Assembly: GCF_007859315.1 (NCBI RefSeq)
Contig: NZ_VOHA01000002.1
Span: forward strand, 248,001 to 312,000
DNA from: Reyranella sp. CPCC 100927
GTDB taxonomy: Bacteria; Pseudomonadota; Alphaproteobacteria; Reyranellales; Reyranellaceae
DNA: 64,000 bases
Reading direction: 5' to 3'
The translations under genes and the position numbers were made by a program. The notes under the pieces were generated by a model that saw only the letters and a list, made by a program, of their open reading frames with translations, was not told the origin of the DNA and did no database searches. Below are positions 1 to 64,000 of the stretch, in pieces. Numbering within the stretch: position 1 is the stretch's first letter; every line of letters begins with the position of its first letter.

Positions 1-129
1 GCGTGGAGCATATGCTGACCGGAGACGGTGCCGTTGCGCCGATCCACACGCCATCGTCGCAGCCGTGAGCCGATCGATCGGCCGCACTGTGCCGATCACC
101 GCGGTTCTCGTCTCCGCGCGCGCGGCAGG

Positions 130-387
130 CTACCCCCGCTGACACGAAGGGCCATCCCGCGTGTCGACGCAGCACCGGTTCTTTCCCGTGGGCTTATATC
201 CCACCATCGATCCGCGCCTGGTCTGGAACGTGCACTGATCGCTGGAGTCGTAGCGTGACGACGGGTCAAACCGCGACGATGACGGATAGTAATGGCCGTC
301 GTCCGGTTGAAGCGGATGATAGGACTCGGACACCGGCTGGCAGCCGACGAATCCGAGAAGGAGAAGGAACGACAGAGCCTTGCGCAT
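130..387 (-). CDS. small predicted lipoprotein, 85 aa
   Basis: The protein starts with a short basic n-region (MRK), a hydrophobic stretch of about 12 residues, and a lipobox-like LLGFVGC ending in a cysteine, so lipid attachment after signal peptidase II cleavage is likely. The mature part is polar and rich in Ser, Tyr and Asp, with two further cysteines near the middle and a CC pair near the C-terminus. I chose the ATG at 387 because only this start places a proper n-region in front of the hydrophobic core; the reading frame stays open another 30 codons upstream. I do not recognise the family. It stands alone on the minus strand. The lipoprotein call is an inference from the N-terminus only. 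Confidence 0.6.
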   Translation of the reverse strand: MRKALSFLLLLGFVGCQPVSESYHPLQPDDGHYYPSSSRFDPSSRYDSSDQCTFQTRRGSMVGYKPTGKNRCCVDTRDGPSCQRG

Positions 388-548
388 GGTCGAAACCTCG
401 CAGATCAGCCGGAGATCTTCAGGCAATCCCGTACACCTACCGGACCTGACCGCCCCATACAGTTCAATATGAGACAACCGGCTTGAAGATGCGGGCGCCC
501 CTGCGTCGAGGTGAGACCGATCGCGATCTTGCCGATCATTCGTCCTGT

Positions 549-785
549 CTAGACATCGCCATAGCTGGCGTCCCCGGGATCAGCCGCGAACGGACCCAAT
601 CGCGAATCAAAGCGAAACGAGGTCCCGCAATAGGGGCATAGGATCACGTCCTGCTCGCCCATGTTGATATAGACATGCGGATGATCGTGAGGCGGGGTCA
701 CGCCGATGCAGTGAAACGCGCGCGCACCGATACGGATCTCAGCCGCCGCATTGTCGTTGCGAAACTTCGGATAGGGGCTCGCCAT
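549..785 (-). CDS. zinc-finger CHCC domain protein, 78 aa
   Basis: The pattern of a His-containing N-terminal half and a C-terminal HVYINMG...LCPYCGTSF segment matches the small zf-CHCC family, related to the zinc-binding 13-kDa (NDUFS6-type) accessory subunit of complex I. The visible ligands are H and C around residues 25-26, His residues around 33-37, and the CPYC pair near residue 50. The ATG at 785 follows AAAGGACT at a normal distance; a TTG one codon upstream is an alternative. A 29-codon membrane-peptide gene lies 12 bases upstream on the same strand, so the two are probably co-transcribed. A role in respiratory-complex assembly is possible but not shown by the sequence. Confidence 0.75.
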   Translation of the reverse strand: MASPYPKFRNDNAAAEIRIGARAFHCIGVTPPHDHPHVYINMGEQDVILCPYCGTSFRFDSRLGPFAADPGDASYGDV

Positions 786-797
786 CAATCGAGTCCT

Positions 798-887
798 TTA
801 TGCGTACGCGCGATAGAGCGCGTACACCACGATCGCGACGGCGAGACAAACGGGAAGGACGATGGGTGGAACGAACCACGAAGCCAT
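798..887 (-). CDS. tiny single-pass membrane peptide, 29 aa
   Basis: An ATG at 887 is preceded by AGTAGGAGG at ideal spacing and opens a 29-codon frame ending in TAA. The peptide begins MASWFVPPIVLPV and continues with a nearly unbroken hydrophobic stretch to about residue 24, ending in a Tyr/Arg/Ala tail, which is typical of a single transmembrane helix. The stop lies 12 bases before the zf-CHCC start, so a two-gene operon is likely. I know no family for it. The strong ribosome site plus the clean hydrophobic profile argue for a real gene. No database check was possible. Confidence 0.55.
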   Translation of the reverse strand: MASWFVPPIVLPVCLAVAIVVYALYRAYA

Positions 888-1402
888 GGCGCACACCTCC
901 TACTGCTAGGCCCTGCTCTCTCGGCCGTCGATGTCCACAACAGGGATCCGCAACGATGCTGGCGCGACGGCGCAGCTGATCGTCCAGCGCTCGGCTCAGT
1001 GCCGATGGCGTTGACGAGCGACCCAGGTCCAGTCGTAGCGGATCGAGACACCACGCACTGTCCAATTCAGGACACTCGGCGTATCGCTCACGCCCAGGAC
1101 TGAACGTCCGTCCGTCGTGATGGCGGGATCATCGAGCGTCCCGGTACGCGGAACCAGGCAAATCCTCAGAAGGATTGCGGTCGTGGGTCCCTTTTGACTT
1201 TCTGGCGTCTGTTGGGCATGTCGAGTGCCACTTGTTTACAATGTTCGAGCCGCGCGGCCCCTTCCAAGACGGCGGAATGAGGACTGGCAACCCGCGCGCT
1301 ATGGTGCACGTAATATCCCTATCACCGGCAACGTGCTTTGCCACAGGCGCCGGTGGCTGAGAGACGGTTTTGCGCTCCCGCCTGTCGTGCACGGAGCGCC
1401 CC
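888..1402. other. intergenic stretch without convincing genes
   Basis: About 515 bases lie between the small membrane-peptide gene and the next small plus-strand gene. Open frames here lack ribosome sites and recognisable protein features. A weak inverted repeat (CACCGGC ... GCCGGTG, about 1323-1355) and a locally AT-richer spot near 1230-1245 are the only features I noticed. It should contain promoters for the two diverging small genes, but none can be placed with confidence. Confidence 0.4.
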
Positions 1403-1621
1403 ATGCCGTTCGATCCCAGCGCACGCAGCGACAATGCCTCATTGCTTGCTCGCAGCAAGGCCCTTTGCCGCGAAAGCGCCGAGCTGTGCCGGCATTCGCA
1501 TATCCTGATAAAGACGATCCGTCGTGAGCAGCGCGCCCGCGACCGTCCCGAGCTATGGTCGCTGTACTACGATGAGCCACTGCCGAAACGGCCAGGTCAT
1601 GAGCCGGAAAATTCGAACTGA
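1403..1621 (+). CDS. small hypothetical protein, 72 aa
   Basis: The frame opens at an ATG preceded by GGAG about eight bases upstream. The product is short and charged, with two cysteines spaced in an alpha-helical segment (SKALCRESAELCRHSHILI) followed by a basic stretch (RREQRARDR). It resembles short uncharacterised proteins that are frequent in Bradyrhizobium-type genomes; this resemblance is from memory. No signal peptide or membrane segment is seen. Its neighbour downstream is a decayed small gene. Function unknown. Confidence 0.5.
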   Translation: MPFDPSARSDNASLLARSKALCRESAELCRHSHILIKTIRREQRARDRPELWSLYYDEPLPKRPGHEPENSN

Positions 1622-1685
1622 CCATTACTGTCGTGTTCTCCCCCTTCGTCACCACCTTATGGATGAATGAGGGAGCACCATCAGG

Positions 1686-1980
1686 ATGATTCCATATCTG
1701 GCGGCTCAGGCGCCGAGACCCGATTTCGAGGCCTTCCTGTTCGCGCCCACTGGCGAGAATGCAACGGTATGACGTTGAGCGTGCTGTCGGGCCTCAGCCG
1801 CCTCTAAGTCAATCCGTGGGATGAGGCAGCAGAGCTGTCGCAGTTGCCCAAGGATCGTGCCATCGCCGCGCTGGACAGGCGCATTGCTCAGCTGCCGCTC
1901 GGCACGTGGTTGCTGTCGGATACGGCCGCCATCGCCACCCGCCTCGTGGACCTGTTGCCGAAGCACGATCCCCATCCGCG
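1686..1980 (+). pseudogene. decayed small conserved gene, frameshift plus stop
   Basis: Translation from the ATG at 1686 gives MIPYLAAQAPRPDFEAFLF and runs to a TGA at about 1770. A second frame, entered at 1769, continues with MTLSVLSGLSRL, meets an in-frame TAA at 1805-1807, and then reads on with VNPWDEAAELSQLPKDRAIA and a long LDRRIAQLPLG...IATRLVDLLP tail. Read together the three pieces form one plausible small protein of about 95 residues, of a type found in several alphaproteobacteria (begins MIPYLAA..., ends in ...ARLIALLP). One frameshift and one stop therefore disable it. The end is approximate because the similarity I recall fades after LLP. Confidence 0.55.
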
Positions 1981-2269
1981 ATCCGACCCTACGCCGGCGC
2001 GACCCTTCGCCTGCTCTCGCCAATGGCCAAGGGGTCATCGAGCGTACCGGCGCGCAGGCAATGAATCTCGGGAACACCTCTTGCAGAACGAACCGGGAAT
2101 ATCCACGTTCCAGTCATGGAGACTTCGGCCAAAGACTTGGCCTCGACGCACCGCGCGCCTGACGATCTTCTCCTGAATCGCGATAGAGCGACGGCGCCGT
2201 GTGGCGAGCATGACACAAGCCCCCAGGGCGCGACCGTCATCATGCCAGGCATCCAAGGGAGGGAGATCC

Positions 2270-2482
2270 ATGCCAAGGTCAGCAGCCGTGCCGAAACGGC
2301 CCGTTCACAATCCCGGGAAGGAAGAACGCAGCCGCGATGCCGCGCGGGCCGTACAAGATTACCAAACCGCGAAGCGGGTTATCGATGCCAAGACCGCACG
2401 CCTGCGCGCGCTGCGCTTGACCAAGGAAGCCGCCGACGCACTGGAACAGAAATCCCTGAAAGCGGCAAAGGGACATCACTGA
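2270..2482 (+). CDS. small basic hypothetical protein, 70 aa
   Basis: The ATG at 2270 follows AAGGGAGGGAG, a strong ribosome site, which is why I prefer it to an in-frame start 69 bases upstream. The product starts MPRSAAVPKRPVHNPGKEER and continues as a predicted amphipathic helix rich in Ala, Arg and Lys, ending AAKGHH. There is no signal peptide or membrane segment. Such short Lys/Arg/Ala-rich helical proteins are widespread and uncharacterised in rhizobial relatives. It lies about 120 bases upstream of the CapA-like gene on the same strand, but the spacing does not force co-transcription. Confidence 0.6.
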   Translation: MPRSAAVPKRPVHNPGKEERSRDAARAVQDYQTAKRVIDAKTARLRALRLTKEAADALEQKSLKAAKGHH

Positions 2483-2605
2483 CACGCCGTGCAACCCGCG
2501 CCTTCAGGTCAACCAAGCCCTCAGGTAAGCCGATGCCAGTCGTCCGACGACCGGGCGAATCTGCAATGGGACAGGCCACGCATACCGGCATGGCCGATCA
2601 ACATC

Positions 2606-3604
2606 ATGACCCGATGCGCTGATACGCGATGTCTCGCCTTTCTGGGTGACGTCATGCTCGGCCGGGGCGTGAGCCGCAGCCTTCACCGGCACGGGCCAGA
2701 ATGGCTTTGGGGCGATGCCCTGCCGGTTCTGCACGCTGCGGACGCCGTGTTTGCAAATCTCGAATCTCCCATCACAGCCAGCCGCCGGCGGTGGAATGAC
2801 GGCTGGAAAATGTTTCATTTCCGGGCGGACCCGACCGCGATCCGTGTTCTCGAATGCGGCCGCGTACGGTTCGTCTGCCTGGCCAACAACCACATCCTGG
2901 ACTTCGCCGAGCAGGGGCTGTCCGATACTCTGGAAGCTCTCGATGCTGCCGGCATCCGCTATGCCGGTGCTGGTCGCGACGCGACCGCAGCGGCGGCACC
3001 GGCCATGCTCGAACTTCCCGGGCTGGTCGTTGGACTGATCGCCGCGACGGACAATATGCGTGAATTCGCTGCCGGCCCGAACAGGGCCGGCGTGAACTTC
3101 GCCGCGTTCACGCCGGACACGGCCGGCCTGAACTGGATCAGGCAAGCTGTCATCGAATTGCGCCGGGCCGGAGCAGCCCTTGTCGTGCTCTCGCTGCATT
3201 GGGGCCCCAACATGCGGCGCTCACCGAGCCGGCGCTTCCGCGCGTTCGCCCATGCCGTGATCGACTTTGGCGTCGATGTCGTGCACGGCCACTCGGCACA
3301 CGTCGTCCAGGCGATCGAGCGCCACGGGAATGGCGTCATCCTTTATGACACCGGCAATTTCATCGACGACTATTGGAAGTTTCCACTCCGTCGTACCATC
3401 TGGTCGTTCATCTTTCTTCTCCACGTCAGCGCCGGAAGACTCGTCAAACTTCAGCTCGTTCCCGTTCTTCTTCATGCATCGCCGCTCGGGCTGGCCAAGG
3501 GCACAACTTCCCAGGCCATCAAGGAGCACATGATGTCGCTCTGCACTGAATTTGATACGCCGGCCGTCGATACGCCGGCCGGCCTGGAAATCCCGCTGAC
3601 CTGA
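2606..3604 (+). CDS. CapA-family metallophosphatase-like protein
   Basis: A 332-residue protein of the CapA / poly-gamma-glutamate capsule family, which has a calcineurin-like metallophosphoesterase fold. Visible motifs in order are GDVMLGR at residues 14-20 (metal-binding Asp), FANLESPIT, LANNHILDF (the NH motif), GHSAHV and YDTGNFIDDY near the C-terminal third. Family members act in exopolymer synthesis or export, or are cytoplasmic phosphatases; the substrate here is unknown. No signal peptide is obvious from this start (MTRCADTRCLAFLGDV), unlike the membrane-anchored Bacillus CapA. The frame is open further upstream but that part has no family similarity. No other capsule genes are adjacent. 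Confidence 0.85.
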   Translation: MTRCADTRCLAFLGDVMLGRGVSRSLHRHGPEWLWGDALPVLHAADAVFANLESPITASRRRWNDGWKMFHFRADPTAIRVLECGRVRFVCLANNHILDFAEQGLSDTLEALDAAGIRYAGAGRDATAAAAPAMLELPGLVVGLIAATDNMREFAAGPNRAGVNFAAFTPDTAGLNWIRQAVIELRRAGAALVVLSLHWGPNMRRSPSRRFRAFAHAVIDFGVDVVHGHSAHVVQAIERHGNGVILYDTGNFIDDYWKFPLRRTIWSFIFLLHVSAGRLVKLQLVPVLLHASPLGLAKGTTSQAIKEHMMSLCTEFDTPAVDTPAGLEIPLT

Positions 3605-3685
3605 AGAGCATCCATCGCAGGCCGCGCACCGGCGTCCCATCGGGCTTGAATCGCACCAACCGGAGCGGTTGAAAGCCGCGCTGCT

Positions 3686-4474
3686 TCATCCAGAAAACCT
3701 CACGCGGACCTCGCCCAGCGGACCATAGTCGGCCACGTGCGCCTCGCCCGCCTTGGCGGCGACCATGCCCGTGATCGTGCCGGTGCTGACCACCTGGCCG
3801 GCTTTCAGGCCGACGCCGGTGCGCGACAGCTCGTTGGCGAGCCACGTCAACGGCACCAGCGGATGGTCGAGCGCCATCCGGGCGGTACCGCGACGGCGTT
3901 CGACACCGTTGATGCGCAAGGTGATCTCCTGGCCGGCGATGTCGCGCCGGCGCCAGTCGGCGATCGGCGGCCCGAGGATGATGGAGCCCGAACCGCTGCC
4001 GTCGGCCAGGATCGCCGGCAGCGGCGGAAAGGCCTTGTCGTTCACGAACCGGCACTCGGCGATTTCCATGCCCGGACGCAGCGACGCCACGGCGTCGGCA
4101 ACCTCCTCCTGGCGATAGGACGTCGCGCGCGGCGGCAGGTCGGCACCCAGGGTCGCGGCAAACTCGACCTCGGCGACGGGGTGCAGCAGGACGCGGTGAT
4201 CCAGCGTCGCCGGGCTCTCATGGATGCACCTGTTATAGACGCGACCATAGATCGGCGCCGTCGTGCGCAGCGCGCGCTGCATCTCTTCCTTGATCGCCGC
4301 GATCTTCCAGCCACCCACCGGCCAGCCCAGGTCGCCGGCCACCTGGGCGGCGACCGCGTAAGCAGCATCGTTGTCCCGCGGCACCAGGCAGGCGTCGAGC
4401 CCGCTCTGCTGCACACCCGTGCGGCGCAGGTGCGCCAACAACTGTACCAATTCGCGCAATGCAGCCTCGCTCAT
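3686..4474 (-). CDS. 2-keto-4-pentenoate hydratase / decarboxylase-type protein
   Basis: A 262-residue member of the fumarylacetoacetate-hydrolase-like hydratase group (MhpD/DmpE type). These enzymes add water to 2-oxo-4-enoates, or decarboxylate 4-oxalocrotonate-type acids, in meta-cleavage and related catabolic routes, using a divalent metal. Signature parts are VGGWKIAA (residues ~55), VEVEFA-type metal residues seen as VAEVEFAATL, PGMEIAECRF, and the terminal GQVVSTGTITGM. The ATG at 4474 is used; a GTG two codons upstream is possible. It lies 63 bases downstream of the amidohydrolase on the same strand, so the two probably form an operon for breakdown of an organic acid that cannot be named from sequence. 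Confidence 0.85.
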   Translation of the reverse strand: MSEAALRELVQLLAHLRRTGVQQSGLDACLVPRDNDAAYAVAAQVAGDLGWPVGGWKIAAIKEEMQRALRTTAPIYGRVYNRCIHESPATLDHRVLLHPVAEVEFAATLGADLPPRATSYRQEEVADAVASLRPGMEIAECRFVNDKAFPPLPAILADGSGSGSIILGPPIADWRRRDIAGQEITLRINGVERRRGTARMALDHPLVPLTWLANELSRTGVGLKAGQVVSTGTITGMVAAKAGEAHVADYGPLGEVRVRFSG

Positions 4475-4537
4475 GACCACGCCGGGAACCGATGATATCG
4501 CGATGACGGCGGTAGCACAGGCACGGACCTGCCGTCC

Positions 4538-5350
4538 TCAGCCCAGGTTGAACACGCGGGCGGCGTTGCCGCCCAGGAACAGGGCCCTGGCCTCGGCGTC
4601 GAGACCGAGGCTGTCGAGGTCCTCGAGCGCCTTGGCGGGCGCGATCATCGGGTAGTTGGAGCCGAACAGGACCTTGCGGCGGCCGTGGCCGCGCATGTAC
4701 TGCACCAGTTCCGGCGGATAGCGGCGCACGGTATAGGCCGAGGTATCGATATGGACGTTCTGGTACTTGGTCATCAGCGCAATGATTTCCTGCGTCCAGG
4801 GATAGCCGATATGGCCGCCGACGATCACGAGTTCGGGAAAGTCGAGCGCCACCTCGTCGAGATAGGGAATCGGCCGTCCGACCTCGGAGGGCCGCAGCGG
4901 CCCGGTATGGCCGACCTGGGTGCAGAACGGAATGCCAAGCTCGATGCACTCGGCATAGAGCGGATAGTAGCGGCGGTCGTTGGGCGGCAGCTTCCACAGC
5001 CAGGGCACGACACGCAGCGCGCGAAAGCCGAGCTGCTTCACCGCGCGGCGCAGCTCGCGCACGGCCTCCATCGGCTTGTCGAGATTGGCGCTGGCGACGC
5101 CGACGACGCGGCCGGGACAGGCGCGCACGAACGCCGCCAGCTCGTCATGCGAGATCAGCCAGCCCTCGGGGCCGCACCAGGCCGATGCCAGGCCGATCTG
5201 CACGCCGGCGGCATCCATCGCGGCGATGGTCATGTCGGGCGTGATCTCCGGGCGCATCGTCGCCTCGCGCGTCCAGCGTCGCAGGGTCGCCAGCATCTCG
5301 TGGCGGGCGAAACGCTCCGTCGTCGGCTGCATCCAGGCATCGATGATCAT
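4538..5350 (-). CDS. amidohydrolase family protein (decarboxylase-like TIM barrel)
   Basis: A 270-residue protein of the Amidohydro_2 group (PF04909-like), which includes ACMSD and gamma-resorcylate decarboxylases and lactone hydrolases. It begins MIIDAWMQP, contains VGGHIGYPW (metal His), and ends with VLFGSNYPM (the FGSDxP-like motif with Asn for Asp) and LFLGGNAARVF. The start at 5350 follows GAGGGATGG. It precedes the hydratase on the same strand, so a shared catabolic role is likely. About 96 bases upstream lies a T-N11-A LysR box identical to one in front of the LysR gene at 8099, so LysR control is plausible. The Asn in place of the usual metal Asp in FGSD is noted as unusual. Confidence 0.8.
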   Translation of the reverse strand: MIIDAWMQPTTERFARHEMLATLRRWTREATMRPEITPDMTIAAMDAAGVQIGLASAWCGPEGWLISHDELAAFVRACPGRVVGVASANLDKPMEAVRELRRAVKQLGFRALRVVPWLWKLPPNDRRYYPLYAECIELGIPFCTQVGHTGPLRPSEVGRPIPYLDEVALDFPELVIVGGHIGYPWTQEIIALMTKYQNVHIDTSAYTVRRYPPELVQYMRGHGRRKVLFGSNYPMIAPAKALEDLDSLGLDAEARALFLGGNAARVFNLG

Positions 5351-5440
5351 TTTCCATCCCTCACGAGCCGCGCGCGGCGGCGAACAATGCACGGTTCTAG
5401 GGATGGTGGGCTGTCGTGGCGTACCGCAAAGAAATCGGCG

Positions 5441-5458
5441 GGTGTTGCAAAAAACGCA
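5441..5458 (+). promoter_or_regulatory. LysR-type box, copy 1
   Basis: The 18-mer GGTGTTGCAAAAAACGCA contains TGC-N7-GCA, which is T-N11-A, the LysR-type operator signature. The same 18 bases occur at 8031-8048 in front of the LysR gene. This copy lies between the amidohydrolase start (5350) and the insertion sequence. Binding is inferred, not shown. Confidence 0.45.
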
Positions 5459-5464
5459 CGACCT

Positions 5465-5482
5465 CCGGGAGCGCGGGCGTCT
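5465..5482 (+). repeat. left half of a REP-like palindrome split by an IS
   Basis: The sequence CCGGGAGCGCGGGCGTCT matches the 5' half of the repeat found whole near 31377, 42591 and 50401. It is cut off by the IS end at 5483. The missing half resumes at 7053 (CGCCCGC), after a duplicated TCT. Confidence 0.75.
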
Positions 5483-7049
5483 GAGGCTGTAAAATTATTG
5501 ACGGAGACGAGAGGACTGCCGGCGCCGGAGGCAAGGCGCGGAGGCTGATGGTGCCACGGTCAAGCGGACCGTGGCGGCCTATAGGGCGGTGCAGTCGATG
5601 CGGACTGTAGCCGCGATATTGGGTAGTGTTCTGGGTCGGGGATCTCCGGTCGGTTAATCCGCGCCGCGGGGCTTCACGCCGTACGCGGCAAGCGGGAGAT
5701 GATCAGGAAGTTGTAGGCGTGAACGTGCCACAGCACGACGGCCTTCACTTTTTCGATGCCGCGCACCAACACGCCGGTCAGCCCGCGATTGCGCATGTCG
5801 GCGTGCGGCCGTTCCGTGGCAAAGCGCTGCCGGTAGAGAGCCTTGCCATCGTCACTGTTCATACGCTGATGCCAGGCGAGCACCCCCGGCCCATCGTTGA
5901 CCCGCGGCGGACGGACTTGGCCGTCCTGGTTGCGAGGAAGCGGGCAAAACACCGCGACGGTGCCCTTCTCATGCTCGTGCAGAGCGGCGATATCTGTCTT
6001 GCTGTCGTACCCACTATCGGCCAGCACCTGTTGCGGGCGCTGCCCATAGCGCTGCTCGATCTCCGCCACGGTTCCTCTCAGCCGCCCACGATCGGAGCCG
6101 TTATTGTCCACCGACACACCGATGATCAGGCCTATTGGGGGCGTCGTCTTGAATTGGGCGTTGAAGCCGGGCCGATAGCCACCATCGGCCATCTTCATGA
6201 TCCGAGCCTGCGCATCGCTCGTCGAGGCCCGCGGCTCTCGTTTGTTGGCCGGCTGCTTGCGCCGCTGCTCCTTGGCCTCCGCAGCCCGCTGAGCCTCGAT
6301 CTCGGCCAGTGCCTGCTTGGCCTGCTCGATCCGCCGTTGGCGGTCTTCGGCTGCCCACTGGCGACGAGCTTGCCGACGCCGGTCCGATGCCCCCGGATCT
6401 CTATCCAGCTCCCCCCGCAGCTTCGCGACTTTCTCGCTGGCCAGGTCGTGCAGCTGATCCAACCGCTTCTTGCGGCGGAACGAGTTGGTACCGGCGCTCG
6501 CCCGCAGCCGCATCCCGTCGACCGCCACGCACTGCAGGTCCACCACCCCCGCAGATGCCAATGCCGCTACCGAGCGCGACAGGAGCTCGTCCAGCACCCC
6601 GCCTGCTTCGACACGGAAGTCCGACAATGTCTTGTGGCTCACTCTCACTCTACCCAGGATCCAGCGATACGATACGTCCCGTTCGCACAGCCGTGCCACT
6701 TGCCGCGCACTGCCGACGTCTTCCAGCGTCGCGTACAGCCACAGCGTCATCAGCACAGCCGGATCAATCGCCGGGCGACCCGCTCGGCCCGTGTGAGACT
6801 GGATCGCATCATACAGCCGCGACAACTCCAGGCCCTCGACATACTGCCATACCTGCCGCGCCCGATGATCCTCTGGCAGAAGTTCATCCAGGCTCGCCAT
6901 CTGCCACTCCACCTGCCCGCGCTCCGCACGCACTAGGCGCAGTCCTGCCTTTTGACCCAACGCCATCTAGCGCCCCGATACTGGCTCCACGCCCCTTCGA
7001 ATCACAATCCGGCCGCCAGCGGAAGACCTGCAAATATTTTCACAGCCTC
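5483..7049 (-). mobile_element. IS1182-family insertion sequence
   Basis: The element is about 1.57 kb with one transposase gene on the minus strand. Imperfect terminal inverted repeats can be read: left end GAGGCTGTAAAATTATTG and, on the opposite strand of the right end, GAGGCTGTGAAAATATTTG. A 3-bp TCT is present immediately outside both ends (5480-5482 and 7050-7052), as expected for a target duplication. Joining the flanks restores a perfect GCGGGCG-TCT-CGCCCGC palindrome of the local REP family, so the empty site is known from other copies in this window. The transposase frame is intact, so the element may be recent and active. Confidence 0.85.
5674..6966 (-). CDS. IS1182-family DDE transposase
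   Basis: A 430-residue transposase. The N-terminal part (residues ~20-110, with LPEDHRAR and GRPAIDPAVLM) is the DUF772-type DNA-binding region. VDGMRLRA around residue 150 carries the first catalytic Asp. A charged coiled segment with ERQRRIEQAKQ-like residues follows, then a second catalytic Asp in VLADSGYDS (~315), and FATERPHADMRNRG near the C-terminus supplies the Glu. Length and order fit IS1182 relatives of the IS5/IS1182 superfamily. The frame is complete, with no stop or shift. It fills the insertion sequence that separates the amidohydrolase from the next genes. Confidence 0.92.
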   Translation of the reverse strand: MALGQKAGLRLVRAERGQVEWQMASLDELLPEDHRARQVWQYVEGLELSRLYDAIQSHTGRAGRPAIDPAVLMTLWLYATLEDVGSARQVARLCERDVSYRWILGRVRVSHKTLSDFRVEAGGVLDELLSRSVAALASAGVVDLQCVAVDGMRLRASAGTNSFRRKKRLDQLHDLASEKVAKLRGELDRDPGASDRRRQARRQWAAEDRQRRIEQAKQALAEIEAQRAAEAKEQRRKQPANKREPRASTSDAQARIMKMADGGYRPGFNAQFKTTPPIGLIIGVSVDNNGSDRGRLRGTVAEIEQRYGQRPQQVLADSGYDSKTDIAALHEHEKGTVAVFCPLPRNQDGQVRPPRVNDGPGVLAWHQRMNSDDGKALYRQRFATERPHADMRNRGLTGVLVRGIEKVKAVVLWHVHAYNFLIISRLPRTA

Positions 7050-7111
7050 TCTCGCCCGCAGGTGCGTAGCGCCCAGAACCATGAGCGAGCGGGACGCCCG
7101 CGCTCCCGGGA
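7050..7111. repeat. right half of split REP-like palindrome plus its inverted partner
   Basis: TCTCGCCCGC directly follows the IS and continues the repeat broken at 5482. About 35 bases on, GCGGGACGCCCGCGCTCCCGG (7091-7110 core) is the inverted partner arm. Together with the left half this was once a head-to-head pair like those at 31377, 42591 and 50401. Confidence 0.75.
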
Positions 7112-7450
7112 TCAGCGGCAGGTTGACTTGCCGACGTCGAGCTTGAAGCGGCGCGGGCCGGCCCAGCCCGGCTCGCGCCGGCCGGCATCGTCGACGATGC
7201 GCACCTCGACCGTGCAGGTGCCGCCGCGGACCCGATAGAGATCGTCGGCCGGCCGCTCGATCTGGTCGATCGGTGCCCGGCCAAGCTTGTCGGCTACCTC
7301 GGCACTGTTGACGATGGCCTCGAGTTCCTTGACCCGCTGCCAGTAGGGCGGCAGGGCCGCCTGCGACGATGCCGCGGAGACCAGCAGCGCGCCGGCCAAA
7401 GCGGCGGCGGCGACGCCTTGAACGATGCGCACGAGACGCGGAGCGAGCAT
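7112..7450 (-). CDS. small secreted hypothetical protein, 112 aa
   Basis: The ATG at 7450 is preceded by AAGGAG at good spacing. Residues 1-32 form a Sec-type signal peptide (MLAPRLVRIV, a hydrophobic alanine-rich core, cleavage near SSQA-AL). The mature protein is about 80 residues with two cysteines, one in GGTCTVEVRI and one at KSTCR, which could pair in the periplasm. I do not recognise the family. It is divergent from the next secreted protein gene (7561), with about 110 bases between starts. Confidence 0.65.
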   Translation of the reverse strand: MLAPRLVRIVQGVAAAALAGALLVSAASSQAALPPYWQRVKELEAIVNSAEVADKLGRAPIDQIERPADDLYRVRGGTCTVEVRIVDDAGRREPGWAGPRRFKLDVGKSTCR

Positions 7451-7560
7451 GATGGGTTTCTCCTTGGCCGCAGTCTTGCCCGGCATGGTGTTCTTATTGG
7501 GGCGGTCGTCTTGCCGGTGTATGATGAAACGGTTCGCCGACTAAGGAATTGGACAGGATC

Positions 7561-8001
7561 ATGCGTAAAGTTGCCGTCCTTTGTCTTGGCATGCTGTCGG
7601 CTTTTGGCGTGCTTGTCGCCGGAGTCCAGGCGCAGCAGTACACGTATATCGGCGGCCTCTACGAGTCGGAGATGGTGAGCCTGCGGCTCCTGCTGCTCGA
7701 TTCGGCATCGGGCGACGTGGCCTGGGAGTCGTCCGTGCGCAGTCCCGGCGGCCCCGGCTGTGCCGGTGGTGCCTCGGGCCTGGGCAAGATGGTGGGTGGC
7801 ACGCTCGAACTGCGGCCCTACAAGCGCGAGGACGGCGCCGGCGCCTGCGTCATCTCCGTCACCTTCAGCATCGCGCGCGCCGCCAACAACCGCAGCCCGC
7901 GCAGCGCCACGCTCAGCGAACGCGATTGTCTCTACTACCACGGCGCCTCGTGCGGCTGGGAAGGTGAGGTGACCCGCAAACCCTCACCCGAGGATCAATA
8001 G
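7561..8001 (+). CDS. secreted hypothetical protein, 146 aa
   Basis: An N-terminal signal peptide is clear: MRKVAVLCLGMLSAFGVLV followed by AGVQAQQ, with cleavage probably after AQA-type residues near 22. The mature part has cysteines in GGPGCAGG, GAGACVIS, ERDCLYY and ASCGWEG, so four cysteines could make two disulfides. The ATG at 7561 follows GGACAGG; an in-frame TTG lies 12 bases upstream. No family recognised. It sits upstream of the LysR regulator on the same strand but ends about 100 bases before it. Confidence 0.65.
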   Translation: MRKVAVLCLGMLSAFGVLVAGVQAQQYTYIGGLYESEMVSLRLLLLDSASGDVAWESSVRSPGGPGCAGGASGLGKMVGGTLELRPYKREDGAGACVISVTFSIARAANNRSPRSATLSERDCLYYHGASCGWEGEVTRKPSPEDQ

Positions 8002-8030
8002 GGCTGCGCGCCGGCCCCCTCACTCGCCGG

Positions 8031-8048
8031 GGTGTTGCAAAAAACGCA
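8031..8048 (+). promoter_or_regulatory. LysR-type box, copy 2, in front of the LysR gene
   Basis: Identical 18-mer to 5441-5458, containing TGC-N7-GCA (T-N11-A). It lies 51 bases before the chosen LysR start, a normal place for autoregulation. The 3' edge is followed by TG rather than CG, so identity ends there. Confidence 0.45.
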
Positions 8049-8098
8049 TGCCCTGATATGGCTGCGCGGACGATGTGCTGCGCAGCCGGACCCCAGCC

Positions 8099-8947
8099 AT
8101 GACGCGCCTGCCCAACCTGCGCGGCCTGGAGGCGTTCGTCACGGTCGGCGCCGGCGGCAGCATCCGTGCCGCGGCGGGCCAGCTGAATCTGACGCCGTCG
8201 GCGGTCAGCCGGCGCATCGCGGCACTGGAAGCCGACATGGGCGCCAGCCTGTTGGTGCGCACGCCGCAAGGCGTCGCCTTGACCCGCGACGGCCGCACCT
8301 TGCACCGCGTCGTGACAAAAGCGTTCCACGCCATCGCGCAGCACGTCGATGGCCAGCGCACCCAGCGACGCATCACCATCAAGGCACCGCATTCCTTCGC
8401 CTCGCGGTGGCTCGCCCGACACATGCCGCGGCTGCGCGAGCGCTATCCGACGGTGGCCTTCACCATCGAGACGTCGCCGCGCATCGAACGCCTGGGCGCC
8501 GGCGAGATCGCCATCCGTTTCGGTTTCGGCGACTGGCGCGACGGCATCGTCACCCGGCTGGTCGGGGTGCCGATGCAGGCGGTGGCCGGCCCCGCCTGGC
8601 GCGATCACGGCCGGCTGACCCGCGCCGATCTCGAGGCGACGCGCGTGCTGGTGGTCAGCGGCACGGAACGGGTCTGGTCACGCTGGCTGGGTGCCAACAA
8701 GCTTGGCCCGCTCGGCGGGCTGCAGACACTGTCGTTCGACAACACCGATGTCGCGATCCGCGCCGCCGCCGCCGGCACCGGGATCACGATCGCCGGCGCC
8801 AGCGTCGCCGAGCCGACGGGAAACAGGCTGGTGCCGTTTCCGGTGACGATGGCCGATGTCGGCGCCGGCTACTACCTTGTCGTGCCGCGCGCACAGCGCG
8901 GCATGGTGCGCGACCTCGCGCCATGGCTGCGATCGCAGTTCCGCTAG
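8099..8947 (+). CDS. LysR family transcriptional regulator
   Basis: A 282-residue regulator. Residues 1-62 hold the winged HTH typical of the family (LRGLEAFVTVGAGGSIRAAA, then LTPSAVSRRIAALE and the wing LVRTPQGVALT). The C-terminal two thirds is the periplasmic-binding-like effector domain, with the GcvA-type feature IAIRFGFGDWRDG. The start at 8099 (MTRLPNLRGLEAF) fits the usual length; a GTG at 8075 would add eight residues. The gene is preceded by a T-N11-A box that is repeated exactly in front of the amidohydrolase at 5350, so that operon is a likely target along with its own promoter. The effector is unknown. Confidence 0.9.
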   Translation: MTRLPNLRGLEAFVTVGAGGSIRAAAGQLNLTPSAVSRRIAALEADMGASLLVRTPQGVALTRDGRTLHRVVTKAFHAIAQHVDGQRTQRRITIKAPHSFASRWLARHMPRLRERYPTVAFTIETSPRIERLGAGEIAIRFGFGDWRDGIVTRLVGVPMQAVAGPAWRDHGRLTRADLEATRVLVVSGTERVWSRWLGANKLGPLGGLQTLSFDNTDVAIRAAAAGTGITIAGASVAEPTGNRLVPFPVTMADVGAGYYLVVPRAQRGMVRDLAPWLRSQFR

Positions 8948-9019
8948 CGCCGATGCGGATTGCAGGCCTCAAGGTGATTGATCGCCCTCGAAGGATTCCC
9001 TACCCTTGGGGAAATTCGG

Positions 9020-9661
9020 GTGGTGGTCTTGTCGGTTTCGTCGGTCCTGATTGTTGACGATCATGAGTTGTTTCGCCGCGGCCTGATCGCGGCCATGGAT
9101 CATGCCAGCGACCGGCCCATCGACTGGCTGGAAGCGGCGTCGCTGCAGGAGGCCATGGCGGTCCTGCGCGGTCGAGACGGCGTTTCCCTGGTCGTCCTCG
9201 ACCTCAAGCTGCCGGATACGACCGGGTTCGGTGCTCTTGCAAGCCTGCGCCAGGCGTTCCCGGACCAGCGCATCCTGGTGATCTCGGCCAGCACCGACGA
9301 CATCATCCACGCCCAGGTCGTCGCCCTGGGCGCCTGGGGTTTCGCCGGCAAGACCTCGACATCCGAAACATTTCGCAGCCTGTTCCACACGGCGCTGACA
9401 TCGGATGCGCGGCCGGCGAGCGGCAGCGTCGAGCCCCTGCATGTGCGGGCGGCGCGCCGGCAACCGGTCGGCTATGCGCATCTGCAACGACTGGGCGATC
9501 GGCACATGCACATCCTGGAGCTGCTGCTGGAAGGCCGCAGCAACCAGGAAATCGTCACCGAAACCGGGCTGGCCCTGGGTACGGTCAAGAACTACGTGTC
9601 CGCGGTGCTGCTCTGCTTCGAGGCCCGCTCGCGGGCGCATCTGCTGAGCCTCTTCCGATAG
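9020..9661 (+). CDS. LuxR-type response regulator
   Basis: A 213-residue NarL/FixJ-type regulator. The receiver has the acidic pair DD at residues 13-14, phospho-acceptor Asp 61 in VVLDLKLPD, a Ser/Thr in VISAS and Lys 111 in FAGKTS. The C-terminal HTH reads ILELLLEGRSNQEIVTETG with a recognition helix GTVKNYVSAVL. The GTG at 9020 is chosen because it sits just before the receiver and has GGGGA upstream; a TTG at 8978 in frame would add 14 residues. It is followed after eight bases by a hybrid histidine kinase, so the two form a two-component pair. Its target is unknown. Confidence 0.85.
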   Translation: MVVLSVSSVLIVDDHELFRRGLIAAMDHASDRPIDWLEAASLQEAMAVLRGRDGVSLVVLDLKLPDTTGFGALASLRQAFPDQRILVISASTDDIIHAQVVALGAWGFAGKTSTSETFRSLFHTALTSDARPASGSVEPLHVRAARRQPVGYAHLQRLGDRHMHILELLLEGRSNQEIVTETGLALGTVKNYVSAVLLCFEARSRAHLLSLFR

Positions 9662-9669
9662 CGACCGCC

Positions 9670-11469
9670 ATGAACGGCTTCACGGCATCGCTCGTCCGGT
9701 TGTGGCAGGGTCCGCAGCCGGTGGCGCCGGATATCGCGCGTGAAGTCCTGCGCTCGCTCTGGCCGGCGACGCGGCGCGAGTCGCTGGTATCGGGGACGTT
9801 CGGCATCACGGTGCTGTGGGTCATCTTCTGGGTCTTTCGCAGCGATGTCGGCGCCCTGGTGTGGGCCGGCGTGGCCTACCTGGCGCAGGCCGTGCGCTGG
9901 TTCCAGATCCGCGCCATGCCGCTCGACGCGATGCTGCGGGCGCCGATCGACGAGATCAACCGGCGCACCGCCCTGCCGGCATTGATGTTCAGCGGCGTCT
10001 GGGCTCTGCCGCCCTGGATGTTCTACCCGGCCGACGACATGGCGTTCGTGGCGCTGATGTGTTTCTTCATCATGGGCCTGGTGCAGGCCGGCGCCGCCGG
10101 CGTTGCTTTTCACTGGCCCGTGCTGCGCGCCTTCCTGCTGCCGCCGACCCTGAGCCTGGCGCTATGCCTGTTCATCGATGGCCGCTGGCTCGCCGTCGTG
10201 CTGGGCCTCGACATCCTGGTCCTGCTGCTGGTGCTGATCCGCTTCGCCTGGACGCAGAACACCCTGGTCACCCAGTCGATCGTCAACCGGGTCGAGAACG
10301 AGCGGTTGGCCGACCAGCAGCAGCAGCGGCTGGGTGAAATCGAACGCCTCAGCGGCGAGAAGACGCGCCTGTTCGCCGCCGCCAATCACGACCTGCGCCA
10401 GCCGCTGCATTCCCTGTCGCTGTTCTCGGCGGCGCTGGCCGGCGAGGTTCGCGATCCCGGCATGCGCGACAAGCTCGCGCACATGCAGCGGGCCATTGCG
10501 TCGCTGGAGACGTCGTTCAACCTGATGCTCGACATCTCGCGGCTCGACTCGGGCACGGCGACGCCGCAGCCAGCGCCGGTGTCGCTGGCATCCATCTTCC
10601 GGGCCCTCAACGAACGCTTTGCCGATCAGGCCCGACACAAGCAACTCGCCCTGCGCTTCGCACCGACCGACGGCTGGGTGACGGGCGATCCCGTCATGCT
10701 CGACCGGCTGCTGGGCAACCTCGTCGAGAACGCGATCAAGTACACGCTGGCCGGCGCCATATGGATCGGCGCCCGCCGGCGCGCCGGCGGCCAGCAATGG
10801 CTGGTCGAGGTCCGCGACAGCGGCATCGGCATCGCGCCCGACCTGCAGGCGCGCGTCTTCGAGGAATTCTTCCAGGTCGACAACGCCAATCGCGATCGCA
10901 ATCACGGCCTGGGCCTTGGCCTGTCCATCGTGCAGCGCCTGGCCCGCACGCTGGGCTACACGCTGACCCTGCGGTCGGCGCCGGGCCGCGGCAGCACGTT
11001 CTCGCTGCTGATGCCGGCCTGCCCGCCGGCCGCCGTCGCGCCGGCATCGACCGGGCGCGATACGCAAGACGGCGCGCCCCCGCTGGGCTTGCGCGTGATC
11101 GTGCTCGACGACGAAGCATCGGTGCGCGACGGCATGACGGTGCTGTTGCAGGGATGGGGCTGCGCCGTCACCACGGCGGCGACCCACGACGAACTGCAGC
11201 AGTACTTCAATGCCCGCTCGGACGACGGTGCGGCGATGCCGTGGTTCGACGTGCTGGTCGCCGACCTGCGCCTGCCCGGGCCGCAGGATGGCCTGGAGAT
11301 TGCCCGCGCCGTGCTGGATCGCGGCGCCGTCGCCCGCGTCCTGATGCTGACCGGCGAGACGACTCCCGCGACCCTGGCCCGTGTCCAGGAGAGCGGCCTG
11401 CCCTTCGCGCTGAAACCGGTCGATCCCGACCGCCTTCGCGACCTCCTCGCCGGCGCACCTCGGCAGTGA
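9670..11469 (+). CDS. hybrid sensor histidine kinase with C-terminal receiver
   Basis: A 599-residue kinase. Residues ~40-195 contain about six hydrophobic segments forming a membrane sensor without a large periplasmic loop. A short coiled linker follows (ENERLADQQQQRLGEIERL). HisKA has His 240 in AANHDLRQPLHSLS. The ATPase part shows NLVENAIKY (N box), DSGIGIAPD (G1) and GLGLGLSIV (G2). The C-terminal receiver has acidic DDE and the acceptor Asp in VADLRLPG. The AANHDLRQPL form of the H box is typical of kinases paired with NarL-type regulators. The gene starts eight bases after the response regulator. The signal is unknown. Confidence 0.92.
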   Translation: MNGFTASLVRLWQGPQPVAPDIAREVLRSLWPATRRESLVSGTFGITVLWVIFWVFRSDVGALVWAGVAYLAQAVRWFQIRAMPLDAMLRAPIDEINRRTALPALMFSGVWALPPWMFYPADDMAFVALMCFFIMGLVQAGAAGVAFHWPVLRAFLLPPTLSLALCLFIDGRWLAVVLGLDILVLLLVLIRFAWTQNTLVTQSIVNRVENERLADQQQQRLGEIERLSGEKTRLFAAANHDLRQPLHSLSLFSAALAGEVRDPGMRDKLAHMQRAIASLETSFNLMLDISRLDSGTATPQPAPVSLASIFRALNERFADQARHKQLALRFAPTDGWVTGDPVMLDRLLGNLVENAIKYTLAGAIWIGARRRAGGQQWLVEVRDSGIGIAPDLQARVFEEFFQVDNANRDRNHGLGLGLSIVQRLARTLGYTLTLRSAPGRGSTFSLLMPACPPAAVAPASTGRDTQDGAPPLGLRVIVLDDEASVRDGMTVLLQGWGCAVTTAATHDELQQYFNARSDDGAAMPWFDVLVADLRLPGPQDGLEIARAVLDRGAVARVLMLTGETTPATLARVQESGLPFALKPVDPDRLRDLLAGAPRQ

Positions 11470-11578
11470 TCCGCTCACCGCACAGCGTTTTCTTTCAAGA
11501 GACCCTCCAGCCCGCCGATGATGCGCAGGGAGCGCAGGCCTGTGCGTTCGTCTTCCGATTTCCATTTGCTGGTCAACG

Positions 11579-14005
11579 TCACCGGTTGGCCAAGGTGTAG
11601 GCAATCAGGGAATCGCCCGGCGGCGTCATCATGAAGTGATGGCCGCCGGCCATGATCAGCAGGTACTGCGTCCCGTTCTGTTCATAGATGATCGGCGTCG
11701 CCTGGCCGCCGGCGGGCAGAACATCGCTCCACACCGTCTCGCCCGTCTTGATATCGATGGCGCGAATCAGGTCGTCCGTCGCGGCCGCGATGAAGATCAG
11801 ACCGCCTGCCGTCACGACGGCACCGCCGTTGTTCGGCGTTCCGATCTCAAAGGGCAGGTACGACGGAATCCCGAACGGACCGTTGCGCCGCGCCGTGCCG
11901 AAGGGACGGTCCCACAACGTCTTGCCCGTCGCGAGATCGATCGCCCGGATGCCGCCATAAGGCGGCCGCGTGCACAACACGCCGGTCGGCATCTGCCAGC
12001 CGGCATTGACCTGGATGCCGTAGGGCGTCCCGGCCTGAGCGCCGGCGCCCTCCGCACCCGATGCACTGCCGACCGCCCGAGGATCGCCCACCGGGTAGAG
12101 GTTCAGGGCGTCCGCCTGCTTGCGTTCAACGAGCAGGTTGTAGTTGGGCATGTCGTTGTAGTTGGCGATGATCACGCCACGCCGGGGATCGACCGCGACA
12201 CTGCCCCAGTCGGAGCCGCCGTTGTAGCCGGGATACTGGATGGTGTGGCGCCCGACCTCCGGCGGCGTGAACGGGCCTTCATAGCGGGCGCGCTTGAAGT
12301 TGATGCGGCAGATCATCTGATCGATGGGCGACAGCCCCCACATGTCGCTTTCGACCAGATTGGCCTTGCGCAGCGTGTGGTACCGCGACGACGGCTGTGT
12401 CTTGGCGCGCTGCGCCGGCTCGGCGCCACCCTGCGGCACCGGGACCTCATCGACCGCATGCAGCGGCGTTCCGGTCTGCCGATCAAGCACGTATATGTCA
12501 CCGGCCTTGCTCGGCAACAGGACGGCCGGAACGTTGCCGCGTGGCGTGGGAAATTCGACCAGCGTCGGCTGCGAGCCGAGATCGTAGTCCCAGACGTCGT
12601 TGCGCACCGTCTGGAACACCCATCGCGGTTTGCCGGTGTTGACATCGAGCGCAACCAGCGCCGTGTTGTGCTTCTTCTCCTCGTCAGAGCGCAGCGACGA
12701 ATAATAGTCGGCCGCCGAATTGCCCATGGGCAGGTAGACAAGGCCCAGCTTCTCGTCTCCGACAGGTATCGTCCACGAGTTCGGCGTTCCCAGCGAGTAT
12801 GGCTTGCCCTCCGGCGGAAGCTTGTCGACGCCCGGCTGATTCATATCCCAGGCAAAGCGCAATGCGCCCGTCACCGCGTCATAGCCGCGGATCACGCCGG
12901 ATGGCGCCCACCGGCGCTGGCCGTCCAGGACCTGGTGGCCGGTCACGATCACGCCCTGGACGATGACGGGCGGTGACGTGATGGCGGCCGTGCCGGGAAT
13001 GACCGGAGTCACGGCACCTGTTTCGCTGTCCCTCTGAGCCAATCCCACTTTCAGATCGGCCGCCCCGTTGGATCCGAAATCGGCACAGGGCGCGCCCGTC
13101 CGGGCGTCGACGGCGATGAGCCGCATGTCGAGCGTGCCTTCGATGATGCGTTCGGCGCACGCCTGCCCCGGTGCCGCGTTGGGATTCCTGAAATAGGTAA
13201 CGCCGCGACATGCCGCCGTGTAGGGAACCCACGCCGCCGACACCTTGGGATCATACAGCCACCGCTTCTCCCCCGTTGCCGCGCTCAACGCAAACAACTT
13301 GTTCATCGGAGTGCAGCCATAGATCGTGTCGCCGATCTTCAACGGCGTCAGCTCGGATCCGTAACTCTTCGGTATATCGCCGGTATTGAAGGTCCACGCG
13401 CGCTTGAGATTCTTGACGTTCGCCGGCGTGATCTGGGTCACGTCGGCATAACGCTGCGCACTCGGACCGCCGCCGTAGTCGCTCCACTCGCCGGCCTTGG
13501 GCATGTAGGGCGCTACGTCGAACGCTATCGTTCCGCCCTCGCTCATCTTGCCCGGCTCCGGCAGTCGATTGGCCATCGGAACCGCCACGGCCATGGCAAT
13601 GGCGAAGACCGCCGCCATCCCCAACCCCAAGGCACGACCACGCCGCACCCCCGAGGAGTCAAGCCACGGCGCCACGACGGCGACCAGGATGAGCAGGATG
13701 AACGGTCCGGTAAGGCGGGGAATGAGGGGCCACGTGGACAGCCCCACCTCCCAGAAGGCCCACAGTGCCGTGAACGCGAAGGCAACGTAGTACACATACG
13801 CGCCGGCAAGGCGGTTCCGGGCGATCAGGTATCCGGCCGCAACCAGCAATACACCGGCGACGACATAGTAGAAGCTGCCACCGAGCACGGCCAGATACAG
13901 GCCGCCGCCGGCGAGGATCAGGCCGAACAACGCGAGAATTCCCGCGAGCCCCACCGCGCACAGACGCTTCAGACCCGAGCCGCTCGTCGCCTCGATCGAT
14001 CGCAT
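11579..14005 (-). CDS. membrane-bound PQQ-dependent glucose/quinate/shikimate-type dehydrogenase
   Basis: An 808-residue enzyme of the quinoprotein GCD family. Residues ~15-150 hold about five transmembrane helices; the rest is a periplasmic eight-bladed PQQ propeller beginning near WSDYGGGPSAQRYADVTQIT. Tryptophan-docking blades are visible (e.g. LYDPKVSAAW, GKPRWVFQ, GKTLWDRPFG). Such enzymes oxidise glucose, other aldoses, quinate or shikimate in the periplasm and pass electrons to ubiquinone; the substrate cannot be told here. The ATG at 14005 follows AGAGGAGA. PQQ can be supplied by pqqABCDE at 27.5-30.6 kb. The gene begins 60 bases after the DyP peroxidase stop on the same strand. Confidence 0.92.
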   Translation of the reverse strand: MRSIEATSGSGLKRLCAVGLAGILALFGLILAGGGLYLAVLGGSFYYVVAGVLLVAAGYLIARNRLAGAYVYYVAFAFTALWAFWEVGLSTWPLIPRLTGPFILLILVAVVAPWLDSSGVRRGRALGLGMAAVFAIAMAVAVPMANRLPEPGKMSEGGTIAFDVAPYMPKAGEWSDYGGGPSAQRYADVTQITPANVKNLKRAWTFNTGDIPKSYGSELTPLKIGDTIYGCTPMNKLFALSAATGEKRWLYDPKVSAAWVPYTAACRGVTYFRNPNAAPGQACAERIIEGTLDMRLIAVDARTGAPCADFGSNGAADLKVGLAQRDSETGAVTPVIPGTAAITSPPVIVQGVIVTGHQVLDGQRRWAPSGVIRGYDAVTGALRFAWDMNQPGVDKLPPEGKPYSLGTPNSWTIPVGDEKLGLVYLPMGNSAADYYSSLRSDEEKKHNTALVALDVNTGKPRWVFQTVRNDVWDYDLGSQPTLVEFPTPRGNVPAVLLPSKAGDIYVLDRQTGTPLHAVDEVPVPQGGAEPAQRAKTQPSSRYHTLRKANLVESDMWGLSPIDQMICRINFKRARYEGPFTPPEVGRHTIQYPGYNGGSDWGSVAVDPRRGVIIANYNDMPNYNLLVERKQADALNLYPVGDPRAVGSASGAEGAGAQAGTPYGIQVNAGWQMPTGVLCTRPPYGGIRAIDLATGKTLWDRPFGTARRNGPFGIPSYLPFEIGTPNNGGAVVTAGGLIFIAAATDDLIRAIDIKTGETVWSDVLPAGGQATPIIYEQNGTQYLLIMAGGHHFMMTPPGDSLIAYTLANR

Positions 14006-14065
14006 CGCCACTCTCCTCTACCGACATCCGCCCGGCATCCCGAGGGCCGGGTTACATCCCATGGT

Positions 14066-15394
14066 TCAGTATTGTCCGCGAGACAGCCACTGCAGCGCCG
14101 ATATGCTTGGCAGGAAGCAGTATTCGCCGCCGCGCACCGTCACAAAGCGCGGAAGCCCCGTCAGGCGTCTGCGAATGGGGCGCGCGGGTATCGTGTGGGT
14201 GCCGTGCCCGTTGTTGGGACCGACGAGCGGGTCAACCTCCTCACCGAGCCCAACGAAGTCGCCGTTGTTGATCCAGGCCTGTTGAATGAATTCGAACTGC
14301 CGTATGAGGCTCGCGCCCATGAAGATGAAGACGATGCCCCGGTCGACACCGTCGTCTTGCACTTGATCGGCCGGCAACTCCGGGCCGTAAGCCGAGCCGC
14401 GCCGGATCAGGCGATGGCGGTTGACGTTGACGATCGATCCCGTCAGCCCGTCGCGCGGGTTGCAGCGCCGGATGTGCGATCCCAACGGACACTTCAAGCC
14501 GCGTGGATCATCCTCGTAATAGCGGAAGTCGTTGTTCCGCAGTGGATCGGCACCCAGCGCCGGATCATCTTTCTCCGGAGACAGCGACAGCGGCGCGCCG
14601 CTGCGCCACCGGCCGACCATCTTGGCGGCCAGCAGTTCTTCGTCATCCTTGTCACGCGCGTTCGCCTGCAGATAGCGCCTGAACGCCCCGACATCACAGT
14701 ACATCTGCCGGAATGCGAGAAAGGCGCCGTTTTTGCCGAGGACCTCAGGCTGCGGCATCGGCGCGACCGAACCGGTTTCGTCCGGGTAGCCGAGGATGAA
14801 TTCTCCGGGCATGACGGGGTCCTGTCCCGGGAGCGGCTCGACTTCACTGCCGATGATCGAAACACTGCCAATGCCGTCACGGAACCCGAAATGCTCGCGG
14901 CCCGTGCTCGGAACGCCCACATCGATCCTGTAGATCGGCTCGACGCCCGGAATGCCCTCGTAGGCGGACATGGCGATGCGGATGGGCTCGGCCAGGTCGG
15001 CTTCGCTGCCGGCGCTGATCACCACGCCGATGTGCACATCGTTGCTGCCGAGTGGCCGCACCCAATGCTCCGGCGCACTCTCACCGGTGTCGCCGAGAAT
15101 CTCGGCGCGCGCCGCCATGCCGGCACGAAATTCTTCGGGGAAGCTGTTCAGGATCCGATCGGGGATGCCGAGCGCCTTGAACCCCTGCCAGGTGAACACG
15201 AGATTGACCGTATAAGGCTTCGGCGCGTCCCAGTTCGCCGCCGAGGTGACGTGCGGGAGGATCCGCTCGACCATGCGCCGGGCACCCGCACCATTCGTCA
15301 CTCTGTAGAGGATGTACCGGCCACAGTAGCGCTCCGGGCGGCGGCGCAGGACAGTTCCCTGAATGTCCTCGAAGGCCAACGTCGGAGAGACCAT
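14066..15394 (-). CDS. DyP-type heme peroxidase
   Basis: A 442-residue dye-decolorising peroxidase. The key motif GFRDGIG is at residues ~170-176 (distal Asp of the GxxDG motif), and the proximal heme His is in SHIRRCNPRD at about 307. The conserved arginine is in VGRWRSG. No Tat or Sec signal is visible, so it is probably cytoplasmic or packaged. These enzymes reduce peroxide and oxidise aromatics or dyes; the longer length points to the C/D-like (P-type) group. It is the third gene of a minus-strand set with a catalase-like protein and an unknown protein, with 59 bases between it and the gene before. Confidence 0.92.
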   Translation of the reverse strand: MVSPTLAFEDIQGTVLRRRPERYCGRYILYRVTNGAGARRMVERILPHVTSAANWDAPKPYTVNLVFTWQGFKALGIPDRILNSFPEEFRAGMAARAEILGDTGESAPEHWVRPLGSNDVHIGVVISAGSEADLAEPIRIAMSAYEGIPGVEPIYRIDVGVPSTGREHFGFRDGIGSVSIIGSEVEPLPGQDPVMPGEFILGYPDETGSVAPMPQPEVLGKNGAFLAFRQMYCDVGAFRRYLQANARDKDDEELLAAKMVGRWRSGAPLSLSPEKDDPALGADPLRNNDFRYYEDDPRGLKCPLGSHIRRCNPRDGLTGSIVNVNRHRLIRRGSAYGPELPADQVQDDGVDRGIVFIFMGASLIRQFEFIQQAWINNGDFVGLGEEVDPLVGPNNGHGTHTIPARPIRRRLTGLPRFVTVRGGEYCFLPSISALQWLSRGQY

Positions 15395-15453
15395 CACGCA
15401 CCCCCCACATCCGCCCGACGGCGACAGCCGGTCGGGATCGGTGCCGCTACAAC

Positions 15454-16032
15454 TCAGTCCTGGACCGCATCGAGCAGCGCGTTGAACGACTTCAAGGCGC
15501 GCTGACCGCGCCCGATGTCGCGGACGGTGGCATCATCGTTCTGCACGTACCAGAGGTCGGCCTGAACCTGATGCTTGGCGATGTATTCAAGGGCATCGGG
15601 GTGCGCGAGACCCGGATATCCCTCCGCAACGCCCAGGAACATGTGGTCGATCCAGGGCGTGGCAAACTTGATCACGTCCAGGACGTAGGGCTTGAATTCG
15701 TCGCTGTACGTGGCCGCGAACAGGATCTGCCTGCCCTCGTTGATGAGGCAGACACGGAGATCATGGACGGTGCCGAGTTTACCTTCCCAGAACCGGCATT
15801 CCTCCTGGGCCTGGCCAATCCGCTGACGGAAGACATCGGCGCCGCCCGCCTTGACCGGCGCCACGAGCGTGAACTCCGACGTCTTGCCCATGCGCAGGCC
15901 GACACCATCGGTTTGCTGGCGCACGGGATGGATTGTCTTTTCGATTTCCGCCGCAGCGACGTCCGGCGCGATGTAACGCTTGTCTTTGGCCACGTGGAGC
16001 TCCGCTTGTGAAAGATCAACGGAACAGGTCAT
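15454..16032 (-). CDS. unknown protein linked to peroxidase/catalase genes, 192 aa
   Basis: A soluble protein without signal peptide or membrane segment. Distinct parts are TLVAPVKAGGADVFRQRI, a central VHDLRVCLINEGRQILFAAT segment, and PWIDHMFLGVAEGYPGL. This layout resembles a stress-responsive alpha/beta-barrel-like or heme-protein-associated domain, but I cannot name the family. The start at 16032 lies within the end of the catalase-like gene (17-base overlap), which indicates translational coupling, and the DyP peroxidase follows. A role beside the two heme proteins is inferred from position only. Confidence 0.7.
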   Translation of the reverse strand: MTCSVDLSQAELHVAKDKRYIAPDVAAAEIEKTIHPVRQQTDGVGLRMGKTSEFTLVAPVKAGGADVFRQRIGQAQEECRFWEGKLGTVHDLRVCLINEGRQILFAATYSDEFKPYVLDVIKFATPWIDHMFLGVAEGYPGLAHPDALEYIAKHQVQADLWYVQNDDATVRDIGRGQRALKSFNALLDAVQD

Positions 16033-17134
16033 CCGGGGTTCGCGGCTCTTGACGCTTCACCCGGTTGACGTTGTGCCGGTGGATCGAGGACTGCCTGTAA
16101 ACTTCCTTGCGAAGCCGCTGCAGGCTGCCGACCGGGTGGTGCAGCTTCGGGCAACGCCAAGGAGTCAAAGAGATGCCTTCGGCAGCGCGCAGGTTGCTGT
16201 CGTCACCAATGTCCTGGCGCGGCAGCCGCAGCTTGGCGACGGTCACGAATGGCGAGGCCTTCTCCGGCCACTCCACCGTCAGGTCTTCGAACGGCATGGT
16301 CGTCAGGTCGGTACACAGCTGAACCTGAAAGTCGAATTCGCAGGCGCGCTCGGCGATTTCCGTGACCAGTGCAGGACGAAACACTTCTTTCGCCGAGGCG
16401 GGATCCAGCATGCGCCGCTTGATCGCTGCCGCCGTTTCCGCTGTCGGCCGGATGCGAAGCTTCGCGATGTAGTCGCCGTGCCTGACAGCCCCCATGGACC
16501 AGAAACTCGACAACAGCAGGTTTTGCCATACCGCGCCGCCACCCAGCCGCAGGAACGCACCGAGTTCATCCCAAGCCCAGTCAGCCGGCGCCAGGTTGCC
16601 GAAACCAGTCACCCAGTCATGAAACATCTGATTGCGGCCATCTTTACCCCGGGCATGGTATTTCGGCAGGTCGACGAAGATCTTTTCCAGGAAGACGTAC
16701 TTCTGCACCGTATTGCAGAAGAAGATCGGGCCATTGATCATGTTGAAATCCATGGTCCGGCTGTGCCGCTCGTCATCGAGCTCCATCGGTCCATCGATAT
16801 CGAACAGCTTGACCGCCATGCCCACCACGGGACCAAGCGTGTCGTCCGCGCCAAGATGGGCAAGCCCGTTCGAATAGCGAACGACCGCGGCGTGCGGGCC
16901 GGGCCGGGCATAGACACCCTGCGCGTACTCCGACGGCACGCCCGGAAGAATTTCGAAGGTCGCCCGCAACAGGCCATACGCCTTGGCGTGCGCGAAACGC
17001 ACGGCGGTATTGGCGCCTTCGGCGGCAACCGATTCCGATTCGTACTTCTTGATGCGATCGACAATGATTTGCTGATTGGTCTCGAAATTCTCCTCCGGCT
17101 GCTCAAGCCCGGCATGATATCGAACAAAGACCAT
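16016..17134 (-). CDS. catalase-related heme protein
   Basis: A 372-residue member of the catalase superfamily in its short, allene-oxide-synthase-like form. The distal His is likely His 49 in VRFAHAKAYG, followed by the core AVVRYSNG and GMAVKLFDIDG (equivalent to GFAVKF in true catalases), and TMDFNMIN. The C-terminal GSLQRLRKEVY supplies a candidate proximal Tyr. It is much shorter than classical catalases (about 480-700 residues), so peroxidase or lipid-hydroperoxide activity is as likely as catalase activity. The ATG follows GGGGAGAG. It is first in the minus-strand set with the unknown protein and the DyP peroxidase. Confidence 0.88.
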   Translation of the reverse strand: MVFVRYHAGLEQPEENFETNQQIIVDRIKKYESESVAAEGANTAVRFAHAKAYGLLRATFEILPGVPSEYAQGVYARPGPHAAVVRYSNGLAHLGADDTLGPVVGMAVKLFDIDGPMELDDERHSRTMDFNMINGPIFFCNTVQKYVFLEKIFVDLPKYHARGKDGRNQMFHDWVTGFGNLAPADWAWDELGAFLRLGGGAVWQNLLLSSFWSMGAVRHGDYIAKLRIRPTAETAAAIKRRMLDPASAKEVFRPALVTEIAERACEFDFQVQLCTDLTTMPFEDLTVEWPEKASPFVTVAKLRLPRQDIGDDSNLRAAEGISLTPWRCPKLHHPVGSLQRLRKEVYRQSSIHRHNVNRVKRQEPRTPDDLFR

Positions 17135-17462
17135 CGAGCTTCTCTCCCCGCTGGAGTCGATGTGCCATCCAGAGATGAACGGCTGGATTCAAACCAACTT
17201 TTGGTCGATTCTCGATTGCCTCCACATCTCAATCATTAGATATCTTATTATTAACTTTCAGAGTCCTATCAAAAACATTTCCACATCACAATCTGAATCA
17301 TTTGACTTCTAAGTAAATAGCAATACGCACCCGCCGAAGACGAAGCCTGCAGAGCAAAATGTCACTGCCGCATCGTATGAACACACGCCCCGCGTTTCCG
17401 CCGCGCGTTTGTTTTGGCTTCCATTAGGGATCGAACGGATACATAGTCTTTGCAGTGACGGC
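17135..17462. promoter_or_regulatory. divergent control region, AT-rich
   Basis: This 328-base gap separates the peroxidase set (minus) from the exporter operon (plus). Bases 17215-17335 are far more AT-rich than anything nearby (runs such as TTAGATATCTTATTATTAAC), which fits one or two promoters and upstream elements. TTAGATATCTTATTA contains the palindrome AGATATCT. No gene is seen here; exact promoter boxes cannot be assigned. Confidence 0.5.
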
Positions 17463-18482
17463 ATGAAGATCAGTGAGGTGCTCTTGCTCGGTGACTTGAA
17501 GAAATCGTCACTTCTGCGCCCCCTCATCGGCTTCGCGGCTCTGCTGGCACTCGGTGTCGTTCTGTGGTTCGCCACGCGCCCGCCGCCGCTGACGATCCAA
17601 GGCGAGGTCACCGCCAACCGCGTGGATATCAGCGCCCGCGTCCCTGGCCGCATCACCAAGCTCAATGTCGATGCCGGCGACGACGTCAAAACCGGTGCCG
17701 TGCTCGCCGAGCTTGAAAGCCCGCAGCTGGCAGCGGGCCTCATCGCCGCGAAAGCAGCCCTCGACGTCGCCCGCGCGGATTTCGCCCGCGTCAGCAGCAC
17801 CCGGCCGGAAATCATCGATGCCCGCAAGGCCGACCTGGCGGTCGCCGAGGCGGATGTCGTGCTCTACACGGCCATCTACCAGCGGCAGGCGGAACTGGTG
17901 AAAAGCGGCAACACGCCTCAGCAGCGCGTCGACGAGGCAACCCGCAACCTCTCTGCCGCCATCCGGAAGAAAGAGGCCGCCGAAGCCTCCCTGGCCCTGG
18001 CGGAGAAGGGCGCCAGCGACGAAGAAAAGGCGCTCGCCGCGGCGCAAGTAAAGCAAGCCGATGCGATCCTGGGCCAGCGTCAGACCGACGTCCTGGAACT
18101 GACCATCCGGGCGCCGATCGCGGGACAGATCACCACGCGCGTCGCCGAACTCGGCGAGAATTTCAGCGCCGGGGCACCGCTCTACGCGCTGGTCGACCTG
18201 AACGACCTGTGGTTCACCTTCAACATACGCGAGGATCTTCTGGCCGGGCTCAAGGTGGGCGACCGTTTTGACGTCACCATTCCGGCCCTGGGCTCCAAGA
18301 CGATCGGTGTGCGCGTCACCATGATCAACGTGCAGGGTCAGTTCGCGACCTGGCGCGCGACACGGGCGACGGGCGATTTCGACTTGCGCACGTTTGAAGT
18401 GAGGGTGAAGCCCGAACAGGCGGTCGACCGCCTCCGTCCCGGCATGAGCGTGATTGCCGCCTGGCGGCGCCCAGCGCCCTGA
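17463..18482 (+). CDS. HlyD-family membrane fusion protein
   Basis: A 339-residue periplasmic adaptor. A single transmembrane helix (about residues 18-38, LLRPLIGFAALLALGVVLWF) anchors it; the first half of a lipoyl-like domain follows (VDISARVPGRITKLNVDAGD). A long alpha-hairpin spans residues ~85-190, then LTIRAPIAGQITTRVAELGE completes the lipoyl domain and a beta-barrel closes the protein. It resembles the YhiI/YbhG class that works with two ABC-2 permeases. I use the ATG at 17463; a TTG at 17409 would add 18 residues. The next gene starts one base after its stop, so this is the first gene of an exporter operon. Confidence 0.88.
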   Translation: MKISEVLLLGDLKKSSLLRPLIGFAALLALGVVLWFATRPPPLTIQGEVTANRVDISARVPGRITKLNVDAGDDVKTGAVLAELESPQLAAGLIAAKAALDVARADFARVSSTRPEIIDARKADLAVAEADVVLYTAIYQRQAELVKSGNTPQQRVDEATRNLSAAIRKKEAAEASLALAEKGASDEEKALAAAQVKQADAILGQRQTDVLELTIRAPIAGQITTRVAELGENFSAGAPLYALVDLNDLWFTFNIREDLLAGLKVGDRFDVTIPALGSKTIGVRVTMINVQGQFATWRATRATGDFDLRTFEVRVKPEQAVDRLRPGMSVIAAWRRPAP

Positions 18483-18483
18483 C

Positions 18484-19689
18484 ATGCGCGGGTATGGCGC
18501 CGTAAAGCGAGGCTTCTGGCTTGTCTTCTGGCGGGAGTTCACTTGGCTGCGGCGGCGGCCGTTCCTGCTGTGCCTGACGACCATCGTGCCCCTGATCATC
18601 ATGGCCGTGCTGATCCTGGTGTTCAGCGCCGGACTGGCAACCCGCCTGCCGATCGCGGTGCTGGATCTCGATGCCAGCGACCTGTCCCGCCAGATCGTCC
18701 GGACCGTCAACGCCACCCCCGACACGGCCGTGGCCGACCATGTGACAGACCTCGCGGCGGGCAAGCGGATGATCCTGTCCGGCAGGATCCACGGCCTGCT
18801 CATGTTGCCCAAGAACCTGGAGCGTGACGTCCTGGCCGGCCGCAGACCGGAGGTGGTGTTCTTCTACAACAACCAGTTCATGACGACCGGCGGCCTGACG
18901 TTGCGCGGCGTCAATGCCGCCGTTCCCGCCGTCGAGGGCGCTGTCCGTGTTTCGTTGCGCACCAGCCGCGGCATCGAGGCCGTCATGGCGCAGCAGGCCA
19001 TCACGCCGATTCCCATCCACAGCAACACGCTGTTCAACCCGACGCTCAACTACGCGCACTTCCTGCTGGCGGCGCTGCTGCCCGCCATCCTGCAGGTCGT
19101 CATCATCGTCTCTTCGGCCTATGCGGTGGGACTCGATACGGAACACAGGCATCGCCTGCGCATCCTGCGCCGGCTGGGCAATGGCCTGTGGCCGGCCATG
19201 TTCGGCAAGCTGCTCCCCTACACGCTGCTGTTCCTGGCCGTCCTGGGCACGGCGGACGCCGTCCTGTTCGGGGTCCTGGATCTGCCGCTACGGGGCAGTC
19301 CTCTTCTCCTCGTGGCGTCGACGTTCATCTTCATCCTGACGTGCCAGTTTCTCGGCCTGCTGCTGGCGCTGCTGATAAAGCCCGTCGCCAGCGCCATCAG
19401 CGTCGCGACAATCCTGGCAGCGCCCGCTTTCGGCTTCATGGGCATCGGCTTTCCCCGCGTGGGCATGAACCTGTTCGCCTACTGGTGGGGCGCGGCGCTG
19501 CCGGGCACCTGGTACCTCTCGGCCCGTATCGACCAGACGCTCAGGGGCACGCCGTCCGAGCTCGCACTTCACCCGATGCTGGTCCTGGCCGCCTTTGCCA
19601 TCGGGCTGGCGCTGCTCGCGGCGCTGCGGCTGAACATCATCCGCAAGCGCGCCGACGCGGCGGCGGCGAAACCAAGGACGGCGACATGA
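18484..19689 (+). CDS. ABC-2 type transporter permease (first of two)
   Basis: A 401-residue permease with the ABC-2 layout: one N-terminal helix (FLLCLTTIVPLIIMAVLILV), a large extracytoplasmic domain (residues ~50-190), then five C-terminal helices, with the typical PGTWYLSARID near residue 340. It pairs with the next permease; the two probably form a heterodimeric exporter with the HlyD protein. No ATPase gene is seen in the operon, so the ATP-binding subunit must be encoded elsewhere. The stop overlaps the next start (ATGA). The substrate is unknown. Confidence 0.85.
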   Translation: MRGYGAVKRGFWLVFWREFTWLRRRPFLLCLTTIVPLIIMAVLILVFSAGLATRLPIAVLDLDASDLSRQIVRTVNATPDTAVADHVTDLAAGKRMILSGRIHGLLMLPKNLERDVLAGRRPEVVFFYNNQFMTTGGLTLRGVNAAVPAVEGAVRVSLRTSRGIEAVMAQQAITPIPIHSNTLFNPTLNYAHFLLAALLPAILQVVIIVSSAYAVGLDTEHRHRLRILRRLGNGLWPAMFGKLLPYTLLFLAVLGTADAVLFGVLDLPLRGSPLLLVASTFIFILTCQFLGLLLALLIKPVASAISVATILAAPAFGFMGIGFPRVGMNLFAYWWGAALPGTWYLSARIDQTLRGTPSELALHPMLVLAAFAIGLALLAALRLNIIRKRADAAAAKPRTAT

Positions 19690-20849
19690 GCGGGATCGCC
19701 ATCGCCTTCCGCCGCGAACTCAAGCGCATCTTCTCGATGAAGGAAGTGCTGTCGACCATCTTCGCCGCCGCGCTCATATACTCGCTCTACTACCCGCAAC
19801 CCTACGTCAACGAGGCCCTGCGCGATATTCCAATCGCCCTGGTCGACCTCGACGGCACGACGGCCAGCCGCGAACTGGCACGCCGCATCGACGCCTCTCC
19901 CGATGTGGCGGTCGCCATGGTCCTTCCCGATCTGCCGACGGCGCAGCGCCAGGTCTACGAGCGCACGATCTCCGGCATCGTGGTCATTCCGCGCTATTTC
20001 GAACGCGAGCTGCTGCATGGCCGGGCATCGCCCATCCTGCAGTACACGGATGCCAGCTATTTCCTGGTCAACCAGCGTGTCGCCGCCGGCATCTCGGGCA
20101 CGGCGCGCGCTTTCGGGGTCGAGGTGGAAGAGGCCCGTCTCGTCGCCTTGCAGGTCGATCCGCCGACGGCCGCTGCCGTCACCAGCCCGCTGCCGTTCAC
20201 CGCCATTCCCCTGTTCAACCCGGCCGGCGGCTACGCCACGTACCTGCTGCCCGGGGCGTTCCTGCTGATCCTGCAGCAGACCCTGCTGGTCGCCGTCTGC
20301 CTGCTGGCGGTGACAGCGCGAAGAACGCGCTTGGAGCCGGCGACCGGTCCGGTGGCGACGGTTCTCGGCAACCTGCTCGCCTATCTCGCGGTCGAGGCGA
20401 TCGTCGTGCCGATCTACCTGATCGTGACTCCCTACTTCTACGGCGTTCCCCGGCTGGGGTCGCTCGCCGATATCCTGGTCGCGGCCATCCCGTTCGTGCT
20501 TGCCGTCAGCGCCATGGGCATGGTCATCGGCTCGCTGTTCCGTTCGCCGCTCTCGGTGCAGCTCGTCGCGGCGGCCATCGGCATGCCGTTCTTTTTTCTC
20601 TCCGGGTTCTCCTGGCCGACCGAGGCGATTCCGCCGGCGCTGCACGCCGTGTCGATGTTGGTCCCCAGCACGTTCGCGGTCACCGGACTGACCATGGTCG
20701 CCCAGATGGGCGCCTCCATCGCCGAGATCAACCTTCAGTTCCTCGGCCTGTGGGCGCTCGCCATCGGCTACGTCCTGCTGGCGATTGCCCTGGAGTGGCG
20801 ACGGCAGCGCCGGAACCAACCATCGACCGGGCAGATCTCCACCGCCTGA
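19686..20849 (+). CDS. ABC-2 type transporter permease (second of two)
   Basis: A 387-residue permease homologous in layout to the preceding gene: an N-terminal helix near ALIYSLYY, an external domain (IPIALVDLDGTTASRELARR, matching AVLDLDASDLSRQ in its partner), and a C-terminal helix bundle with FFFLSGFSWPTEAIPP, a hallmark of YhhJ-type ABC-2 exporters. The ATG overlaps the previous stop by four bases, so translation is coupled. It completes an HlyD/ABC-2/ABC-2 operon that lacks its own ATPase. The exported compound cannot be inferred. Confidence 0.85.
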   Translation: MSGIAIAFRRELKRIFSMKEVLSTIFAAALIYSLYYPQPYVNEALRDIPIALVDLDGTTASRELARRIDASPDVAVAMVLPDLPTAQRQVYERTISGIVVIPRYFERELLHGRASPILQYTDASYFLVNQRVAAGISGTARAFGVEVEEARLVALQVDPPTAAAVTSPLPFTAIPLFNPAGGYATYLLPGAFLLILQQTLLVAVCLLAVTARRTRLEPATGPVATVLGNLLAYLAVEAIVVPIYLIVTPYFYGVPRLGSLADILVAAIPFVLAVSAMGMVIGSLFRSPLSVQLVAAAIGMPFFFLSGFSWPTEAIPPALHAVSMLVPSTFAVTGLTMVAQMGASIAEINLQFLGLWALAIGYVLLAIALEWRRQRRNQPSTGQISTA

Positions 20850-20945
20850 CCGCAGCGATGTGACTTTCGGCACTAGTCGCGCCTCGGTACGTCGATTACA
20901 GTGATGAGCGTTCATTCATTTTATTAAGCGTAAAGGGTGACGCTC

Positions 20946-21587
20946 ATGGACCAGGTGCACCACACGGCGGGCCGCGCTCAGGGTCCGATGGCCGCGGCGT
21001 TACGGCTGAGCGACAAGTCGGCGGTCGATGAGTCGGGCGCCGGCGCAATGTTCGTCATCGATGGGCAGCGCCGCATCCTGTTCGGCAACGACCGGGCGCT
21101 CGAGATGCTGCAGTCGATGGCCATCGTGTACGCCTGCAGCGACCGGCTCACCTTCAGCGACGAAGCGCGCGATGCTGCGTTCGCCAGCCACCTGCGCCAG
21201 ATCGCACTGGGCCGCATCCGCGAGGTGAGCTTGGCCGCCGCGGACGAGCGCTATGCGGTGTCGATCGTTGCGATGACTTCGCCCACGCTGGCGGACGGTG
21301 CGACCCCCGCCCCGCCGCGCGTGCTCACGATCCGGTTCGAAACGGCGCCCGGCGCCTCGCCGCCGATCGCGGCCATTGCCGAAGACCATGCCATCACGCC
21401 GGCGGAAAGCCGCGTGCTGGATCTGGTGTCGCGCGGCCTGAACGCGGTCGAGATCGCCCGCGCCCTGGGCATCGCCGCATCGACCGTGCGGACCCACCTG
21501 CAACGCCTGTTCCAGAAAACCCAGACGACGCGCCAGACCGAACTGGTGCGCTTCGTCGCAACGTACGGCGTGCACGCCCGCATGTAG
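20946..21587 (+). CDS. LuxR family regulator with PAS-like N-terminal part
   Basis: A 213-residue regulator. Residues ~30-130 look like a PAS-type sensor (GAMFVIDGQRRILFGNDRAL). The C-terminus is a GerE/LuxR HTH: ITPAESRVLDLVSRGLNAVE, then ALGIAASTVRTHLQRLFQKT. No receiver Asp is present, so it is not a phosphorelay regulator. The ATG at 20946 follows AAAGGGTGA; a GTG three codons upstream is possible. It lies about 95 bases after the exporter operon. The region just upstream is AT-richer (TTCATTCATTTTATTAAG), so it probably has its own promoter; control of the exporter is possible but unproven. Confidence 0.85.
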   Translation: MDQVHHTAGRAQGPMAAALRLSDKSAVDESGAGAMFVIDGQRRILFGNDRALEMLQSMAIVYACSDRLTFSDEARDAAFASHLRQIALGRIREVSLAAADERYAVSIVAMTSPTLADGATPAPPRVLTIRFETAPGASPPIAAIAEDHAITPAESRVLDLVSRGLNAVEIARALGIAASTVRTHLQRLFQKTQTTRQTELVRFVATYGVHARM

Positions 21588-21649
21588 GCAGGCCTCGGCG
21601 TCGCTGGTAACCCGCTAGCATCGGCTATCGCTCGAATGTGACTCGGGAC

Positions 21650-21736
21650 TGTCATCCCGAGCGCAGCGAGGGATCTCTTGATGCAGGCGCACCGTGCGTC
21701 ACTTGCAGAAGATCCCTCGCTGCGCTCGGGATGACA
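21650..21736. repeat. inverted pair of palindromic repeat, family B
   Basis: TGTCATCCCGAGCGCAGCG is mirrored by CGCTGCGCTCGGGATGACA with about 30 bases between. Arms of about 27 bases are near perfect and would form a long hairpin. The same design recurs at 44949-45027. It lies between the LuxR gene and the MOSC gene, which converge. Confidence 0.8.
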
Positions 21737-21744
21737 GCCGGGTG

Positions 21745-22437
21745 CTAGGTCGCCGGCTTCTCCGAGAGCCGTGGAGTCCAATCCTCGACCGCCTGCGTGG
21801 CCAGACGTCGTTCGGCGAGAAGGCGCCATCGCTCCGGCAAGTGCGGCAAGGCGATCACGGCGTGGAGTTCGTCACGATTGAGCGTATCGACGTAGAGCAG
21901 ACGCCACAGCCGGTACAAGGTCCAGTCGGGCGATCGGCGCTCGATCAGATCAAGGCAGTCGTGCGGCCGCACGATGCCCGCCTCGATCACGCGGTAGTAC
22001 CAGCCGATGCGGCCCGTCTTCTGCACGCGCATCGCCATGTCGGCGACGCCGAAGCGCAGGTTGAGCCGCCAGCAGGGCTGACGCCCCTGCGAGACTTCGA
22101 TCACCGCATCGCCCAGACGAAAGACATCGCCCAACGCCACCTGCGTTTCGTCCAGGCCGACGGTCGACAGGTTCTCGCCGAATGCGCCCGGCCGCCGCAG
22201 CACGGGCGCGTCCGCGATTTCCTGGCGCCAGGCGTCATAGTGGTCGTAGGCATAATGGTGGACCGCCTTCAGCGGGCCGCCATGGTTCTTGCGATCACCC
22301 TGGGCGTCGCCCTCGAAACCGTCGCGGCCCAGGCGCACCGGCCCGGCCACGGGCCGCTTGTCGATCCCGCTGGGAACCGCCTTGGCGCCCAGCGGACCGA
22401 CCGCACCGATGAGCAGGGTGTTGAGTTTGGTGATCAT
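21745..22437 (-). CDS. MOSC domain protein, YiiM-like
   Basis: A 230-residue protein of the MOSC family. It has the central GQ.PC motif seen as QGRQPCWRLNLRFG, whose Cys is thought to bind sulfur or molybdenum cofactor, and the C-terminal 3-alpha (YiiM) extension (LYRLWRLLYVDTLNRDELHA). YiiM of E. coli reduces 6-hydroxylaminopurine and related N-hydroxylated compounds with the molybdenum cofactor. HHYAYDHYDAW and GAFGENLS also fit that group. The ATG at 22437 is chosen because the similarity begins there. It stands alone between two palindromic repeats. Confidence 0.85.
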   Translation of the reverse strand: MITKLNTLLIGAVGPLGAKAVPSGIDKRPVAGPVRLGRDGFEGDAQGDRKNHGGPLKAVHHYAYDHYDAWRQEIADAPVLRRPGAFGENLSTVGLDETQVALGDVFRLGDAVIEVSQGRQPCWRLNLRFGVADMAMRVQKTGRIGWYYRVIEAGIVRPHDCLDLIERRSPDWTLYRLWRLLYVDTLNRDELHAVIALPHLPERWRLLAERRLATQAVEDWTPRLSEKPAT

Positions 22438-22487
22438 GGATTTCGGAGACTGGCGCGGTTCTTCGTTTGATGGAATCAGCAATTCCT

Positions 22488-22610
22488 GTCGTCCTGAGCG
22501 CAGCGAAGGACCTTGCGGTGTTGGTATTGCCACGATCGGCCCTGACGATCATCAGGGCCGACAGTCTCTGCAGCAGCCACCGCAGGGTCCTTCGCTGCGC
22601 TCAGGACGAC
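22488..22610. repeat. inverted pair of palindromic repeat, family B variant
   Basis: GTCGTCCTGAGCGCAGCGAA is mirrored by TTCGCTGCGCTCAGGACGAC, about 123 bases end to end. An inner hairpin CGGCCCTGA-CGATCA-TCAGGGCCG sits in the spacer. A similar copy occurs at 43738-43859. Confidence 0.8.
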
Positions 22611-22650
22611 GGTGGTGGTCCGCAATGCGCTCACCAATGATGCGCGATCT

Positions 22651-23445
22651 TCAGGCGAGGCAATCGGCGTTGGCTGCCTTCTTGAGCGCGCGGCGGGCAT
22701 AGTAGGCGAAGCCCACCACACTGCGCTTGGGCGCCAGCAGCCAGTCGTGCGCCTCGCGGCCCAGGGCGGGATCGATGGGCTGCACCGGGCCGGCCGCCGC
22801 CGCCAGCAGTTGCAGGCGCGCGGCACGCTCGAAGGCCAGGGCGAGCAGGCAGGTCTCCTCGACGCTGGCACCGGCCACGAGCAGACCGTGGTGCGACAGC
22901 AGCACGGCCCGCTTGCTGCCGAGCGCGCCGGAGATCAGCTCGCCCTCCTCGTTGCCGACCGGCACGCCCGGCCACTTCGCGATGAAGGCCACGTCGTCGT
23001 AGAGCAGGCAATTGTCCATGTGCGATATCGCCAGCGGCACTTCGAGCATGCCCAGCGCCGCGGTGTGCGGCGCGTGGGTATGGACGATGCAGTTCACATC
23101 CGGACGGGCCCGGTACACCCAGGAATGGAACCGGTTGGCCGGATTGGGCATGCCCTCGCCGCGGATAACGGTGAGGTGCTCGTCGACCAACAGCAGGTTG
23201 CTGGCGGTGATGTCATCGAAACCCAGCCCGAGCCGCTGAGTCAGGTAGGTCCCGGCCTGCGCCGTGCGCGCCGTGATCTGTCCGGCCAATCCTGAGTCGT
23301 GGCCGTTGTCGAACAGGATGCGGCAGGTCAGCGCGATCTTCTGTTCCAGTGTATAGGCGCTGTCCTCGAAGCGATCCTGGATCTGATCCAGCGAGCGGCG
23401 CAGCAGATCCGCCTTGGGCAGAGCGAAGGTATCGGTCGTATCCAT
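22651..23445 (-). CDS. class II aldolase/adducin family protein
   Basis: A 264-residue zinc-type class II aldolase fold protein. Visible metal His residues are in CIVHTHAPHTAALG (residues ~120) and in VLLSHHGLLVAG near 185. The N-terminal ALTCRILFDNGHDSG and ITARTAQAG follow the family pattern. Members are L-fuculose-phosphate or ribulose-phosphate aldolases/epimerases, or methylthioribulose dehydratases; the substrate here is not clear and the name is kept general. It follows a GST gene on the same strand after four bases, so the two are co-transcribed. Confidence 0.85.
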   Translation of the reverse strand: MDTTDTFALPKADLLRRSLDQIQDRFEDSAYTLEQKIALTCRILFDNGHDSGLAGQITARTAQAGTYLTQRLGLGFDDITASNLLLVDEHLTVIRGEGMPNPANRFHSWVYRARPDVNCIVHTHAPHTAALGMLEVPLAISHMDNCLLYDDVAFIAKWPGVPVGNEEGELISGALGSKRAVLLSHHGLLVAGASVEETCLLALAFERAARLQLLAAAAGPVQPIDPALGREAHDWLLAPKRSVVGFAYYARRALKKAANADCLA

Positions 23446-23449
23446 GTCG

Positions 23450-24103
23450 TCACTCCCTGAGTTCGACGGTGGAGAAATTGAGATCGGGGCGGCCCGGAAA
23501 CAGCGGCTGATAGCCCGGCAGAGCCTCGATCCGCGCCAGCCATGGCGGCAGATGCACGAAGCGCGCGATGTCGATGCCGCCCATCGACGCGAACCGCGTG
23601 TAGGGATAGAGCGCCACGTCGGCGATGCTGGGTCGGCCCGCGGTGGCGACCCAGCCATGGGCGCCCTGGCGCGCCAGCTGTCCGTCCAGCACCGCCAGCG
23701 CATGCAGCGCCTGGGCGCGGCAACGCACCATGTCATCGTCCTCGGCGCGGCGGTCGCGATGCAGGCTGAGGTGCAGCCGCAACTGTGCCAGCGGGTGCAT
23801 GTGCTGCGCCTGCTCGAACGACAGCCACGTCAGCACCTGCGCCTGCGCGAACGTCTGTGCCGGCCAGAACGGTGTGCCGCCGGCGAGGTAGTGCAGGATC
23901 GCCAGCGACTCGCTGATGGTCCTGCCGTCGTCGAGTTCGAGTACCGGCACCATGCCCAGCGGGTTGCGCATCAGGAACGCCGGATCGCGCAGATCGCCGC
24001 GATCGATCGACAGCGTCACCCGCGGCAGGTCGACGCCCACAAGACCGGCCAGAAGGCGCACCTTCCAGGCGTTGCCCGATCGCTGCGTATCGTAGAGGCG
24101 CAT
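23450..24103 (-). CDS. glutathione S-transferase family protein
   Basis: A 217-residue GST. The N-terminal thioredoxin-like domain has MRLYDTQRSGNAWKVRLL, the cis-Pro segment NPLGMVPVLEL and the glutathione-binding ISESLAILHYLAGG. The C-terminal helical domain follows, with PSIADVALYPYTRFA typical of bacterial beta/theta-like forms. Role: conjugation or thiol exchange with an unknown substrate. The ATG at 24103 is set by the conserved N-terminus. Its stop is four bases before the aldolase start, and the Bug receptor gene lies just upstream. Confidence 0.88.
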   Translation of the reverse strand: MRLYDTQRSGNAWKVRLLAGLVGVDLPRVTLSIDRGDLRDPAFLMRNPLGMVPVLELDDGRTISESLAILHYLAGGTPFWPAQTFAQAQVLTWLSFEQAQHMHPLAQLRLHLSLHRDRRAEDDDMVRCRAQALHALAVLDGQLARQGAHGWVATAGRPSIADVALYPYTRFASMGGIDIARFVHLPPWLARIEALPGYQPLFPGRPDLNFSTVELRE

Positions 24104-24125
24104 GGCACAGGTCTCCGCGCGATCA

Positions 24126-25115
24126 TCACTCGAGGCGGATATTCGCGGCCTTGACGACCACCTGCCACTTCTCCGTCTCGCGCCGCACATGCTGTTCGTA
24201 CGCCGGCACGCCCGCCGGCAGCGGCTCGATGCCCAGTTCCGCCAACCGGGCCACGACATCAGGCCGCGCCAGCACACGCTCCAACGCCGCGGCGAGACGG
24301 GCGATCCGGGCCTGAGGCGTTCCGGCCGGCACCAAGATGGCGTTCCACGAGCCGATCTGAAGATCGGGCATGCCCTGCTCCGCGCTGGTCCTGAGATCGG
24401 GCGCGGCCGGCATCCGCGCCCGGGTGGTGATCGCCAGCGCGTTGAGATGACCGGCCTTGACCTGCGGCATGACCACGGGGATGGCGTCGCAGACGATCTG
24501 CACGTTGCGGCTCACCGCGGCATTGACCGCCTCGGCACCGCTCTTGAACGGGACATGCTCGATGCGGGCCTTGGTGATGAGCTTGAAGAGCTCGATGCCG
24601 AGATGGGGCGACGTGCCGTAGCCGGCGGAGCCGAAATTCAGCGTGTCGGGATGGCGACGCGCGTGGTCAACAAGCTCCGACAGGTTGCGGACCTCGGGCA
24701 GGCCGGCCACCGCCATCACGTAAGGCGAGTTGCTGACCAGCGACACGGGCACCAGTGCCGCCGGATCATAGGGCAGCTTGGGACTGATCATCTGGTTGAC
24801 GATCTGCGTGCCGACCGTGCCGAGCAGCAAGGTGTAGCCGTCGGGCGCCGCCTGCGTCACGGCCACCGCGCCGATGCTGCCACCGGCGCCGGCCTTGTTG
24901 TCGACGATCACCGACTGCTTCAGTTCCTCGCCCAGGCGCTGGGCGATCAGGCGGCCGACGACATCGGTAATGCCGCCAGCGCCGAACGGCACGACCAGCC
25001 GGATCACCCGCGAGGGGTACGCCTCCTCCGCAACCGCCGGCCCTGCCGCCAGGGAGAGGACCATGACGGCGGCAGTCAGTGCACGCGCTGCGAGAGCCTT
25101 GATGGCAAGCGACAT
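24126..25115 (-). CDS. Bug/TctC-family solute receptor
   Basis: A 329-residue periplasmic receptor of the tripartite tricarboxylate transporter family. A Sec signal peptide occupies residues 1-29 (ending AAGPAVAEE). The family motifs YPSRVIRLVVPFGAGG and VIVDNKAGAGGSIGA follow, then APDGYTLLLGT and the ligand loop FGSAGYGTSPHLG. Family members bind carboxylates or amino acids for TctAB permeases. The gene leads a minus-strand set with the GST and aldolase; the divergent XRE-cupin regulator begins about 97 bases away and may control it. Confidence 0.88.
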   Translation of the reverse strand: MSLAIKALAARALTAAVMVLSLAAGPAVAEEAYPSRVIRLVVPFGAGGITDVVGRLIAQRLGEELKQSVIVDNKAGAGGSIGAVAVTQAAPDGYTLLLGTVGTQIVNQMISPKLPYDPAALVPVSLVSNSPYVMAVAGLPEVRNLSELVDHARRHPDTLNFGSAGYGTSPHLGIELFKLITKARIEHVPFKSGAEAVNAAVSRNVQIVCDAIPVVMPQVKAGHLNALAITTRARMPAAPDLRTSAEQGMPDLQIGSWNAILVPAGTPQARIARLAAALERVLARPDVVARLAELGIEPLPAGVPAYEQHVRRETEKWQVVVKAANIRLE

Positions 25116-25168
25116 GGAGCCTCACCGAAAGAGACGATCACGGCTTTCCAACCCGCTGTGGTAATAAA

Positions 25169-25214
25169 GGATACAAAGCTCGTTTAGTCAACAAGTTTCC
25201 TATCGGATACAATG
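25169..25214. promoter_or_regulatory. candidate operator with direct repeat GGATACAA
   Basis: GGATACAA occurs at 25169-25176 and again at 25205-25212, the second copy running into the XRE-cupin start codon. The 36-base separation is close to 3.5 helical turns. The repeats lie between the divergent Bug receptor and regulator genes, so repression by the regulator is plausible. Confidence 0.35.
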
Positions 25215-25751
25215 TCAATCAAGCTCAAGCTGCTGCGCGTGCAGGCCGGGCTCACGTTGGAAGCGCTGGCGCAGGCTGCCGACATGACGCGCGGCTATCT
25301 CTCCAAGATCGAACGCGGCCTGTCGCGGCCCTCGATCGGCGGCGCGCTCAAGCTGGCCAAGGCGCTGCATGTGCCCGTCGAGGCGCTGTTCGGCGAGCCG
25401 GGCGACCAGGATCCGGTGACGATCACGCGGGCGGCGGATGCCCGAACGAACGTCGACCTGCGTGGCTCGCCGCGCGTGGTGGCGGGGACATCACCGGGTC
25501 ATCGCATGCTGGCGATCGTACTGCGGCCCGGCGAGGTCGAGGCCGGGCAGTCGCCCATGAGCCATCACGACGGCGAAGAGATTCTGTACGTGCTCAAGGG
25601 ACGCATCGGCCTGCAGCTCGCCGATCGTAAGGAACTACTGGGCCCGGGCGACTGCGCGCACTTCAATTCGACGGTGCCGCACAAGATCACCGCTGTCGAC
25701 GACACCACGGCCGAGGTGCTGATCGTGATTTCGACCGATCCGGCGGGTTGA
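25212..25751 (+). CDS. XRE-HTH regulator with cupin domain
   Basis: A 179-residue regulator. Residues 1-60 are a Cro/CI-type HTH (LRVQAGLTLEALAQAADMTR, GYLSKIERGLSRPSI). The C-terminal cupin begins near residue 100 (EVEAGQSPMSHHDGEEILYV), with HH and GDCAHFNSTVPHKI as the probable metal or ligand site. This domain pairing is common in PuuR-like repressors that sense small molecules. The gene diverges from the Bug receptor, its likely target. The start codon overlaps the putative GGATACAA operator. Confidence 0.9.
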   Translation: MSIKLKLLRVQAGLTLEALAQAADMTRGYLSKIERGLSRPSIGGALKLAKALHVPVEALFGEPGDQDPVTITRAADARTNVDLRGSPRVVAGTSPGHRMLAIVLRPGEVEAGQSPMSHHDGEEILYVLKGRIGLQLADRKELLGPGDCAHFNSTVPHKITAVDDTTAEVLIVISTDPAG

Positions 25752-25784
25752 GCGGTCTGCACTTTCCCATTGTCACGCGCATGC

Positions 25785-25820
25785 GCATACTATAGAAGTG
25801 ATCACTCATTTATAGTATGC
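25785..25820. promoter_or_regulatory. nested palindrome, candidate operator
   Basis: GCATACTATA (25785-25794) and TATAGTATGC (25811-25820) are perfect 10-base inverted arms. Inside the 16-base loop lies a second perfect palindrome AGTGATCACT (25797-25806). No T-run follows, so a terminator is unlikely. It sits about 67 bases before the caspase-motif gene. Confidence 0.5.
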
Positions 25821-25886
25821 CTGGGAAGATCCGGGCGGCGTCGTTGTGTGTCTCACCATGCGTCACCGATCTCAGGATACCGACCC

Positions 25887-26918
25887 ATGAAACTCCTCAT
25901 CCATGCCAGCGGCTACACCGTGGTCCCGCCGTGGGCCAACGATCGACAGGAAATCAGCTGCACGCTCGACACGAAATGCGGCGGCATCGCCAACTGTCAC
26001 TGGTCGCCCGCCAATCGCGATTTCGCCGCGGCGGGCGTCCGATCGGGCGGCAGTACCGGCGCCGGCACCGTCAAGGAGCTGCTGGACGTCATCGCCAAGC
26101 AGGCGGTCGAGTCGATCGAGGAACTGCGCATCCTGGGCCACGCCAACGACAAGGTGTTTTCGCTGGCCGGCGACGTGAAACGCGACGACGTCTACTTCTC
26201 AAACGACCAGGCGTGGATCGGGCCCTTCCCGGCCTTCGAGAGCGCCATCCCACAGTTCAAGGAGCTGCAGGACCGTTTCACCGCCGACGCCAAGATCATA
26301 CTGATGGGCTGCAACGCCGGCAGCGGCAACACAGACGTCATGAAGGTGGTCAGCCACGCCTTCCTGCGGACGGTCCAGGGTTTCAAGAACAAGATCCATT
26401 TCAATTTCGAATGGGGTCCCACGGGTGCCACGGTTCGTGACCGCGGCGGGCAGCCCATCTGTACCGGCATGGCGCCGAATTCCAGCATCCTGCTTCGCGG
26501 CCGCATGGCCTATGTCACCGTGAACCTCAACGATCCGCTGGCCGATACCTCCGACAAGCCGCCGCCGATCACCGCGTTCACGACCAATGCGTGGAACCTG
26601 CAGCCTGATTCGTCCAACAACGAAGGCGACATCTTCATTGCCGTCCGCCGCACCGACGCCGGATCGGCCGCCACCGAGCTGGCATGGCGGATCATGACGG
26701 AATTCTTTCCCGGGCACGCATGGGTGGCCGGCACCGGCATCAACGACAAGTCACCGGGCCTGACGGTCATCAAGGACGGCACGAAGATGATGATCGACAT
26801 CAAGCCGGCATGGGGCAAGACCACGACACCCGCGACCCTGAAGAAACGCGTGGCCGAGATGCGGCAGGCCCTGGAATTGGTCAAGAACCAGAAAACTGGA
26901 TCAATCGCAATGACTTAA
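25887..26918 (+). CDS. protein with caspase-like His and Cys motifs (unassigned)
   Basis: A 343-residue protein without signal peptide. In the first half, strand-like ELRILGHAN puts a His at 85, and AKIILMGCNAGSGNTD puts a Cys at 142. A hydrophobic strand ending in His, then about 57 residues later a strand ending in Cys with a small residue after it, is the layout of clan CD peptidase folds (caspase, CHAT, DUF4347). I infer a caspase-like fold; catalysis is not shown. The second half (from about residue 230, with HAWVAGTGIND) looks like a separate domain of unknown type. The ATG at 25887 is preceded by AGGATACCGACCC, a weak site. No partner gene is adjacent except the upstream palindrome. 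Confidence 0.6.
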   Translation: MKLLIHASGYTVVPPWANDRQEISCTLDTKCGGIANCHWSPANRDFAAAGVRSGGSTGAGTVKELLDVIAKQAVESIEELRILGHANDKVFSLAGDVKRDDVYFSNDQAWIGPFPAFESAIPQFKELQDRFTADAKIILMGCNAGSGNTDVMKVVSHAFLRTVQGFKNKIHFNFEWGPTGATVRDRGGQPICTGMAPNSSILLRGRMAYVTVNLNDPLADTSDKPPPITAFTTNAWNLQPDSSNNEGDIFIAVRRTDAGSAATELAWRIMTEFFPGHAWVAGTGINDKSPGLTVIKDGTKMMIDIKPAWGKTTTPATLKKRVAEMRQALELVKNQKTGSIAMT

Positions 26919-26943
26919 CCGGTCATTCTCAAGTCATAACAAA

Positions 26944-26988
26944 AGATCGGCGGCGGAGGGAGAGCCTCCGCCGCCGATCTGATTCTGC
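26944..26988 (-). terminator. intrinsic terminator for rpmJ, possibly bidirectional
   Basis: AGATCGGCGGCGGAGG and CCTCCGCCGCCGATCT form a perfect 16-bp stem with a five-base loop (26944-26980). Read on the minus strand the stem is followed by TTTTGTTAT, so it terminates rpmJ. The convergent upstream gene ends at 26918 and may also stop here. Confidence 0.8.
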
Positions 26989-27012
26989 CCGGTGGCCGAC
27001 TGTCGGCCGGCC

Positions 27013-27138
27013 TCAGCCGGCGCGGGCCTTGAAGCGCGGGTTGGTCTTGTTGATGACGTAGACCCGGCCCTTGCGGCGCACGACGCGGCAGGCCTTGTGC
27101 CGGGACTTGATGGTCTTGAGCGACGAGCGGATCTTCAT
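27013..27138 (-). CDS. rpmJ: 50S ribosomal protein L36 (bL36)
   Basis: A 41-residue basic protein beginning [20 protein letters not shown] and ending RFKARAG. This is the L36 pattern in the longer, type-B-like form common in alphaproteobacteria ([30 protein letters not shown]). Most zinc-binding cysteines of the canonical form are absent apart from one Cys, as usual for the zinc-free variant. The upstream GGAAAC could serve as the ribosome site. The gene is solitary, with a strong terminator downstream. Confidence 0.93.
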
Positions 27139-27234
27139 GGCCAGGTTTCCAAACAAAAACCCCGGCGGGAGCCGGGGAAATCCGAAGCGGCGCGGAACAT
27201 AGTGACCACCCCCCGGCGTGTCAACCCTGAGGGC

Positions 27235-27421
27235 TTCCTCCTCCCCAGCTATGCTGGGGAGGTGCCCCGATACGACGTTTCGATGCCAAGCATCGAAACG
27301 TCGGTGGGCGGAGGGGAGCCGACGTGGTCTTCATTACCCCAGCCACGTGGGCTCCCCCTCCGGCCTTCGGCCACCTCCCCCAGCAAAGCTGGGGGAGGGA
27401 ATTTTGCGTTTGAACGCAATT
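27235..27421. repeat. chain of hairpins between rpmJ and pqqA
   Basis: At least four strong inverted repeats occur in about 185 bases: CTCCCCAGC-TAT-GCTGGGGAG (27241-27261), ACGTTTCGATG-CCAAG-CATCGAAACGT (27275-27301), CTCCCCCAGC-AAA-GCTGGGGGAG (27375-27397) and TTGCGTT-TG-AACGCAA near 27403-27420, plus a weaker GAGCC/GGCTC arm pair spanning 27315-27352. No convincing gene is present. It looks like a mosaic of mobile palindromic repeats; an RNA role in the pqq leader is possible. Confidence 0.6.
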
Positions 27422-27512
27422 CTTTAGGCGCCACTTACCCACCGATTGAACTGGGCACGGCATTGCGCCATAGTTGGCTGTTCATGCCATGAGCCGCGGG
27501 AGGAGAAAAGCC

Positions 27513-27596
27513 ATGCGCAAGTCTTGGAAGAAGCCGCAGGTCATCGAATTGGCCGTCGGCCTTGAGATCAACAGCTACGCCTGTCCCGAACTCTAA
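27513..27596 (+). CDS. pqqA: coenzyme PQQ precursor peptide PqqA
   Basis: A 27-residue peptide, MRKSWKKPQVIELAVGLEIN followed by SYACPEL. The Glu 18 and Tyr 22 in EINSY are the residues joined by PqqE to make the PQQ skeleton, spaced E-x3-Y as in all PqqA peptides. The start follows GGGAGGAG. A cysteine after the Tyr is a normal variant. It leads the pqqABCDE set, with 21 bases before pqqB. The gene is too short to be found by length-filtered gene calling. Confidence 0.95.
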   Translation: MRKSWKKPQVIELAVGLEINSYACPEL

Positions 27597-27617
27597 GACA
27601 GAGTCGGATGGCACCCG

Positions 27618-28526
27618 TTGAAAGTCCGGGTGCTTGGCTCCGCAGCCGGCGGCGGCTTCCCGCAATGGAACTGCCGCTGCCCGGTCTGCGCGTTAGCCTG
27701 GAACGGTGATCCGCGCGTTACGCCCCGCACCCAATCGTCGGTGGCGATTTCAGCCGATGGCGATCACTGGTTCCTGCTCAACGCCTCTCCTGATCTGAAG
27801 CAGCAGATTCTCGCCAACCCGCCGGTGCAGCCGCGCGGACAGGGCCGTCACAGCCCGATTGCGGGCGCCGTGATGACCAACGCCGACGTCGATCACGTCG
27901 GCGGCTTGCTGTCGTTGCGCGAGCGCCAGCGCCTGGTGCTGTACGGCACCGAGCGCGTGCTGGCGACCCTGGCCGCCAACCCGATCTTCACCGTGCTGGA
28001 TGAAAGCATGGTCGAGCGGCGCAGCATGACGCTCGACCAACCGACCGCGTTGCAGCTGCCCGGCGGCCATCCGTCTGGCCTGACCATCGAAGCCTTCGCG
28101 GTGCCCGGCAAGCAGGCGCTGTGGCTGGAGGACCAACCCGGCAGCCGCGAGGACACGATCGGCCTGCTGCTGCGCGACACGGACGGTGCGATGCTGGCCT
28201 ACGTCCCGGCGTGCGCCGCGATCACCGAGGCGGTACGCCGGCGTGTCGCCGGCGCGGCGCTGCTGCTGTTCGACGGCACGCTGTGGCGGGACGACGAGAT
28301 GATCGCATCCGGCGTCGGCAGCAAGACCGGCGCCCGCATGGGCCATGTCAGCATCGGCGGCGACAATGGCGCATTGGCGGGTTGGCAAGGCGCCGATGTC
28401 GGGCGCAAGATCTTCATCCACATCAACAACACCAACCCGGTGCTGATCGACGGCTCCCCCGAACGCAACGCGGTGATCGCGGCCGGTTGGGGAATCGCCG
28501 AGGACGGCCAGGAGTTCACGCTGTGA
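27618..28526 (+). CDS. pqqB: coenzyme PQQ biosynthesis protein PqqB
   Basis: A 302-residue MBL-fold protein. It starts MKVRVLGSAAGGGFPQWNC from a TTG codon, which I accept because the PqqB family begins exactly there and no ATG is in frame nearby. TNADVDHVGGLLSLR carries the metal-like DxDH motif; GHVSIGGDNG and IFIHINNTNP follow the family. PqqB is thought to act as a hydroxylase on the PQQ precursor. The TGA overlaps the GTG start of pqqC (GTGA), so the pair is translationally coupled. Confidence 0.95.
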   Translation: MKVRVLGSAAGGGFPQWNCRCPVCALAWNGDPRVTPRTQSSVAISADGDHWFLLNASPDLKQQILANPPVQPRGQGRHSPIAGAVMTNADVDHVGGLLSLRERQRLVLYGTERVLATLAANPIFTVLDESMVERRSMTLDQPTALQLPGGHPSGLTIEAFAVPGKQALWLEDQPGSREDTIGLLLRDTDGAMLAYVPACAAITEAVRRRVAGAALLLFDGTLWRDDEMIASGVGSKTGARMGHVSIGGDNGALAGWQGADVGRKIFIHINNTNPVLIDGSPERNAVIAAGWGIAEDGQEFTL

Positions 28527-29260
28527 CCGCGCCCCTGCTTTCCGCCGCCGAATTCGAGGCCGCGCTGCGCGCCATCGGCGCCGAGCGCTATCACAACCTG
28601 CACCCCTTCCATCGCAAACTGCACAACGGCGAGCTCACCAAGGCGCAGGTCCAGGCCTGGGCGTTGAATCGCTACTACTACCAGGCCTGCATTCCGCTGA
28701 AGGACGCCGCCCTCATCGCGCGGGCCGACGATCCGGCACTGCGCCGCGAGTGGCGCGCGCGCCTGGTCGATCACGATGGCGAGGTCGAGGGTGACGGCGG
28801 CATCGCGCGCTGGCTGAAGCTCACCGAGGGACTGGGACTCGATCCCACCTACGTCGCGTCGACCAAGGGCATCCTGCCGGGCACACGGTTTGCCGTGGAA
28901 GCGTACGTGCATTTCGTCGCCGAGCGCTCGCTGCTCGAGGCGGTGGCATCGTGCCTGACCGAGCTGTTCTCGCCCACCATCATCCAGGAACGCGTGAGCG
29001 GCATGCTGGCGAACTATCCGTTCGTCAGCCGCCAGACGCTGGCCTATTTCGACAAGCGCCTGACTCAGGCGCCGCGTGATTCCGATTTCGCGCTGGCCTA
29101 CGTGATCGAGAAGGCGCGCAACCGCGAAGAACAGGAACTGGTGCTCGAGGCGTTGCGCTTCAAATGCGGCGTGCTGTGGTCGCAGCTCGATGCGCTCTAC
29201 TACGCCTATGTCGCGCCGGGCTACATCCCGCCCGGTGCCTTCGTGCCCGACGCGACATGA
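28523..29260 (+). CDS. pqqC: pyrroloquinoline-quinone synthase PqqC
   Basis: A 245-residue, all-alpha oxidase that catalyses the last step of PQQ synthesis (ring closure and eight-electron oxidation of AHQQ). Typical parts are LHNGELTKAQVQAWALNRYY near residue 35, IPLKDAALIAR, VAERSLLEAVASCLTELFSP and the C-terminal KCGVLWSQLDALYYAYV. The start is GTG at 28523, overlapping the pqqB stop. Its own stop overlaps the pqqD start (ATGA). Length fits the family. Confidence 0.95.
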   Translation: MTAPLLSAAEFEAALRAIGAERYHNLHPFHRKLHNGELTKAQVQAWALNRYYYQACIPLKDAALIARADDPALRREWRARLVDHDGEVEGDGGIARWLKLTEGLGLDPTYVASTKGILPGTRFAVEAYVHFVAERSLLEAVASCLTELFSPTIIQERVSGMLANYPFVSRQTLAYFDKRLTQAPRDSDFALAYVIEKARNREEQELVLEALRFKCGVLWSQLDALYYAYVAPGYIPPGAFVPDAT

Positions 29261-29547
29261 GCACGCCGCTGACCGCCGACAGCCGGCCGCGGCTGGTGGT
29301 GCATGCGCGGCTGCAGCATGACGCGGTGCGCGACCGCTGGGTGGTGCAGGCACCCGAGCGCCTGTTCGTGCTCGACGAGATCGCCTATGCTGTGGTGAGC
29401 CGTTGCGGCAATGGCTTGAGCGTGGCCGAGATCGCCGCCGCCCTGAGTGCCGAGTTCGACGCGCCCGTCGATGAAATCCTGGGCGATGTGCTGGCCCTGC
29501 TCCAGGACCTCGCCGACAAGGGAATCGTCCATGACCACCCTGCTTGA
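29257..29547 (+). CDS. pqqD: PQQ biosynthesis chaperone PqqD
   Basis: A 96-residue RRE-type peptide-binding protein that presents PqqA to PqqE. It has PRLVVHARLQHDAVRDRWVV, ERLFVLDEIAYAVV and the C-terminal LLQDLADKGIV, all in PqqD order. The ATG overlaps the pqqC stop by four bases. Its last 17 bases overlap pqqE, so it is separate from PqqE here, not fused. Confidence 0.95.
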   Translation: MSTPLTADSRPRLVVHARLQHDAVRDRWVVQAPERLFVLDEIAYAVVSRCGNGLSVAEIAAALSAEFDAPVDEILGDVLALLQDLADKGIVHDHPA

Positions 29548-30646
29548 GCCGCAGGTCGAGGTGAAGGTCGAGCCGCCGTTGGCGCTGCTGGCCGAGCTGA
29601 CGCATCGCTGCCCGCTGCGCTGTCCCTATTGCTCCAACCCTCAGGCGCTGGCGGGCCGCAGCGACGAGCTGCCGACCGAAGCCTGGCTTGACGTGCTGGC
29701 GCAGGCCGGGCGGCTGGGCATGCTGCAGGTCCACCTCTCCGGCGGCGAGCCGGCGGCACGGCGCGACCTCGAGGCACTGGTGCAGGGCGCGCGCGCAGCC
29801 GGGCTGTACACCAACCTGATCACGTCAGGCTTTCTGCTGGACCGCGACCGGCTGGAGCGGCTGAAGCAGGCGGGCCTCGATCACGTCCAGCTGAGCGTGC
29901 AGGACAGCGAAGCGACGGGCGCCGACCGCATCGCCGGCCTCGACGGCGCGCACGCACGCAAGCTCGCCATCGCGCCGGTCATCCGCGCCGCCGGCCTGCC
30001 GCTAACGCTGAACGTGGTGATCCATCGCCACAACATCGCGCGGGTACCGGATCTGATCGCACTGGCCGTGAGCCTGGATGCGGCGCGCATCGAGGTGGCG
30101 CACGCACAGTACTATGGCTGGGGGTTGGATAACCGCGGCGCCCTGATGCCGACGCGGGCTCAGCTCGAAACAGCGACGGCCCAGGTGAGCGAAGCGCGCG
30201 AACGGCTGAAGGGCCGCTTGGTGATCGACTACGTGCTGCCCGATTACTATGCGCGCCGGCCTAAGGCCTGCATGGGCGGCTGGGCGCGGCGCTTCATGGT
30301 GGTGGCGCCCGACGGGCAGATCCTGCCGTGCCACGCGGCGCCCACCATCCCCGACCTGCCATTCCCCAACGTGCGCGAGACGCGGCTGAACGAGGCCTGG
30401 TTCCGCGACCCCGCTTTCGCACGCTTCCGCGGTACCGACTGGATGCGTGAGCCGTGCCGCTCGTGCGATCGGCGCGAGATCGACTGGGGCGGCTGCCGCT
30501 GCCAGGCGCTGGCGCTGGCCGGTGCGGCCGACGCCGTCGACCCCGCCTGCGCGCTGTCGCCGCTGCACGAACAGCTGGTGGCGCTGGCCGAGCGCGAATC
30601 GGCAACCGACGCACCGGCATTTCGTTATCGCGGCAACAGCGTCTGA
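29531..30646 (+). CDS. pqqE: PQQ biosynthesis radical SAM protein PqqE
   Basis: A 371-residue radical SAM enzyme that forms the Glu-Tyr carbon-carbon bond in PqqA. The SAM cluster motif CPLRCPYC has Cys 27, 31 and 34. The following HLSGGEPAARRDL matches the GGEP motif. The C-terminal SPASM part has Cys residues in PKACMGGW, ILPCHAA, REPCRSCD and GGCRCQ. The start at 29531 lies inside the end of pqqD (17-base overlap). It closes the pqqABCDE set; pqqF is not seen nearby. Confidence 0.95.
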   Translation: MTTLLEPQVEVKVEPPLALLAELTHRCPLRCPYCSNPQALAGRSDELPTEAWLDVLAQAGRLGMLQVHLSGGEPAARRDLEALVQGARAAGLYTNLITSGFLLDRDRLERLKQAGLDHVQLSVQDSEATGADRIAGLDGAHARKLAIAPVIRAAGLPLTLNVVIHRHNIARVPDLIALAVSLDAARIEVAHAQYYGWGLDNRGALMPTRAQLETATAQVSEARERLKGRLVIDYVLPDYYARRPKACMGGWARRFMVVAPDGQILPCHAAPTIPDLPFPNVRETRLNEAWFRDPAFARFRGTDWMREPCRSCDRREIDWGGCRCQALALAGAADAVDPACALSPLHEQLVALAERESATDAPAFRYRGNSV

Positions 30647-30741
30647 CGCCGGTCGCACGGCAAGGCTCTTGCATACAATTCTCTCTCGCCGTGAGCGTGT
30701 TCAGGGCGACAAAATTTGTGCGCAATTTCCTGCCACCATCG

Positions 30742-30766
30742 GCTATCTAAATGGTTTTAAGATAGC
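30742..30766. promoter_or_regulatory. small inverted repeat before the PA14 gene
   Basis: GCTATCT (30742-30748) and AGATAGC (30760-30766) face each other across an 11-base AT-rich spacer, in the 149-base gap after pqqE. It could be an operator or a weak hairpin; there is no T-run that would mark a terminator. Confidence 0.3.
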
Positions 30767-30795
30767 AACCAACCATCAACGCCCCGGGAGGCAGC

Positions 30796-31371
30796 ATGCA
30801 CCGCCGTCACGCCATCATCGCGCTCTGTACCCTGCTCGCCGCGCCGCTGAGCGCCGCCGCGCAGACGCCGATTGCCGGCCTGAAGCCGGCCGACCCGCAG
30901 CCGACGGCCGACAAGCTGGCGGCCGGCCTGGCGGTCAACTACCACTTCGACTTCACCACCAACATCAGCAAGCTCAACGAAAACGGCAAGACCGTCGGTG
31001 CGCCGATCACCCACCTGGAATGGGACATGGGGTCGGGCAAGGTGCTGACCAGCGACAAGGACGATGGCGTGCAGGCGCACATCTTCGGCTTCATCCGCTT
31101 CCCGGCACCCGGCACCTATGTGTTCGAAGTGAACTCCAACGACGGCGTGCGGCTGGAGATCGGCGGCAAGAAGATCTGGGAAGATGGCGACGTGCACGCC
31201 GATCGCCTGTCGCCGGCGATCCCCGTGGCGGTGCCATCGGCCGGCCTCTATCCGATCAAGATCCTGTATTTCGAGCGGAAGAACACCGCGACACTGGAAG
31301 TGTTCTGGGCACTGCCCGGCGGCAAGCGTTCGTCGATCCCCGCCGATGCGATCGTGCATCTGAAGCGCTGA
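30796..31371 (+). CDS. secreted PA14-domain protein
   Basis: A 191-residue exported protein. Residues 1-22 are a Sec signal (RHAIIALCTLLAAPLSAAAQ). The rest is one PA14 beta-barrel: GFIRFPAPGTYVFEVNSNDG, VRLEIGGKKIWEDGD, then YPIKILYFERKNTATLEVFW. PA14 domains bind carbohydrates in adhesins and glycosidases; no enzyme domain is attached here, so it may be a small carbohydrate-binding or surface protein. The ATG follows CGGGAGG. It is downstream of pqqE but apparently separate, with its own gap. Confidence 0.85.
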   Translation: MHRRHAIIALCTLLAAPLSAAAQTPIAGLKPADPQPTADKLAAGLAVNYHFDFTTNISKLNENGKTVGAPITHLEWDMGSGKVLTSDKDDGVQAHIFGFIRFPAPGTYVFEVNSNDGVRLEIGGKKIWEDGDVHADRLSPAIPVAVPSAGLYPIKILYFERKNTATLEVFWALPGGKRSSIPADAIVHLKR

Positions 31372-31375
31372 TGGC

Positions 31376-31471
31376 CCCGGGAGCGCGGGCGTCTCGCCCG
31401 CTCATCTCCTGGCACCACACGCACAGACGAAAGCAGACTTGTGATGCGGGCGAGACGCCCGCGCTCCCAGG
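31376..31471. repeat. inverted pair of REP-like palindrome, family A
   Basis: GGGAGCGCGGGCGTCTCGCC at the left is mirrored by GGCGAGACGCCCGCGCTCCC at the right, with about 45 bases between. Each arm contains the uninterrupted GCGGGCG-TCT-CGCCCGC that the IS at 5483-7049 split. The right edge touches the TetR stop. Confidence 0.8.
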
Positions 31472-32194
31472 CTACTCCGCTGCAACCGCGTCGTTGGCGC
31501 GCGCGCGCGCCGCAAGCGGCGGTGCGCCGACGGTGCGTAACGCCATGTCGGCGTGCAGGTCGGCAACGTCCTCGGCGCGCCAGCCGTCGTGTGTCGAACT
31601 GAACCAGTAGGCAACGTCGGTGCACTGGTTGAGGATGGCCATGGCGACGATCTTGACGTCGTCGCGCTCCTTGCGCCGCAGCGCGCGGAACGTGCCGGCG
31701 GCATGTCCGCGCTCCAGGATGCGCATGATCATCTCGCGTACGCGTCGACGGCTGGCGCGGATTTCCTGCCGGCGCGGCGCATCGAGCCATTCCCACTCGC
31801 GGTTCGCCACCACCGCCTCGACCCGCTTGCGCGTGTGCCGCAGGGTGTAGGCGCGTACGAAGGCATGCAGCTGCGACACCGGCTCGTCACCGACGCCGGC
31901 CAACGCCGCAGCCAGCTCGCGCTCCAGTGCCACCTGCGTCGAGCGGATGATGGTGGCGAGCAGTTCTTCCTTCGACGAGAAATGGTTGTAGAGCGCGCCC
32001 TGCGTCAGGCCGCAGGCGTGCATGACGTCACGTACCGTCGTGACCTGGAAACCCTGGCGGGCAAACAGGTCGAACGCCGCTGCCTCGATGGCCTCGGCGG
32101 GCGGCGTATCACGTGTTTCAGTTAAGCGCACCGCCGTGCGGCGCGAGATCCGGCGTACCACGTCGCTTCCCCGTGCAGGGGCCGTCCCTCGCAT
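31472..32194 (-). CDS. TetR family transcriptional regulator
   Basis: A 240-residue regulator. The N-terminal HTH is IEAAAFDLFARQGFQVTTVR followed by VMHACGLTQGALYNHFSSKE, the standard TetR form. The C-terminal ligand domain includes FVRAYTLRHTRKRVEAVVAN and is like those of regulators of fatty-acid or acyl-CoA degradation. The gene lies 69 bases after the phosphotransferase on the same strand and likely controls it. The first 30 residues before the HTH are polar and the true start may be internal. Confidence 0.88.
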   Translation of the reverse strand: MRGTAPARGSDVVRRISRRTAVRLTETRDTPPAEAIEAAAFDLFARQGFQVTTVRDVMHACGLTQGALYNHFSSKEELLATIIRSTQVALERELAAALAGVGDEPVSQLHAFVRAYTLRHTRKRVEAVVANREWEWLDAPRRQEIRASRRRVREMIMRILERGHAAGTFRALRRKERDDVKIVAMAILNQCTDVAYWFSSTHDGWRAEDVADLHADMALRTVGAPPLAARARANDAVAAE

Positions 32195-32263
32195 GGTCGG
32201 CCGGCTGCCTTGTTTGCGCGCAGACTATCCGTTGTGGGGGTCAGGCGCAAACGATGGCAGAGG

Positions 32264-33331
32264 TCAGCGGGCTCCCAGTTTCTGGGCAATTGTCCAAGCC
32301 AACTCGGCGTTGGGGCGCACCAGCTTGCCCGATTCGCCGGCCAGCCGGTTGGCGGCCGTGCCGTCGAGCGAGCGGGCGTAGACACCCTGTCGGATGCAGG
32401 CCACCCGGAAGAGGTTATACGCCATGTAATATTCCCAGTTCGCCGGGATCGAGCGGCCGGTGCGTTCGCAGTACCAGCGCAACATCGCCTGTTCGTCCGG
32501 TACGCCCAGGGCGCCGAGGTCGATGTCGCCGATGCCGCCCTGCGCCTCGGGCACGCGGTACATCATGCAGAGGTACGATAATTCGGCCAGCGGATCGCCC
32601 AGGGTCGAGATCTCCCAGTCGATCACCGCCAGCACCCGCGGCTCGCTCTTGTGGAAGATCATGTTGTCCAGGCGGTAGTCACCGTGAACGATGGTGGTGT
32701 CGTCGGCCGGCGGCGCATTGGCCGGCAGCCAGTCCAGCAGCTTGTCCATGGCCGGGATGGCCTCGGTTTCCGACGCCTTGTACTGCTTGCCCCAGCGCGA
32801 GATCTGGCGCGCGACGTAGCTGCCGGGCCGACCGAAATCGGCCAGATCAAGCGCCTGCCAGTCAGCCTTGTGCAGGCGCGCCAAGGTGTCGACCTTGGCT
32901 TCATAGATGCGCGCGCGCATCGCCTGCGGCACATCCGGCAGCAGCGGATCCCACAGCACGCGGCCGTCGCAGAATTCCATGATGTAGAACGCCGTGCCCA
33001 CCACGCTGTCGTCCTCGCACAGCGCATAGGCGCGTGGCGTCGGCACGTCGGTGCGGTTGAGCGCGGCGATCACGCGGAACTCGCGATCGACGGCATGTGC
33101 CGACGGCAGCAGCTTGCCCGGCGGCTTGCGCCGCAGCACGTACTGGCGGCCGCCGCCGTCGATCAGTTTGTAGGTCGGATTGGACTGCCCGCCGCGGAAC
33201 TGCTCGACGGTGAGCGGCGCGGTGAAACCCTCGACCTGCGCAGCCATGTAGCGCTCGAGTGCAGCCGTGTCGAAACGGTGCCGGTCCTGTACTGCCATCG
33301 TGCCGACGAAGTCGGCGCCGCGCTTGGCCAT
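32264..33331 (-). CDS. phosphotransferase family protein (ACAD10/11-type kinase)
   Basis: A 355-residue aminoglycoside-phosphotransferase-like kinase. Residues ~38-70 hold the nucleotide loop (FRGGQSNPTYKLIDGGGRQ, VLRRKPPG). The catalytic motif is VHGDYRLDNMIF near residue 220 and the metal motif VIDWEISTLGDPLAEL near 245. Such kinases are commonly linked with acyl-CoA dehydrogenases and phosphorylate hydroxyacyl intermediates in 4-hydroxyacid catabolism, as in mammalian ACAD10/11. It precedes the TetR regulator on the same strand and diverges from the TctB/TctA-like hybrid. Confidence 0.88.
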   Translation of the reverse strand: MAKRGADFVGTMAVQDRHRFDTAALERYMAAQVEGFTAPLTVEQFRGGQSNPTYKLIDGGGRQYVLRRKPPGKLLPSAHAVDREFRVIAALNRTDVPTPRAYALCEDDSVVGTAFYIMEFCDGRVLWDPLLPDVPQAMRARIYEAKVDTLARLHKADWQALDLADFGRPGSYVARQISRWGKQYKASETEAIPAMDKLLDWLPANAPPADDTTIVHGDYRLDNMIFHKSEPRVLAVIDWEISTLGDPLAELSYLCMMYRVPEAQGGIGDIDLGALGVPDEQAMLRWYCERTGRSIPANWEYYMAYNLFRVACIRQGVYARSLDGTAANRLAGESGKLVRPNAELAWTIAQKLGAR

Positions 33332-33486
33332 CGTTGCTGTCCCTGGGTGAGCTTCAATCGGGGTAGAGTTTGCGTCGCCGCATCACCACATGCAATCATC
33401 CGCCGCGCGTCATTGGATAGCGGCACCAACGGAATCGGATCGCGGGGCGGAATGTCCGGCGACTCAATCGATCGACGGAGTGATGC

Positions 33487-34305
33487 GTGCGATTGCAGGG
33501 GCGGCCCGATCTGCGGCCGATCATTTTCGCGGTGTTGGCCGTGACGTTCGGCATCTGGTCGCTGGTGATGCTGGCGCCGCTCAGTGCCGGCACGTTGCAG
33601 CGCGTCGGCCCCGCCATGGTGCCGCGCTTTTGCGCGATCGCCCTCATCGTCATCGGGTTGCTGATCGCGGCGCGCGCCGCAACCGGTATCGCGGTGGTGC
33701 CGCCGCGGTTGTTGCCCGGCCCCCTGCGTTTCGCCTTGGCGTTTTTGCTGGCGCTGATCCTGCTGGTGCCCAACATCGCCATGCTGGCCCCCGACGTGCC
33801 GCCCATCGCCTTCCTCGCCAGCGGGCTGGAGCAATTCATGCTGATGGCGGGCCCGGGCGACATCCTGGCGTTGATCTGGCTGCGCTGGACGCTGGCGATC
33901 CTGATCGGCGTGGTGCTGGCGGGCGACGGTCTGCTGACCGGGCTGGCCTCCATGCTGATCGGCTGCCTGTTGGGACTCGCGGGCGAAGACGTCAACAGCG
34001 GCGCCGTCCGCCTGCCGCAGATCGCGGCGCTGCTGGAGGCGCATGGCTTCATCATCGAGATCGCCGTCGTGGTGGTGATGATCCTGTGCCGGGTCAATCC
34101 GCTGCCGGCGGCTTTCGCCTATATCAGTGCCCCGATTGCGGCGGAGCAGTTCCTCAGGGTCATGCTGCTGAGCCGCGGCGCGATGCTGCCGGCCATGGAA
34201 CGGCCGATCGCGCTCACCCTGCTCGCGGCCATCGTCGTCATCGCCGCGGCCTTGCTGTGGTATCGCTGGCCATGGCGAGCCCGTGCCGCGTGGCTGCACA
34301 CCTGA
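33487..34305 (+). CDS. TctB/TctA-like hybrid membrane protein (shortened)
   Basis: A 272-residue membrane protein with seven or so hydrophobic segments. Residues ~12-65 resemble the first half of TctB (helix, then LQRVGPAMVPRFCAIALIVI; compare VRMGPGFVPQMLAFIMMALG in the TctB at 34487). Residues 148-176 (GLASMLIGCLLGLAGEDVNS) match a TctA segment (GLLIGLVGTDVNTG in TctA at 35031), and 220-234 (EQFLRVMLLSRGAML) match TctA EEYFRRAMLLSRG. So pieces of both permease subunits are joined in one open frame. The GTG follows GGAG. It may be a functional mini-permease or a degraded fusion; no stop or shift is present. Confidence 0.6.
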   Translation: MRLQGRPDLRPIIFAVLAVTFGIWSLVMLAPLSAGTLQRVGPAMVPRFCAIALIVIGLLIAARAATGIAVVPPRLLPGPLRFALAFLLALILLVPNIAMLAPDVPPIAFLASGLEQFMLMAGPGDILALIWLRWTLAILIGVVLAGDGLLTGLASMLIGCLLGLAGEDVNSGAVRLPQIAALLEAHGFIIEIAVVVVMILCRVNPLPAAFAYISAPIAAEQFLRVMLLSRGAMLPAMERPIALTLLAAIVVIAAALLWYRWPWRARAAWLHT

Positions 34306-34486
34306 TCAAAACATGGCGATTGAGCATTCAGATCTGACAGAGGCCTGACGCAGCCGTCATGAATGTGGCAATTTCATCCTTGGGCAAGCGCGCGATTTCC
34401 TGTTATCTGCCCACTCGTTGTCGCGTCAGCGTCGAGTCAGTCAAATGACGAACGGGAGCGGCTAAGCTCCGTCCAGGGAGGCGTTT

Positions 34487-35029
34487 TTGAACCGGTTCCT
34501 GACCAAGGATTTCCTGGCCGGGTTGATGTTCGTCGGGTTTGGTGGCCTGGCCTACATCGCGGCCTTCACTGACTTGTCCAGATACTTCGGCCAGTCGAAA
34601 CTGGCGCTGGGCACCGCGGTCCGCATGGGACCGGGCTTCGTGCCTCAGATGCTGGCGTTCATCATGATGGCGCTGGGTGCCATCATCGCGATCAGCGCCG
34701 TGGTCACGGGCAGCGAACGCATCGAAGGCGGCAAGTGGAAGCCGATCGTCATGGTCACCCTGGGCGTGGTGGCCTTCGCTGTCCTGTTCGATCCGGGCAA
34801 CGTACCGGCGATCGTATCGTGGTTCGTCCCCGGCCTGGCGCGCTGGGAAAACCCGGTGTCCGGCCTGCTGCCGGCTCTGATTGCGCTGGTCTTCCTGGCC
34901 GCGGCGGGCGGCGATGAGTTCAAGTGGGGTGAAACCGCCATCATGTGCGTGGCGCTGGCTGTCCTCTGCTTCGTGATCTTCAAGTGGGGCCTGTCGATGA
35001 ACATCGCCATGCTCAACGGGGTGTGGTGA
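34487..35029 (+). CDS. tctB: tripartite tricarboxylate transporter small permease TctB
   Basis: A 180-residue, four-helix DUF1468 protein. Hydrophobic segments lie at about 8-28, 48-72, 80-98 and 115-170. It starts from TTG (MNRFLTKDFLAG) after GGGAGG, which I accept because the family begins at this point. TctB pairs with TctA in periplasmic-receptor-dependent uptake of citrate and other carboxylates. TctA starts one base after its stop. No receptor gene is adjacent; three Bug receptors occur elsewhere in the window. Confidence 0.88.
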   Translation: MNRFLTKDFLAGLMFVGFGGLAYIAAFTDLSRYFGQSKLALGTAVRMGPGFVPQMLAFIMMALGAIIAISAVVTGSERIEGGKWKPIVMVTLGVVAFAVLFDPGNVPAIVSWFVPGLARWENPVSGLLPALIALVFLAAAGGDEFKWGETAIMCVALAVLCFVIFKWGLSMNIAMLNGVW

Positions 35030-35030
35030 G

Positions 35031-36536
35031 ATGGACATCCTCAACAACCTCGCCGTCGGGTTCGGTACTGCCGTCACGCTGCAGAACCTGATGTACTGCC
35101 TGATCGGCTGTCTGGTCGGCACGTTGATCGGCGTGCTGCCCGGCATCGGCCCGGTCGCCACCATCGCCATGCTGCTGCCGCTGACCTTCAAGCTGCCGCC
35201 CGAGGCGGCACTGATCATGCTGGCCGGCATCTACTACGGCGCCGCCTATGGCGGATCGACGACGGCGATCCTGGTGAACCTGCCAGGCGAATCCTCGGCC
35301 GTGGTGACCGCGCTCGACGGCTACAAGATGGCGCAGAAGGGCCGCGCCGGCGCCGCGTTGTCGATCGCCGCCGTCGGCTCGTTCTTCGCCGGCACGGTCG
35401 GCACCCTGCTGATCGTCATGTTCGCCAAACCGCTCACGGAAATGGCGCAGAAATTCGGTCCGTCCGAATACTGTTCGCTGATGGCGCTGGGCCTTGTGGC
35501 AGCCGTCGTGCTGGCCAGCGGTTCGGTGATCAAGGCCATCGCCATGGTGTTCCTGGGCCTGCTGATCGGACTGGTCGGTACCGACGTCAATACCGGCGCC
35601 CAGCGCTTCACCTTCAACATCCCCGAACTCAGCGACGGCATTGATTTCGCACCCATCGCGATGGGCCTGTTCGGCATTGCCGAGATCATCGCCAATCTCG
35701 AGAAGCGCGCGTCGCGCAAAGTCGAGCAGACCGTGATCACGTCGTTGTGGCCGACCCGCGAGGAGGTGCGCCAGGCGTGGCCCGCGGTGCTGCGCGGCAC
35801 GGGGATCGGCTCGATCCTGGGCGTGCTGCCGGGCGGTGGCCCGACACTCAGCGCCTTCTCGGCCTATACGTTGGAAAAGAAGATGTCCAAACGGCCGCAG
35901 GACTTCGGCACCGGTGTCGTGCAGGGCGTGGCCGCGCCGGAGTCGGCGAACAATGCCGCATCGCAGACGTCGTTCATTCCGATGCTGACCCTGGGCATTC
36001 CATCCAATGCCGTGATGGCGTTGATGGTGGGCGCCATGATCATCCAGGGCATCCAGCCCGGCCCCGAGGTCATGACCAAGAAGCCGGAGCTGTTCTGGGG
36101 CATGATCGCCTCGATGTGGATCGGCAACCTGATGCTGGTCATCATCAACCTGCCGCTGATCGGCATCTGGGTGAAGCTGCTGCGGGTGCCCTACCGCTTC
36201 CTCTATCCGTCGATCCTGCTGTTCTGCTGCATCGGTGCCTATTCGCTGCAGAACAGCACGTTCCACGTGATGACGGTCGCCATCTTCGGGGTCATCGGCT
36301 ACATCTTCCTGAAGCTGGGCTGCGAAGGCGCGCCCTTCCTGCTGGGCCTGGTGCTGGGACCGCAGATGGAGGAGTACTTCCGGCGCGCCATGCTGCTGTC
36401 GCGCGGCGATGCCACGGTCTTCGTGACGCGGCCACTCAGTGCCGGGCTGCTGGCGGTCACCGCCATCCTGCTGATCCTGATGGCGCTGCCGGCGCTGCGC
36501 AAGAAACGCGAAGAGGCCTTCCAGGAAGACAACTGA
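35031..36536 (+). CDS. tctA: tripartite tricarboxylate transporter large permease TctA
   Basis: A 501-residue, about 12-helix permease. The conserved segments are GVLPGIGPVATIAMLLPLTF near residue 35, YYGAAYGGSTTAILVNLPGE near 65, and a second copy-like GVLPGGGPTLSAFSAYTLEK near 265, then NNAASQTSFIPMLTLGIPSN. TctA is the main transport subunit of the TTT family, working with TctB and a Bug/TctC receptor. It follows TctB after one base. A strong terminator lies 20 bases downstream. Confidence 0.93.
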   Translation: MDILNNLAVGFGTAVTLQNLMYCLIGCLVGTLIGVLPGIGPVATIAMLLPLTFKLPPEAALIMLAGIYYGAAYGGSTTAILVNLPGESSAVVTALDGYKMAQKGRAGAALSIAAVGSFFAGTVGTLLIVMFAKPLTEMAQKFGPSEYCSLMALGLVAAVVLASGSVIKAIAMVFLGLLIGLVGTDVNTGAQRFTFNIPELSDGIDFAPIAMGLFGIAEIIANLEKRASRKVEQTVITSLWPTREEVRQAWPAVLRGTGIGSILGVLPGGGPTLSAFSAYTLEKKMSKRPQDFGTGVVQGVAAPESANNAASQTSFIPMLTLGIPSNAVMALMVGAMIIQGIQPGPEVMTKKPELFWGMIASMWIGNLMLVIINLPLIGIWVKLLRVPYRFLYPSILLFCCIGAYSLQNSTFHVMTVAIFGVIGYIFLKLGCEGAPFLLGLVLGPQMEEYFRRAMLLSRGDATVFVTRPLSAGLLAVTAILLILMALPALRKKREEAFQEDN

Positions 36537-36555
36537 AGCCCATCGCCTTTCACTG

Positions 36556-36590
36556 AAAAAGGGGAAGCCTCGCGGCTTCCCCTTTTTGTT
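36556..36590 (+). terminator. intrinsic terminator after tctA
   Basis: AAAAAGGGGAAGCC and GGCTTCCCCTTTTT form a strong stem with a TCGC loop, and the plus strand continues with TTGTTTC. It ends the tctBA unit. The mirrored A-run means it could also act from the other side. Confidence 0.85.
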
Positions 36591-36726
36591 TCGTCGATCG
36601 GCCGCCCGCATGTCGATGGGCGTGCCGCATAAGGGGTGGACACCGCGCCGCCCGTCTGTACCATGAACGGCGGTTTACGCTGAAAAAAGAGAACCGTCTT
36701 TACGGCGGCACTTCAGGGAGGACTCG

Positions 36727-37881
36727 ATGACTGCCCGCGTTGCGGCGGCTGTGGCCGCGTTTGTCTGCGTTGTCGCCAGTGCACTACCGTGTCTGGGCCA
36801 AGGCAAGCTACCGACCGAGATGGCATGGACGGCCTACGATACCGGCTCCTCCGGCTTCAACATCGCGGTCGCCATCGGCCAGCAGTTCAAGCAGAAGCAT
36901 AGTAGCGACCTGCGCCTGTTGCCGTCGGGCAACGATACCGGCCGCCTGGCGCCGGTGCGCGCCGGACGCGCCATCGCCTCGCAGATGGGCATCGGCACCT
37001 ACTTCGCGCAGGAAGGCGTGTTCGAGTTCGGCCAGAAGGCCTGGGGACCGCAGCCTACGCGCCTGCTGATGACAGCGACGTCATGCAATGGGCTGGGCCT
37101 GGCCGTCGCCAAGGATGTCGGCGTGAAGACGGCCGCCGACATGAAAGGCAAGCGCCTGGGTGTCGTGGTCGGCTCGCCGGCGCTGACGCAAGGCGCCCTG
37201 GCGCTGCTGGCGTTCGCCGGCCTGAGTGCGAGCGACGTGAAGGCGGTCGAGTTCTCGTCGAACAACGCCATGTGGAAAGGCATGGTGAACAACGAGACCG
37301 ACATCGCGCTGTCGTCGACCATCTCGGGCCAGTCCAAGGAGATGGACACATCGCCGCGTGGCGTCACATGGCCGCCGATGCCGGCTGCCGACAAGGACGG
37401 CTGGGCGCGCGTCCATAAGAAGGCGCCCTACTTCGTGCCGGTCAAGGCGACCTGCGGTTCCGGCGGCCTGAGCGACGACAAGCCGGTCGAGATGGCGGGC
37501 TATGCCTATCCCATCTTCATGACCTACGCCGATCGCGGCGACGAGCAGATCTACCTGATCACCAAGGCGATGATCGACTCCTACCCCGACTACAAGGCCG
37601 GTGCGCCCGGTGCCGACGGGATGGCGCTCGACAAGCAGAATTTCACCTGGGTCGTTCCCTACCATCCCGGCGCCATCAAGGCGTTCCGCGAGAAGGGCGT
37701 GTGGACCGACGCGGCGCAGAAGCACAACGATGCGCTGATCGCACGCCAGCAGGTGATCGCGACGGCATGGAAAGCCTTCGGCGCCAACGCGCCGTCCGAC
37801 GAGAAGGAATTCGCCACCGGCTGGATGAAGGCACGCGCCGAGGCCCTGAAGAAAGCCCGCATGGACGTGATCTTCGAATAG
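36727..37881 (+). CDS. TAXI-family TRAP transporter receptor, copy 1
   Basis: A 384-residue exported receptor. Residues 1-26 are a Sec signal (AAAVAAFVCVVASALPCLGQ). The family core follows: AYDTGSSGFNIAVAIGQQFK, LRLLPSGNDTGRLAPVRAGR and GKRLGVVVGSPALTQGALAL. TAXI receptors bind anionic organic acids and hand them to a fused TRAP permease. It is followed after 44 bases by a paralogue and then the permease. Sequence identity between the two receptors appears to be about 60 percent by eye; they may differ in ligand. Confidence 0.9.
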   Translation: MTARVAAAVAAFVCVVASALPCLGQGKLPTEMAWTAYDTGSSGFNIAVAIGQQFKQKHSSDLRLLPSGNDTGRLAPVRAGRAIASQMGIGTYFAQEGVFEFGQKAWGPQPTRLLMTATSCNGLGLAVAKDVGVKTAADMKGKRLGVVVGSPALTQGALALLAFAGLSASDVKAVEFSSNNAMWKGMVNNETDIALSSTISGQSKEMDTSPRGVTWPPMPAADKDGWARVHKKAPYFVPVKATCGSGGLSDDKPVEMAGYAYPIFMTYADRGDEQIYLITKAMIDSYPDYKAGAPGADGMALDKQNFTWVVPYHPGAIKAFREKGVWTDAAQKHNDALIARQQVIATAWKAFGANAPSDEKEFATGWMKARAEALKKARMDVIFE

Positions 37882-37925
37882 ACTGGCGCGCCCGCGCCGG
37901 ACCCGCATCGTACCCGGAGGTGAGC

Positions 37926-39095
37926 ATGCCGACCATCACGAGGCATTCACGGGCGGCCACGATCTGCGCCATCGCCATCGCCATCGCCATCGCAACACCG
38001 GCGGCAGCACAGGACATCAAGCTGCCGCAGACACTGACCTTCACGGCCTACGACACCGGCTCTTCCGGTTTCAACATCGCCGTGGCGGTCGGCAAGATGC
38101 TCAAGGACAAGCACGGCACCGAGGTGCGCGTCCTGCCGGCCGGCAACGACGTGGCACGACTCGCGCCCCTGCGGGCCGGTCGCGCGCAGGTCTCCGCCAA
38201 CGGCACCGGCACATACTTCGCGCAAGAGGCGGTGTTCGAATTCGCCGCCCGCGAATGGGGGCCGCAGCCGGTCCGGCTGCTGCTGGCCTCCAACGACTGC
38301 AACGGCGCATCGCTGGGCGTCGCCAAGGACACCGGCGTCAAGGCCGCCAAGGATCTCAAGGGCAAGCGCATCGGCATGGTCGTGGGCTCGCCGGCACTCA
38401 ATCAGAACGCACTGGCGGTCCTGGCCTTCGGCGGCCTGACCACTGCCGACGTAAAGCTGGTCGAATTCTCGGGCTACGGCGCGATGTGGAAGGGCGTGCT
38501 CAACAACGAGGCCGATGCCGCCTTCGCTTCGACCATCTCGGCGCAGCCCAAGGAAGTCGACACCTCGCCGCGCGGCTTGCTGTGGGTGCCGACGCCACGT
38601 GCCGACACGGCCGGCTGGCAGCGCATGCATAAGCTGGTGCCGTACATTTTCCCGCACAACGCAACCTGCGGTGCCGGCATCTCGCCCCAGGCCCCGCTGG
38701 AGACCGGCACGTTCCCTTATCCGATCTTCATGGGCTACGCGTCGATACCGGCCGACACGGCCTACGGCCTGACCAAGGCGATGATCACGGGCTACGACGC
38801 CTACAAGGACGCCGCGCCCGGCGCCGCCGGTCTCGACGTGAAGCTGCAGAAGCTGGAGTGGGTCGCGCCGTTCCATGACGGCGCCATCAAGGCACTCAAG
38901 GAAGCCGGCGTCTGGACCGATGCGGCGCAGAAACACAACGACGGGCTATTGCGCCGTCAGAAGACGCTGATCGAGGCCTGGGCGGCCTTGCAGAAAGCCA
39001 ACCCGCCCGACGATGCCGAAGCCTTCCGCAAGGCCTGGATGACGGCGCGCGCGGCGGCACTGAAGAGCGCCGGACTGGATGTTGTGTTCGAGTAG
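37926..39095 (+). CDS. TAXI-family TRAP transporter receptor, copy 2
   Basis: A 389-residue exported receptor close to its upstream neighbour (AYDTGSSGFNIAVAVGKMLK, VLPAGNDVARLAPLRAGRAQ, MVVGSPALNQNALAVLAFGG). Its signal peptide contains four perfect GCCATC repeats (37968-37991) coding for AIAIAIAI in the hydrophobic core. The ATG follows CGGAGGTG. The fused permease starts 26 bases later, so all three form one operon. Having two receptors for one permease suggests duplication with divergence in ligand. Confidence 0.9.
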   Translation: MPTITRHSRAATICAIAIAIAIATPAAAQDIKLPQTLTFTAYDTGSSGFNIAVAVGKMLKDKHGTEVRVLPAGNDVARLAPLRAGRAQVSANGTGTYFAQEAVFEFAAREWGPQPVRLLLASNDCNGASLGVAKDTGVKAAKDLKGKRIGMVVGSPALNQNALAVLAFGGLTTADVKLVEFSGYGAMWKGVLNNEADAAFASTISAQPKEVDTSPRGLLWVPTPRADTAGWQRMHKLVPYIFPHNATCGAGISPQAPLETGTFPYPIFMGYASIPADTAYGLTKAMITGYDAYKDAAPGAAGLDVKLQKLEWVAPFHDGAIKALKEAGVWTDAAQKHNDGLLRRQKTLIEAWAALQKANPPDDAEAFRKAWMTARAAALKSAGLDVVFE

Positions 39096-39121
39096 GGTGC
39101 GTTGCCGGCGGGAGAAACGGC

Positions 39122-41365
39122 ATGGTTGATGTCGCCAAGAAGGTCACGTTCGATGACCCCCATGTCGCGACCGGGCCGGTCGAGGCCGAGACGACCCGCG
39201 TGCGCACCCTGCAGGGGCCATGGCGGATTGCGCTCATGGCGCTCACGGCGGTCACGATCTTCCTGTGCATCAACCAGCAGTTCGGCCTGCGCTTCTTCAT
39301 CGGGTTCACGCCGCTGAACACCGAGTATTTCTACCTGCTGATCCTCTGCATGCTGCCCTTCACGTTCCTGATCTTCCCGGGCAGCACGCGGGCGGCGACC
39401 GATCGCCTGCCCTGGTACGACATCGTCTTGTTCGTCGTCACGGCCGCCGCAGCCGTCTACCTGATGATGCACATCCGCAAGTCCGCCGAGCTGGGCTGGG
39501 AGTTTGGCGGCGCACCCACCGGCGTGATCTGGGCCGGCTACGTGATGTGGTTCGTGCTGCTGGAAGCGCTGCGCCGCACCGGCGGCTGGAGCCTTCTGCT
39601 GTCGGTGCTGCCGTTCACCATCTATCCGTTGTTTGCCGAGGCGCGCTGGCTGGGGCCGCTGAAAGGCAACCAGTCGACCTGGGAGCAGGCGTCCGCCTAT
39701 CACATGCTGTCGACCGAGAGCCTGCTGGGCATTCCGATCCAGGCCTTCGCCGACACCGTGATCGGCTTCCTGGTGTTCGGCACGGCGCTGATGATGACGG
39801 GCGCCGGCAAGTTCTTCATCAACCTGTCGTTCGCGCTGTGCGGCACGTTCCGCGGCGGCGCCGCCAAGGTCTGCATCTTCGCCAGCGGCCTGCTGGGCAT
39901 GATGTCGGGCAGCATCGTGTCCAACGTGCTGACTGCCGGCACCATGACCATCCCGGTGATGAAGCGCACCGGGTTCCGCGCCTCCTATGCCGGCGCCATC
40001 GAGGCGTGTGCTTCCACCGGCGCGGTGCTGGCGCCACCGGTGATGGGCGCCACCGCCTTCGTGATGGCGCAGTTCATGGGTGTGACCTACGCAGAGGTCG
40101 CCGTCGCCGCTGTCATCCCGGCCCTGCTCTACTATGTCGGCCTCTTCATGCAGGTCGACTCCTACGCCGCGCGCCATGGGCTAAAGGGCTTGCCGCGCAG
40201 CGAGCTGCCCAGCGCCTGGGAATCGATCAAGGACGGCTGGTACTACGCCTTCGTCATTGTCCTGCTGATCGTGATGCTGCTGTACTTCAAGCGCGAGAGC
40301 CATGCGCCGTTCTATGCCACGGCGCTGCTGCTGGTTCTGAACCAGTGGGCGCAGCCCGGCGCCTGGCGCCTGTCCAACACCCTCAACTGTCTCGCCGCAC
40401 TGGCTGCCACCGTGGCGATGGTGCTGACCAGCGACGGGTACGCCAAGGCGATGGCGCTGCCCGCCGGCACGCCAGGCGGCAACGCCTTCGATGCCTGGAT
40501 GAACGCCATTCTGCTGCCGACCTTGGGCGGCATGCTGCTGCTGGTGCTGCTCAACGAGGTGTTCGGTGCCAAACGCTGGGGATTGGCGAAGTACCTCGCC
40601 TTCCTCGAGGTCAACGGCAAGACCTTCGTCGAGCTGATCGGCATCCTGGCCGGCTGCGGCCTGCTGATCGGCGCCTTCTCCATGACCGGCGTGATCTCGA
40701 GCCTGGCCAATGACCTGCTGGCATTGGCCGGCAGCAACGCGCTGCTGCTGCTGGCGATGTGTGCCATCACCAGCCTGGTCCTCGGCCTGGGGCTCACCAC
40801 GACGGCCTGCTACATCTTCCTCGCCATCCTGGTCGGGCCGGCCCTGGAAAAAGCCGGCCTCAACAAGATGGCCGTGCACATGTTCATCTTCTACTGGGGC
40901 ATGCTGTCGTCGATCACGCCGCCGGTGGCCATCGCCTCGTTTGCCGCCGCCGGCATCGCCGGCGCGCCAGCGATGAAGACGGGCTGGGAGTCGATGTGGG
41001 TGGGCAGCATCATCTACTTCATTCCGTTCTTCTTCGTGCTCAATCCCGCCTTCGTGATGCAGGGTTCGCTCAGCGAAGCGCTGTACCTGACAGTGACCAC
41101 CGCCATCGGTACGCTGTTCATCTGCGGCGGCATCCAGGGCTATCAGGCCGGCGTCGGCGATCTGCGCGGGGCGGGCATGCTGGAATGGCCGTTGCGCGTG
41201 ATGCTGGTGATCGGCGGACTCGTGCTGGCGACGCCCGGCGGCGGCATCATGCCGCTGGGCAACACGGCCATGGAGTTACTCGGCCTTGCGATCGTGGTAC
41301 CCACGGTGCTGGTGGCTCTATGGCTGGTGCGTCGCTCGGCAGCGCACCCCGTGGTGCCGGTGTAA
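39122..41365 (+). CDS. TRAP transporter fused permease (DctQM-type)
   Basis: A 747-residue permease with about 16-18 membrane helices. The N-terminal part (residues 1-160) corresponds to the small DctQ-like subunit and the rest to the DctM large subunit, with MSGSIVSNVLTAGTMTIPVM and IEACASTGAVLAPPVMGATA near residues 260-305 and GLTTTACYIFLAILVGPALE in the C-terminal half. This fused form is normal for TAXI systems. It energises uptake with an ion gradient. It follows the two TAXI receptors and is followed by a CoA-transferase, which may activate the imported acid. Confidence 0.93.
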   Translation: MVDVAKKVTFDDPHVATGPVEAETTRVRTLQGPWRIALMALTAVTIFLCINQQFGLRFFIGFTPLNTEYFYLLILCMLPFTFLIFPGSTRAATDRLPWYDIVLFVVTAAAAVYLMMHIRKSAELGWEFGGAPTGVIWAGYVMWFVLLEALRRTGGWSLLLSVLPFTIYPLFAEARWLGPLKGNQSTWEQASAYHMLSTESLLGIPIQAFADTVIGFLVFGTALMMTGAGKFFINLSFALCGTFRGGAAKVCIFASGLLGMMSGSIVSNVLTAGTMTIPVMKRTGFRASYAGAIEACASTGAVLAPPVMGATAFVMAQFMGVTYAEVAVAAVIPALLYYVGLFMQVDSYAARHGLKGLPRSELPSAWESIKDGWYYAFVIVLLIVMLLYFKRESHAPFYATALLLVLNQWAQPGAWRLSNTLNCLAALAATVAMVLTSDGYAKAMALPAGTPGGNAFDAWMNAILLPTLGGMLLLVLLNEVFGAKRWGLAKYLAFLEVNGKTFVELIGILAGCGLLIGAFSMTGVISSLANDLLALAGSNALLLLAMCAITSLVLGLGLTTTACYIFLAILVGPALEKAGLNKMAVHMFIFYWGMLSSITPPVAIASFAAAGIAGAPAMKTGWESMWVGSIIYFIPFFFVLNPAFVMQGSLSEALYLTVTTAIGTLFICGGIQGYQAGVGDLRGAGMLEWPLRVMLVIGGLVLATPGGGIMPLGNTAMELLGLAIVVPTVLVALWLVRRSAAHPVVPV

Positions 41366-41382
41366 GCAAGGAAAGTGACGAC

Positions 41383-42567
41383 ATGCCTGGGATTCTCGAC
41401 GGAATTCGCGTTCTTGATTTCGGCCGCTACATCGCCGGCCCCTACTGCGCCGCCCTGCTGGGCGACCTTGGCGCCGAAGTGATCCGCATCGAGAAACTGG
41501 ACGGCAGCGAGGATCGCTGGACGGCGCCGGTGGTGCCCGACAAGGAGGGCATCACCTTCCTCCAGATGAACCGCAACAAGCTCGGCCTCACGCTGAACCC
41601 GACCAAGCCGGCCGGCCGCGAGGTGGTGGCGCGCCTGGTGAAAACAGCCGACGTGGTGGTCGCCAACCTGCCGGCCGACACCCTGAAGGAGATGGGGCTC
41701 GACTACGAGACGCTGTCGGCCATCAACCCGCGCATCATCCTCGCCACCACATCGATGTTCGGCTCCGAAGGCCCCTACTCCAAGCGGGTCGGCTTCGACA
41801 CGATCGGCCAGGCGATGTCGGGCGCGATGTACCTGTCGGGCTGGGGCGACCGGCCGATGCGGATCGCGGTTCCCTACGTCGATTTCTCGACCGCTTATCT
41901 CAACACCATCGGCGTGCTGGCGGCGCTGATGGAGCGGCAGACCTCGGGCAAGGGCCAGAAGGTCGAGACGGCGCTGCTCAAGAGCGCGCTCAACGCCTCC
42001 AACTCAATGCTCATCGAGCAGCAGGTCATCGACGCCAATCGCACCGCGATCGGCAACCGCGGCTGGACGGCGGCACCCTCCGACTCGTTCAAGTGCACCG
42101 ACGGATGGATCTATGCCATGGCGATCGGCCAGCCGCTCTTCGTGCGCTGGGCCAAGCTGATGGGCGAGGACAGCTGGCTGAGCGACCCGCGCTTCAAGGA
42201 CGACCTGCAGCGCGGCAACCACGGCGAACTGATCAGCGAGCGCATGCAGACCTGGTGCGGCACGCGCACCGTCGCGCAGGCGCTCGAAGCGCTGGCCGAA
42301 GCGCGCATCCCGGCCGGCCCCGTCTACAGCCCGCAGCAGGCGCTCGACGATCCACATGTGAAGGACCAGAAGCTGTTCAAGCAGGTCGAGTTCCCCGGCG
42401 CCAAAAAGCCGGTGCCCTATCTCGATGAGGCGGTGAAGCTGTCACGCACGCCGCTGGAGATCCGCCGGCGGCCGCCGACCTTGGGCGAACATACCAACCA
42501 GGTCCTCGAGGAGGTCGGCTACAGCAAGGAGGACATCGCCAAGCTGCGCAAGGAGCGCGTGGTCTAG
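41383..42567 (+). CDS. CaiB/BaiF family (class III) CoA-transferase
   Basis: A 394-residue CoA-transferase. The start LDGIRVLDFGRYIAGPYCAA, GAEVIRIEKLDGSEDRW and the central VPYVDFSTAYLNTIGVLAAL are standard. Asp 167 in YVDFST is the likely acyl-carrying residue (equivalent to Asp 169 of formyl-CoA transferase). The C-terminus has RIPAGPVYSPQQALDDPHVK. It moves CoA between organic acids; the donor and acceptor are unknown. The gene lies 17 bases after the TRAP permease, so it probably activates the imported substrate. A REP pair follows. Confidence 0.9.
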   Translation: MPGILDGIRVLDFGRYIAGPYCAALLGDLGAEVIRIEKLDGSEDRWTAPVVPDKEGITFLQMNRNKLGLTLNPTKPAGREVVARLVKTADVVVANLPADTLKEMGLDYETLSAINPRIILATTSMFGSEGPYSKRVGFDTIGQAMSGAMYLSGWGDRPMRIAVPYVDFSTAYLNTIGVLAALMERQTSGKGQKVETALLKSALNASNSMLIEQQVIDANRTAIGNRGWTAAPSDSFKCTDGWIYAMAIGQPLFVRWAKLMGEDSWLSDPRFKDDLQRGNHGELISERMQTWCGTRTVAQALEALAEARIPAGPVYSPQQALDDPHVKDQKLFKQVEFPGAKKPVPYLDEAVKLSRTPLEIRRRPPTLGEHTNQVLEEVGYSKEDIAKLRKERVV

Positions 42568-42590
42568 TCGCGGTGCCGCTGAACCGGAAC

Positions 42591-42674
42591 CCGGGAGCGC
42601 GGGCGTCTCGCCCGCTCATGTCCTGCGAAATCAGCGCTTCCGCCTCGACGCGGGCCAGAGGCCCGCGCTCCCAG
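42591..42674. repeat. inverted pair of REP-like palindrome, family A
   Basis: CCGGGAGCGCGGGCGTCTCG is mirrored by GGCCAGAGGCCCGCGCTCCC (42653-42672 area), with about 40 bases between. It is between the CoA-transferase stop and the Bug receptor gene. Confidence 0.8.
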
Positions 42675-42712
42675 GGGTATGAAGCCGGCATATCCGAGTT
42701 GGGGAGGAATCG

Positions 42713-43717
42713 ATGAGCAAAGATATCACACGGCGCCGGCTGGTGCGCCGCGGCGTGGCATGGGGTGCCGCCGCGGCCGGTGCCCCGGCATTGCTGGCCG
42801 GCACAGCATCGGCGCAGGCATGGCCCAGCAAGCCGGTGCGCGTCATTGTCAGCCATCCGCCCGGCGGCCTGACCGACGCCTTCGCGCGCGCCTATGCCGA
42901 ATACATCTCCCAGAAGGTCGGCCAGGCCCTCGTGGTCGAGAACAAGACCGGCGCCAGCGGTATCATCGCCGCCGACTTCGTGGCCAAGTCGCCACCCGAC
43001 GGCTACACGTTGCTGGTGACCATCTCGACCACGCTGGTCATGAGCCAAGCCCTGTTCAAGAGCCTGCCGTTCGATCCCAACAAGGATTTCGTGCCGATTT
43101 CGTTCATGGACGCCGGCCACCTGCCGTTCATCGTCCACAAGTCGGTGCCGGCGACCAACGTCAAGGAATTCGCCGCCTGGGCGAAGAATAACAAGGTCAG
43201 CATCGGCAGCTATTCGCCGGGCTCCTACTCGCATGTTGCTGCCGCCGAGCTGAACAAGGCGCTCGGCCTGCAGATGGAAGTCGTGCACTACCGCGGCGAA
43301 GGGCCGATGTGGCAGGACATGCTGGCGGGCACGATCCACGCCGCCAACGGCAGCGTGGCAGCCGCCACCAGCGTGCTGCAGACCGGCGCCGGCCGGGCCA
43401 TCGCCGTGCCGCAGACGAAGCGCATGAAGAAGCTGCCCGACGTGGCAACGTTCCTGGAACAGGGCGTCAACGCCAAGGCGTTCCAGATCCGTGGCTGGGT
43501 CGGTCTCTTCGCGCCGGCCGGTACGCCCGAGGCGATCGTCCAGCGCCTGTCGGACCTGATGGTCGAGGCCGGCAAGACACCGCGTCTGCGCCAGATGCTG
43601 GACACCTTCGGTATCGACGAGTCCGCGACCGACCACACGACCTTCGCGCAGATCCTGCGCGACGAGAATCCCATCTGGATCGACCTCGTGAAGCAGCTCG
43701 GCATCGACCCGCAGTAG
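42713..43717 (+). CDS. Bug-family receptor with Tat-like signal, copy 1
   Basis: A 334-residue receptor. The N-terminus MSKDITRRRLVRRGVAWGAA has a twin-arginine-type TRRRLVRR motif followed by a moderate hydrophobic core and an ASAQA cleavage site, so Tat export is likely. The family core follows: AWPSKPVRVIVSHPPGGLTD, VGQALVVENKTGASGIIAAD, GSYSPGSYSHVAAAELNKAL and HYRGEGPMWQDML. The length equals that of the paralogue at 45048 and most of the sequence is shared. It likely binds a carboxylate for a TctAB permease. A family B palindrome follows. Confidence 0.9.
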   Translation: MSKDITRRRLVRRGVAWGAAAAGAPALLAGTASAQAWPSKPVRVIVSHPPGGLTDAFARAYAEYISQKVGQALVVENKTGASGIIAADFVAKSPPDGYTLLVTISTTLVMSQALFKSLPFDPNKDFVPISFMDAGHLPFIVHKSVPATNVKEFAAWAKNNKVSIGSYSPGSYSHVAAAELNKALGLQMEVVHYRGEGPMWQDMLAGTIHAANGSVAAATSVLQTGAGRAIAVPQTKRMKKLPDVATFLEQGVNAKAFQIRGWVGLFAPAGTPEAIVQRLSDLMVEAGKTPRLRQMLDTFGIDESATDHTTFAQILRDENPIWIDLVKQLGIDPQ

Positions 43718-43737
43718 ACGGTGGATGTGCTTTTCTG

Positions 43738-43859
43738 TCGTCCTGAGCGCAGCGAAGGCCCTTGCGGTGGTTGGTAAAGGATCGGCGGCGCTGACGATCA
43801 TCCGCGCCAGTGTTCCTTGATCGCAACACCGCGGGATCCTTCGCTTCGCTCAGGATGAC
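43738..43859. repeat. inverted pair of palindromic repeat, family B variant
   Basis: GTCGTCCTGAGCGCAGCGAA is mirrored by TTCGCTTCGCTCAGGATGAC. The spacer carries a TGACGATCA sequence also present in the copy at 22488-22610. It lies between the Bug receptor and the LLM oxidoreductase genes. Confidence 0.75.
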
Positions 43860-43900
43860 GGCAAGGCGCGATTCCGGGAGGGTCAGAGGAGGAGAAAGCG

Positions 43901-44935
43901 ATGGACTTCGATGTCATGACACGCGCCAGCACCTGGGATCAGGCGGCCAACCTCGCCCGCCGCACGGAAGCGGCCGGCTTCTCCGGCATGCTGTTCACGG
44001 AAGGCCACCAGGTGCCGTGGATGAACATCGCCGCCGCCGCGTTGGCGGCGCCGTCCCTGCACCTGTCGACCGGCATCGCGATCGCCTTCGCGCGCAGCCC
44101 GATGATCTCCGCACAGATCGCCTGGGAGTTGGCGCAGAACACCCGGGGCAAGTTCCGCCTCGGGCTCGGCAGCCAGGTGAAGGCGCACATCACCAAACGA
44201 TACGGCAGCACCTTCGACAAGCCGGCGCCCCAGATGAAGGACTACGTGCAGGCCGTGAAAGCCTGCCTGTCCGCCTTCCGGCGCGAGGGGCCGCTGAACC
44301 ACGACGGTCCCTACTACAAGCTCAATCTGCTGACCGAGCAATGGACGCCGTCTCGCCACGACTACGAGGACGTCAAAGTGGACATCTCGGCCGTCGGGCC
44401 GATCATGGTCCGCGTGGCCGGCGAGGTTGCCGACGGCGTGCACGTGCATCCCATGCATTCGATGCACTACATCAAGAACCGCCTGCTGCCGGGCCTCGCC
44501 GAAGGCGCGGCCCGCGCCGGCCGCGATGCCGCCAAGATCGACAAGATCATCCCCGTCATCGTCGCGGCGGGCGATACGCCGGAAGGGCGGGCCACGCCGA
44601 TCAAGGAGGCCAAGACGACGCTCGCCTTCTATGGCGCCACGCCGAACTATGCCTTCCAGTTCGACGACCTGGGCTACACCGGCATGCGCGACCAGTTGCG
44701 CGACTGCCTCAGGTCGAATGACAGCGCGCGCAGCGAAGCGCTGATCACCGAGGAGATCCTCAACCATTTCGCCGTGGTGGCGCGCTGGGACGACGTCGCC
44801 GACCGCCTGATCGAGCGCTACAAGGGCATTGCCTCGCGCCTCGTGATCTACCTCGCCTCGCACTGGCGCGAAGTCGATCCCAAGGTTCTCGAACGCTGGG
44901 GCGAGGTGGCGCGCGCGGTGCGCAAGGCGGCGTAG
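43901..44935 (+). CDS. LLM-class flavin/F420-dependent oxidoreductase (TIGR03617-like)
   Basis: A 344-residue TIM-barrel oxidoreductase. Typical segments are WDQAANLARRTEAAGFSGML, IAIAFARSPMISAQIAWELA, RLGLGSQVKAHITKRYGSTF and GPIMVRVAGEVADGVHVHPM. This set fits the F420-type subfamily (similar to TIGR03617), although many alphaproteobacterial members may use FMN. Ribosome site AGGAGGAG precedes the ATG. It lies between the two near-identical Bug receptors, which suggests it acts on the transported compound or a derivative. The substrate is not known. Confidence 0.88.
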   Translation: MDFDVMTRASTWDQAANLARRTEAAGFSGMLFTEGHQVPWMNIAAAALAAPSLHLSTGIAIAFARSPMISAQIAWELAQNTRGKFRLGLGSQVKAHITKRYGSTFDKPAPQMKDYVQAVKACLSAFRREGPLNHDGPYYKLNLLTEQWTPSRHDYEDVKVDISAVGPIMVRVAGEVADGVHVHPMHSMHYIKNRLLPGLAEGAARAGRDAAKIDKIIPVIVAAGDTPEGRATPIKEAKTTLAFYGATPNYAFQFDDLGYTGMRDQLRDCLRSNDSARSEALITEEILNHFAVVARWDDVADRLIERYKGIASRLVIYLASHWREVDPKVLERWGEVARAVRKAA

Positions 44936-44948
44936 AGCGGAAGCTGAT

Positions 44949-45027
44949 GTCATCCCGAGCGTAGCGAGGGATCTCGTGAGAATGGAGTCTCCGTTCGCGG
45001 AAGATCCCTCGCTACGCTCGGGATGAC
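44949..45027. repeat. inverted pair of palindromic repeat, family B
   Basis: GTCATCCCGAGCGTAGCGAG is mirrored by CTCGCTACGCTCGGGATGAC with about 40 bases between. The T in GTAGCG and the A in CTACGC are a compensatory pair relative to the copy at 21650 (GCAGCG / CGCTGC), so pairing has been kept. Confidence 0.8.
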
Positions 45028-45047
45028 AGTTTGGTCGGAGGACGACG

Positions 45048-46052
45048 ATGAGCCAGGACACCACACGGCGCCGGCTGCTGCACCAAGGTCTGCTGGTCGG
45101 CGCTGCCGCTCTCGGCGGCCCAGCCCTGGGATCCGGGCCGGCGCGGGCCCAGGCGTGGCCCAGCAAGCCGATCCGCATCGTGGTCAGTTTTCCGCCCGGC
45201 GGCCTGACCGATGCCTTCGCGCGTGCCTATGGCGATCACATCGCCCAGCGTGTCGGCCAGCCCGTGGTGGTCGAGAACAAGGCCGGCGCCGGCGGTATCA
45301 TCGGTGCCGACATCGTCGCGAAGTCGCCGCCCGACGGCTACACGCTGCTGTTCACCATCGCCACGACCATGGTGATGAACCGCGTTCTCTATAAGAGCCT
45401 GCCCTACGATCCGGACAAGGATTTCACGCCGATCTCGTCCATGGGCGCGGGCCACCTGCCGTTCATCGTCCACAAGTCGGTGCCGGCCACGAACCTCAAG
45501 GAATTCGCGGCCTGGGCCAAGACCAACAAGGTCAGCGCCGGCAGCTATTCCGCCGGCTCCTACTCCCATATCGCCATTGCCGAGCTGAACAAGGCGCTGG
45601 GCATCAACATGGAGGCTGTGCACTACCGCGGCGAGGGGCCGATGTGGCAGGACCTCACCTCGGGCGCGATCCAGGCCGCCAGCGGCAGCCTGCAGGCGGC
45701 CGCCGGCGTCCTGCACACCGGTATCGGCCGGCCGATCGCCGTACCGCAGACCACGCGCATGAAGAAGCTGCCTGACGTGCCGACCTTCCTGGAACAGGGC
45801 GTCACCGCCAAGGCGTTCCAAATCAACGGCTGGGTCGGATTCTTCGCACCTGCCGGCACACCGGACGCCATCGTCGAGCGCCTGTCCGATCTGATGGTCG
45901 AAGGCGGCCAAACCCCGCGCATCCGCCAGATCCTCGACACCTTCGGTATCGACGAGGCTGCCAAGGACCGCAGGACTTTCGCTCAGACCATGAAAGATGA
46001 GAACCAGATCTGGATCGATCTCGTGAAGCAGCTTGGCATCACGCCGCAGTAA
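45048..46052 (+). CDS. Bug-family receptor with Tat-like signal, copy 2
   Basis: A 334-residue receptor very similar to the one at 42713 (AWPSKPIRIVVSFPPGGLTD, VVENKAGAGGIIGADIVAKS, PFIVHKSVPATNLKEFAAWA, HYRGEGPMWQDLT). The N-terminus MSQDTTRRRLLHQGLLVGAA again carries a twin-arginine-type motif (TRRRLL). The paralogues flank the LLM oxidoreductase, so an old duplication of a receptor is likely, and each may bind a different acid. The ATG follows GGAGGACGACG. No TctAB genes are adjacent. Confidence 0.9.
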   Translation: MSQDTTRRRLLHQGLLVGAAALGGPALGSGPARAQAWPSKPIRIVVSFPPGGLTDAFARAYGDHIAQRVGQPVVVENKAGAGGIIGADIVAKSPPDGYTLLFTIATTMVMNRVLYKSLPYDPDKDFTPISSMGAGHLPFIVHKSVPATNLKEFAAWAKTNKVSAGSYSAGSYSHIAIAELNKALGINMEAVHYRGEGPMWQDLTSGAIQAASGSLQAAAGVLHTGIGRPIAVPQTTRMKKLPDVPTFLEQGVTAKAFQINGWVGFFAPAGTPDAIVERLSDLMVEGGQTPRIRQILDTFGIDEAAKDRRTFAQTMKDENQIWIDLVKQLGITPQ

Positions 46053-46226
46053 GCGTTTGCTTTCCCTGCCTTTGTTCACTGCTGCCGCGAGGACCCGTCG
46101 GCCGGGCACGCCATCATTGCGTGACCGCGCAATCATTTTTATCTGCGTGCGCCCGATTGACGGATGTCGGGATCATCACACTTTTGGTAAAGGGTAGCGC
46201 GTCGTGCAGGTCCACAGGAGGGATCG

Positions 46227-47399
46227 GTGAGCGAAGTCGTCGTCCAAACGCCGATGCAGTATCTCGACAAAGCGGTGGGTGCCTTGCGCGACCTCGGCCT
46301 GATGCCGGCCAAACAGGAGCCGGCGCCGATCAACGCGCTGCTGGAGAAGATCTCCGACCTGGAGCCCGAGAAGGTGCAGGTGATCGCCCGCACCCTGGGC
46401 CACGCCGCCGTATTCAACGAAGTGGTGCGCGATCAGATCGCGGGCATGACGATCGGCGATCGCTACAAGGCGATTACGGCAGGCTTCGATTCCATCCGCG
46501 ATGACGCCAAGCGCATGGTCGACCAGCTGTCGGACTCCAAGCTCGACATCATGGAGCGCGCCACCAATGCGTGGATGAAGATCTCGCGCGGCGACATTGC
46601 CGACCGCTTCGACAAGGTGAAGGAGATCTATCTCGAGGTCACCAAGGACACCAAGGGCCAGATCGATCGCGAGCACACGATCCTCGAGTCCTACCGCGAC
46701 TACAGGGGCGCGCTGAAGCAGGCAGAAGTGCTGGCGCTCGAGACGCTGAAAACGGCGACGGCCAAGCTTGACGGCGCCCGCGCGACGCTGAAGGAAGCGT
46801 CCGACAAGGTGGCCGGTTTCTCCGGCAGCGAGCCGGCCGAGCGCGCCCGCCTGGAGCTGGCACGCGACGAGCAGCTGCGCCAGGTCCAGGATGAGGAAAA
46901 GCGCTACCAGATCGCCAAGGACCTCTCGGACAACCTCACGATCTCGTACAACACCTCCGATGTCGTCATGGCGCGCCTGCAGCAGACCACCAACGCCAAG
47001 GAACGCATCTACGCCCAGTCCGTGACCTTCTTCTCGACCAACGACTCGGTGCTCACTGCGCTCAAGGCGTCGTTCACCGGCATGTTCGGGCTGCACGAGT
47101 CGACGGCCACGCTGGATGCCATGAAGGACGGCATCTCCAAGTCGCTCGATACGCTGTCGGAGATCGGCGCCAAGGTGCAGGAAGCGGCCATCAAGTCGGG
47201 TTACGGCCCCACCATCCGCGCCGACGCCGTCAAGAAGCTGGTCGACTCCGTCGTCAACTACCAGGAGCGCTCGCAGCAGATCATCGGCGAGATGCGGACG
47301 CTGGCGACCCAGAACGCAGCCGAGATCCGCGACGCCGTCGAAGACGGCAAGCGGCGGATCGCCAAGCTCGTCGCCGACGGACAGGCCCTGCCGCTCTGA
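46227..47399 (+). CDS. long alpha-helical protein, first of a three-gene unknown operon
   Basis: A 390-residue protein, almost all predicted helix, with no signal or membrane segment. Heptad-rich parts occur at about 120-215 (VKEIYLEVTKDTKGQIDREH, AEVLALETLKTATAKLDGAR). Short distinctive parts are MQYLDKAVGALRDLGLMPAK at the start and LKASFTGMFGLHESTATLDA near residue 280. It has a loose resemblance to TelA-like or surface-attached helical proteins, but I cannot assign it. The start is GTG after AGGAGGGATCG. Its stop overlaps the next start (TGATG), so translation is coupled to the membrane protein that follows. Confidence 0.75.
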   Translation: MSEVVVQTPMQYLDKAVGALRDLGLMPAKQEPAPINALLEKISDLEPEKVQVIARTLGHAAVFNEVVRDQIAGMTIGDRYKAITAGFDSIRDDAKRMVDQLSDSKLDIMERATNAWMKISRGDIADRFDKVKEIYLEVTKDTKGQIDREHTILESYRDYRGALKQAEVLALETLKTATAKLDGARATLKEASDKVAGFSGSEPAERARLELARDEQLRQVQDEEKRYQIAKDLSDNLTISYNTSDVVMARLQQTTNAKERIYAQSVTFFSTNDSVLTALKASFTGMFGLHESTATLDAMKDGISKSLDTLSEIGAKVQEAAIKSGYGPTIRADAVKKLVDSVVNYQERSQQIIGEMRTLATQNAAEIRDAVEDGKRRIAKLVADGQALPL

Positions 47400-48358
47400 T
47401 GCCGGCCGACTCGCCTGCCGGCGCGGCCGCCGCACCGGCCGTGCCGCGCGCCAAGCTCGACGACCTGATGCTGGCGATGGACGTGGTCGACACGCTGCGC
47501 CATCGCGAGCGCCTGGTCGAGCGCGAGCTGGCCGAGGAGGTCCGCGAACAGCAGCTGATCGAACGCCTGCGCGATCTCTACAAGAGCCAGGGCATCGAGG
47601 TGTCCGATGCCACGCTCGCCGAAGGCGTCAAGGCGCTCAAGGAGAGCCGGTTCGTCTACACGCCGCCCAAGCCCGGGCTGGGCCGCACGCTGGCCACGCT
47701 GTGGGTGAACCGCGCCACGCACGGCAAGTGGATCGGCGGCGTGCTGGTCGCGCTTGTCGCAGCGGCCGGCGTCTACCAGTTCGCGGTCGTGGGCCCGCGC
47801 GAGCGCGACGCCCGGGCTGCCCAGGTCGAGCTGACGGAAACCCTGCCGCGCCAACTGGCCGCGGCGCACCAGGCGATCACGACCGAGGCCCAGGTACCGG
47901 TCGCGCGCCAGCGTGCCGATGCCCTGCTCGCCCAGGGCCGCGCCGCGCTCGAACGCGGCAACGCGGCCGATGCACGCCAGGCCGTGACCGAGCTCGACCG
48001 CCTGGCCGCGACCCTGCGCCAGGAGTACACGCTGCGGATCGCCGGACGGCCCGAGGACCAGACCGGCTTCTATCGCGAGCATCCGAGCTTCCAGGGGCGC
48101 GCCTACTTCGTCGTCGTCGATGCGCTGGATGCCAACGGCAACGCGGTGCGCCTGCCGGTCCGCAACGACGAGACCAGCCAGACCGAAACCGTCTCGCGCT
48201 TCGCCGTGCGCGTGCCGTTGGAGACGTTCAACGCCGTGCGTGACGACAAGGCGAAGAACGGCATCGTGCAGAATGCGCGCCTGGGCGAAAAGCGCCGCGG
48301 GTACGTCGAGCCCGACTTCCGGATGCCGGTGCTCGAAAGCCGCATCACACGCTGGTGA
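47399..48358 (+). CDS. single-pass membrane protein, DUF6384-like, second gene of operon
   Basis: A 319-residue protein. A leading cytosolic helical part (residues ~15-95, with RAKLDDLMLAMDVVDTLRHR and LAEEVREQQLIERLRDLYKS) is followed by one clear transmembrane helix at about 108-127 (WIGGVLVALVAAAGVYQFAV). The rest (helices, then a beta-type domain with GRAYFVVVDALDANGNAVRL) is likely outside the cytosol. The resemblance to proteins annotated DUF6384 is from memory. The ATG overlaps the previous stop, and the next gene starts four bases after its stop. It may anchor the two helical partners at the membrane. Confidence 0.75.
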   Translation: MPADSPAGAAAAPAVPRAKLDDLMLAMDVVDTLRHRERLVERELAEEVREQQLIERLRDLYKSQGIEVSDATLAEGVKALKESRFVYTPPKPGLGRTLATLWVNRATHGKWIGGVLVALVAAAGVYQFAVVGPRERDARAAQVELTETLPRQLAAAHQAITTEAQVPVARQRADALLAQGRAALERGNAADARQAVTELDRLAATLRQEYTLRIAGRPEDQTGFYREHPSFQGRAYFVVVDALDANGNAVRLPVRNDETSQTETVSRFAVRVPLETFNAVRDDKAKNGIVQNARLGEKRRGYVEPDFRMPVLESRITRW

Positions 48359-48362
48359 GATC

Positions 48363-49745
48363 ATGTACACCGGACGCGACGCCCTCTCCTCCATCGAGCA
48401 GGCCATCAGCCGGGCCCGCGCCGACGAGAGCCGGCTCGAGAGCGCGCTGCGCTCGGCCAGCGACGAGGCCGCGCGCTTGCGGCGCGAGGAAGCCGAGGGC
48501 TTCCGGGCGCTGGCCCGCATCAAGCTCGACGCGATCACAAGCGACAAGGTCATCGGCGACCTCGACGCCACCGAGCGGCAGGCGCTGGCGATGATCGAGA
48601 CGCACGAGCGCGCGACCCAGGACCTGACGCGACGACGCGACGAGACCCAGGCCACCCTCGACACGGCGGAAGCTGCCAAGCACGACGCCGACCAGGCGCT
48701 GGCCGATGCCCTGCAGGTGCTCGATCAGCAGCGCCAGCGCACGGCGGACCGGGTCAGGGCAATGAGCGACTGGCAGGCCGCGAAAGCCGCCGTCGAGGCC
48801 GCCACGAAAATCGCCGCCAACGCCGACGAGAAAGCGGCGCTCGCCGAGGCCGACCTCGCCGCCAAGCGGCAACCCTACGAAGCCGATCCGCTGTTCATGT
48901 ATCTGTGGACCCGCCGGCACGGCCAGGCCGAGGACACCAGCGGCAATCTGGTGCGCTTCTTCGACCGGCGCATCGCCCGTCTGGTGGGCTACCCGGACGC
49001 GCGGGCGAACTACGCCATGCTGCAGGAAATCCCGACCCGGCTGCGCGAGCATGCCCAGGGCACGCAGCAGGACGTTGCGGCCGTGCAGGCGCATGTCGCC
49101 ACGCTGGAGCGGGCGGCCCTGGTCGCCGATGGCGCCGAGGCGCTCGAGGCGAAGGTCACGGCGGCCGAAGCCGCCGTGAAGGCCGGCGAGAGCGAAGTCC
49201 TGAAGATCACCGCCGACCTGCAGGCCATCGAGGCCGAGCGGCAGAAGGTGTTCGGTGTCGGCGACGGGGGTATCTATGGTGGCGCCGTCTCGCTTCTCGC
49301 CGACGGGCTGGCGCACGATGACCTGCGCCAGCTCTACGACGAAGCCCGCCGCACGCCGAGCCTGGCCGACGACGAGGTGATCAGCGCGATCACGACGGCG
49401 CGTGCCGCCTATGAAAAGGCCGACGGCGAGGTCGCCCGCATTCGCACCAGCATCCGCGACATGGCCAACCGCCGCTGGGAGCTCGAAAGCTCCCGCGACC
49501 GCGCCCGCAGCCAGGGCTACGAGGATCCGCGCGGCACCTTCGACGACAACAACCAGGTGCTCGACGTCATCGGCACCATCCTGGGCGGCGTCCTGCGCAG
49601 CGGCGTCCTCGATCGCACGCTGAGCGACAATCACCGGTCCTCGGGCGGCTCGTCATGGCCCGGATCGTGGGGCGGTGGCGGCAGCAGTTCCAGCAGCGAC
49701 GACCGCGGATCGGGCGGCGGCTGGCGCACCGGCGGCAGTTTCTGA
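48363..49745 (+). CDS. coiled-coil protein with Gly/Ser-rich tail, third gene of operon
   Basis: A 460-residue protein dominated by long charged heptad stretches (residues ~5-160 and ~210-300; e.g. SIEQAISRARADESRLESAL, AEADLAAKRQ). The middle segment DPLFMYLWTRRHGQAEDTSG and GNLVRFFDRRIARLVGYPDA is more compact. The last 45 residues are rich in Gly, Ser and Trp (GSWGGGGSSSSSDD), like the flexible tails of TPM/YgcG-type proteins. There is no signal peptide. The ATG at 48363 begins four bases after the membrane gene. I cannot assign a function. Confidence 0.75.
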   Translation: MYTGRDALSSIEQAISRARADESRLESALRSASDEAARLRREEAEGFRALARIKLDAITSDKVIGDLDATERQALAMIETHERATQDLTRRRDETQATLDTAEAAKHDADQALADALQVLDQQRQRTADRVRAMSDWQAAKAAVEAATKIAANADEKAALAEADLAAKRQPYEADPLFMYLWTRRHGQAEDTSGNLVRFFDRRIARLVGYPDARANYAMLQEIPTRLREHAQGTQQDVAAVQAHVATLERAALVADGAEALEAKVTAAEAAVKAGESEVLKITADLQAIEAERQKVFGVGDGGIYGGAVSLLADGLAHDDLRQLYDEARRTPSLADDEVISAITTARAAYEKADGEVARIRTSIRDMANRRWELESSRDRARSQGYEDPRGTFDDNNQVLDVIGTILGGVLRSGVLDRTLSDNHRSSGGSSWPGSWGGGGSSSSSDDRGSGGGWRTGGSF

Positions 49746-49754
49746 AGGCATCAA

Positions 49755-49852
49755 CCTCATCCTGAGGAGGCCGCGCAGCGGCCGTCTCGAAGGATGGCTA
49801 CTGACTCCGTGCGGTTGCCCACCCTTCGAGACGCTCGCTCCTCAGGGTGAGG
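49755..49852. repeat. inverted palindromic repeat, family C
   Basis: CCTCATCCTGAGGAGGCCGC...CGTCTCGAAGG on the left is mirrored by CCTTCGAGACG...CTCCTCAGGGTGAGG on the right. It is the kind of repeat common downstream of genes in Bradyrhizobium-type genomes. It follows the three-gene unknown operon. Confidence 0.7.
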
Positions 49853-49873
49853 TCTGTGCGTACATTGGCGCCT

Positions 49874-49904
49874 ATGAGCGGGCGGGACGCCCGCGCTCCC
49901 GGGA
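49874..49904. repeat. single family A palindrome
   Basis: One arm only: GAGCGGGCGGGACGCCCGCG followed by CTCCCGGG. It directly overlaps the region before the DUF3237 stop codon. The partner arm is missing. Confidence 0.6.
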
Positions 49905-50372
49905 TTACAGCACCTGGAACACGTCGTAGATCGGGCCGGCGGGTTCGCGGCGGCCGACGCCGACGCTCATGATGCGGTTCAGGAACGAGTACTTGTCCGA
50001 CGCGGTCTCGAACAGCGGCGCGCTGCGGAAATAGTATTCGGACGGATCGACCTTCTCGCCCTTATTCAGCCGCTCGATCACCCATTGTGGGCCGTGCCGC
50101 ATGCCGCGATAGCTCATGTAGATCAGCGCACCATCGTGCGTGCGCAAGGTGATGCGCACGTCGAGCATCAGCACGCCGTCCTTGCGCAGCAGCAGCCAAT
50201 CGCCGCCCGGCGACGGCAGCACCGTGCCGCGCAGCTCCTCACCCTCGAACCGGCCGCCCGTCACCGTGGCGATGCGGCGATTGCCGTAGGGCGTGGCGCC
50301 GAGATCGTTCATCTCGCCGACCTCGAGCGAGATGGTGAAGAGGTGCGCGGTCCTGAGTTCGACGTCGCTCAT
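49905..50372 (-). CDS. DUF3237 family protein
   Basis: A 155-residue soluble protein with the DUF3237 beta-barrel pattern: LFTISLEVGEMNDLGATPYG, GGRFEGEELRGTVLPSPGGD, then LMLDVRITLRTHDGALIYMS and YFRSAPLFETASDKYSFLNR. The family is often found with acyl-CoA and aromatic-acid catabolic genes. The acyl-CoA synthetase gene lies upstream on the same strand, with a family A repeat pair between them, so co-expression is possible but interrupted by the hairpin. Function unknown. Confidence 0.88.
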   Translation of the reverse strand: MSDVELRTAHLFTISLEVGEMNDLGATPYGNRRIATVTGGRFEGEELRGTVLPSPGGDWLLLRKDGVLMLDVRITLRTHDGALIYMSYRGMRHGPQWVIERLNKGEKVDPSEYYFRSAPLFETASDKYSFLNRIMSVGVGRREPAGPIYDVFQVL

Positions 50373-50400
50373 GATGTGTCCTTTTGTTCCTGCTGCATAC

Positions 50401-50486
50401 CCCGGGAGCGCGGGCCTCTGGCCCGCTCATGTCAGGCGAAAGCAAAACTTTCGCCCTAATGCGGGCGGGACGCCCGCGCTCCCAGG
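50401..50486. repeat. inverted pair of REP-like palindrome, family A
   Basis: CCCGGGAGCGCGGGCCTCTG is mirrored by GGCGGGACGCCCGCGCTCCC. The spacer itself contains a hairpin GGCGAAAG-CAAAA-CTTTCGCC (50436-50456), so three stems can stack. It lies between the DUF3237 and acyl-CoA synthetase genes. Confidence 0.8.
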
Positions 50487-50490
50487 CAAC

Positions 50491-52110
50491 TCAAATCCTG
50501 CTGCCGCGGCCTTCCCAGAACGGTGCCCGCAGCTCGCGCTTCATGATCTTGCCGATCGTGCTGCGCGGCAGCGAGTCGCGGAACTCGACGCCGACCAGGC
50601 GCTGCGTCTTGCCGAGCTGGCCGTTGGCCCACGCGAGGATGGCCGCGGCGTCGGCCGCAGCGCCATCGCGGCGCACCACCAGCGCCAACGGCGACTCGCC
50701 CCACTGGTCGCTGGGAATGCCGATCACCGCCACGTCGATCACGTCGGGATGCTTCAGCAGCAGCACCTCGATGTCGGCGGGATAGACGTTGAACCCGCCG
50801 GAGATGATCATGTCCTTGCGCCGGTCGAGCAGCTCGAGAAACCCGTCGGCATCGAAGCGGCCCATGTCGCCGGAGCGGAAATACATCAGGCCGTCCTTGT
50901 CGTGCCAGAACAGCTCGCGCGTCTTGGCCGCCTGCTTGTAGTAGCCTTTCATCATCATGGCGGCGCGGCCGACGATCTCGCCGATCTCGCCCCGCGGCAG
51001 CTCGTTGCCGGCCTCGTCGATGATCTTCATCACGCAGCCCAGGCCGGGCTGGCCCACGGTGTGCAGCTTGCCGGGATGCAGGTTGGCTTCCAGGGTGCAC
51101 GAGCCGCCGCCTTCGGTGAGCCCGTAGATCTCGACCAGCCGGCCGGGCCAGCGCTTCAGGCAGTCGGCCTTGGTCTGGGCCCGCAGCGGCGCGCTGGTCG
51201 ACAGCTTCATCTTGAACGACGACAGGTCGTAGCGATCGAAGTCCGGGTGCGCCAGCAGGCGCTGGTACTGGACCGGCACCAGCATGGCGTGCGTAGCGTG
51301 CTCGGCCTGGGCCAGCTCCAGGAACTGCACGACGTCGAACTTCTTCATCAGCACCACCGTGCCGCCGTGCTGGATGGTGGGCAGCATGCCGGCGATGGTG
51401 GTGTTGGAGTAGAGCGGCGTCGATACCAGGGAGATCGTGTCGGGCGCGAAATCGAAGGCCGCCAGCCGGTCGCGCATCAGCGAGCGCATGCGGTGCGAAT
51501 GCAGGATGCCCTTGGGCAGCCCGGTCGTGCCGGAGCTGTAGATGATGTTGAAATCGTCCTCGGGATCGATGTCGGCGTGGAACGGCGCATCCGACTGCGC
51601 GCCGACCCAGGCCTCGTAGCCGGTCCAGCCCGCGCGCGTGAAATCGAAGGCGATGCGGCCATCCGGCACCAGCTTGTTCAGGCGGCCTTCCGCCGGCGCC
51701 ACCAGGTCGAGGAACTGGCGGCCCAGGAAGAACATGCGGCTGTCGCTGTCGTCGAGCATGCCCTCCAGCGCATCGACGGCGCCCATGGTCGACAACGGCA
51801 CCACGCAGACGCCGGCGCGCAGGGCGCCCATGAAGACCTCAAGATACTCGATCGAATTGATCGCCAGCACCGCGATCTTGTCGCCCTGCCGCAGGCCGCT
51901 CGCCGCCAGCGCACGCGCCACGCGGTTCAGGCGGCGATCGAAATCGCCCCAGGTGATCGCGCGTCCCTCGCACTTCACGGCGATGCGATCGGGTGCCGCA
52001 GCCGCCGTCTGGCGGATCATGTCGGGTGTCGCCTCGAAAGGCGGCAGGTCGCCCACATTGGCGGGCTTGATGTACTCGACAGACGGCGCGGCAGCGGTAT
52101 CGGGCGGCAT
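50491..52110 (-). CDS. acyl-CoA synthetase (AMP-forming)
   Basis: A 539-residue ANL-superfamily enzyme. Motifs in order: YSSGTTGLPKG (P-loop, residues ~196-206), YGLTEGGG (~328), SGDMGRFDADGFLELLDRRK with DMIISGGFNVYP (~400-420) and the C-terminal STIGKIMKREL with the adenylation Lys. It activates a fatty or aromatic acid as the acyl-AMP and then the CoA thioester. Long-chain or short-chain preference cannot be told. The start is ATG at 52110. Neighbours on the minus strand are DUF3237 downstream and a small unknown protein upstream. Confidence 0.92.
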   Translation of the reverse strand: MPPDTAAAPSVEYIKPANVGDLPPFEATPDMIRQTAAAAPDRIAVKCEGRAITWGDFDRRLNRVARALAASGLRQGDKIAVLAINSIEYLEVFMGALRAGVCVVPLSTMGAVDALEGMLDDSDSRMFFLGRQFLDLVAPAEGRLNKLVPDGRIAFDFTRAGWTGYEAWVGAQSDAPFHADIDPEDDFNIIYSSGTTGLPKGILHSHRMRSLMRDRLAAFDFAPDTISLVSTPLYSNTTIAGMLPTIQHGGTVVLMKKFDVVQFLELAQAEHATHAMLVPVQYQRLLAHPDFDRYDLSSFKMKLSTSAPLRAQTKADCLKRWPGRLVEIYGLTEGGGSCTLEANLHPGKLHTVGQPGLGCVMKIIDEAGNELPRGEIGEIVGRAAMMMKGYYKQAAKTRELFWHDKDGLMYFRSGDMGRFDADGFLELLDRRKDMIISGGFNVYPADIEVLLLKHPDVIDVAVIGIPSDQWGESPLALVVRRDGAAADAAAILAWANGQLGKTQRLVGVEFRDSLPRSTIGKIMKRELRAPFWEGRGSRI

Positions 52111-52235
52111 GGTGGCTCGATCTGGTTAGGCCATGTGCCGGCTTAGCGCGACGCCCCCATCGGCCGCAAGCGCCGCGGCGTGAAGGCATCGCGGATCTGG
52201 CTTGCGGGCTTCACGATGCACGGGCGGCGGGCCGC

Positions 52236-52589
52236 TCAACCCGACGCCACCCGCTCCCACTCCGTTTTGTACCCGCTCGCCGTCAGCCGTTGAATGCGGT
52301 TGAAACGCCGTTTCAAATAGCCGCGGACCGCTTCGATGAAAGCCGGCGCCGCGATCTCCTGCGTTGTGTTGCGGCCGCGGAACGGGCCGAACAGGGCCAC
52401 GGTGTCGATCGCATCGGTATAAACCCGAGCCCGCGCGAACACGCCGTCCTGCTCGAATTCGTAGTCGATGAAGTTGTACCACTGCTCCAGTTCACCGCCG
52501 TTCCAGATCTCGTCGACTTCGTGATGGATATGGACGGGTCGGATCGGGTCGCTCTCGGACCCGACATAGCCATCAGGCGCCGCGGCCAT
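52236..52589 (-). CDS. hypothetical protein, 117 aa
   Basis: A small acidic protein beginning MAAAPDGYVGSESDPIRPVH, with HIHHEVDEIWNGGELEQWYN and FIDYEFEQDGVFARARVYTD in the middle. The C-terminus (GYLKRRFNRIQRL) is basic. The mixed alpha/beta look suggests a compact domain of unknown type. No signal or membrane segment. It lies 13 bases after the rhodanese stop on the same strand, so co-transcription with it is likely. The ATG at 52589 is the likely start; the frame stays open further upstream into the rhodanese end. Confidence 0.6.
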   Translation of the reverse strand: MAAAPDGYVGSESDPIRPVHIHHEVDEIWNGGELEQWYNFIDYEFEQDGVFARARVYTDAIDTVALFGPFRGRNTTQEIAAPAFIEAVRGYLKRRFNRIQRLTASGYKTEWERVASG

Positions 52590-52602
52590 GGACCGGCGGC
52601 GA

Positions 52603-53010
52603 TCAGCGCTTGGGCTCGACCGTTTCGATGGGGGCGCCGGCCTTCTTCCAGGCACCGTAACCGCCCTCGATGTGGCACACCGGGGTCAGGCCCATGTCCT
52701 GCGCCGTCTTGGCCGCCAGCGCCGAGCGTACACCGCCGGCGCAGAACATCACGAACCGGTTGCCGGACTGGAAGAAGTCCTTGGCATAGGGGCTGCCGGG
52801 ATCGATCCAGAATTCCAGCATGCCGCGCGTGACGTTGATGGCGCCGGGGATGCCGCCGTCGCGCCAGATCTCGCGCGGGTCACGCAGGTCGATGAACGTC
52901 ACGTCGGACTTGCCGTGCGCCGCCTTGGCCTCGTCGACGGTCCAGGTCTCGACCTGGCCCATGGCCTCCTCGAACATCTGCTTGACGCTCTTCTTGATCG
53001 CGAGCGGCAT
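52603..53010 (-). CDS. rhodanese-like sulfurtransferase
   Basis: A 135-residue single-domain rhodanese. The conserved parts are FIDLRDPREIWRDGGIPGAI, then RFVMFCAGGVRSALAAKTAQ with the active-site Cys 90, and YGAWKKAGAPI. The persulfide-carrying loop CAGGVRS is of the six-residue rhodanese type. The ATG follows GGAGGGAAGG. It diverges from a persulfide-dioxygenase-like MBL/rhodanese fusion 140 bases away, so the pair likely handles sulfane sulfur. Confidence 0.9.
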   Translation of the reverse strand: MPLAIKKSVKQMFEEAMGQVETWTVDEAKAAHGKSDVTFIDLRDPREIWRDGGIPGAINVTRGMLEFWIDPGSPYAKDFFQSGNRFVMFCAGGVRSALAAKTAQDMGLTPVCHIEGGYGAWKKAGAPIETVEPKR

Positions 53011-53150
53011 CCTTCCCTCCACGGCCACCGGTGTTGTGATCTCATAGTGTCGCCGCGCGGCATTTGCCGCAAGCGGCGCGCTGGCGCATTGGCGCCGCCG
53101 CCATCGCACCGTAGAATGCGCCCGGTCACCTCCAACCCGGGCAGAGGACG

Positions 53151-54260
53151 ATGCTGATCTTCCGGCAGCTCTTCGATCCGACCTCGTCGACGTATACCTA
53201 CCTGCTGGGCGACAAGCGCGGCGGCGAGGCGATCATGATCGACCCGGTGTTCGAGCAGGTGCGCCGCGACGCCGCACTGGTCGTCGAACTGGGCCTGCGG
53301 CTGACCTGGACCTTGGAGACGCATGTCCATGCCGACCATGTGACCGGGGCATGGCTGCTCAAGCAGCGCATCGGCAGCCGCACCGCGCTGGCGTGCGACA
53401 GCGGCGCCGCCGACGCCGACCGCTACCTGGTGCATGGCGACAAGATCGCGTTCGGCCGGCGCTATGTCAGCGTGCGCGCGACGCCGGGCCATACGGGCGG
53501 CTGCCTCACCTACGTGCTCGACGACGAGAGCATGGCCTTCACCGGCGATTGCATCCTGATCCGCGGCTGCGGCCGCACCGATTTCCAGCAGGGCAATCCC
53601 GGCGCCCTCTATCGCTCGGTACACAACCAGATCCTCACCCTGCCCGACGGCTGCCTGCTCTACCCGGCGCACGACTATCGCGGCCTCACCGTCACCAGCG
53701 TCGGCGAGGAGCGGCGCTTCAGCCCGCGGCTGGGCGGCGATATCGGCGAGGACGATTTCACCGGCTACATGAACAACCTCGGCCTGCCGCACCCCAAGCA
53801 GATCGACGTGGCGGTGCCGGCCAACCTGCGCTGCGGCCGCCCCGACGACGAGGCGGCGGCACTGGCCGAGCCGACCTGGGCGCCGCTGCGCTACAGCTTC
53901 GCCGGCATCTGGGAGGTGCAGGCGCTGTGGCTGGAAGAGCACGCACGCGAGGTGCAGGTGATCGACGTGCGCCAACCCGAGGAGTTCACCGGTCCCCTGG
54001 GCCATATCAGCAACGCCACGCTGATCCCACTGGGTGAATTGGCCGGCCGCACCGGTGAACTCTCGCACGAGCGCCCCATCGTTGCCGTCTGCCGCGCCGG
54101 CGGCCGCTCGGCGCAGGCCACCGTCATCCTGCAGAAGGCCGGTTTCAAGGATGTCGCCAATCTTGCCGGCGGCATGCTGCGCTGGCGTGCCGAGGGCTGC
54201 GCCGTGGACGGCGGCGAGGCACTGCCGCGCACGGTCGAGGCGGACAGCTACGTGATCTGA
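53151..54260 (+). CDS. persulfide dioxygenase-like MBL fold fused to rhodanese
   Basis: A 369-residue fusion. The N-terminal MBL domain has THVHADH at 57-63, GHTGG around 114, TGDC with Asp 133, and YPAHDY with His 174, the ETHE1/PDO pattern of an iron persulfide dioxygenase that turns glutathione persulfide into sulfite. The C-terminal rhodanese begins near 255 ([14 protein letters not shown]) and has Cys 314 in [12 protein letters not shown]. Such PDO-rhodanese fusions couple persulfide transfer with oxidation. It diverges from a stand-alone rhodanese gene. Confidence 0.93.
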
Positions 54261-54269
54261 CGGAGTGCC

Positions 54270-55064
54270 CTACTGCGTACGCCAGGCACCGTCCTTCAGC
54301 ACCAGCCGGATGGTCAGAGGTTCCGATTGTCCGCGCTTTTCGTCGATCAGCACCGCACTGCTGTCTGATGCCCAGCGGACGACAAACGTGACCTCGGGAT
54401 CCTCGGTAGGTTCCCAGACGATCTTCTCGGGCACGGCACCGTTGGATGTCAGCGTCAGCACCTGCAGCCATCGGCCCGAATGCGGCGAATCATCCCAGGC
54501 CAGCACGCGGCTGCGATCGGGTGCCACCATCGGCTGCCCGCCGGTGATCGTGATCGCGCCGTTGGTGGCCGCGATGACGTAGTAGTACGTCTCCTCGTAG
54601 CCGCTGACACGAACGCTGTAGTAGCCGATGTCCGGCAACCAGGCGTCGAACGCGTGTTCCTTGTGGTTCTCCCAGCCGAACAGGCCCTGATCGAACAGCC
54701 GCAGATGCTTATCGTGCGCGATCGACAGGGTCAGCATCGTGCCGTTGCGGGCCACCCGCGGCGGTGGCTTGGAATCCGATCCCGCCGGCGGCAGCGGCGG
54801 CACTTTCGCCAGCGCCTGCGCCTCCTCCATCCAGCGCTCGCGCTGGTCGGGCGCCACGACCATGCCCTGCAGACTCTCCGCCATGGCCTGCGGCGAGGCC
54901 CAGCCAATCGGTTCACCGTCGGCGAGCAGCGCGTTGATCTCGCTGCTGAGCGGCGGCACCCAGGGCTGCGGCCGCTGGGCCTGCGACGCCGCCGGCAGCG
55001 CGAACATGATGGCGGCGGTAGCCAGGATCAGGCGGCGGTTGAGGATCGGTGCTTTGAACATCAT
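54270..55064 (-). CDS. secreted hypothetical protein, 264 aa
   Basis: An exported protein with a Sec signal (MMFKAPILNRRLILATAAIM, then FALPAASQAQ). The mature part has no transmembrane helix. Middle regions such as HDKHLRLFDQGLFGWENHKE and YYSVRVSGYEETYYYVIAAT are rich in Tyr and Trp, and a C-terminal RIVLKDGAWRTQ-like ending is seen. I cannot assign a family. It follows an LprI/RsiV-like exported protein on the same strand with seven bases between them, so the two are probably co-transcribed. Confidence 0.7.
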   Translation of the reverse strand: MMFKAPILNRRLILATAAIMFALPAASQAQRPQPWVPPLSSEINALLADGEPIGWASPQAMAESLQGMVVAPDQRERWMEEAQALAKVPPLPPAGSDSKPPPRVARNGTMLTLSIAHDKHLRLFDQGLFGWENHKEHAFDAWLPDIGYYSVRVSGYEETYYYVIAATNGAITITGGQPMVAPDRSRVLAWDDSPHSGRWLQVLTLTSNGAVPEKIVWEPTEDPEVTFVVRWASDSSAVLIDEKRGQSEPLTIRLVLKDGAWRTQ

Positions 55065-55071
55065 GGCGCGC

Positions 55072-56118
55072 TCAACGCACCTTCGACGCCAGCGGCCCGT
55101 CGCGGCGTATCAGCGTGGCGATGCGGCTGTACGGCAGCCTGACGAGATAGGATCCAGCCGCGTAGGGGCCGACTTCGTAGGCGTCGAACGTCACGTCGAT
55201 GCCATCGCCGCGAACCTGCCACCGGCGTGCCTCCTTCAACAGCGGCGCCAGCTTGGCCGGTTCCAGCGCATCGTCGAACCCGGGCTGCGTCTGGAACTGC
55301 TCCTGCAGATCCGCCTGGATCATCTTGAAGAAGACCGCTTCATAGCCTGGGGTGAAAAGATCCGCCGGCGTCACGACCTTGCCCGACGGGATGTCGACCA
55401 TCGTTGCGGTCACCCAGGCATTGGGGTGCGCACCGCCGGCATACACGTTCATGCCTTTCACGACGGTCACCAGCGTCGGCGTTGCAAACGTGAGCGAGGT
55501 CGTGAGTTCACGGCTCCAGTCCTGATCCCGCCCGCCGACCACGTCATCCCGGTTGGGCTTGTCAAAGACCTCCTTCGTGTCATCCAGCAATGCCGCGTTG
55601 AGGCGGCCGTAGTCGACGCCGGGACGGCTGAATTGCGCGTAGATCGCCGAGAAGGCGTAGCGGATCCCTGGGATCGACCCGGCCTCGGACCTCATGCGGG
55701 ACGAAATGAAGGGATAGTCGCGGCCCGTCGGCATGCTCTTGAGCCAGGCGGCGCGCAGGTGATTGAGGGCCGACAGGCATTCCTGGGTCGCGATCCGTTT
55801 CTTGTCCGCCGTGTCGGGCTCGATCTCACCGAGCGTCCGCGGGCTGTCGCACATCGGCGCACGCGCCGCCAACCACGCGGTTTGATCGTCCTGAAGATGC
55901 TGCCGAGCATTGCCTTCCAGCGCGGCAACCAGCTGACCGTACGCGCCCGACATCGCCTTGTCGGCAAACGCCAGCTGGCTTTCGGCACACGCGATCCGAT
56001 CCGGCATCGCACGCGCCTTGTAGCAATCGATGCCGGGCGGTGACTGGGCGAACGCGGCGCTCGCCAATCCCCAGCAGACGGCAGCCAGAGGAAGAGAGCG
56101 CGTTACGTGCGACGGCAT
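55072..56118 (-). CDS. exported LprI-like and RsiV-like (DUF3298) protein
   Basis: A 348-residue exported protein. Residues 1-24 are a signal peptide ending AAFAQ. An LprI-type domain follows: GIDCYKARAMPDRIACAESQ and the second Cys pair in the MCDSP...QECLSAL region. The C-terminal part (from about residue 130) resembles the DUF3298/RsiV fold, with NVYAGGAHPNAWVTATMVDI (the GGAHP motif) and LTPADLFTPGYE-like segments. Such domains occur in lysozyme-inhibitor and anti-sigma factors. The ATG is 22 bases from a palindrome (56141-56169). The secreted protein downstream follows closely. Confidence 0.8.
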   Translation of the reverse strand: MPSHVTRSLPLAAVCWGLASAAFAQSPPGIDCYKARAMPDRIACAESQLAFADKAMSGAYGQLVAALEGNARQHLQDDQTAWLAARAPMCDSPRTLGEIEPDTADKKRIATQECLSALNHLRAAWLKSMPTGRDYPFISSRMRSEAGSIPGIRYAFSAIYAQFSRPGVDYGRLNAALLDDTKEVFDKPNRDDVVGGRDQDWSRELTTSLTFATPTLVTVVKGMNVYAGGAHPNAWVTATMVDIPSGKVVTPADLFTPGYEAVFFKMIQADLQEQFQTQPGFDDALEPAKLAPLLKEARRWQVRGDGIDVTFDAYEVGPYAAGSYLVRLPYSRIATLIRRDGPLASKVR

Positions 56119-56140
56119 GGGACACCACCACCATTCGTGA

Positions 56141-56169
56141 TGACAGATGAGTAATTGCTCATCGTGTCA
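56141..56169. promoter_or_regulatory. palindrome before the LprI/RsiV-like gene, candidate operator
   Basis: GATGAG-TAATTG-CTCATC is a near-perfect inverted repeat, extended on both sides by TGACA and TGTCA with a one-base offset (arms about 11 bp). It lies just upstream of the minus-strand start at 56118. No T-run follows, so a terminator is unlikely. Confidence 0.45.
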
Positions 56170-56517
56170 AGATTTTGTTAGCCCGCGAAGCGAATTTGCA
56201 AATTCTCAGCAGCCGCGGCGCCTAAAGACCGCAAACCAAAAGCCGTGCCGACATTGTCAGCCACCTGAAAAATCACGCCCCTCCGATCGACCTCCTCCCG
56301 GTCCGAGTCATCGGCACCACGTAGCCACGCTCCACCAAAACTGCGTCGGAACCCCTACTCCCATGATGCCAACGACAAGGATGTCGCGTTTCTACAATTG
56401 ACGTCCGCCGACTTCGGTTAAGCCGGCATGGCGATGCCGCTTCCCGCGATCCGCTACGACCAGCGCACATGATGCCATCGCCACCATCCGGCTCAATCGA
56501 AGGACAAAGGAAAGAAA
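56170..56517. other. intergenic region with lower GC
   Basis: About 350 bases before the next plus-strand gene are clearly less GC-rich than the neighbours (AT runs such as GATTTTGTTAG and TTTGCAAATTC). No credible gene or RNA is seen. It should contain the promoter for the 227-residue unknown protein and ends in a strong ribosome site. Confidence 0.4.
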
Positions 56518-57201
56518 ATGGGCGACACGAGCTTCCTCCGACCTCTTGCCCACATCCCCCTGAACCCCGCGAGGGATGCGGCCGCGGCGGCGCTCACGGC
56601 CATCAGAATGAAGATGGACGAGTACGCCGGCGAGATTTTCGATCTCTGGTTCTATGGCAAGGTGAAAGACGAAGTCACGTTCGACAACGAGAAATGGGCC
56701 AACTACATGAGGCGAGAGGCTAATCTCGCCCACCACATCGATGAGGAACTGCTTGCTTTCGCCCGGTCTACCGTGGCGAAGATGAAGGCCGACCCGACAT
56801 GCACTGGTCGACTGTCGAGCCCCTTCAAGCTCACCTTTCATGCAGAAGTCGGCAGCCAGGACGGTGGCTACGCGACCGGCTACGAAGTGCTTCACGGTAC
56901 CAACAAGGACGCCGGCGACTTCCAGGTGGCCGGCAGCCTGAGGGTCACTTCCATATTGCCTGTCCAGGGCGCCTACACAGCCACGTTCGACAATCTGGTG
57001 TTCGTCTTCAATGACATCGTCGACGTCAACAAAAAGTATGAGAAGGACGTCGGACGTGCACGCGTCGCCGTCGACCTGGCAAACGCGTTGGACGCCGGAC
57101 CGCCGCGAGACTACATCTTGCGCATCAAATGGTCGCCGTTGGACCGCAAGGTATTTCAGATCGATAACAAGGCATATCAGCTCAACAACAAGTGGTGGTA
57201 G
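56518..57201 (+). CDS. unknown protein, 227 aa
   Basis: A soluble protein with no signal or membrane segment. It begins MGDTSFLRPLAHIPLNPARD, has a helical first half (AAAALTAIRMKMDEYAGEIF, EANLAHHIDEELLAF) and a beta-rich second half (FKLTFHAEVGSQDGGYATGY, AYTATFDNLVFVFNDIVDVN), ending in YQLNNKWW. The ribosome site AAAGGAAAG is strong. Its codon and base use look lower in GC than neighbours. I cannot name a family, and an acquired effector or a polymorphic toxin-like domain are only possibilities. Neighbours are divergent or on the other strand. Confidence 0.65.
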   Translation: MGDTSFLRPLAHIPLNPARDAAAAALTAIRMKMDEYAGEIFDLWFYGKVKDEVTFDNEKWANYMRREANLAHHIDEELLAFARSTVAKMKADPTCTGRLSSPFKLTFHAEVGSQDGGYATGYEVLHGTNKDAGDFQVAGSLRVTSILPVQGAYTATFDNLVFVFNDIVDVNKKYEKDVGRARVAVDLANALDAGPPRDYILRIKWSPLDRKVFQIDNKAYQLNNKWW

Positions 57202-57225
57202 TACGGCGCCGTTCGTCGCTCGGCC

Positions 57226-58542
57226 CTATGCCTTCACCGCCTTGTCGATTGCGCGTTCCAGCACGGCGCACATCGTTTCGATCTCGTCGTCGCTGACGAC
57301 GAACGGCGGCGCCAGCACGATGATGTCGCGCTGGGCGCCCGTGCCGCCGGGATAGAAGTAGACGCAGTCGGCGAGGCCGTTCTGCAGCACCTTCATCGTG
57401 ATGTTGGCCTCGGGCGGGAAGCGCTCCAGGGTCTCGCGGTCGCGCACGATCTCGATGGCGCGCAACAGGCCACGACCGCGCACCTCGGCCACGTTGGGAT
57501 GCTGCTTCAGCCGCTGCAAACGCGCGCCGAGCTTGTCGCCCATCACGCGGGCGCGCGCCATCAGGTCTTCCTTCGACAGGATGTCGAGCACGGCGTCGGC
57601 GGCGGCGCAGGCCGCCGGATGGGCGCTGAAGGTGTAGAACATCGGCGCATCGCCCGTGCGCTGCAGCGGCTCGGCGATACGGTCCGTCGCGAACGTGCCG
57701 CCGATCGGCGCATAGCCGCCACTCATGCCCTTGGCCGTGGCGATGATGTCGGGCAGCGCCCCCTCGCCCTCGCTGGCGAAGCGCACGCCGGTGCGTCCGA
57801 ACCCGGTGACCACCTCGTCGGCGATCAGCACCACGTCGTGGCGATCGCAGATGGCGCGCAGCTTGCGCCAGTAGCCGGGCGGCGGCTCGAAAGCGCCGCC
57901 GCTGGAACCGACGACCGGCTCGGCGATGAAGCCGGCGACGGTCTCGGGGCCCTCGCGTTCGATGATGGCCTCGACCTCGTCGGCGCACGCCACGTCGCAG
58001 GTCGGGTAGGTCTTGCCCAGGGGACAGCGCAGGCAATAGTGCGGCGGCGCCTTGGGCGTTTCGCGCGCCATGGCGACAATGGGCGCGCGCCGTGATGCAT
58101 GACCACCGACCTCGAGCGTGGCCACGGTGGCACCGTGGTACGAGAGATCGCGGCCGATCACCTTCCAGCGGCCCGCGTTGCCTTTGGCGACGTGGTACTG
58201 GCGCGCCAGCTTGATCGCCGTCTCGACCGCCTCCGAACCGCCGCTCGACAGGTGCAGGCGCGTGAAGCCGGGCGGCAGCCAGTCGCGCTGCAACCGCTCG
58301 GCCAACGCCATACGCTGCGGCGTGACGAACGGCGGGATCACGTAGGACACCGCCGACGAGGCCCTGGCCATGGCCTCGCCCGGCTCGCGCCGTCCATGTC
58401 CGATATTCACCACCATGGCGCCGCCGGCGGCATCCAGGATCTGGCGCCCGTCACGCGTGTGCAGGTGGCACCCCTGCGCGCCGACGATGTCGATCGCCAG
58501 CGGCGAGGGTGTGAACGGCCAGTTGATGGGCGCGTCGGCCAT
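57226..58542 (-). CDS. class III aminotransferase (omega-amino acid type)
   Basis: A 438-residue PLP enzyme. The class III motif is VLIADEVVTGFGRTGVRFAS, with the Schiff-base Lys in IIATAKGMSGGYAPIGGTFA near residue 280. A cysteine-rich loop YCLRCPLGKTYPTCDVAC at about 191-208 is a known feature of one branch of these enzymes. The reaction moves the terminal amino group of beta-alanine, GABA or a related amine. With the nearby succinate-semialdehyde dehydrogenase on the same strand, a GABA-like route is likely. A pRiA4b ORF-3-like gene sits between them. Confidence 0.9.
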   Translation of the reverse strand: MADAPINWPFTPSPLAIDIVGAQGCHLHTRDGRQILDAAGGAMVVNIGHGRREPGEAMARASSAVSYVIPPFVTPQRMALAERLQRDWLPPGFTRLHLSSGGSEAVETAIKLARQYHVAKGNAGRWKVIGRDLSYHGATVATLEVGGHASRRAPIVAMARETPKAPPHYCLRCPLGKTYPTCDVACADEVEAIIEREGPETVAGFIAEPVVGSSGGAFEPPPGYWRKLRAICDRHDVVLIADEVVTGFGRTGVRFASEGEGALPDIIATAKGMSGGYAPIGGTFATDRIAEPLQRTGDAPMFYTFSAHPAACAAADAVLDILSKEDLMARARVMGDKLGARLQRLKQHPNVAEVRGRGLLRAIEIVRDRETLERFPPEANITMKVLQNGLADCVYFYPGGTGAQRDIIVLAPPFVVSDDEIETMCAVLERAIDKAVKA

Positions 58543-58592
58543 GGGAAATCGCCTTGCTGTGTCAGTGCAACAAACCGGCTGGGCGCGGGACG

Positions 58593-59033
58593 TCAGATGT
58601 CGAAATCGTCGGGGTATTGATCGGGTGCGTCGCCTTTCGATCCCGCCATCCGGGGATAGCGCTTACCGGCGGCCTTCTGCCCCGTGCCGGTCATCTCGAC
58701 GTGGAACAGCCACTTGGCGTTGTAGTCGTACAGCAGGACCATGACATGGCCCTGCTTGGCGAAGGCGTCGGCGACCTTGGTGTTCTGCACGCTGCCGGCC
58801 TCGGTCTTCTCGCCGGTGTCGGCAGCCAGTTCGTACATCGGCTGCTGCCGGCGCATCGTGTCCGGCTTGTCGCTGCTGTAGAAGCCGAATGGATGCTCGA
58901 AATCGAAATCGAACGAGGTCATGGCGGCCTCGGCGAGGTCGTGAAGCGAACTTGCACTCTCGATTTCGATGATGCGGTACACCGTCGGCTTCTGGTGCAA
59001 CGCGACGCGAAACGTCCGTATGCCTGTGGTCAC
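58593..59033 (-). CDS. plasmid pRiA4b ORF-3-like domain protein, 146 aa
   Basis: A 146-residue protein with the pRiA4b ORF-3 fold: YRIIEIESASSLHDLAEAAM, FDFDFEHPFGFYSSDKPDTM, then GHVMVLLYDYNAKWLFHVEM. The start is a GTG after GGGAG; a longer frame upstream belongs to the dehydrogenase. The family is common but uncharacterised and occurs in IS1096-type passengers. It lies between the dehydrogenase and the aminotransferase on the same strand, 16 bases from the dehydrogenase stop, so it may be co-transcribed. Confidence 0.75.
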   Translation of the reverse strand: MTTGIRTFRVALHQKPTVYRIIEIESASSLHDLAEAAMTSFDFDFEHPFGFYSSDKPDTMRRQQPMYELAADTGEKTEAGSVQNTKVADAFAKQGHVMVLLYDYNAKWLFHVEMTGTGQKAAGKRYPRMAGSKGDAPDQYPDDFDI

Positions 59034-59049
59034 GCTGCTGTCTCCCAAC

Positions 59050-60501
59050 TCACATTCCAGCGATGCACAGGTACTTCGTCTCGAGGTACTCGTCGATGCC
59101 GTATTTCGAGCCCTCACGGCCCAGGCCCGACTCCTTGACGCCGCCGAACGGGCCGATCTCGTTGGACAGAATCCCGGTGTTGATGCCGACCATGCCGGTC
59201 TCCATCGCCTCGGCCACGCGCCAGACGCGGCCGATGTCGCGGCTGTAGAAGTAGCCGGCGAGGCCGAACTCGGTGTTGTTGGCCAGCCGGATCGCATCGG
59301 CCTCGGTCTGGAAGCGCACCAGCGGCGCCACCGGCCCGAAGGTCTCCTCGCGCATCACGGCCATGGCCTCGGTGACGCCGGTCAGGATGGTGGGCTCGTA
59401 GAACGTGCCGCCGTTGGCATGGCGGCGGCCGCCGATGGCGACCTTGGCGCCCAGCGACACGGCATCGGCGACATGCTGCTCGACCTTCTCCAGGGCCGCC
59501 ATGTCGATCAGCGGGCCTTGCGTGACGCCGTCATCCAGGCCGTTGCCGACCTTCAGCTTGGCGACGGCCGCCGCCAGCTTGCCGGCAAAGGCGTCATAGA
59601 CGCCGTCCTGCACGAAGAGCCGGTTGGCGCAGACGCAGGTCTGTCCGGTGTTGCGATACTTCGAAGCGATGGCGCCCTCGACCGCCGCATCGAGATCGGC
59701 GTCGTCGAACACGACGAACGGTGCGTTGCCGCCCAGTTCCATCGACATCTTCTTCACCGTGCCGGCGCACGCCACCATCAGCTTCTTGCCGGTCTCGGTC
59801 GAGCCGGTGAAGGTGAGTTTGCGCACGATCGGGTTGGACGTCATCTCGCCGCCGATCTTGCCGGCGCTGCCGGTGATCACCGACAGCAGGCCCTTGGGCA
59901 GGCCGGCGCGCTCGGCCAGCACCGCCATGGCGAGCGCCGTGTAGGGCGTCTTGCTGGCGGGCTTCACCACGATCGGACAGCCGGCGGCCAGTGCCGGGCC
60001 GGCCTTGCGCGTGATCATGGCCGCCGGGAAGTTCCACGGCGTGATGGCGGCGCAGACACCGACCGGCTGCTTCAGCACCACCAGGCGCCGGTCGCGCCAC
60101 GGGCTCTGCAACACGTCGCCGTCCACGCGCTTGCCCTGCTCGGCGAACCATTCGATGAACGAGGCGGCGTAGGCCACCTCGCCCTTGGCCTCGGCCAGCG
60201 GCTTGCCCTGCTCGCTGGTCATCAGCACGCCGATATCATCGGCCTGCGCCACCATCATGTCGGCCCAGCGGCGCAGGATGACGGCGCGTTCCTTGGCCGG
60301 CGTCGACGCCCACGCCTTCATGGCGAAGTTCGCCGCCTCGATGGCGCGCCGCGTTTCCGTCGCGCCCATGCGCGGCACGGTGCCGATCTTGTCGCCGGTC
60401 GCCGGGTTGATGACGGTGTCGCTGGTGCCGTCCTCGGCGTCCATCCAGGTTCCGGCGACATAGGCCTGCTGGCGGAAAAGATCTGAGTCCTTGAGCTGCA
60501 T
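59050..60501 (-). CDS. gabD: NAD(P)-dependent succinate-semialdehyde dehydrogenase
   Basis: A 483-residue aldehyde dehydrogenase close in length and motifs to GabD. It has TPWNFP at 154-159, FTGSTETGKKLM (NAD-binding) near 231, Glu 255 in MELGGNAPF, and Cys 289 with a second Cys at 291 in NTGQTCVCANRLFV, the redox pair known from E. coli GabD. It oxidises succinate semialdehyde to succinate, the last step of GABA breakdown. The start at 60501 follows GGAGACCC. The aminotransferase two genes downstream would supply its substrate. Confidence 0.93.
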   Translation of the reverse strand: MQLKDSDLFRQQAYVAGTWMDAEDGTSDTVINPATGDKIGTVPRMGATETRRAIEAANFAMKAWASTPAKERAVILRRWADMMVAQADDIGVLMTSEQGKPLAEAKGEVAYAASFIEWFAEQGKRVDGDVLQSPWRDRRLVVLKQPVGVCAAITPWNFPAAMITRKAGPALAAGCPIVVKPASKTPYTALAMAVLAERAGLPKGLLSVITGSAGKIGGEMTSNPIVRKLTFTGSTETGKKLMVACAGTVKKMSMELGGNAPFVVFDDADLDAAVEGAIASKYRNTGQTCVCANRLFVQDGVYDAFAGKLAAAVAKLKVGNGLDDGVTQGPLIDMAALEKVEQHVADAVSLGAKVAIGGRRHANGGTFYEPTILTGVTEAMAVMREETFGPVAPLVRFQTEADAIRLANNTEFGLAGYFYSRDIGRVWRVAEAMETGMVGINTGILSNEIGPFGGVKESGLGREGSKYGIDEYLETKYLCIAGM

Positions 60502-60897
60502 GATGGGTCTCCAAGCGTTGGCGCAGGCTTAGCACCGCGATTGCGTGTGAATAAACCAGTGTTTCCGGTTTAGCGATCCGCCGCAACCCGGGCTCGCCCC
60601 CAGGCCTGGGGTGTGCGCTGGGGAGCAACCCACATCGCCGCAACCACACAGCGCCGAGGTATCTCTCCACCCTCTCCCCGGTAGAGTACCCGTATGGTGG
60701 CATAGGCGCCATGCAACGCCCGAAACAGCCGCGATGAAGGCCTGGCGGCAAGGCCGCTGCCTTGATGAAACTTAGATCTCATAGCAAAATAACGCGGCGG
60801 TAACAAACGAGGTGTAGCGCTGACTGCGAACAACCCGGCTCAAAGGGTTGGCGGAGAGAAGACCGAAGAGAGAGAACGCTCAATTGGGATCAGTTCC
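60502..60897. other. intergenic region before the porin
   Basis: About 400 bases without a convincing gene between the divergent gabD and porin genes. A promoter-like pair TTGATG (60762-60767) and CAAAAT (60785-60790) with a 17-base spacer lies about 108 bases before the porin start and would give a long leader. No hairpin is clear. Confidence 0.35.
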
Positions 60898-62130
60898 ATG
60901 AAACGCAGACTTCTGACTTCGACAGCCCTGACGCTGGTCACGACAGCAGCGTCGCCGGCACTCGCCGCCGATCCGATCAAGCTGGAGCTACGCGGATATT
61001 TCCAAGCCTTCATCTTGCTTGGCCGGATCGACAGAGATGTCAGTGGAACCACCGGCACGAGCTATCGTCCCGAGACATTCCGGTACGAAGGTGAAATCTG
61101 GTTCAGCGGCCAGTCCAAGCTCGACAATGGCACGACGATTGGCATTCGCGTGGAACTTGAAGCTTGGTCGCAAGGCGGCGGCAGTACGTCCACCAACGAC
61201 CAGATGGATGAAGAGTACATTTTCGCTTTCGGGGACTGGGGTCGCATCGAGTTCGGCGGCACCAACGATGCCTCCTACAAGATGGTCTTCGCGGCTCCAA
61301 CGGCCGTGCAGGGCTGGGGTTTCCAGGATCCGTCCATGGGGGCGCGATACCAGGGTTCGAACTTCTCATCATCCAACAATGCCGGGCGGGGTGGCACCGC
61401 GAATCCCGGGATGAGCGCCGCGATGGCCAACAACTCGGGCGACGCCAACAAGTTCAGCTACTTCTCGCCGCGGATCGCCGGCTTCCAGGTCGGCGCCTCG
61501 TACACGCCCCAGTTTTCCCGAACGGCCAGCCTGGCGCAGTGCGCATCCAACACCGGCGGTGGCAATATCAACAACTGCCCGCGAGACTCCAACGCTTGGA
61601 GCAGCGCGCTCGATATCGGCGCCAACTACCTGAACAAGTTCGGTGACGTGACGGTTGCGCTCTACGGCGGCTATTTCAATGCCAGCTTCGATCGCGGCAA
61701 CGCCGGCGGCGCCAACAACAACAATACCAATCCCTCCGCCAACGGCCGCTGGAAGAGCTGGGCAGCCGGCGCTCAGGTCGGTGTCGCGGGCTTCACCCTG
61801 GGCGGCGGCATCGGACGCGACAACAACGGCCTGAAGGGCAACAACGGAACCCGTTGGTACGCGGCCAGCCTCATGTATGGACAAGGTCCCTGGATGGTGT
61901 CCGCCGGATGGTGGGGCGGCCGCAACGACGAGAGGTCGGTCACGTCCACGACGGCGCAGAACCGCGCCGGCCGGGACAAGATCGACATCATCGAGATCGG
62001 CGGCAACTACATGCTGTCGTCGGGCATCCGACTCGTGGGCGGCTTCAGCTACGTCATGGGCTCCGGCCAATCAAAGAGCGAAAAGGCCGACGCCTGGGCC
62101 TTTCTGTTCGGCACCGTTCTCACCTTTTGA
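60898..62130 (+). CDS. outer-membrane porin
   Basis: A 410-residue beta-barrel porin. A Sec signal (MKRRLLTSTALTLVTTAASP, ALAADPI) is followed by an acidic N-terminal strand LELRGYFQAFILLGRIDRDV, a charged loop with EEYIFAFGDWGRIEFGGTND and many alternating beta segments, ending in the aromatic C-terminus WAFLFGTVLTF. The final Phe is a normal barrel signal. A loop with NNNTNPSANG is Asn-rich. It likely forms a general diffusion pore. It is divergent from gabD with a 396-base gap. Confidence 0.88.
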   Translation: MKRRLLTSTALTLVTTAASPALAADPIKLELRGYFQAFILLGRIDRDVSGTTGTSYRPETFRYEGEIWFSGQSKLDNGTTIGIRVELEAWSQGGGSTSTNDQMDEEYIFAFGDWGRIEFGGTNDASYKMVFAAPTAVQGWGFQDPSMGARYQGSNFSSSNNAGRGGTANPGMSAAMANNSGDANKFSYFSPRIAGFQVGASYTPQFSRTASLAQCASNTGGGNINNCPRDSNAWSSALDIGANYLNKFGDVTVALYGGYFNASFDRGNAGGANNNNTNPSANGRWKSWAAGAQVGVAGFTLGGGIGRDNNGLKGNNGTRWYAASLMYGQGPWMVSAGWWGGRNDERSVTSTTAQNRAGRDKIDIIEIGGNYMLSSGIRLVGGFSYVMGSGQSKSEKADAWAFLFGTVLTF

Positions 62131-62202
62131 TGCCCGCGATCGGCGGCGCGCGGGGCCCCGTGTCCTTGAGTCCTCATCCTCCCTCACACGGCGGCAGAGG
62201 TG

Positions 62203-63474
62203 TTAAAGACGCCAGCTGGCGGCGGTCGGTGAGTCAACCTGGCAGGCGGCCGCGGTGATCGCGGCCGTGAGCTGAGCCGCGACGCGCAGTTCGGACGGCG
62301 CGATCTTGTCGCGCGTGTCGGCCGGCGTCAGCACCAGGCGCAGGTTCGCGGCGGGATCGTCGTAGCCGGCCACCAGGCGTAGCGCCGGAATGCCGGCCAG
62401 CGCGAAGTTGCCGTGGTCTGAGTTCATCATCAGCGGCCGCACGCAGCGCAGGCTGTGGCCGTTGGCCTCGGCGACGCCCAGTAGGAACGGCTCGAGCGGC
62501 GCGAAGCCACTGGTCAGCGCCGTGAGCCGGGACGCGCCCGCGATGCTGTCGAGATTGACGTTGAGCGCAATCTTGCGCCGCGCGCTCTCGTCGAGGCTGG
62601 CGACGTACTGCGCCGAGCCGGTCAGTGCCCATTCCTCGACACTGAAGAAGGCGAGCCGGAGGCCGCGCCGCCACGTGGCGACCTGCGGTGCCAGCGCGCG
62701 CGTCACCGCCAGCGCCGCCGCGACACCCGTCGCGTTGTCCATGGCGCTTTCGCTGACGTCATGGCCATCGACATGGGCGCTCAGCACGACCCACTCGTCA
62801 CTGCGGCCGGGGATGTCGAAGAGCAGTGTTTGCGTCTGCGCCGGCTCTTCGTGGATGTCGAGGAAGAGCGTGACGCGCGGCCAGCCCGACGCGGTGCGCG
62901 CCAGGCGCGCTGCCGTCTCGGGCGTGATGCCGATACCGGGAATGCCGGCGCCGTTCTCGTCGCGGCCCGACGATCCCGCCACCAGCCCGCCGGGCACGGG
63001 GCCCGCGATCAGGAAGCCGACGGCACCGGCCTCGCGCGCCATGTCGTACTTGCGCCGGCGATGGATAGTGCCGGCCACGAACATCAGCTCGTGGCGCACC
63101 AGCACGATGCGGCCGGCGATCTCGCCGCGATGGGCCGCGAATTCCTCGGGCGTGCCGCGCCCCAGGTCGATCACCTCGGCCGTCAGCCCGTCGGCCGGTG
63201 TCGCCACCGAACGCACCAACGGATGGCCGGGAACCAGGCTGCCGTCGGCCAGGCGCAACTCCGTGCGCAACGCGCGCCAGCCGCCGTAGGGCACGGGAAT
63301 CGACCGGCACGCCACGCCACTGGCCGCGGCGCCGCGTTCGGCGACCAGCGCCATGGCCCGCTGTTCGCTCGGCGTGCCGGCGAGCCGCCCACCCAGCGCA
63401 CACAGCGCGTCGAAGTCACGCATCAACGCGGCATCACCGGCGATGCGGCCCACCAGTTCAGACGACAACAGCAT
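62203..63474 (-). CDS. M28 family aminopeptidase-like protein
   Basis: A 423-residue di-zinc peptidase relative with a PA-type insert (EEFAAHRGEIAGRIVLVRHE). Metal residues can be read as H234 and D236 in SAHVDGHD, D246 in AMDNATG, E280/E281 in SVEEW and D309 in NLDSIA. The last ligand is usually a His in an H-T/S-x-x-D-T motif; here the position reads VLTPADT, so a Leu (about 382) stands where His is expected. No signal peptide is visible. The ATG overlaps the LysR stop by one base, so they may be co-expressed. Activity is uncertain. Confidence 0.8.
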   Translation of the reverse strand: MLLSSELVGRIAGDAALMRDFDALCALGGRLAGTPSEQRAMALVAERGAAASGVACRSIPVPYGGWRALRTELRLADGSLVPGHPLVRSVATPADGLTAEVIDLGRGTPEEFAAHRGEIAGRIVLVRHELMFVAGTIHRRRKYDMAREAGAVGFLIAGPVPGGLVAGSSGRDENGAGIPGIGITPETAARLARTASGWPRVTLFLDIHEEPAQTQTLLFDIPGRSDEWVVLSAHVDGHDVSESAMDNATGVAAALAVTRALAPQVATWRRGLRLAFFSVEEWALTGSAQYVASLDESARRKIALNVNLDSIAGASRLTALTSGFAPLEPFLLGVAEANGHSLRCVRPLMMNSDHGNFALAGIPALRLVAGYDDPAANLRLVLTPADTRDKIAPSELRVAAQLTAAITAAACQVDSPTAASWRL

Positions 63475-64000
63475 CAGGCCTTCTCCCGGGCTGGAACCAC
63501 GAAGTTGCGCATATGGGTGTCAAAGGTCTCGAGAAAGGCGCGCCCGATCATCGACAGCGCGCGGTCGGCGGCGTGGAAGACCGCGATCTCGTAGGGCACG
63601 ATCGGGCGAAACGGCCGCACCTCCAGCCCCGCGTCGCGGAACTGCGCCGCCGAAGCCGGATCGACGATCGACACGCCGACCCCGTTGGCGACCAGGCTGC
63701 AGATGACGGCGAACAGCTCCGACACCGTGATGAAATTCAGATGCGCGGCCGCCTCGGCGAATGCCGCATTGATCACATGAAAGGCAGCCCACTCGCGCGA
63801 CATGCCGACGAAGGGCAGGCCCGACAGATGCGCCGGCGTGATCACGTCGTGAGCAGCCAGTGCATGCCCCTTGGGCAGGATGGCCACGCACGCCATGCGA
63901 TAGCGCGTCACCGTCAGTCCGGTGGGATCGATCGGCAGCTCGGCAATGCCGATGTCGTGCGTGCGCGAGGGAAACATGCCGCGCACCAGGTCGGAGTTGC
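63474..64000 (-). CDS. LysR family regulator, partial (C-terminal part)
   Basis: Only the effector-binding domain is in the window; the gene runs past the right edge and the DNA-binding part is missing. Seen are DIGIAELPIDPTGLTVTRYR, MACVAILPKGHALAAHDVIT and ICSLVANGVGVSIVDPASAA, all standard for the LysR substrate domain. The reading frame is open to the window edge. The stop overlaps the start of the M28 gene by one base, so the two are transcribed together. The effector is unknown. Confidence 0.88.
   Translation of the reverse strand, partial: NSDLVRGMFPSRTHDIGIAELPIDPTGLTVTRYRMACVAILPKGHALAAHDVITPAHLSGLPFVGMSREWAAFHVINAAFAEAAAHLNFITVSELFAVICSLVANGVGVSIVDPASAAQFRDAGLEVRPFRPIVPYEIAVFHAADRALSMIGRAFLETFDTHMRNFVVPAREKA

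Follow-up and report, generated by a model that had tools for sequence, protein, structure and literature searches.

The analysed window is a 64,000-nucleotide stretch of the Reyranella sp. CPCC 100927 genome, in which three plus-strand genes form a compact cassette. The first (46227-47399, GTG start) encodes P1, a protein of 390 amino acids, and is preceded by an AGGAGG ribosome-binding site at 46216-46221 on the same strand, read in the sequence five bases 5′ of the GTG. The second (47399-48358, ATG start) encodes the 319-residue DUF6384 protein P2, and the third (48363-49745, ATG start) encodes the 460-residue P3. The stop codon of P1 and the ATG of P2 overlap as TGATG, and the ATG of P3 lies four bases downstream of the P2 stop; an earlier note on this DNA had described this packing, overlap and gap included, exactly to the base.

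The closest other genomes share DNA similarity that begins at 46214-46252 and stops at 49572-49745, with none beyond the cassette. No direct repeats marking mobile-element boundaries were found beside it, and no RNA element was matched in Rfam. A terminator-like hairpin between the upstream tctC and the cassette (46116-46133, plus strand) is a consensus match only, near chance expectation. Just upstream, 42713-43717 and 45048-46052 encode TctC-type substrate-binding proteins (PF03401) that resemble each other, and these transporter receptors were probably duplicated locally. Directly 3′ of the cassette, nested imperfect inverted repeats at 49743-49864 resemble a dispersed palindromic element.

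The earlier note had described P1 as almost wholly helical, and both P1 and P3 as lacking signals. The AlphaFold2 model of P1 (pLDDT 75.7) is indeed all helix, with helices at 124-196, 203-285 and 332-386, and neither protein has a hydrophobic window of transmembrane strength: the best 19-residue window of P1 reaches KD 0.75, which gives no transmembrane helix, and P3 reaches KD 1.39. The P1 model is of low confidence at 285-330, and a conserved segment at about 271-330 is poorly modelled; the most conserved 30-residue block of the protein, 271-300, overlaps the low-confidence region. For both P1 and P3, searches gave nothing above cut-off in Pfam or NCBIfam and no convincing family in PADLOC or PHROGs. 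ApoLp-III, a lipid-binding amphipathic bundle, was touched by 10 of the 43 P1 alignment members (best E 1.6e-5), a hint of amphipathic helices rather than of membership. P1 decays in some genomes: one copy carries a single in-frame stop (G790:C1:3670238-3671410), and another is partial and stands without P2 (G750:C30:113794-114558). One further genome, G708, carries P1 twice.

P2 belongs to DUF6384 over its full length (PF19911; E 2.8e-121, 404.8 bits against a cut-off of 25, profile positions 4-308 of 308). This is the only convincing family match among the three proteins. No known enzyme was found among them, as the earlier note had said, and the contrary outcome named beforehand, a match of each protein to an unrelated known family, was not observed. 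Hydropathy analysis revealed one hydrophobic helix, the best 19-residue window starting at residue 112 (KD 2.05). In the AlphaFold2 model (pLDDT 87), a helix spans residues 20-63, the transmembrane segment lies inside helix 105-163, and further helices follow at 167-185 and 189-207. The predicted layout comprises cytosolic N-terminal helices, a transmembrane segment at about 110-133, a three-helix bundle at about 138-208 and a beta-domain at 210-319. In 84 of 87 cases the N-terminal flank carried the higher net charge, with three ties, and the predicted topology is N-in/C-out, placing the helix bundle and the beta-domain in the periplasm. The single transmembrane helix and the beta-type domain had been anticipated correctly; the helices, proposed for one side only, are modelled on both. 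VIA-align matches to P2 fell mainly on the three-helix bundle rather than on the beta-domain. A WGR identity for the beta-domain was considered and rejected, the Foldseek rows being very weak (E about 3).

P3 is a coiled coil with the flexible Gly/Ser tail that had been reported: it ends in GGGGSSSSSDDRGSGGGWRTGGSF, the last seven residues being WRTGGSF. Across P3 homologues, the last 60 residues contain on average 48% Gly and Ser combined. The strict pattern T[GS][GD]xF ends 55 of 79 homologues and most of the others end in near variants, the usual terminus being FxTGGxF or a close variant of it. A flexible linker followed by a conserved terminal aromatic peptide is a docking-tail design, and by analogy the P3 tail may act in this way.

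The first set of loci came from the window's own genome, a further alphaproteobacterial genome that has two copies, and eight plasmids; all 11 loci hold P1, P2 and P3 in place. At one of them (L007), the third gene was recognised by position and alignment, having been missed by the single-sequence search. Scanning genomes with the P1 alignment recovered at least 506 relatives, of which 80 were kept. With profiles of all three proteins, the order P1-P2-P3 was found in 80 of 86 P1 loci; of the others, L043, L074, L082 and L101 lie at contig ends, and L103 and L104 represent the same region of Yersinia jumbo phage phiR1-37. A survey of 199 genomes from another alphaproteobacterial order found P1 in 49 and P2 above the cut-off in 48. 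All 48 P2-positive genomes also have P1 (tables compared by eye), and only G750, whose P1 is partial, has P1 but not P2. Furthermore, the distance matrices of the three proteins correlate with r of 0.88-0.93 over 73 loci, against a permutation maximum of 0.12. No recurrent partner outside the triad was found across genera. P1-P2-P3 is a self-contained cassette with conserved order and co-inheritance. A unit of three genes in fixed order with a single membrane anchor, as proposed in the earlier note, is what was observed, and its suggested comparison of gene order across genomes returned ordered triads, not homologues occurring mostly singly.

The TelA family takes its name from resistance to toxic anions, and its mechanism is, to our knowledge, unexplained. 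Initial shallow profiles of P1 and TelA gave no match, and a signal was seen solely with deeper alignments (29 TelA rows and about 97 P1 rows as hhalign input). These aligned collinearly end to end over 344 columns, with a local score of 36.6 and a global score of 33.5, the latter corresponding to P 2.8e-6 and a probability of 76%. The reversed TelA control scored 15.3, and the RmuC, XseA and PspA controls did not exceed 19.1 (local) and 3.4 (global). Shuffling TelA in column blocks of 7, 14, 28 and 60 (40 each, 160 in total) gave maximum local scores of 26.9, 26.6, 35.9 and 36.9, respectively, so that one of the 160 shuffles matched the local score of P1; the maximum global score was 30.3, and none of the shuffles reached P1's global score. 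PF05816 matched neither P1, nor any of the 43 P1 alignment members, nor anything across the whole Reyranella genome. When viral proteins were searched by fold with the P1 model, Foldseek matches 2, 17, 20 and 21 were named tellurite or toxic-anion resistance (TelA), with E-values that were all weak (best 2.3e-3) and low TM-scores; viral scans with TelA, and with P3, which offered no usable pattern, found nothing.

By profile comparison, P1 is likely, although unproven, to be a remote homologue of TelA. Such a relationship favours a role in envelope or toxic-anion stress. In related bacteria, TelA is accompanied at its loci by XpaC and, in the one tested, by an SPFH protein; at that alphaproteobacterial locus (L013 298-3679), XpaC (PF10112) lies upstream of TelA and an SPFH-GYF protein downstream. 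Both partners are absent from the triad, and profiles of P1-P3 run on TelA loci gave no matches, with P2 and P3 absent near TelA. The triad would represent another arrangement built on a TelA-like core.

A second structural resemblance was obtained against the PDB. All 14 top-ranking VIA-align rows for the P1 model are ClyA-type alpha-pore-forming proteins, with Z of 11.6-14.8; the tool itself cautions that a common arrangement can bring helix bundles to such values. The top alignment (Z 14.8 over 279 residues, rmsd 4.6) is within the range of helical models, and the first unrelated bundles appear at Z of about 10. The best Foldseek match of P1 in the PDB had an E-value of 0.016. As modelled, the ClyA resemblance of P1 is at the level of fold only. 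Its likeness to components of multi-part alpha-pore-forming toxins raises the idea that the triad is a secreted toxin of this type acting on other cells. We regard this as highly improbable: neither P1 nor P3 has a hydrophobic signal sequence, P2 is bitopic, there is no common sequence family, the PDB search with Foldseek never fell below the above E-value, and fold searches with P2 returned nothing of toxin kind.

Genome sampling covered one phylum. P1 was found in 1 of 76 genomes of the window's own order and in 2 of 398 of the phylum sample; in the 199-genome order, a quarter of the genomes, from many genera, carry the cassette, mostly in single copy. Because P1 occurs in only one of the 76 genomes sampled from its own order while a Hyphomicrobiales MAG encodes a P1 of 85% identity, these comparisons suggest horizontal gain of the cassette in the window's genome. 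Large plasmids carrying the cassette come from Bradyrhizobium, Microvirga, Rhizobium, Pseudomonas and the laboratory host Methylorubrum extorquens AM1, where it is on the megaplasmid, and at L099 it lies in an element adjoining an integrase. In phiR1-37, the triad corresponds to g190-g192 (L104 8965-12796), which have no product names in the record. The diverged third gene, g192, stands in the P3 position, has a weak P3-profile score and ends in GGGGGFSSSDSF like Pseudomonas P3 tails. Near the phage triad, g187 looks metallophosphoesterase-like by eye and has no Pfam match. A g190 mentioned in the literature beside phiR1-37 was set aside as a triad gene, since that paper concerns phage AR9's own g190.

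The patchy distribution, the likely horizontal gain and the carriage by phiR1-37, the integrase-linked element and megaplasmids speak for the main rival to the envelope-stress reading, namely defence against phages or competition among mobile elements. Here P2 would sense infection at the envelope, a ClyA-like P1 would perforate or alter the inner membrane, and phages would carry the triad to exclude rivals; the uniformly ClyA-type best matches of P1 would agree with such a pore-like activity, if the Z values are not simply those of helix bundles in general. We nevertheless consider this explanation unlikely. None of P1-P3 matched PADLOC at E 0.1, and presence in a quarter of the genomes of an order, across many genera and mostly as one copy, argues against it, as do the flanks. 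Those sampled contain mainly ordinary metabolic and transport genes, and the reading of the locus as a defence island was rejected, PADLOC on 117 flanking proteins giving scattered single matches with no recurring family.

In two Pseudomonas megaplasmids, a StiP gene precedes the triad by a few genes, and a dCTP deaminase is encoded downstream. The StiP cysteine protease of one (L007 2477-3544) was confirmed by Pfam and carries a PELOTA domain; that of the other (L010 2053-3123) is StiP by record annotation. StiP was not found beside the triad elsewhere in the sampled flanks, and the linkage is limited to these Pseudomonas megaplasmids, where it fits the stress reading.

The coiled-coil content of the triad and its one bitopic anchor would also suit a structural scaffold, at the pole or the division site, that gives the inner membrane or the envelope machinery its shape or position and has no inducible stress role, and carriage by many genera of one order could be read in the same way. 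However, a housekeeping function is unlikely because the triad is patchy and mobile and is missing from most relatives, and we judge the scaffold quite improbable.

Weighing these readings, we tentatively favour an inner-membrane-linked stress-protection complex, with P2 as sensor, P1 as membrane-active bundle and P3 as adaptor, as a possible function that stops short of being probable. P2 would span the inner membrane with its N-terminus inside, and its periplasmic three-helix bundle and beta-domain would sense envelope damage or a ligand. P1, as a cytosolic elongated TelA-related bundle, may act at the membrane face via its conserved flexible tip, while P3 would be a cytosolic coiled-coil adaptor docked to a partner by its Gly/Ser linker and FxTGGxF peptide. 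As with TelA and its XpaC and SPFH partners, the complex could make the cell more tolerant of toxic anions or membrane-active agents. Here we infer that the proteins form a complex, that P1 acts on the membrane, that P2 senses, that the tail docks and that the function is protective.

A bolder version is a long shot: an intracellular ClyA/TelA-like bundle, held at the inner membrane by the periplasm-sensing DUF6384 anchor and a tail-docking adaptor, would open or seal the membrane on demand in both bacterial and phage-borne forms. If true, it would join TelA-type resistance and alpha-pore-forming proteins into one superfamily. The unit is represented in public genomes by no fewer than 506 P1 matches and is carried by several megaplasmids and one jumbo phage, and the TelA family would become testable via a compact three-gene system in a laboratory strain.

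Among known systems, the Ter-linked stress module (StiP, PF11202; tellurite-like stress) resembles the triad's surroundings in the Pseudomonas megaplasmids, where StiP is near the triad, and differs in being found there and nowhere else sampled. The ClyA-type proteins XaxA, AhlB, YaxA, SmhB and ClyA resemble the P1 model in their elongated helix bundle; P1, known as a predicted model, differs in that no sequence similarity to them was found, and in having no secretion signal and other operon partners. TelA (PF05816) is similar to P1 in length (about 370-400 amino acids), in being all-helical and in lacking a signal. P1 nevertheless falls below PF05816 detection despite the collinear profile alignment, and the TelA operon, with XpaC/Halogen_Hydrol (PF10112) and SPFH Band_7_1 (PF13421), contrasts with DUF6384 and P3 in the triad. 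DUF6384 itself is described in Pfam as a family of unknown function, and we call the system undescribed in the sense that neither DUF6384 nor PF19911 is named in the open-licence literature searched; the present analysis adds its three-gene placement and the topology and domain model of P2.
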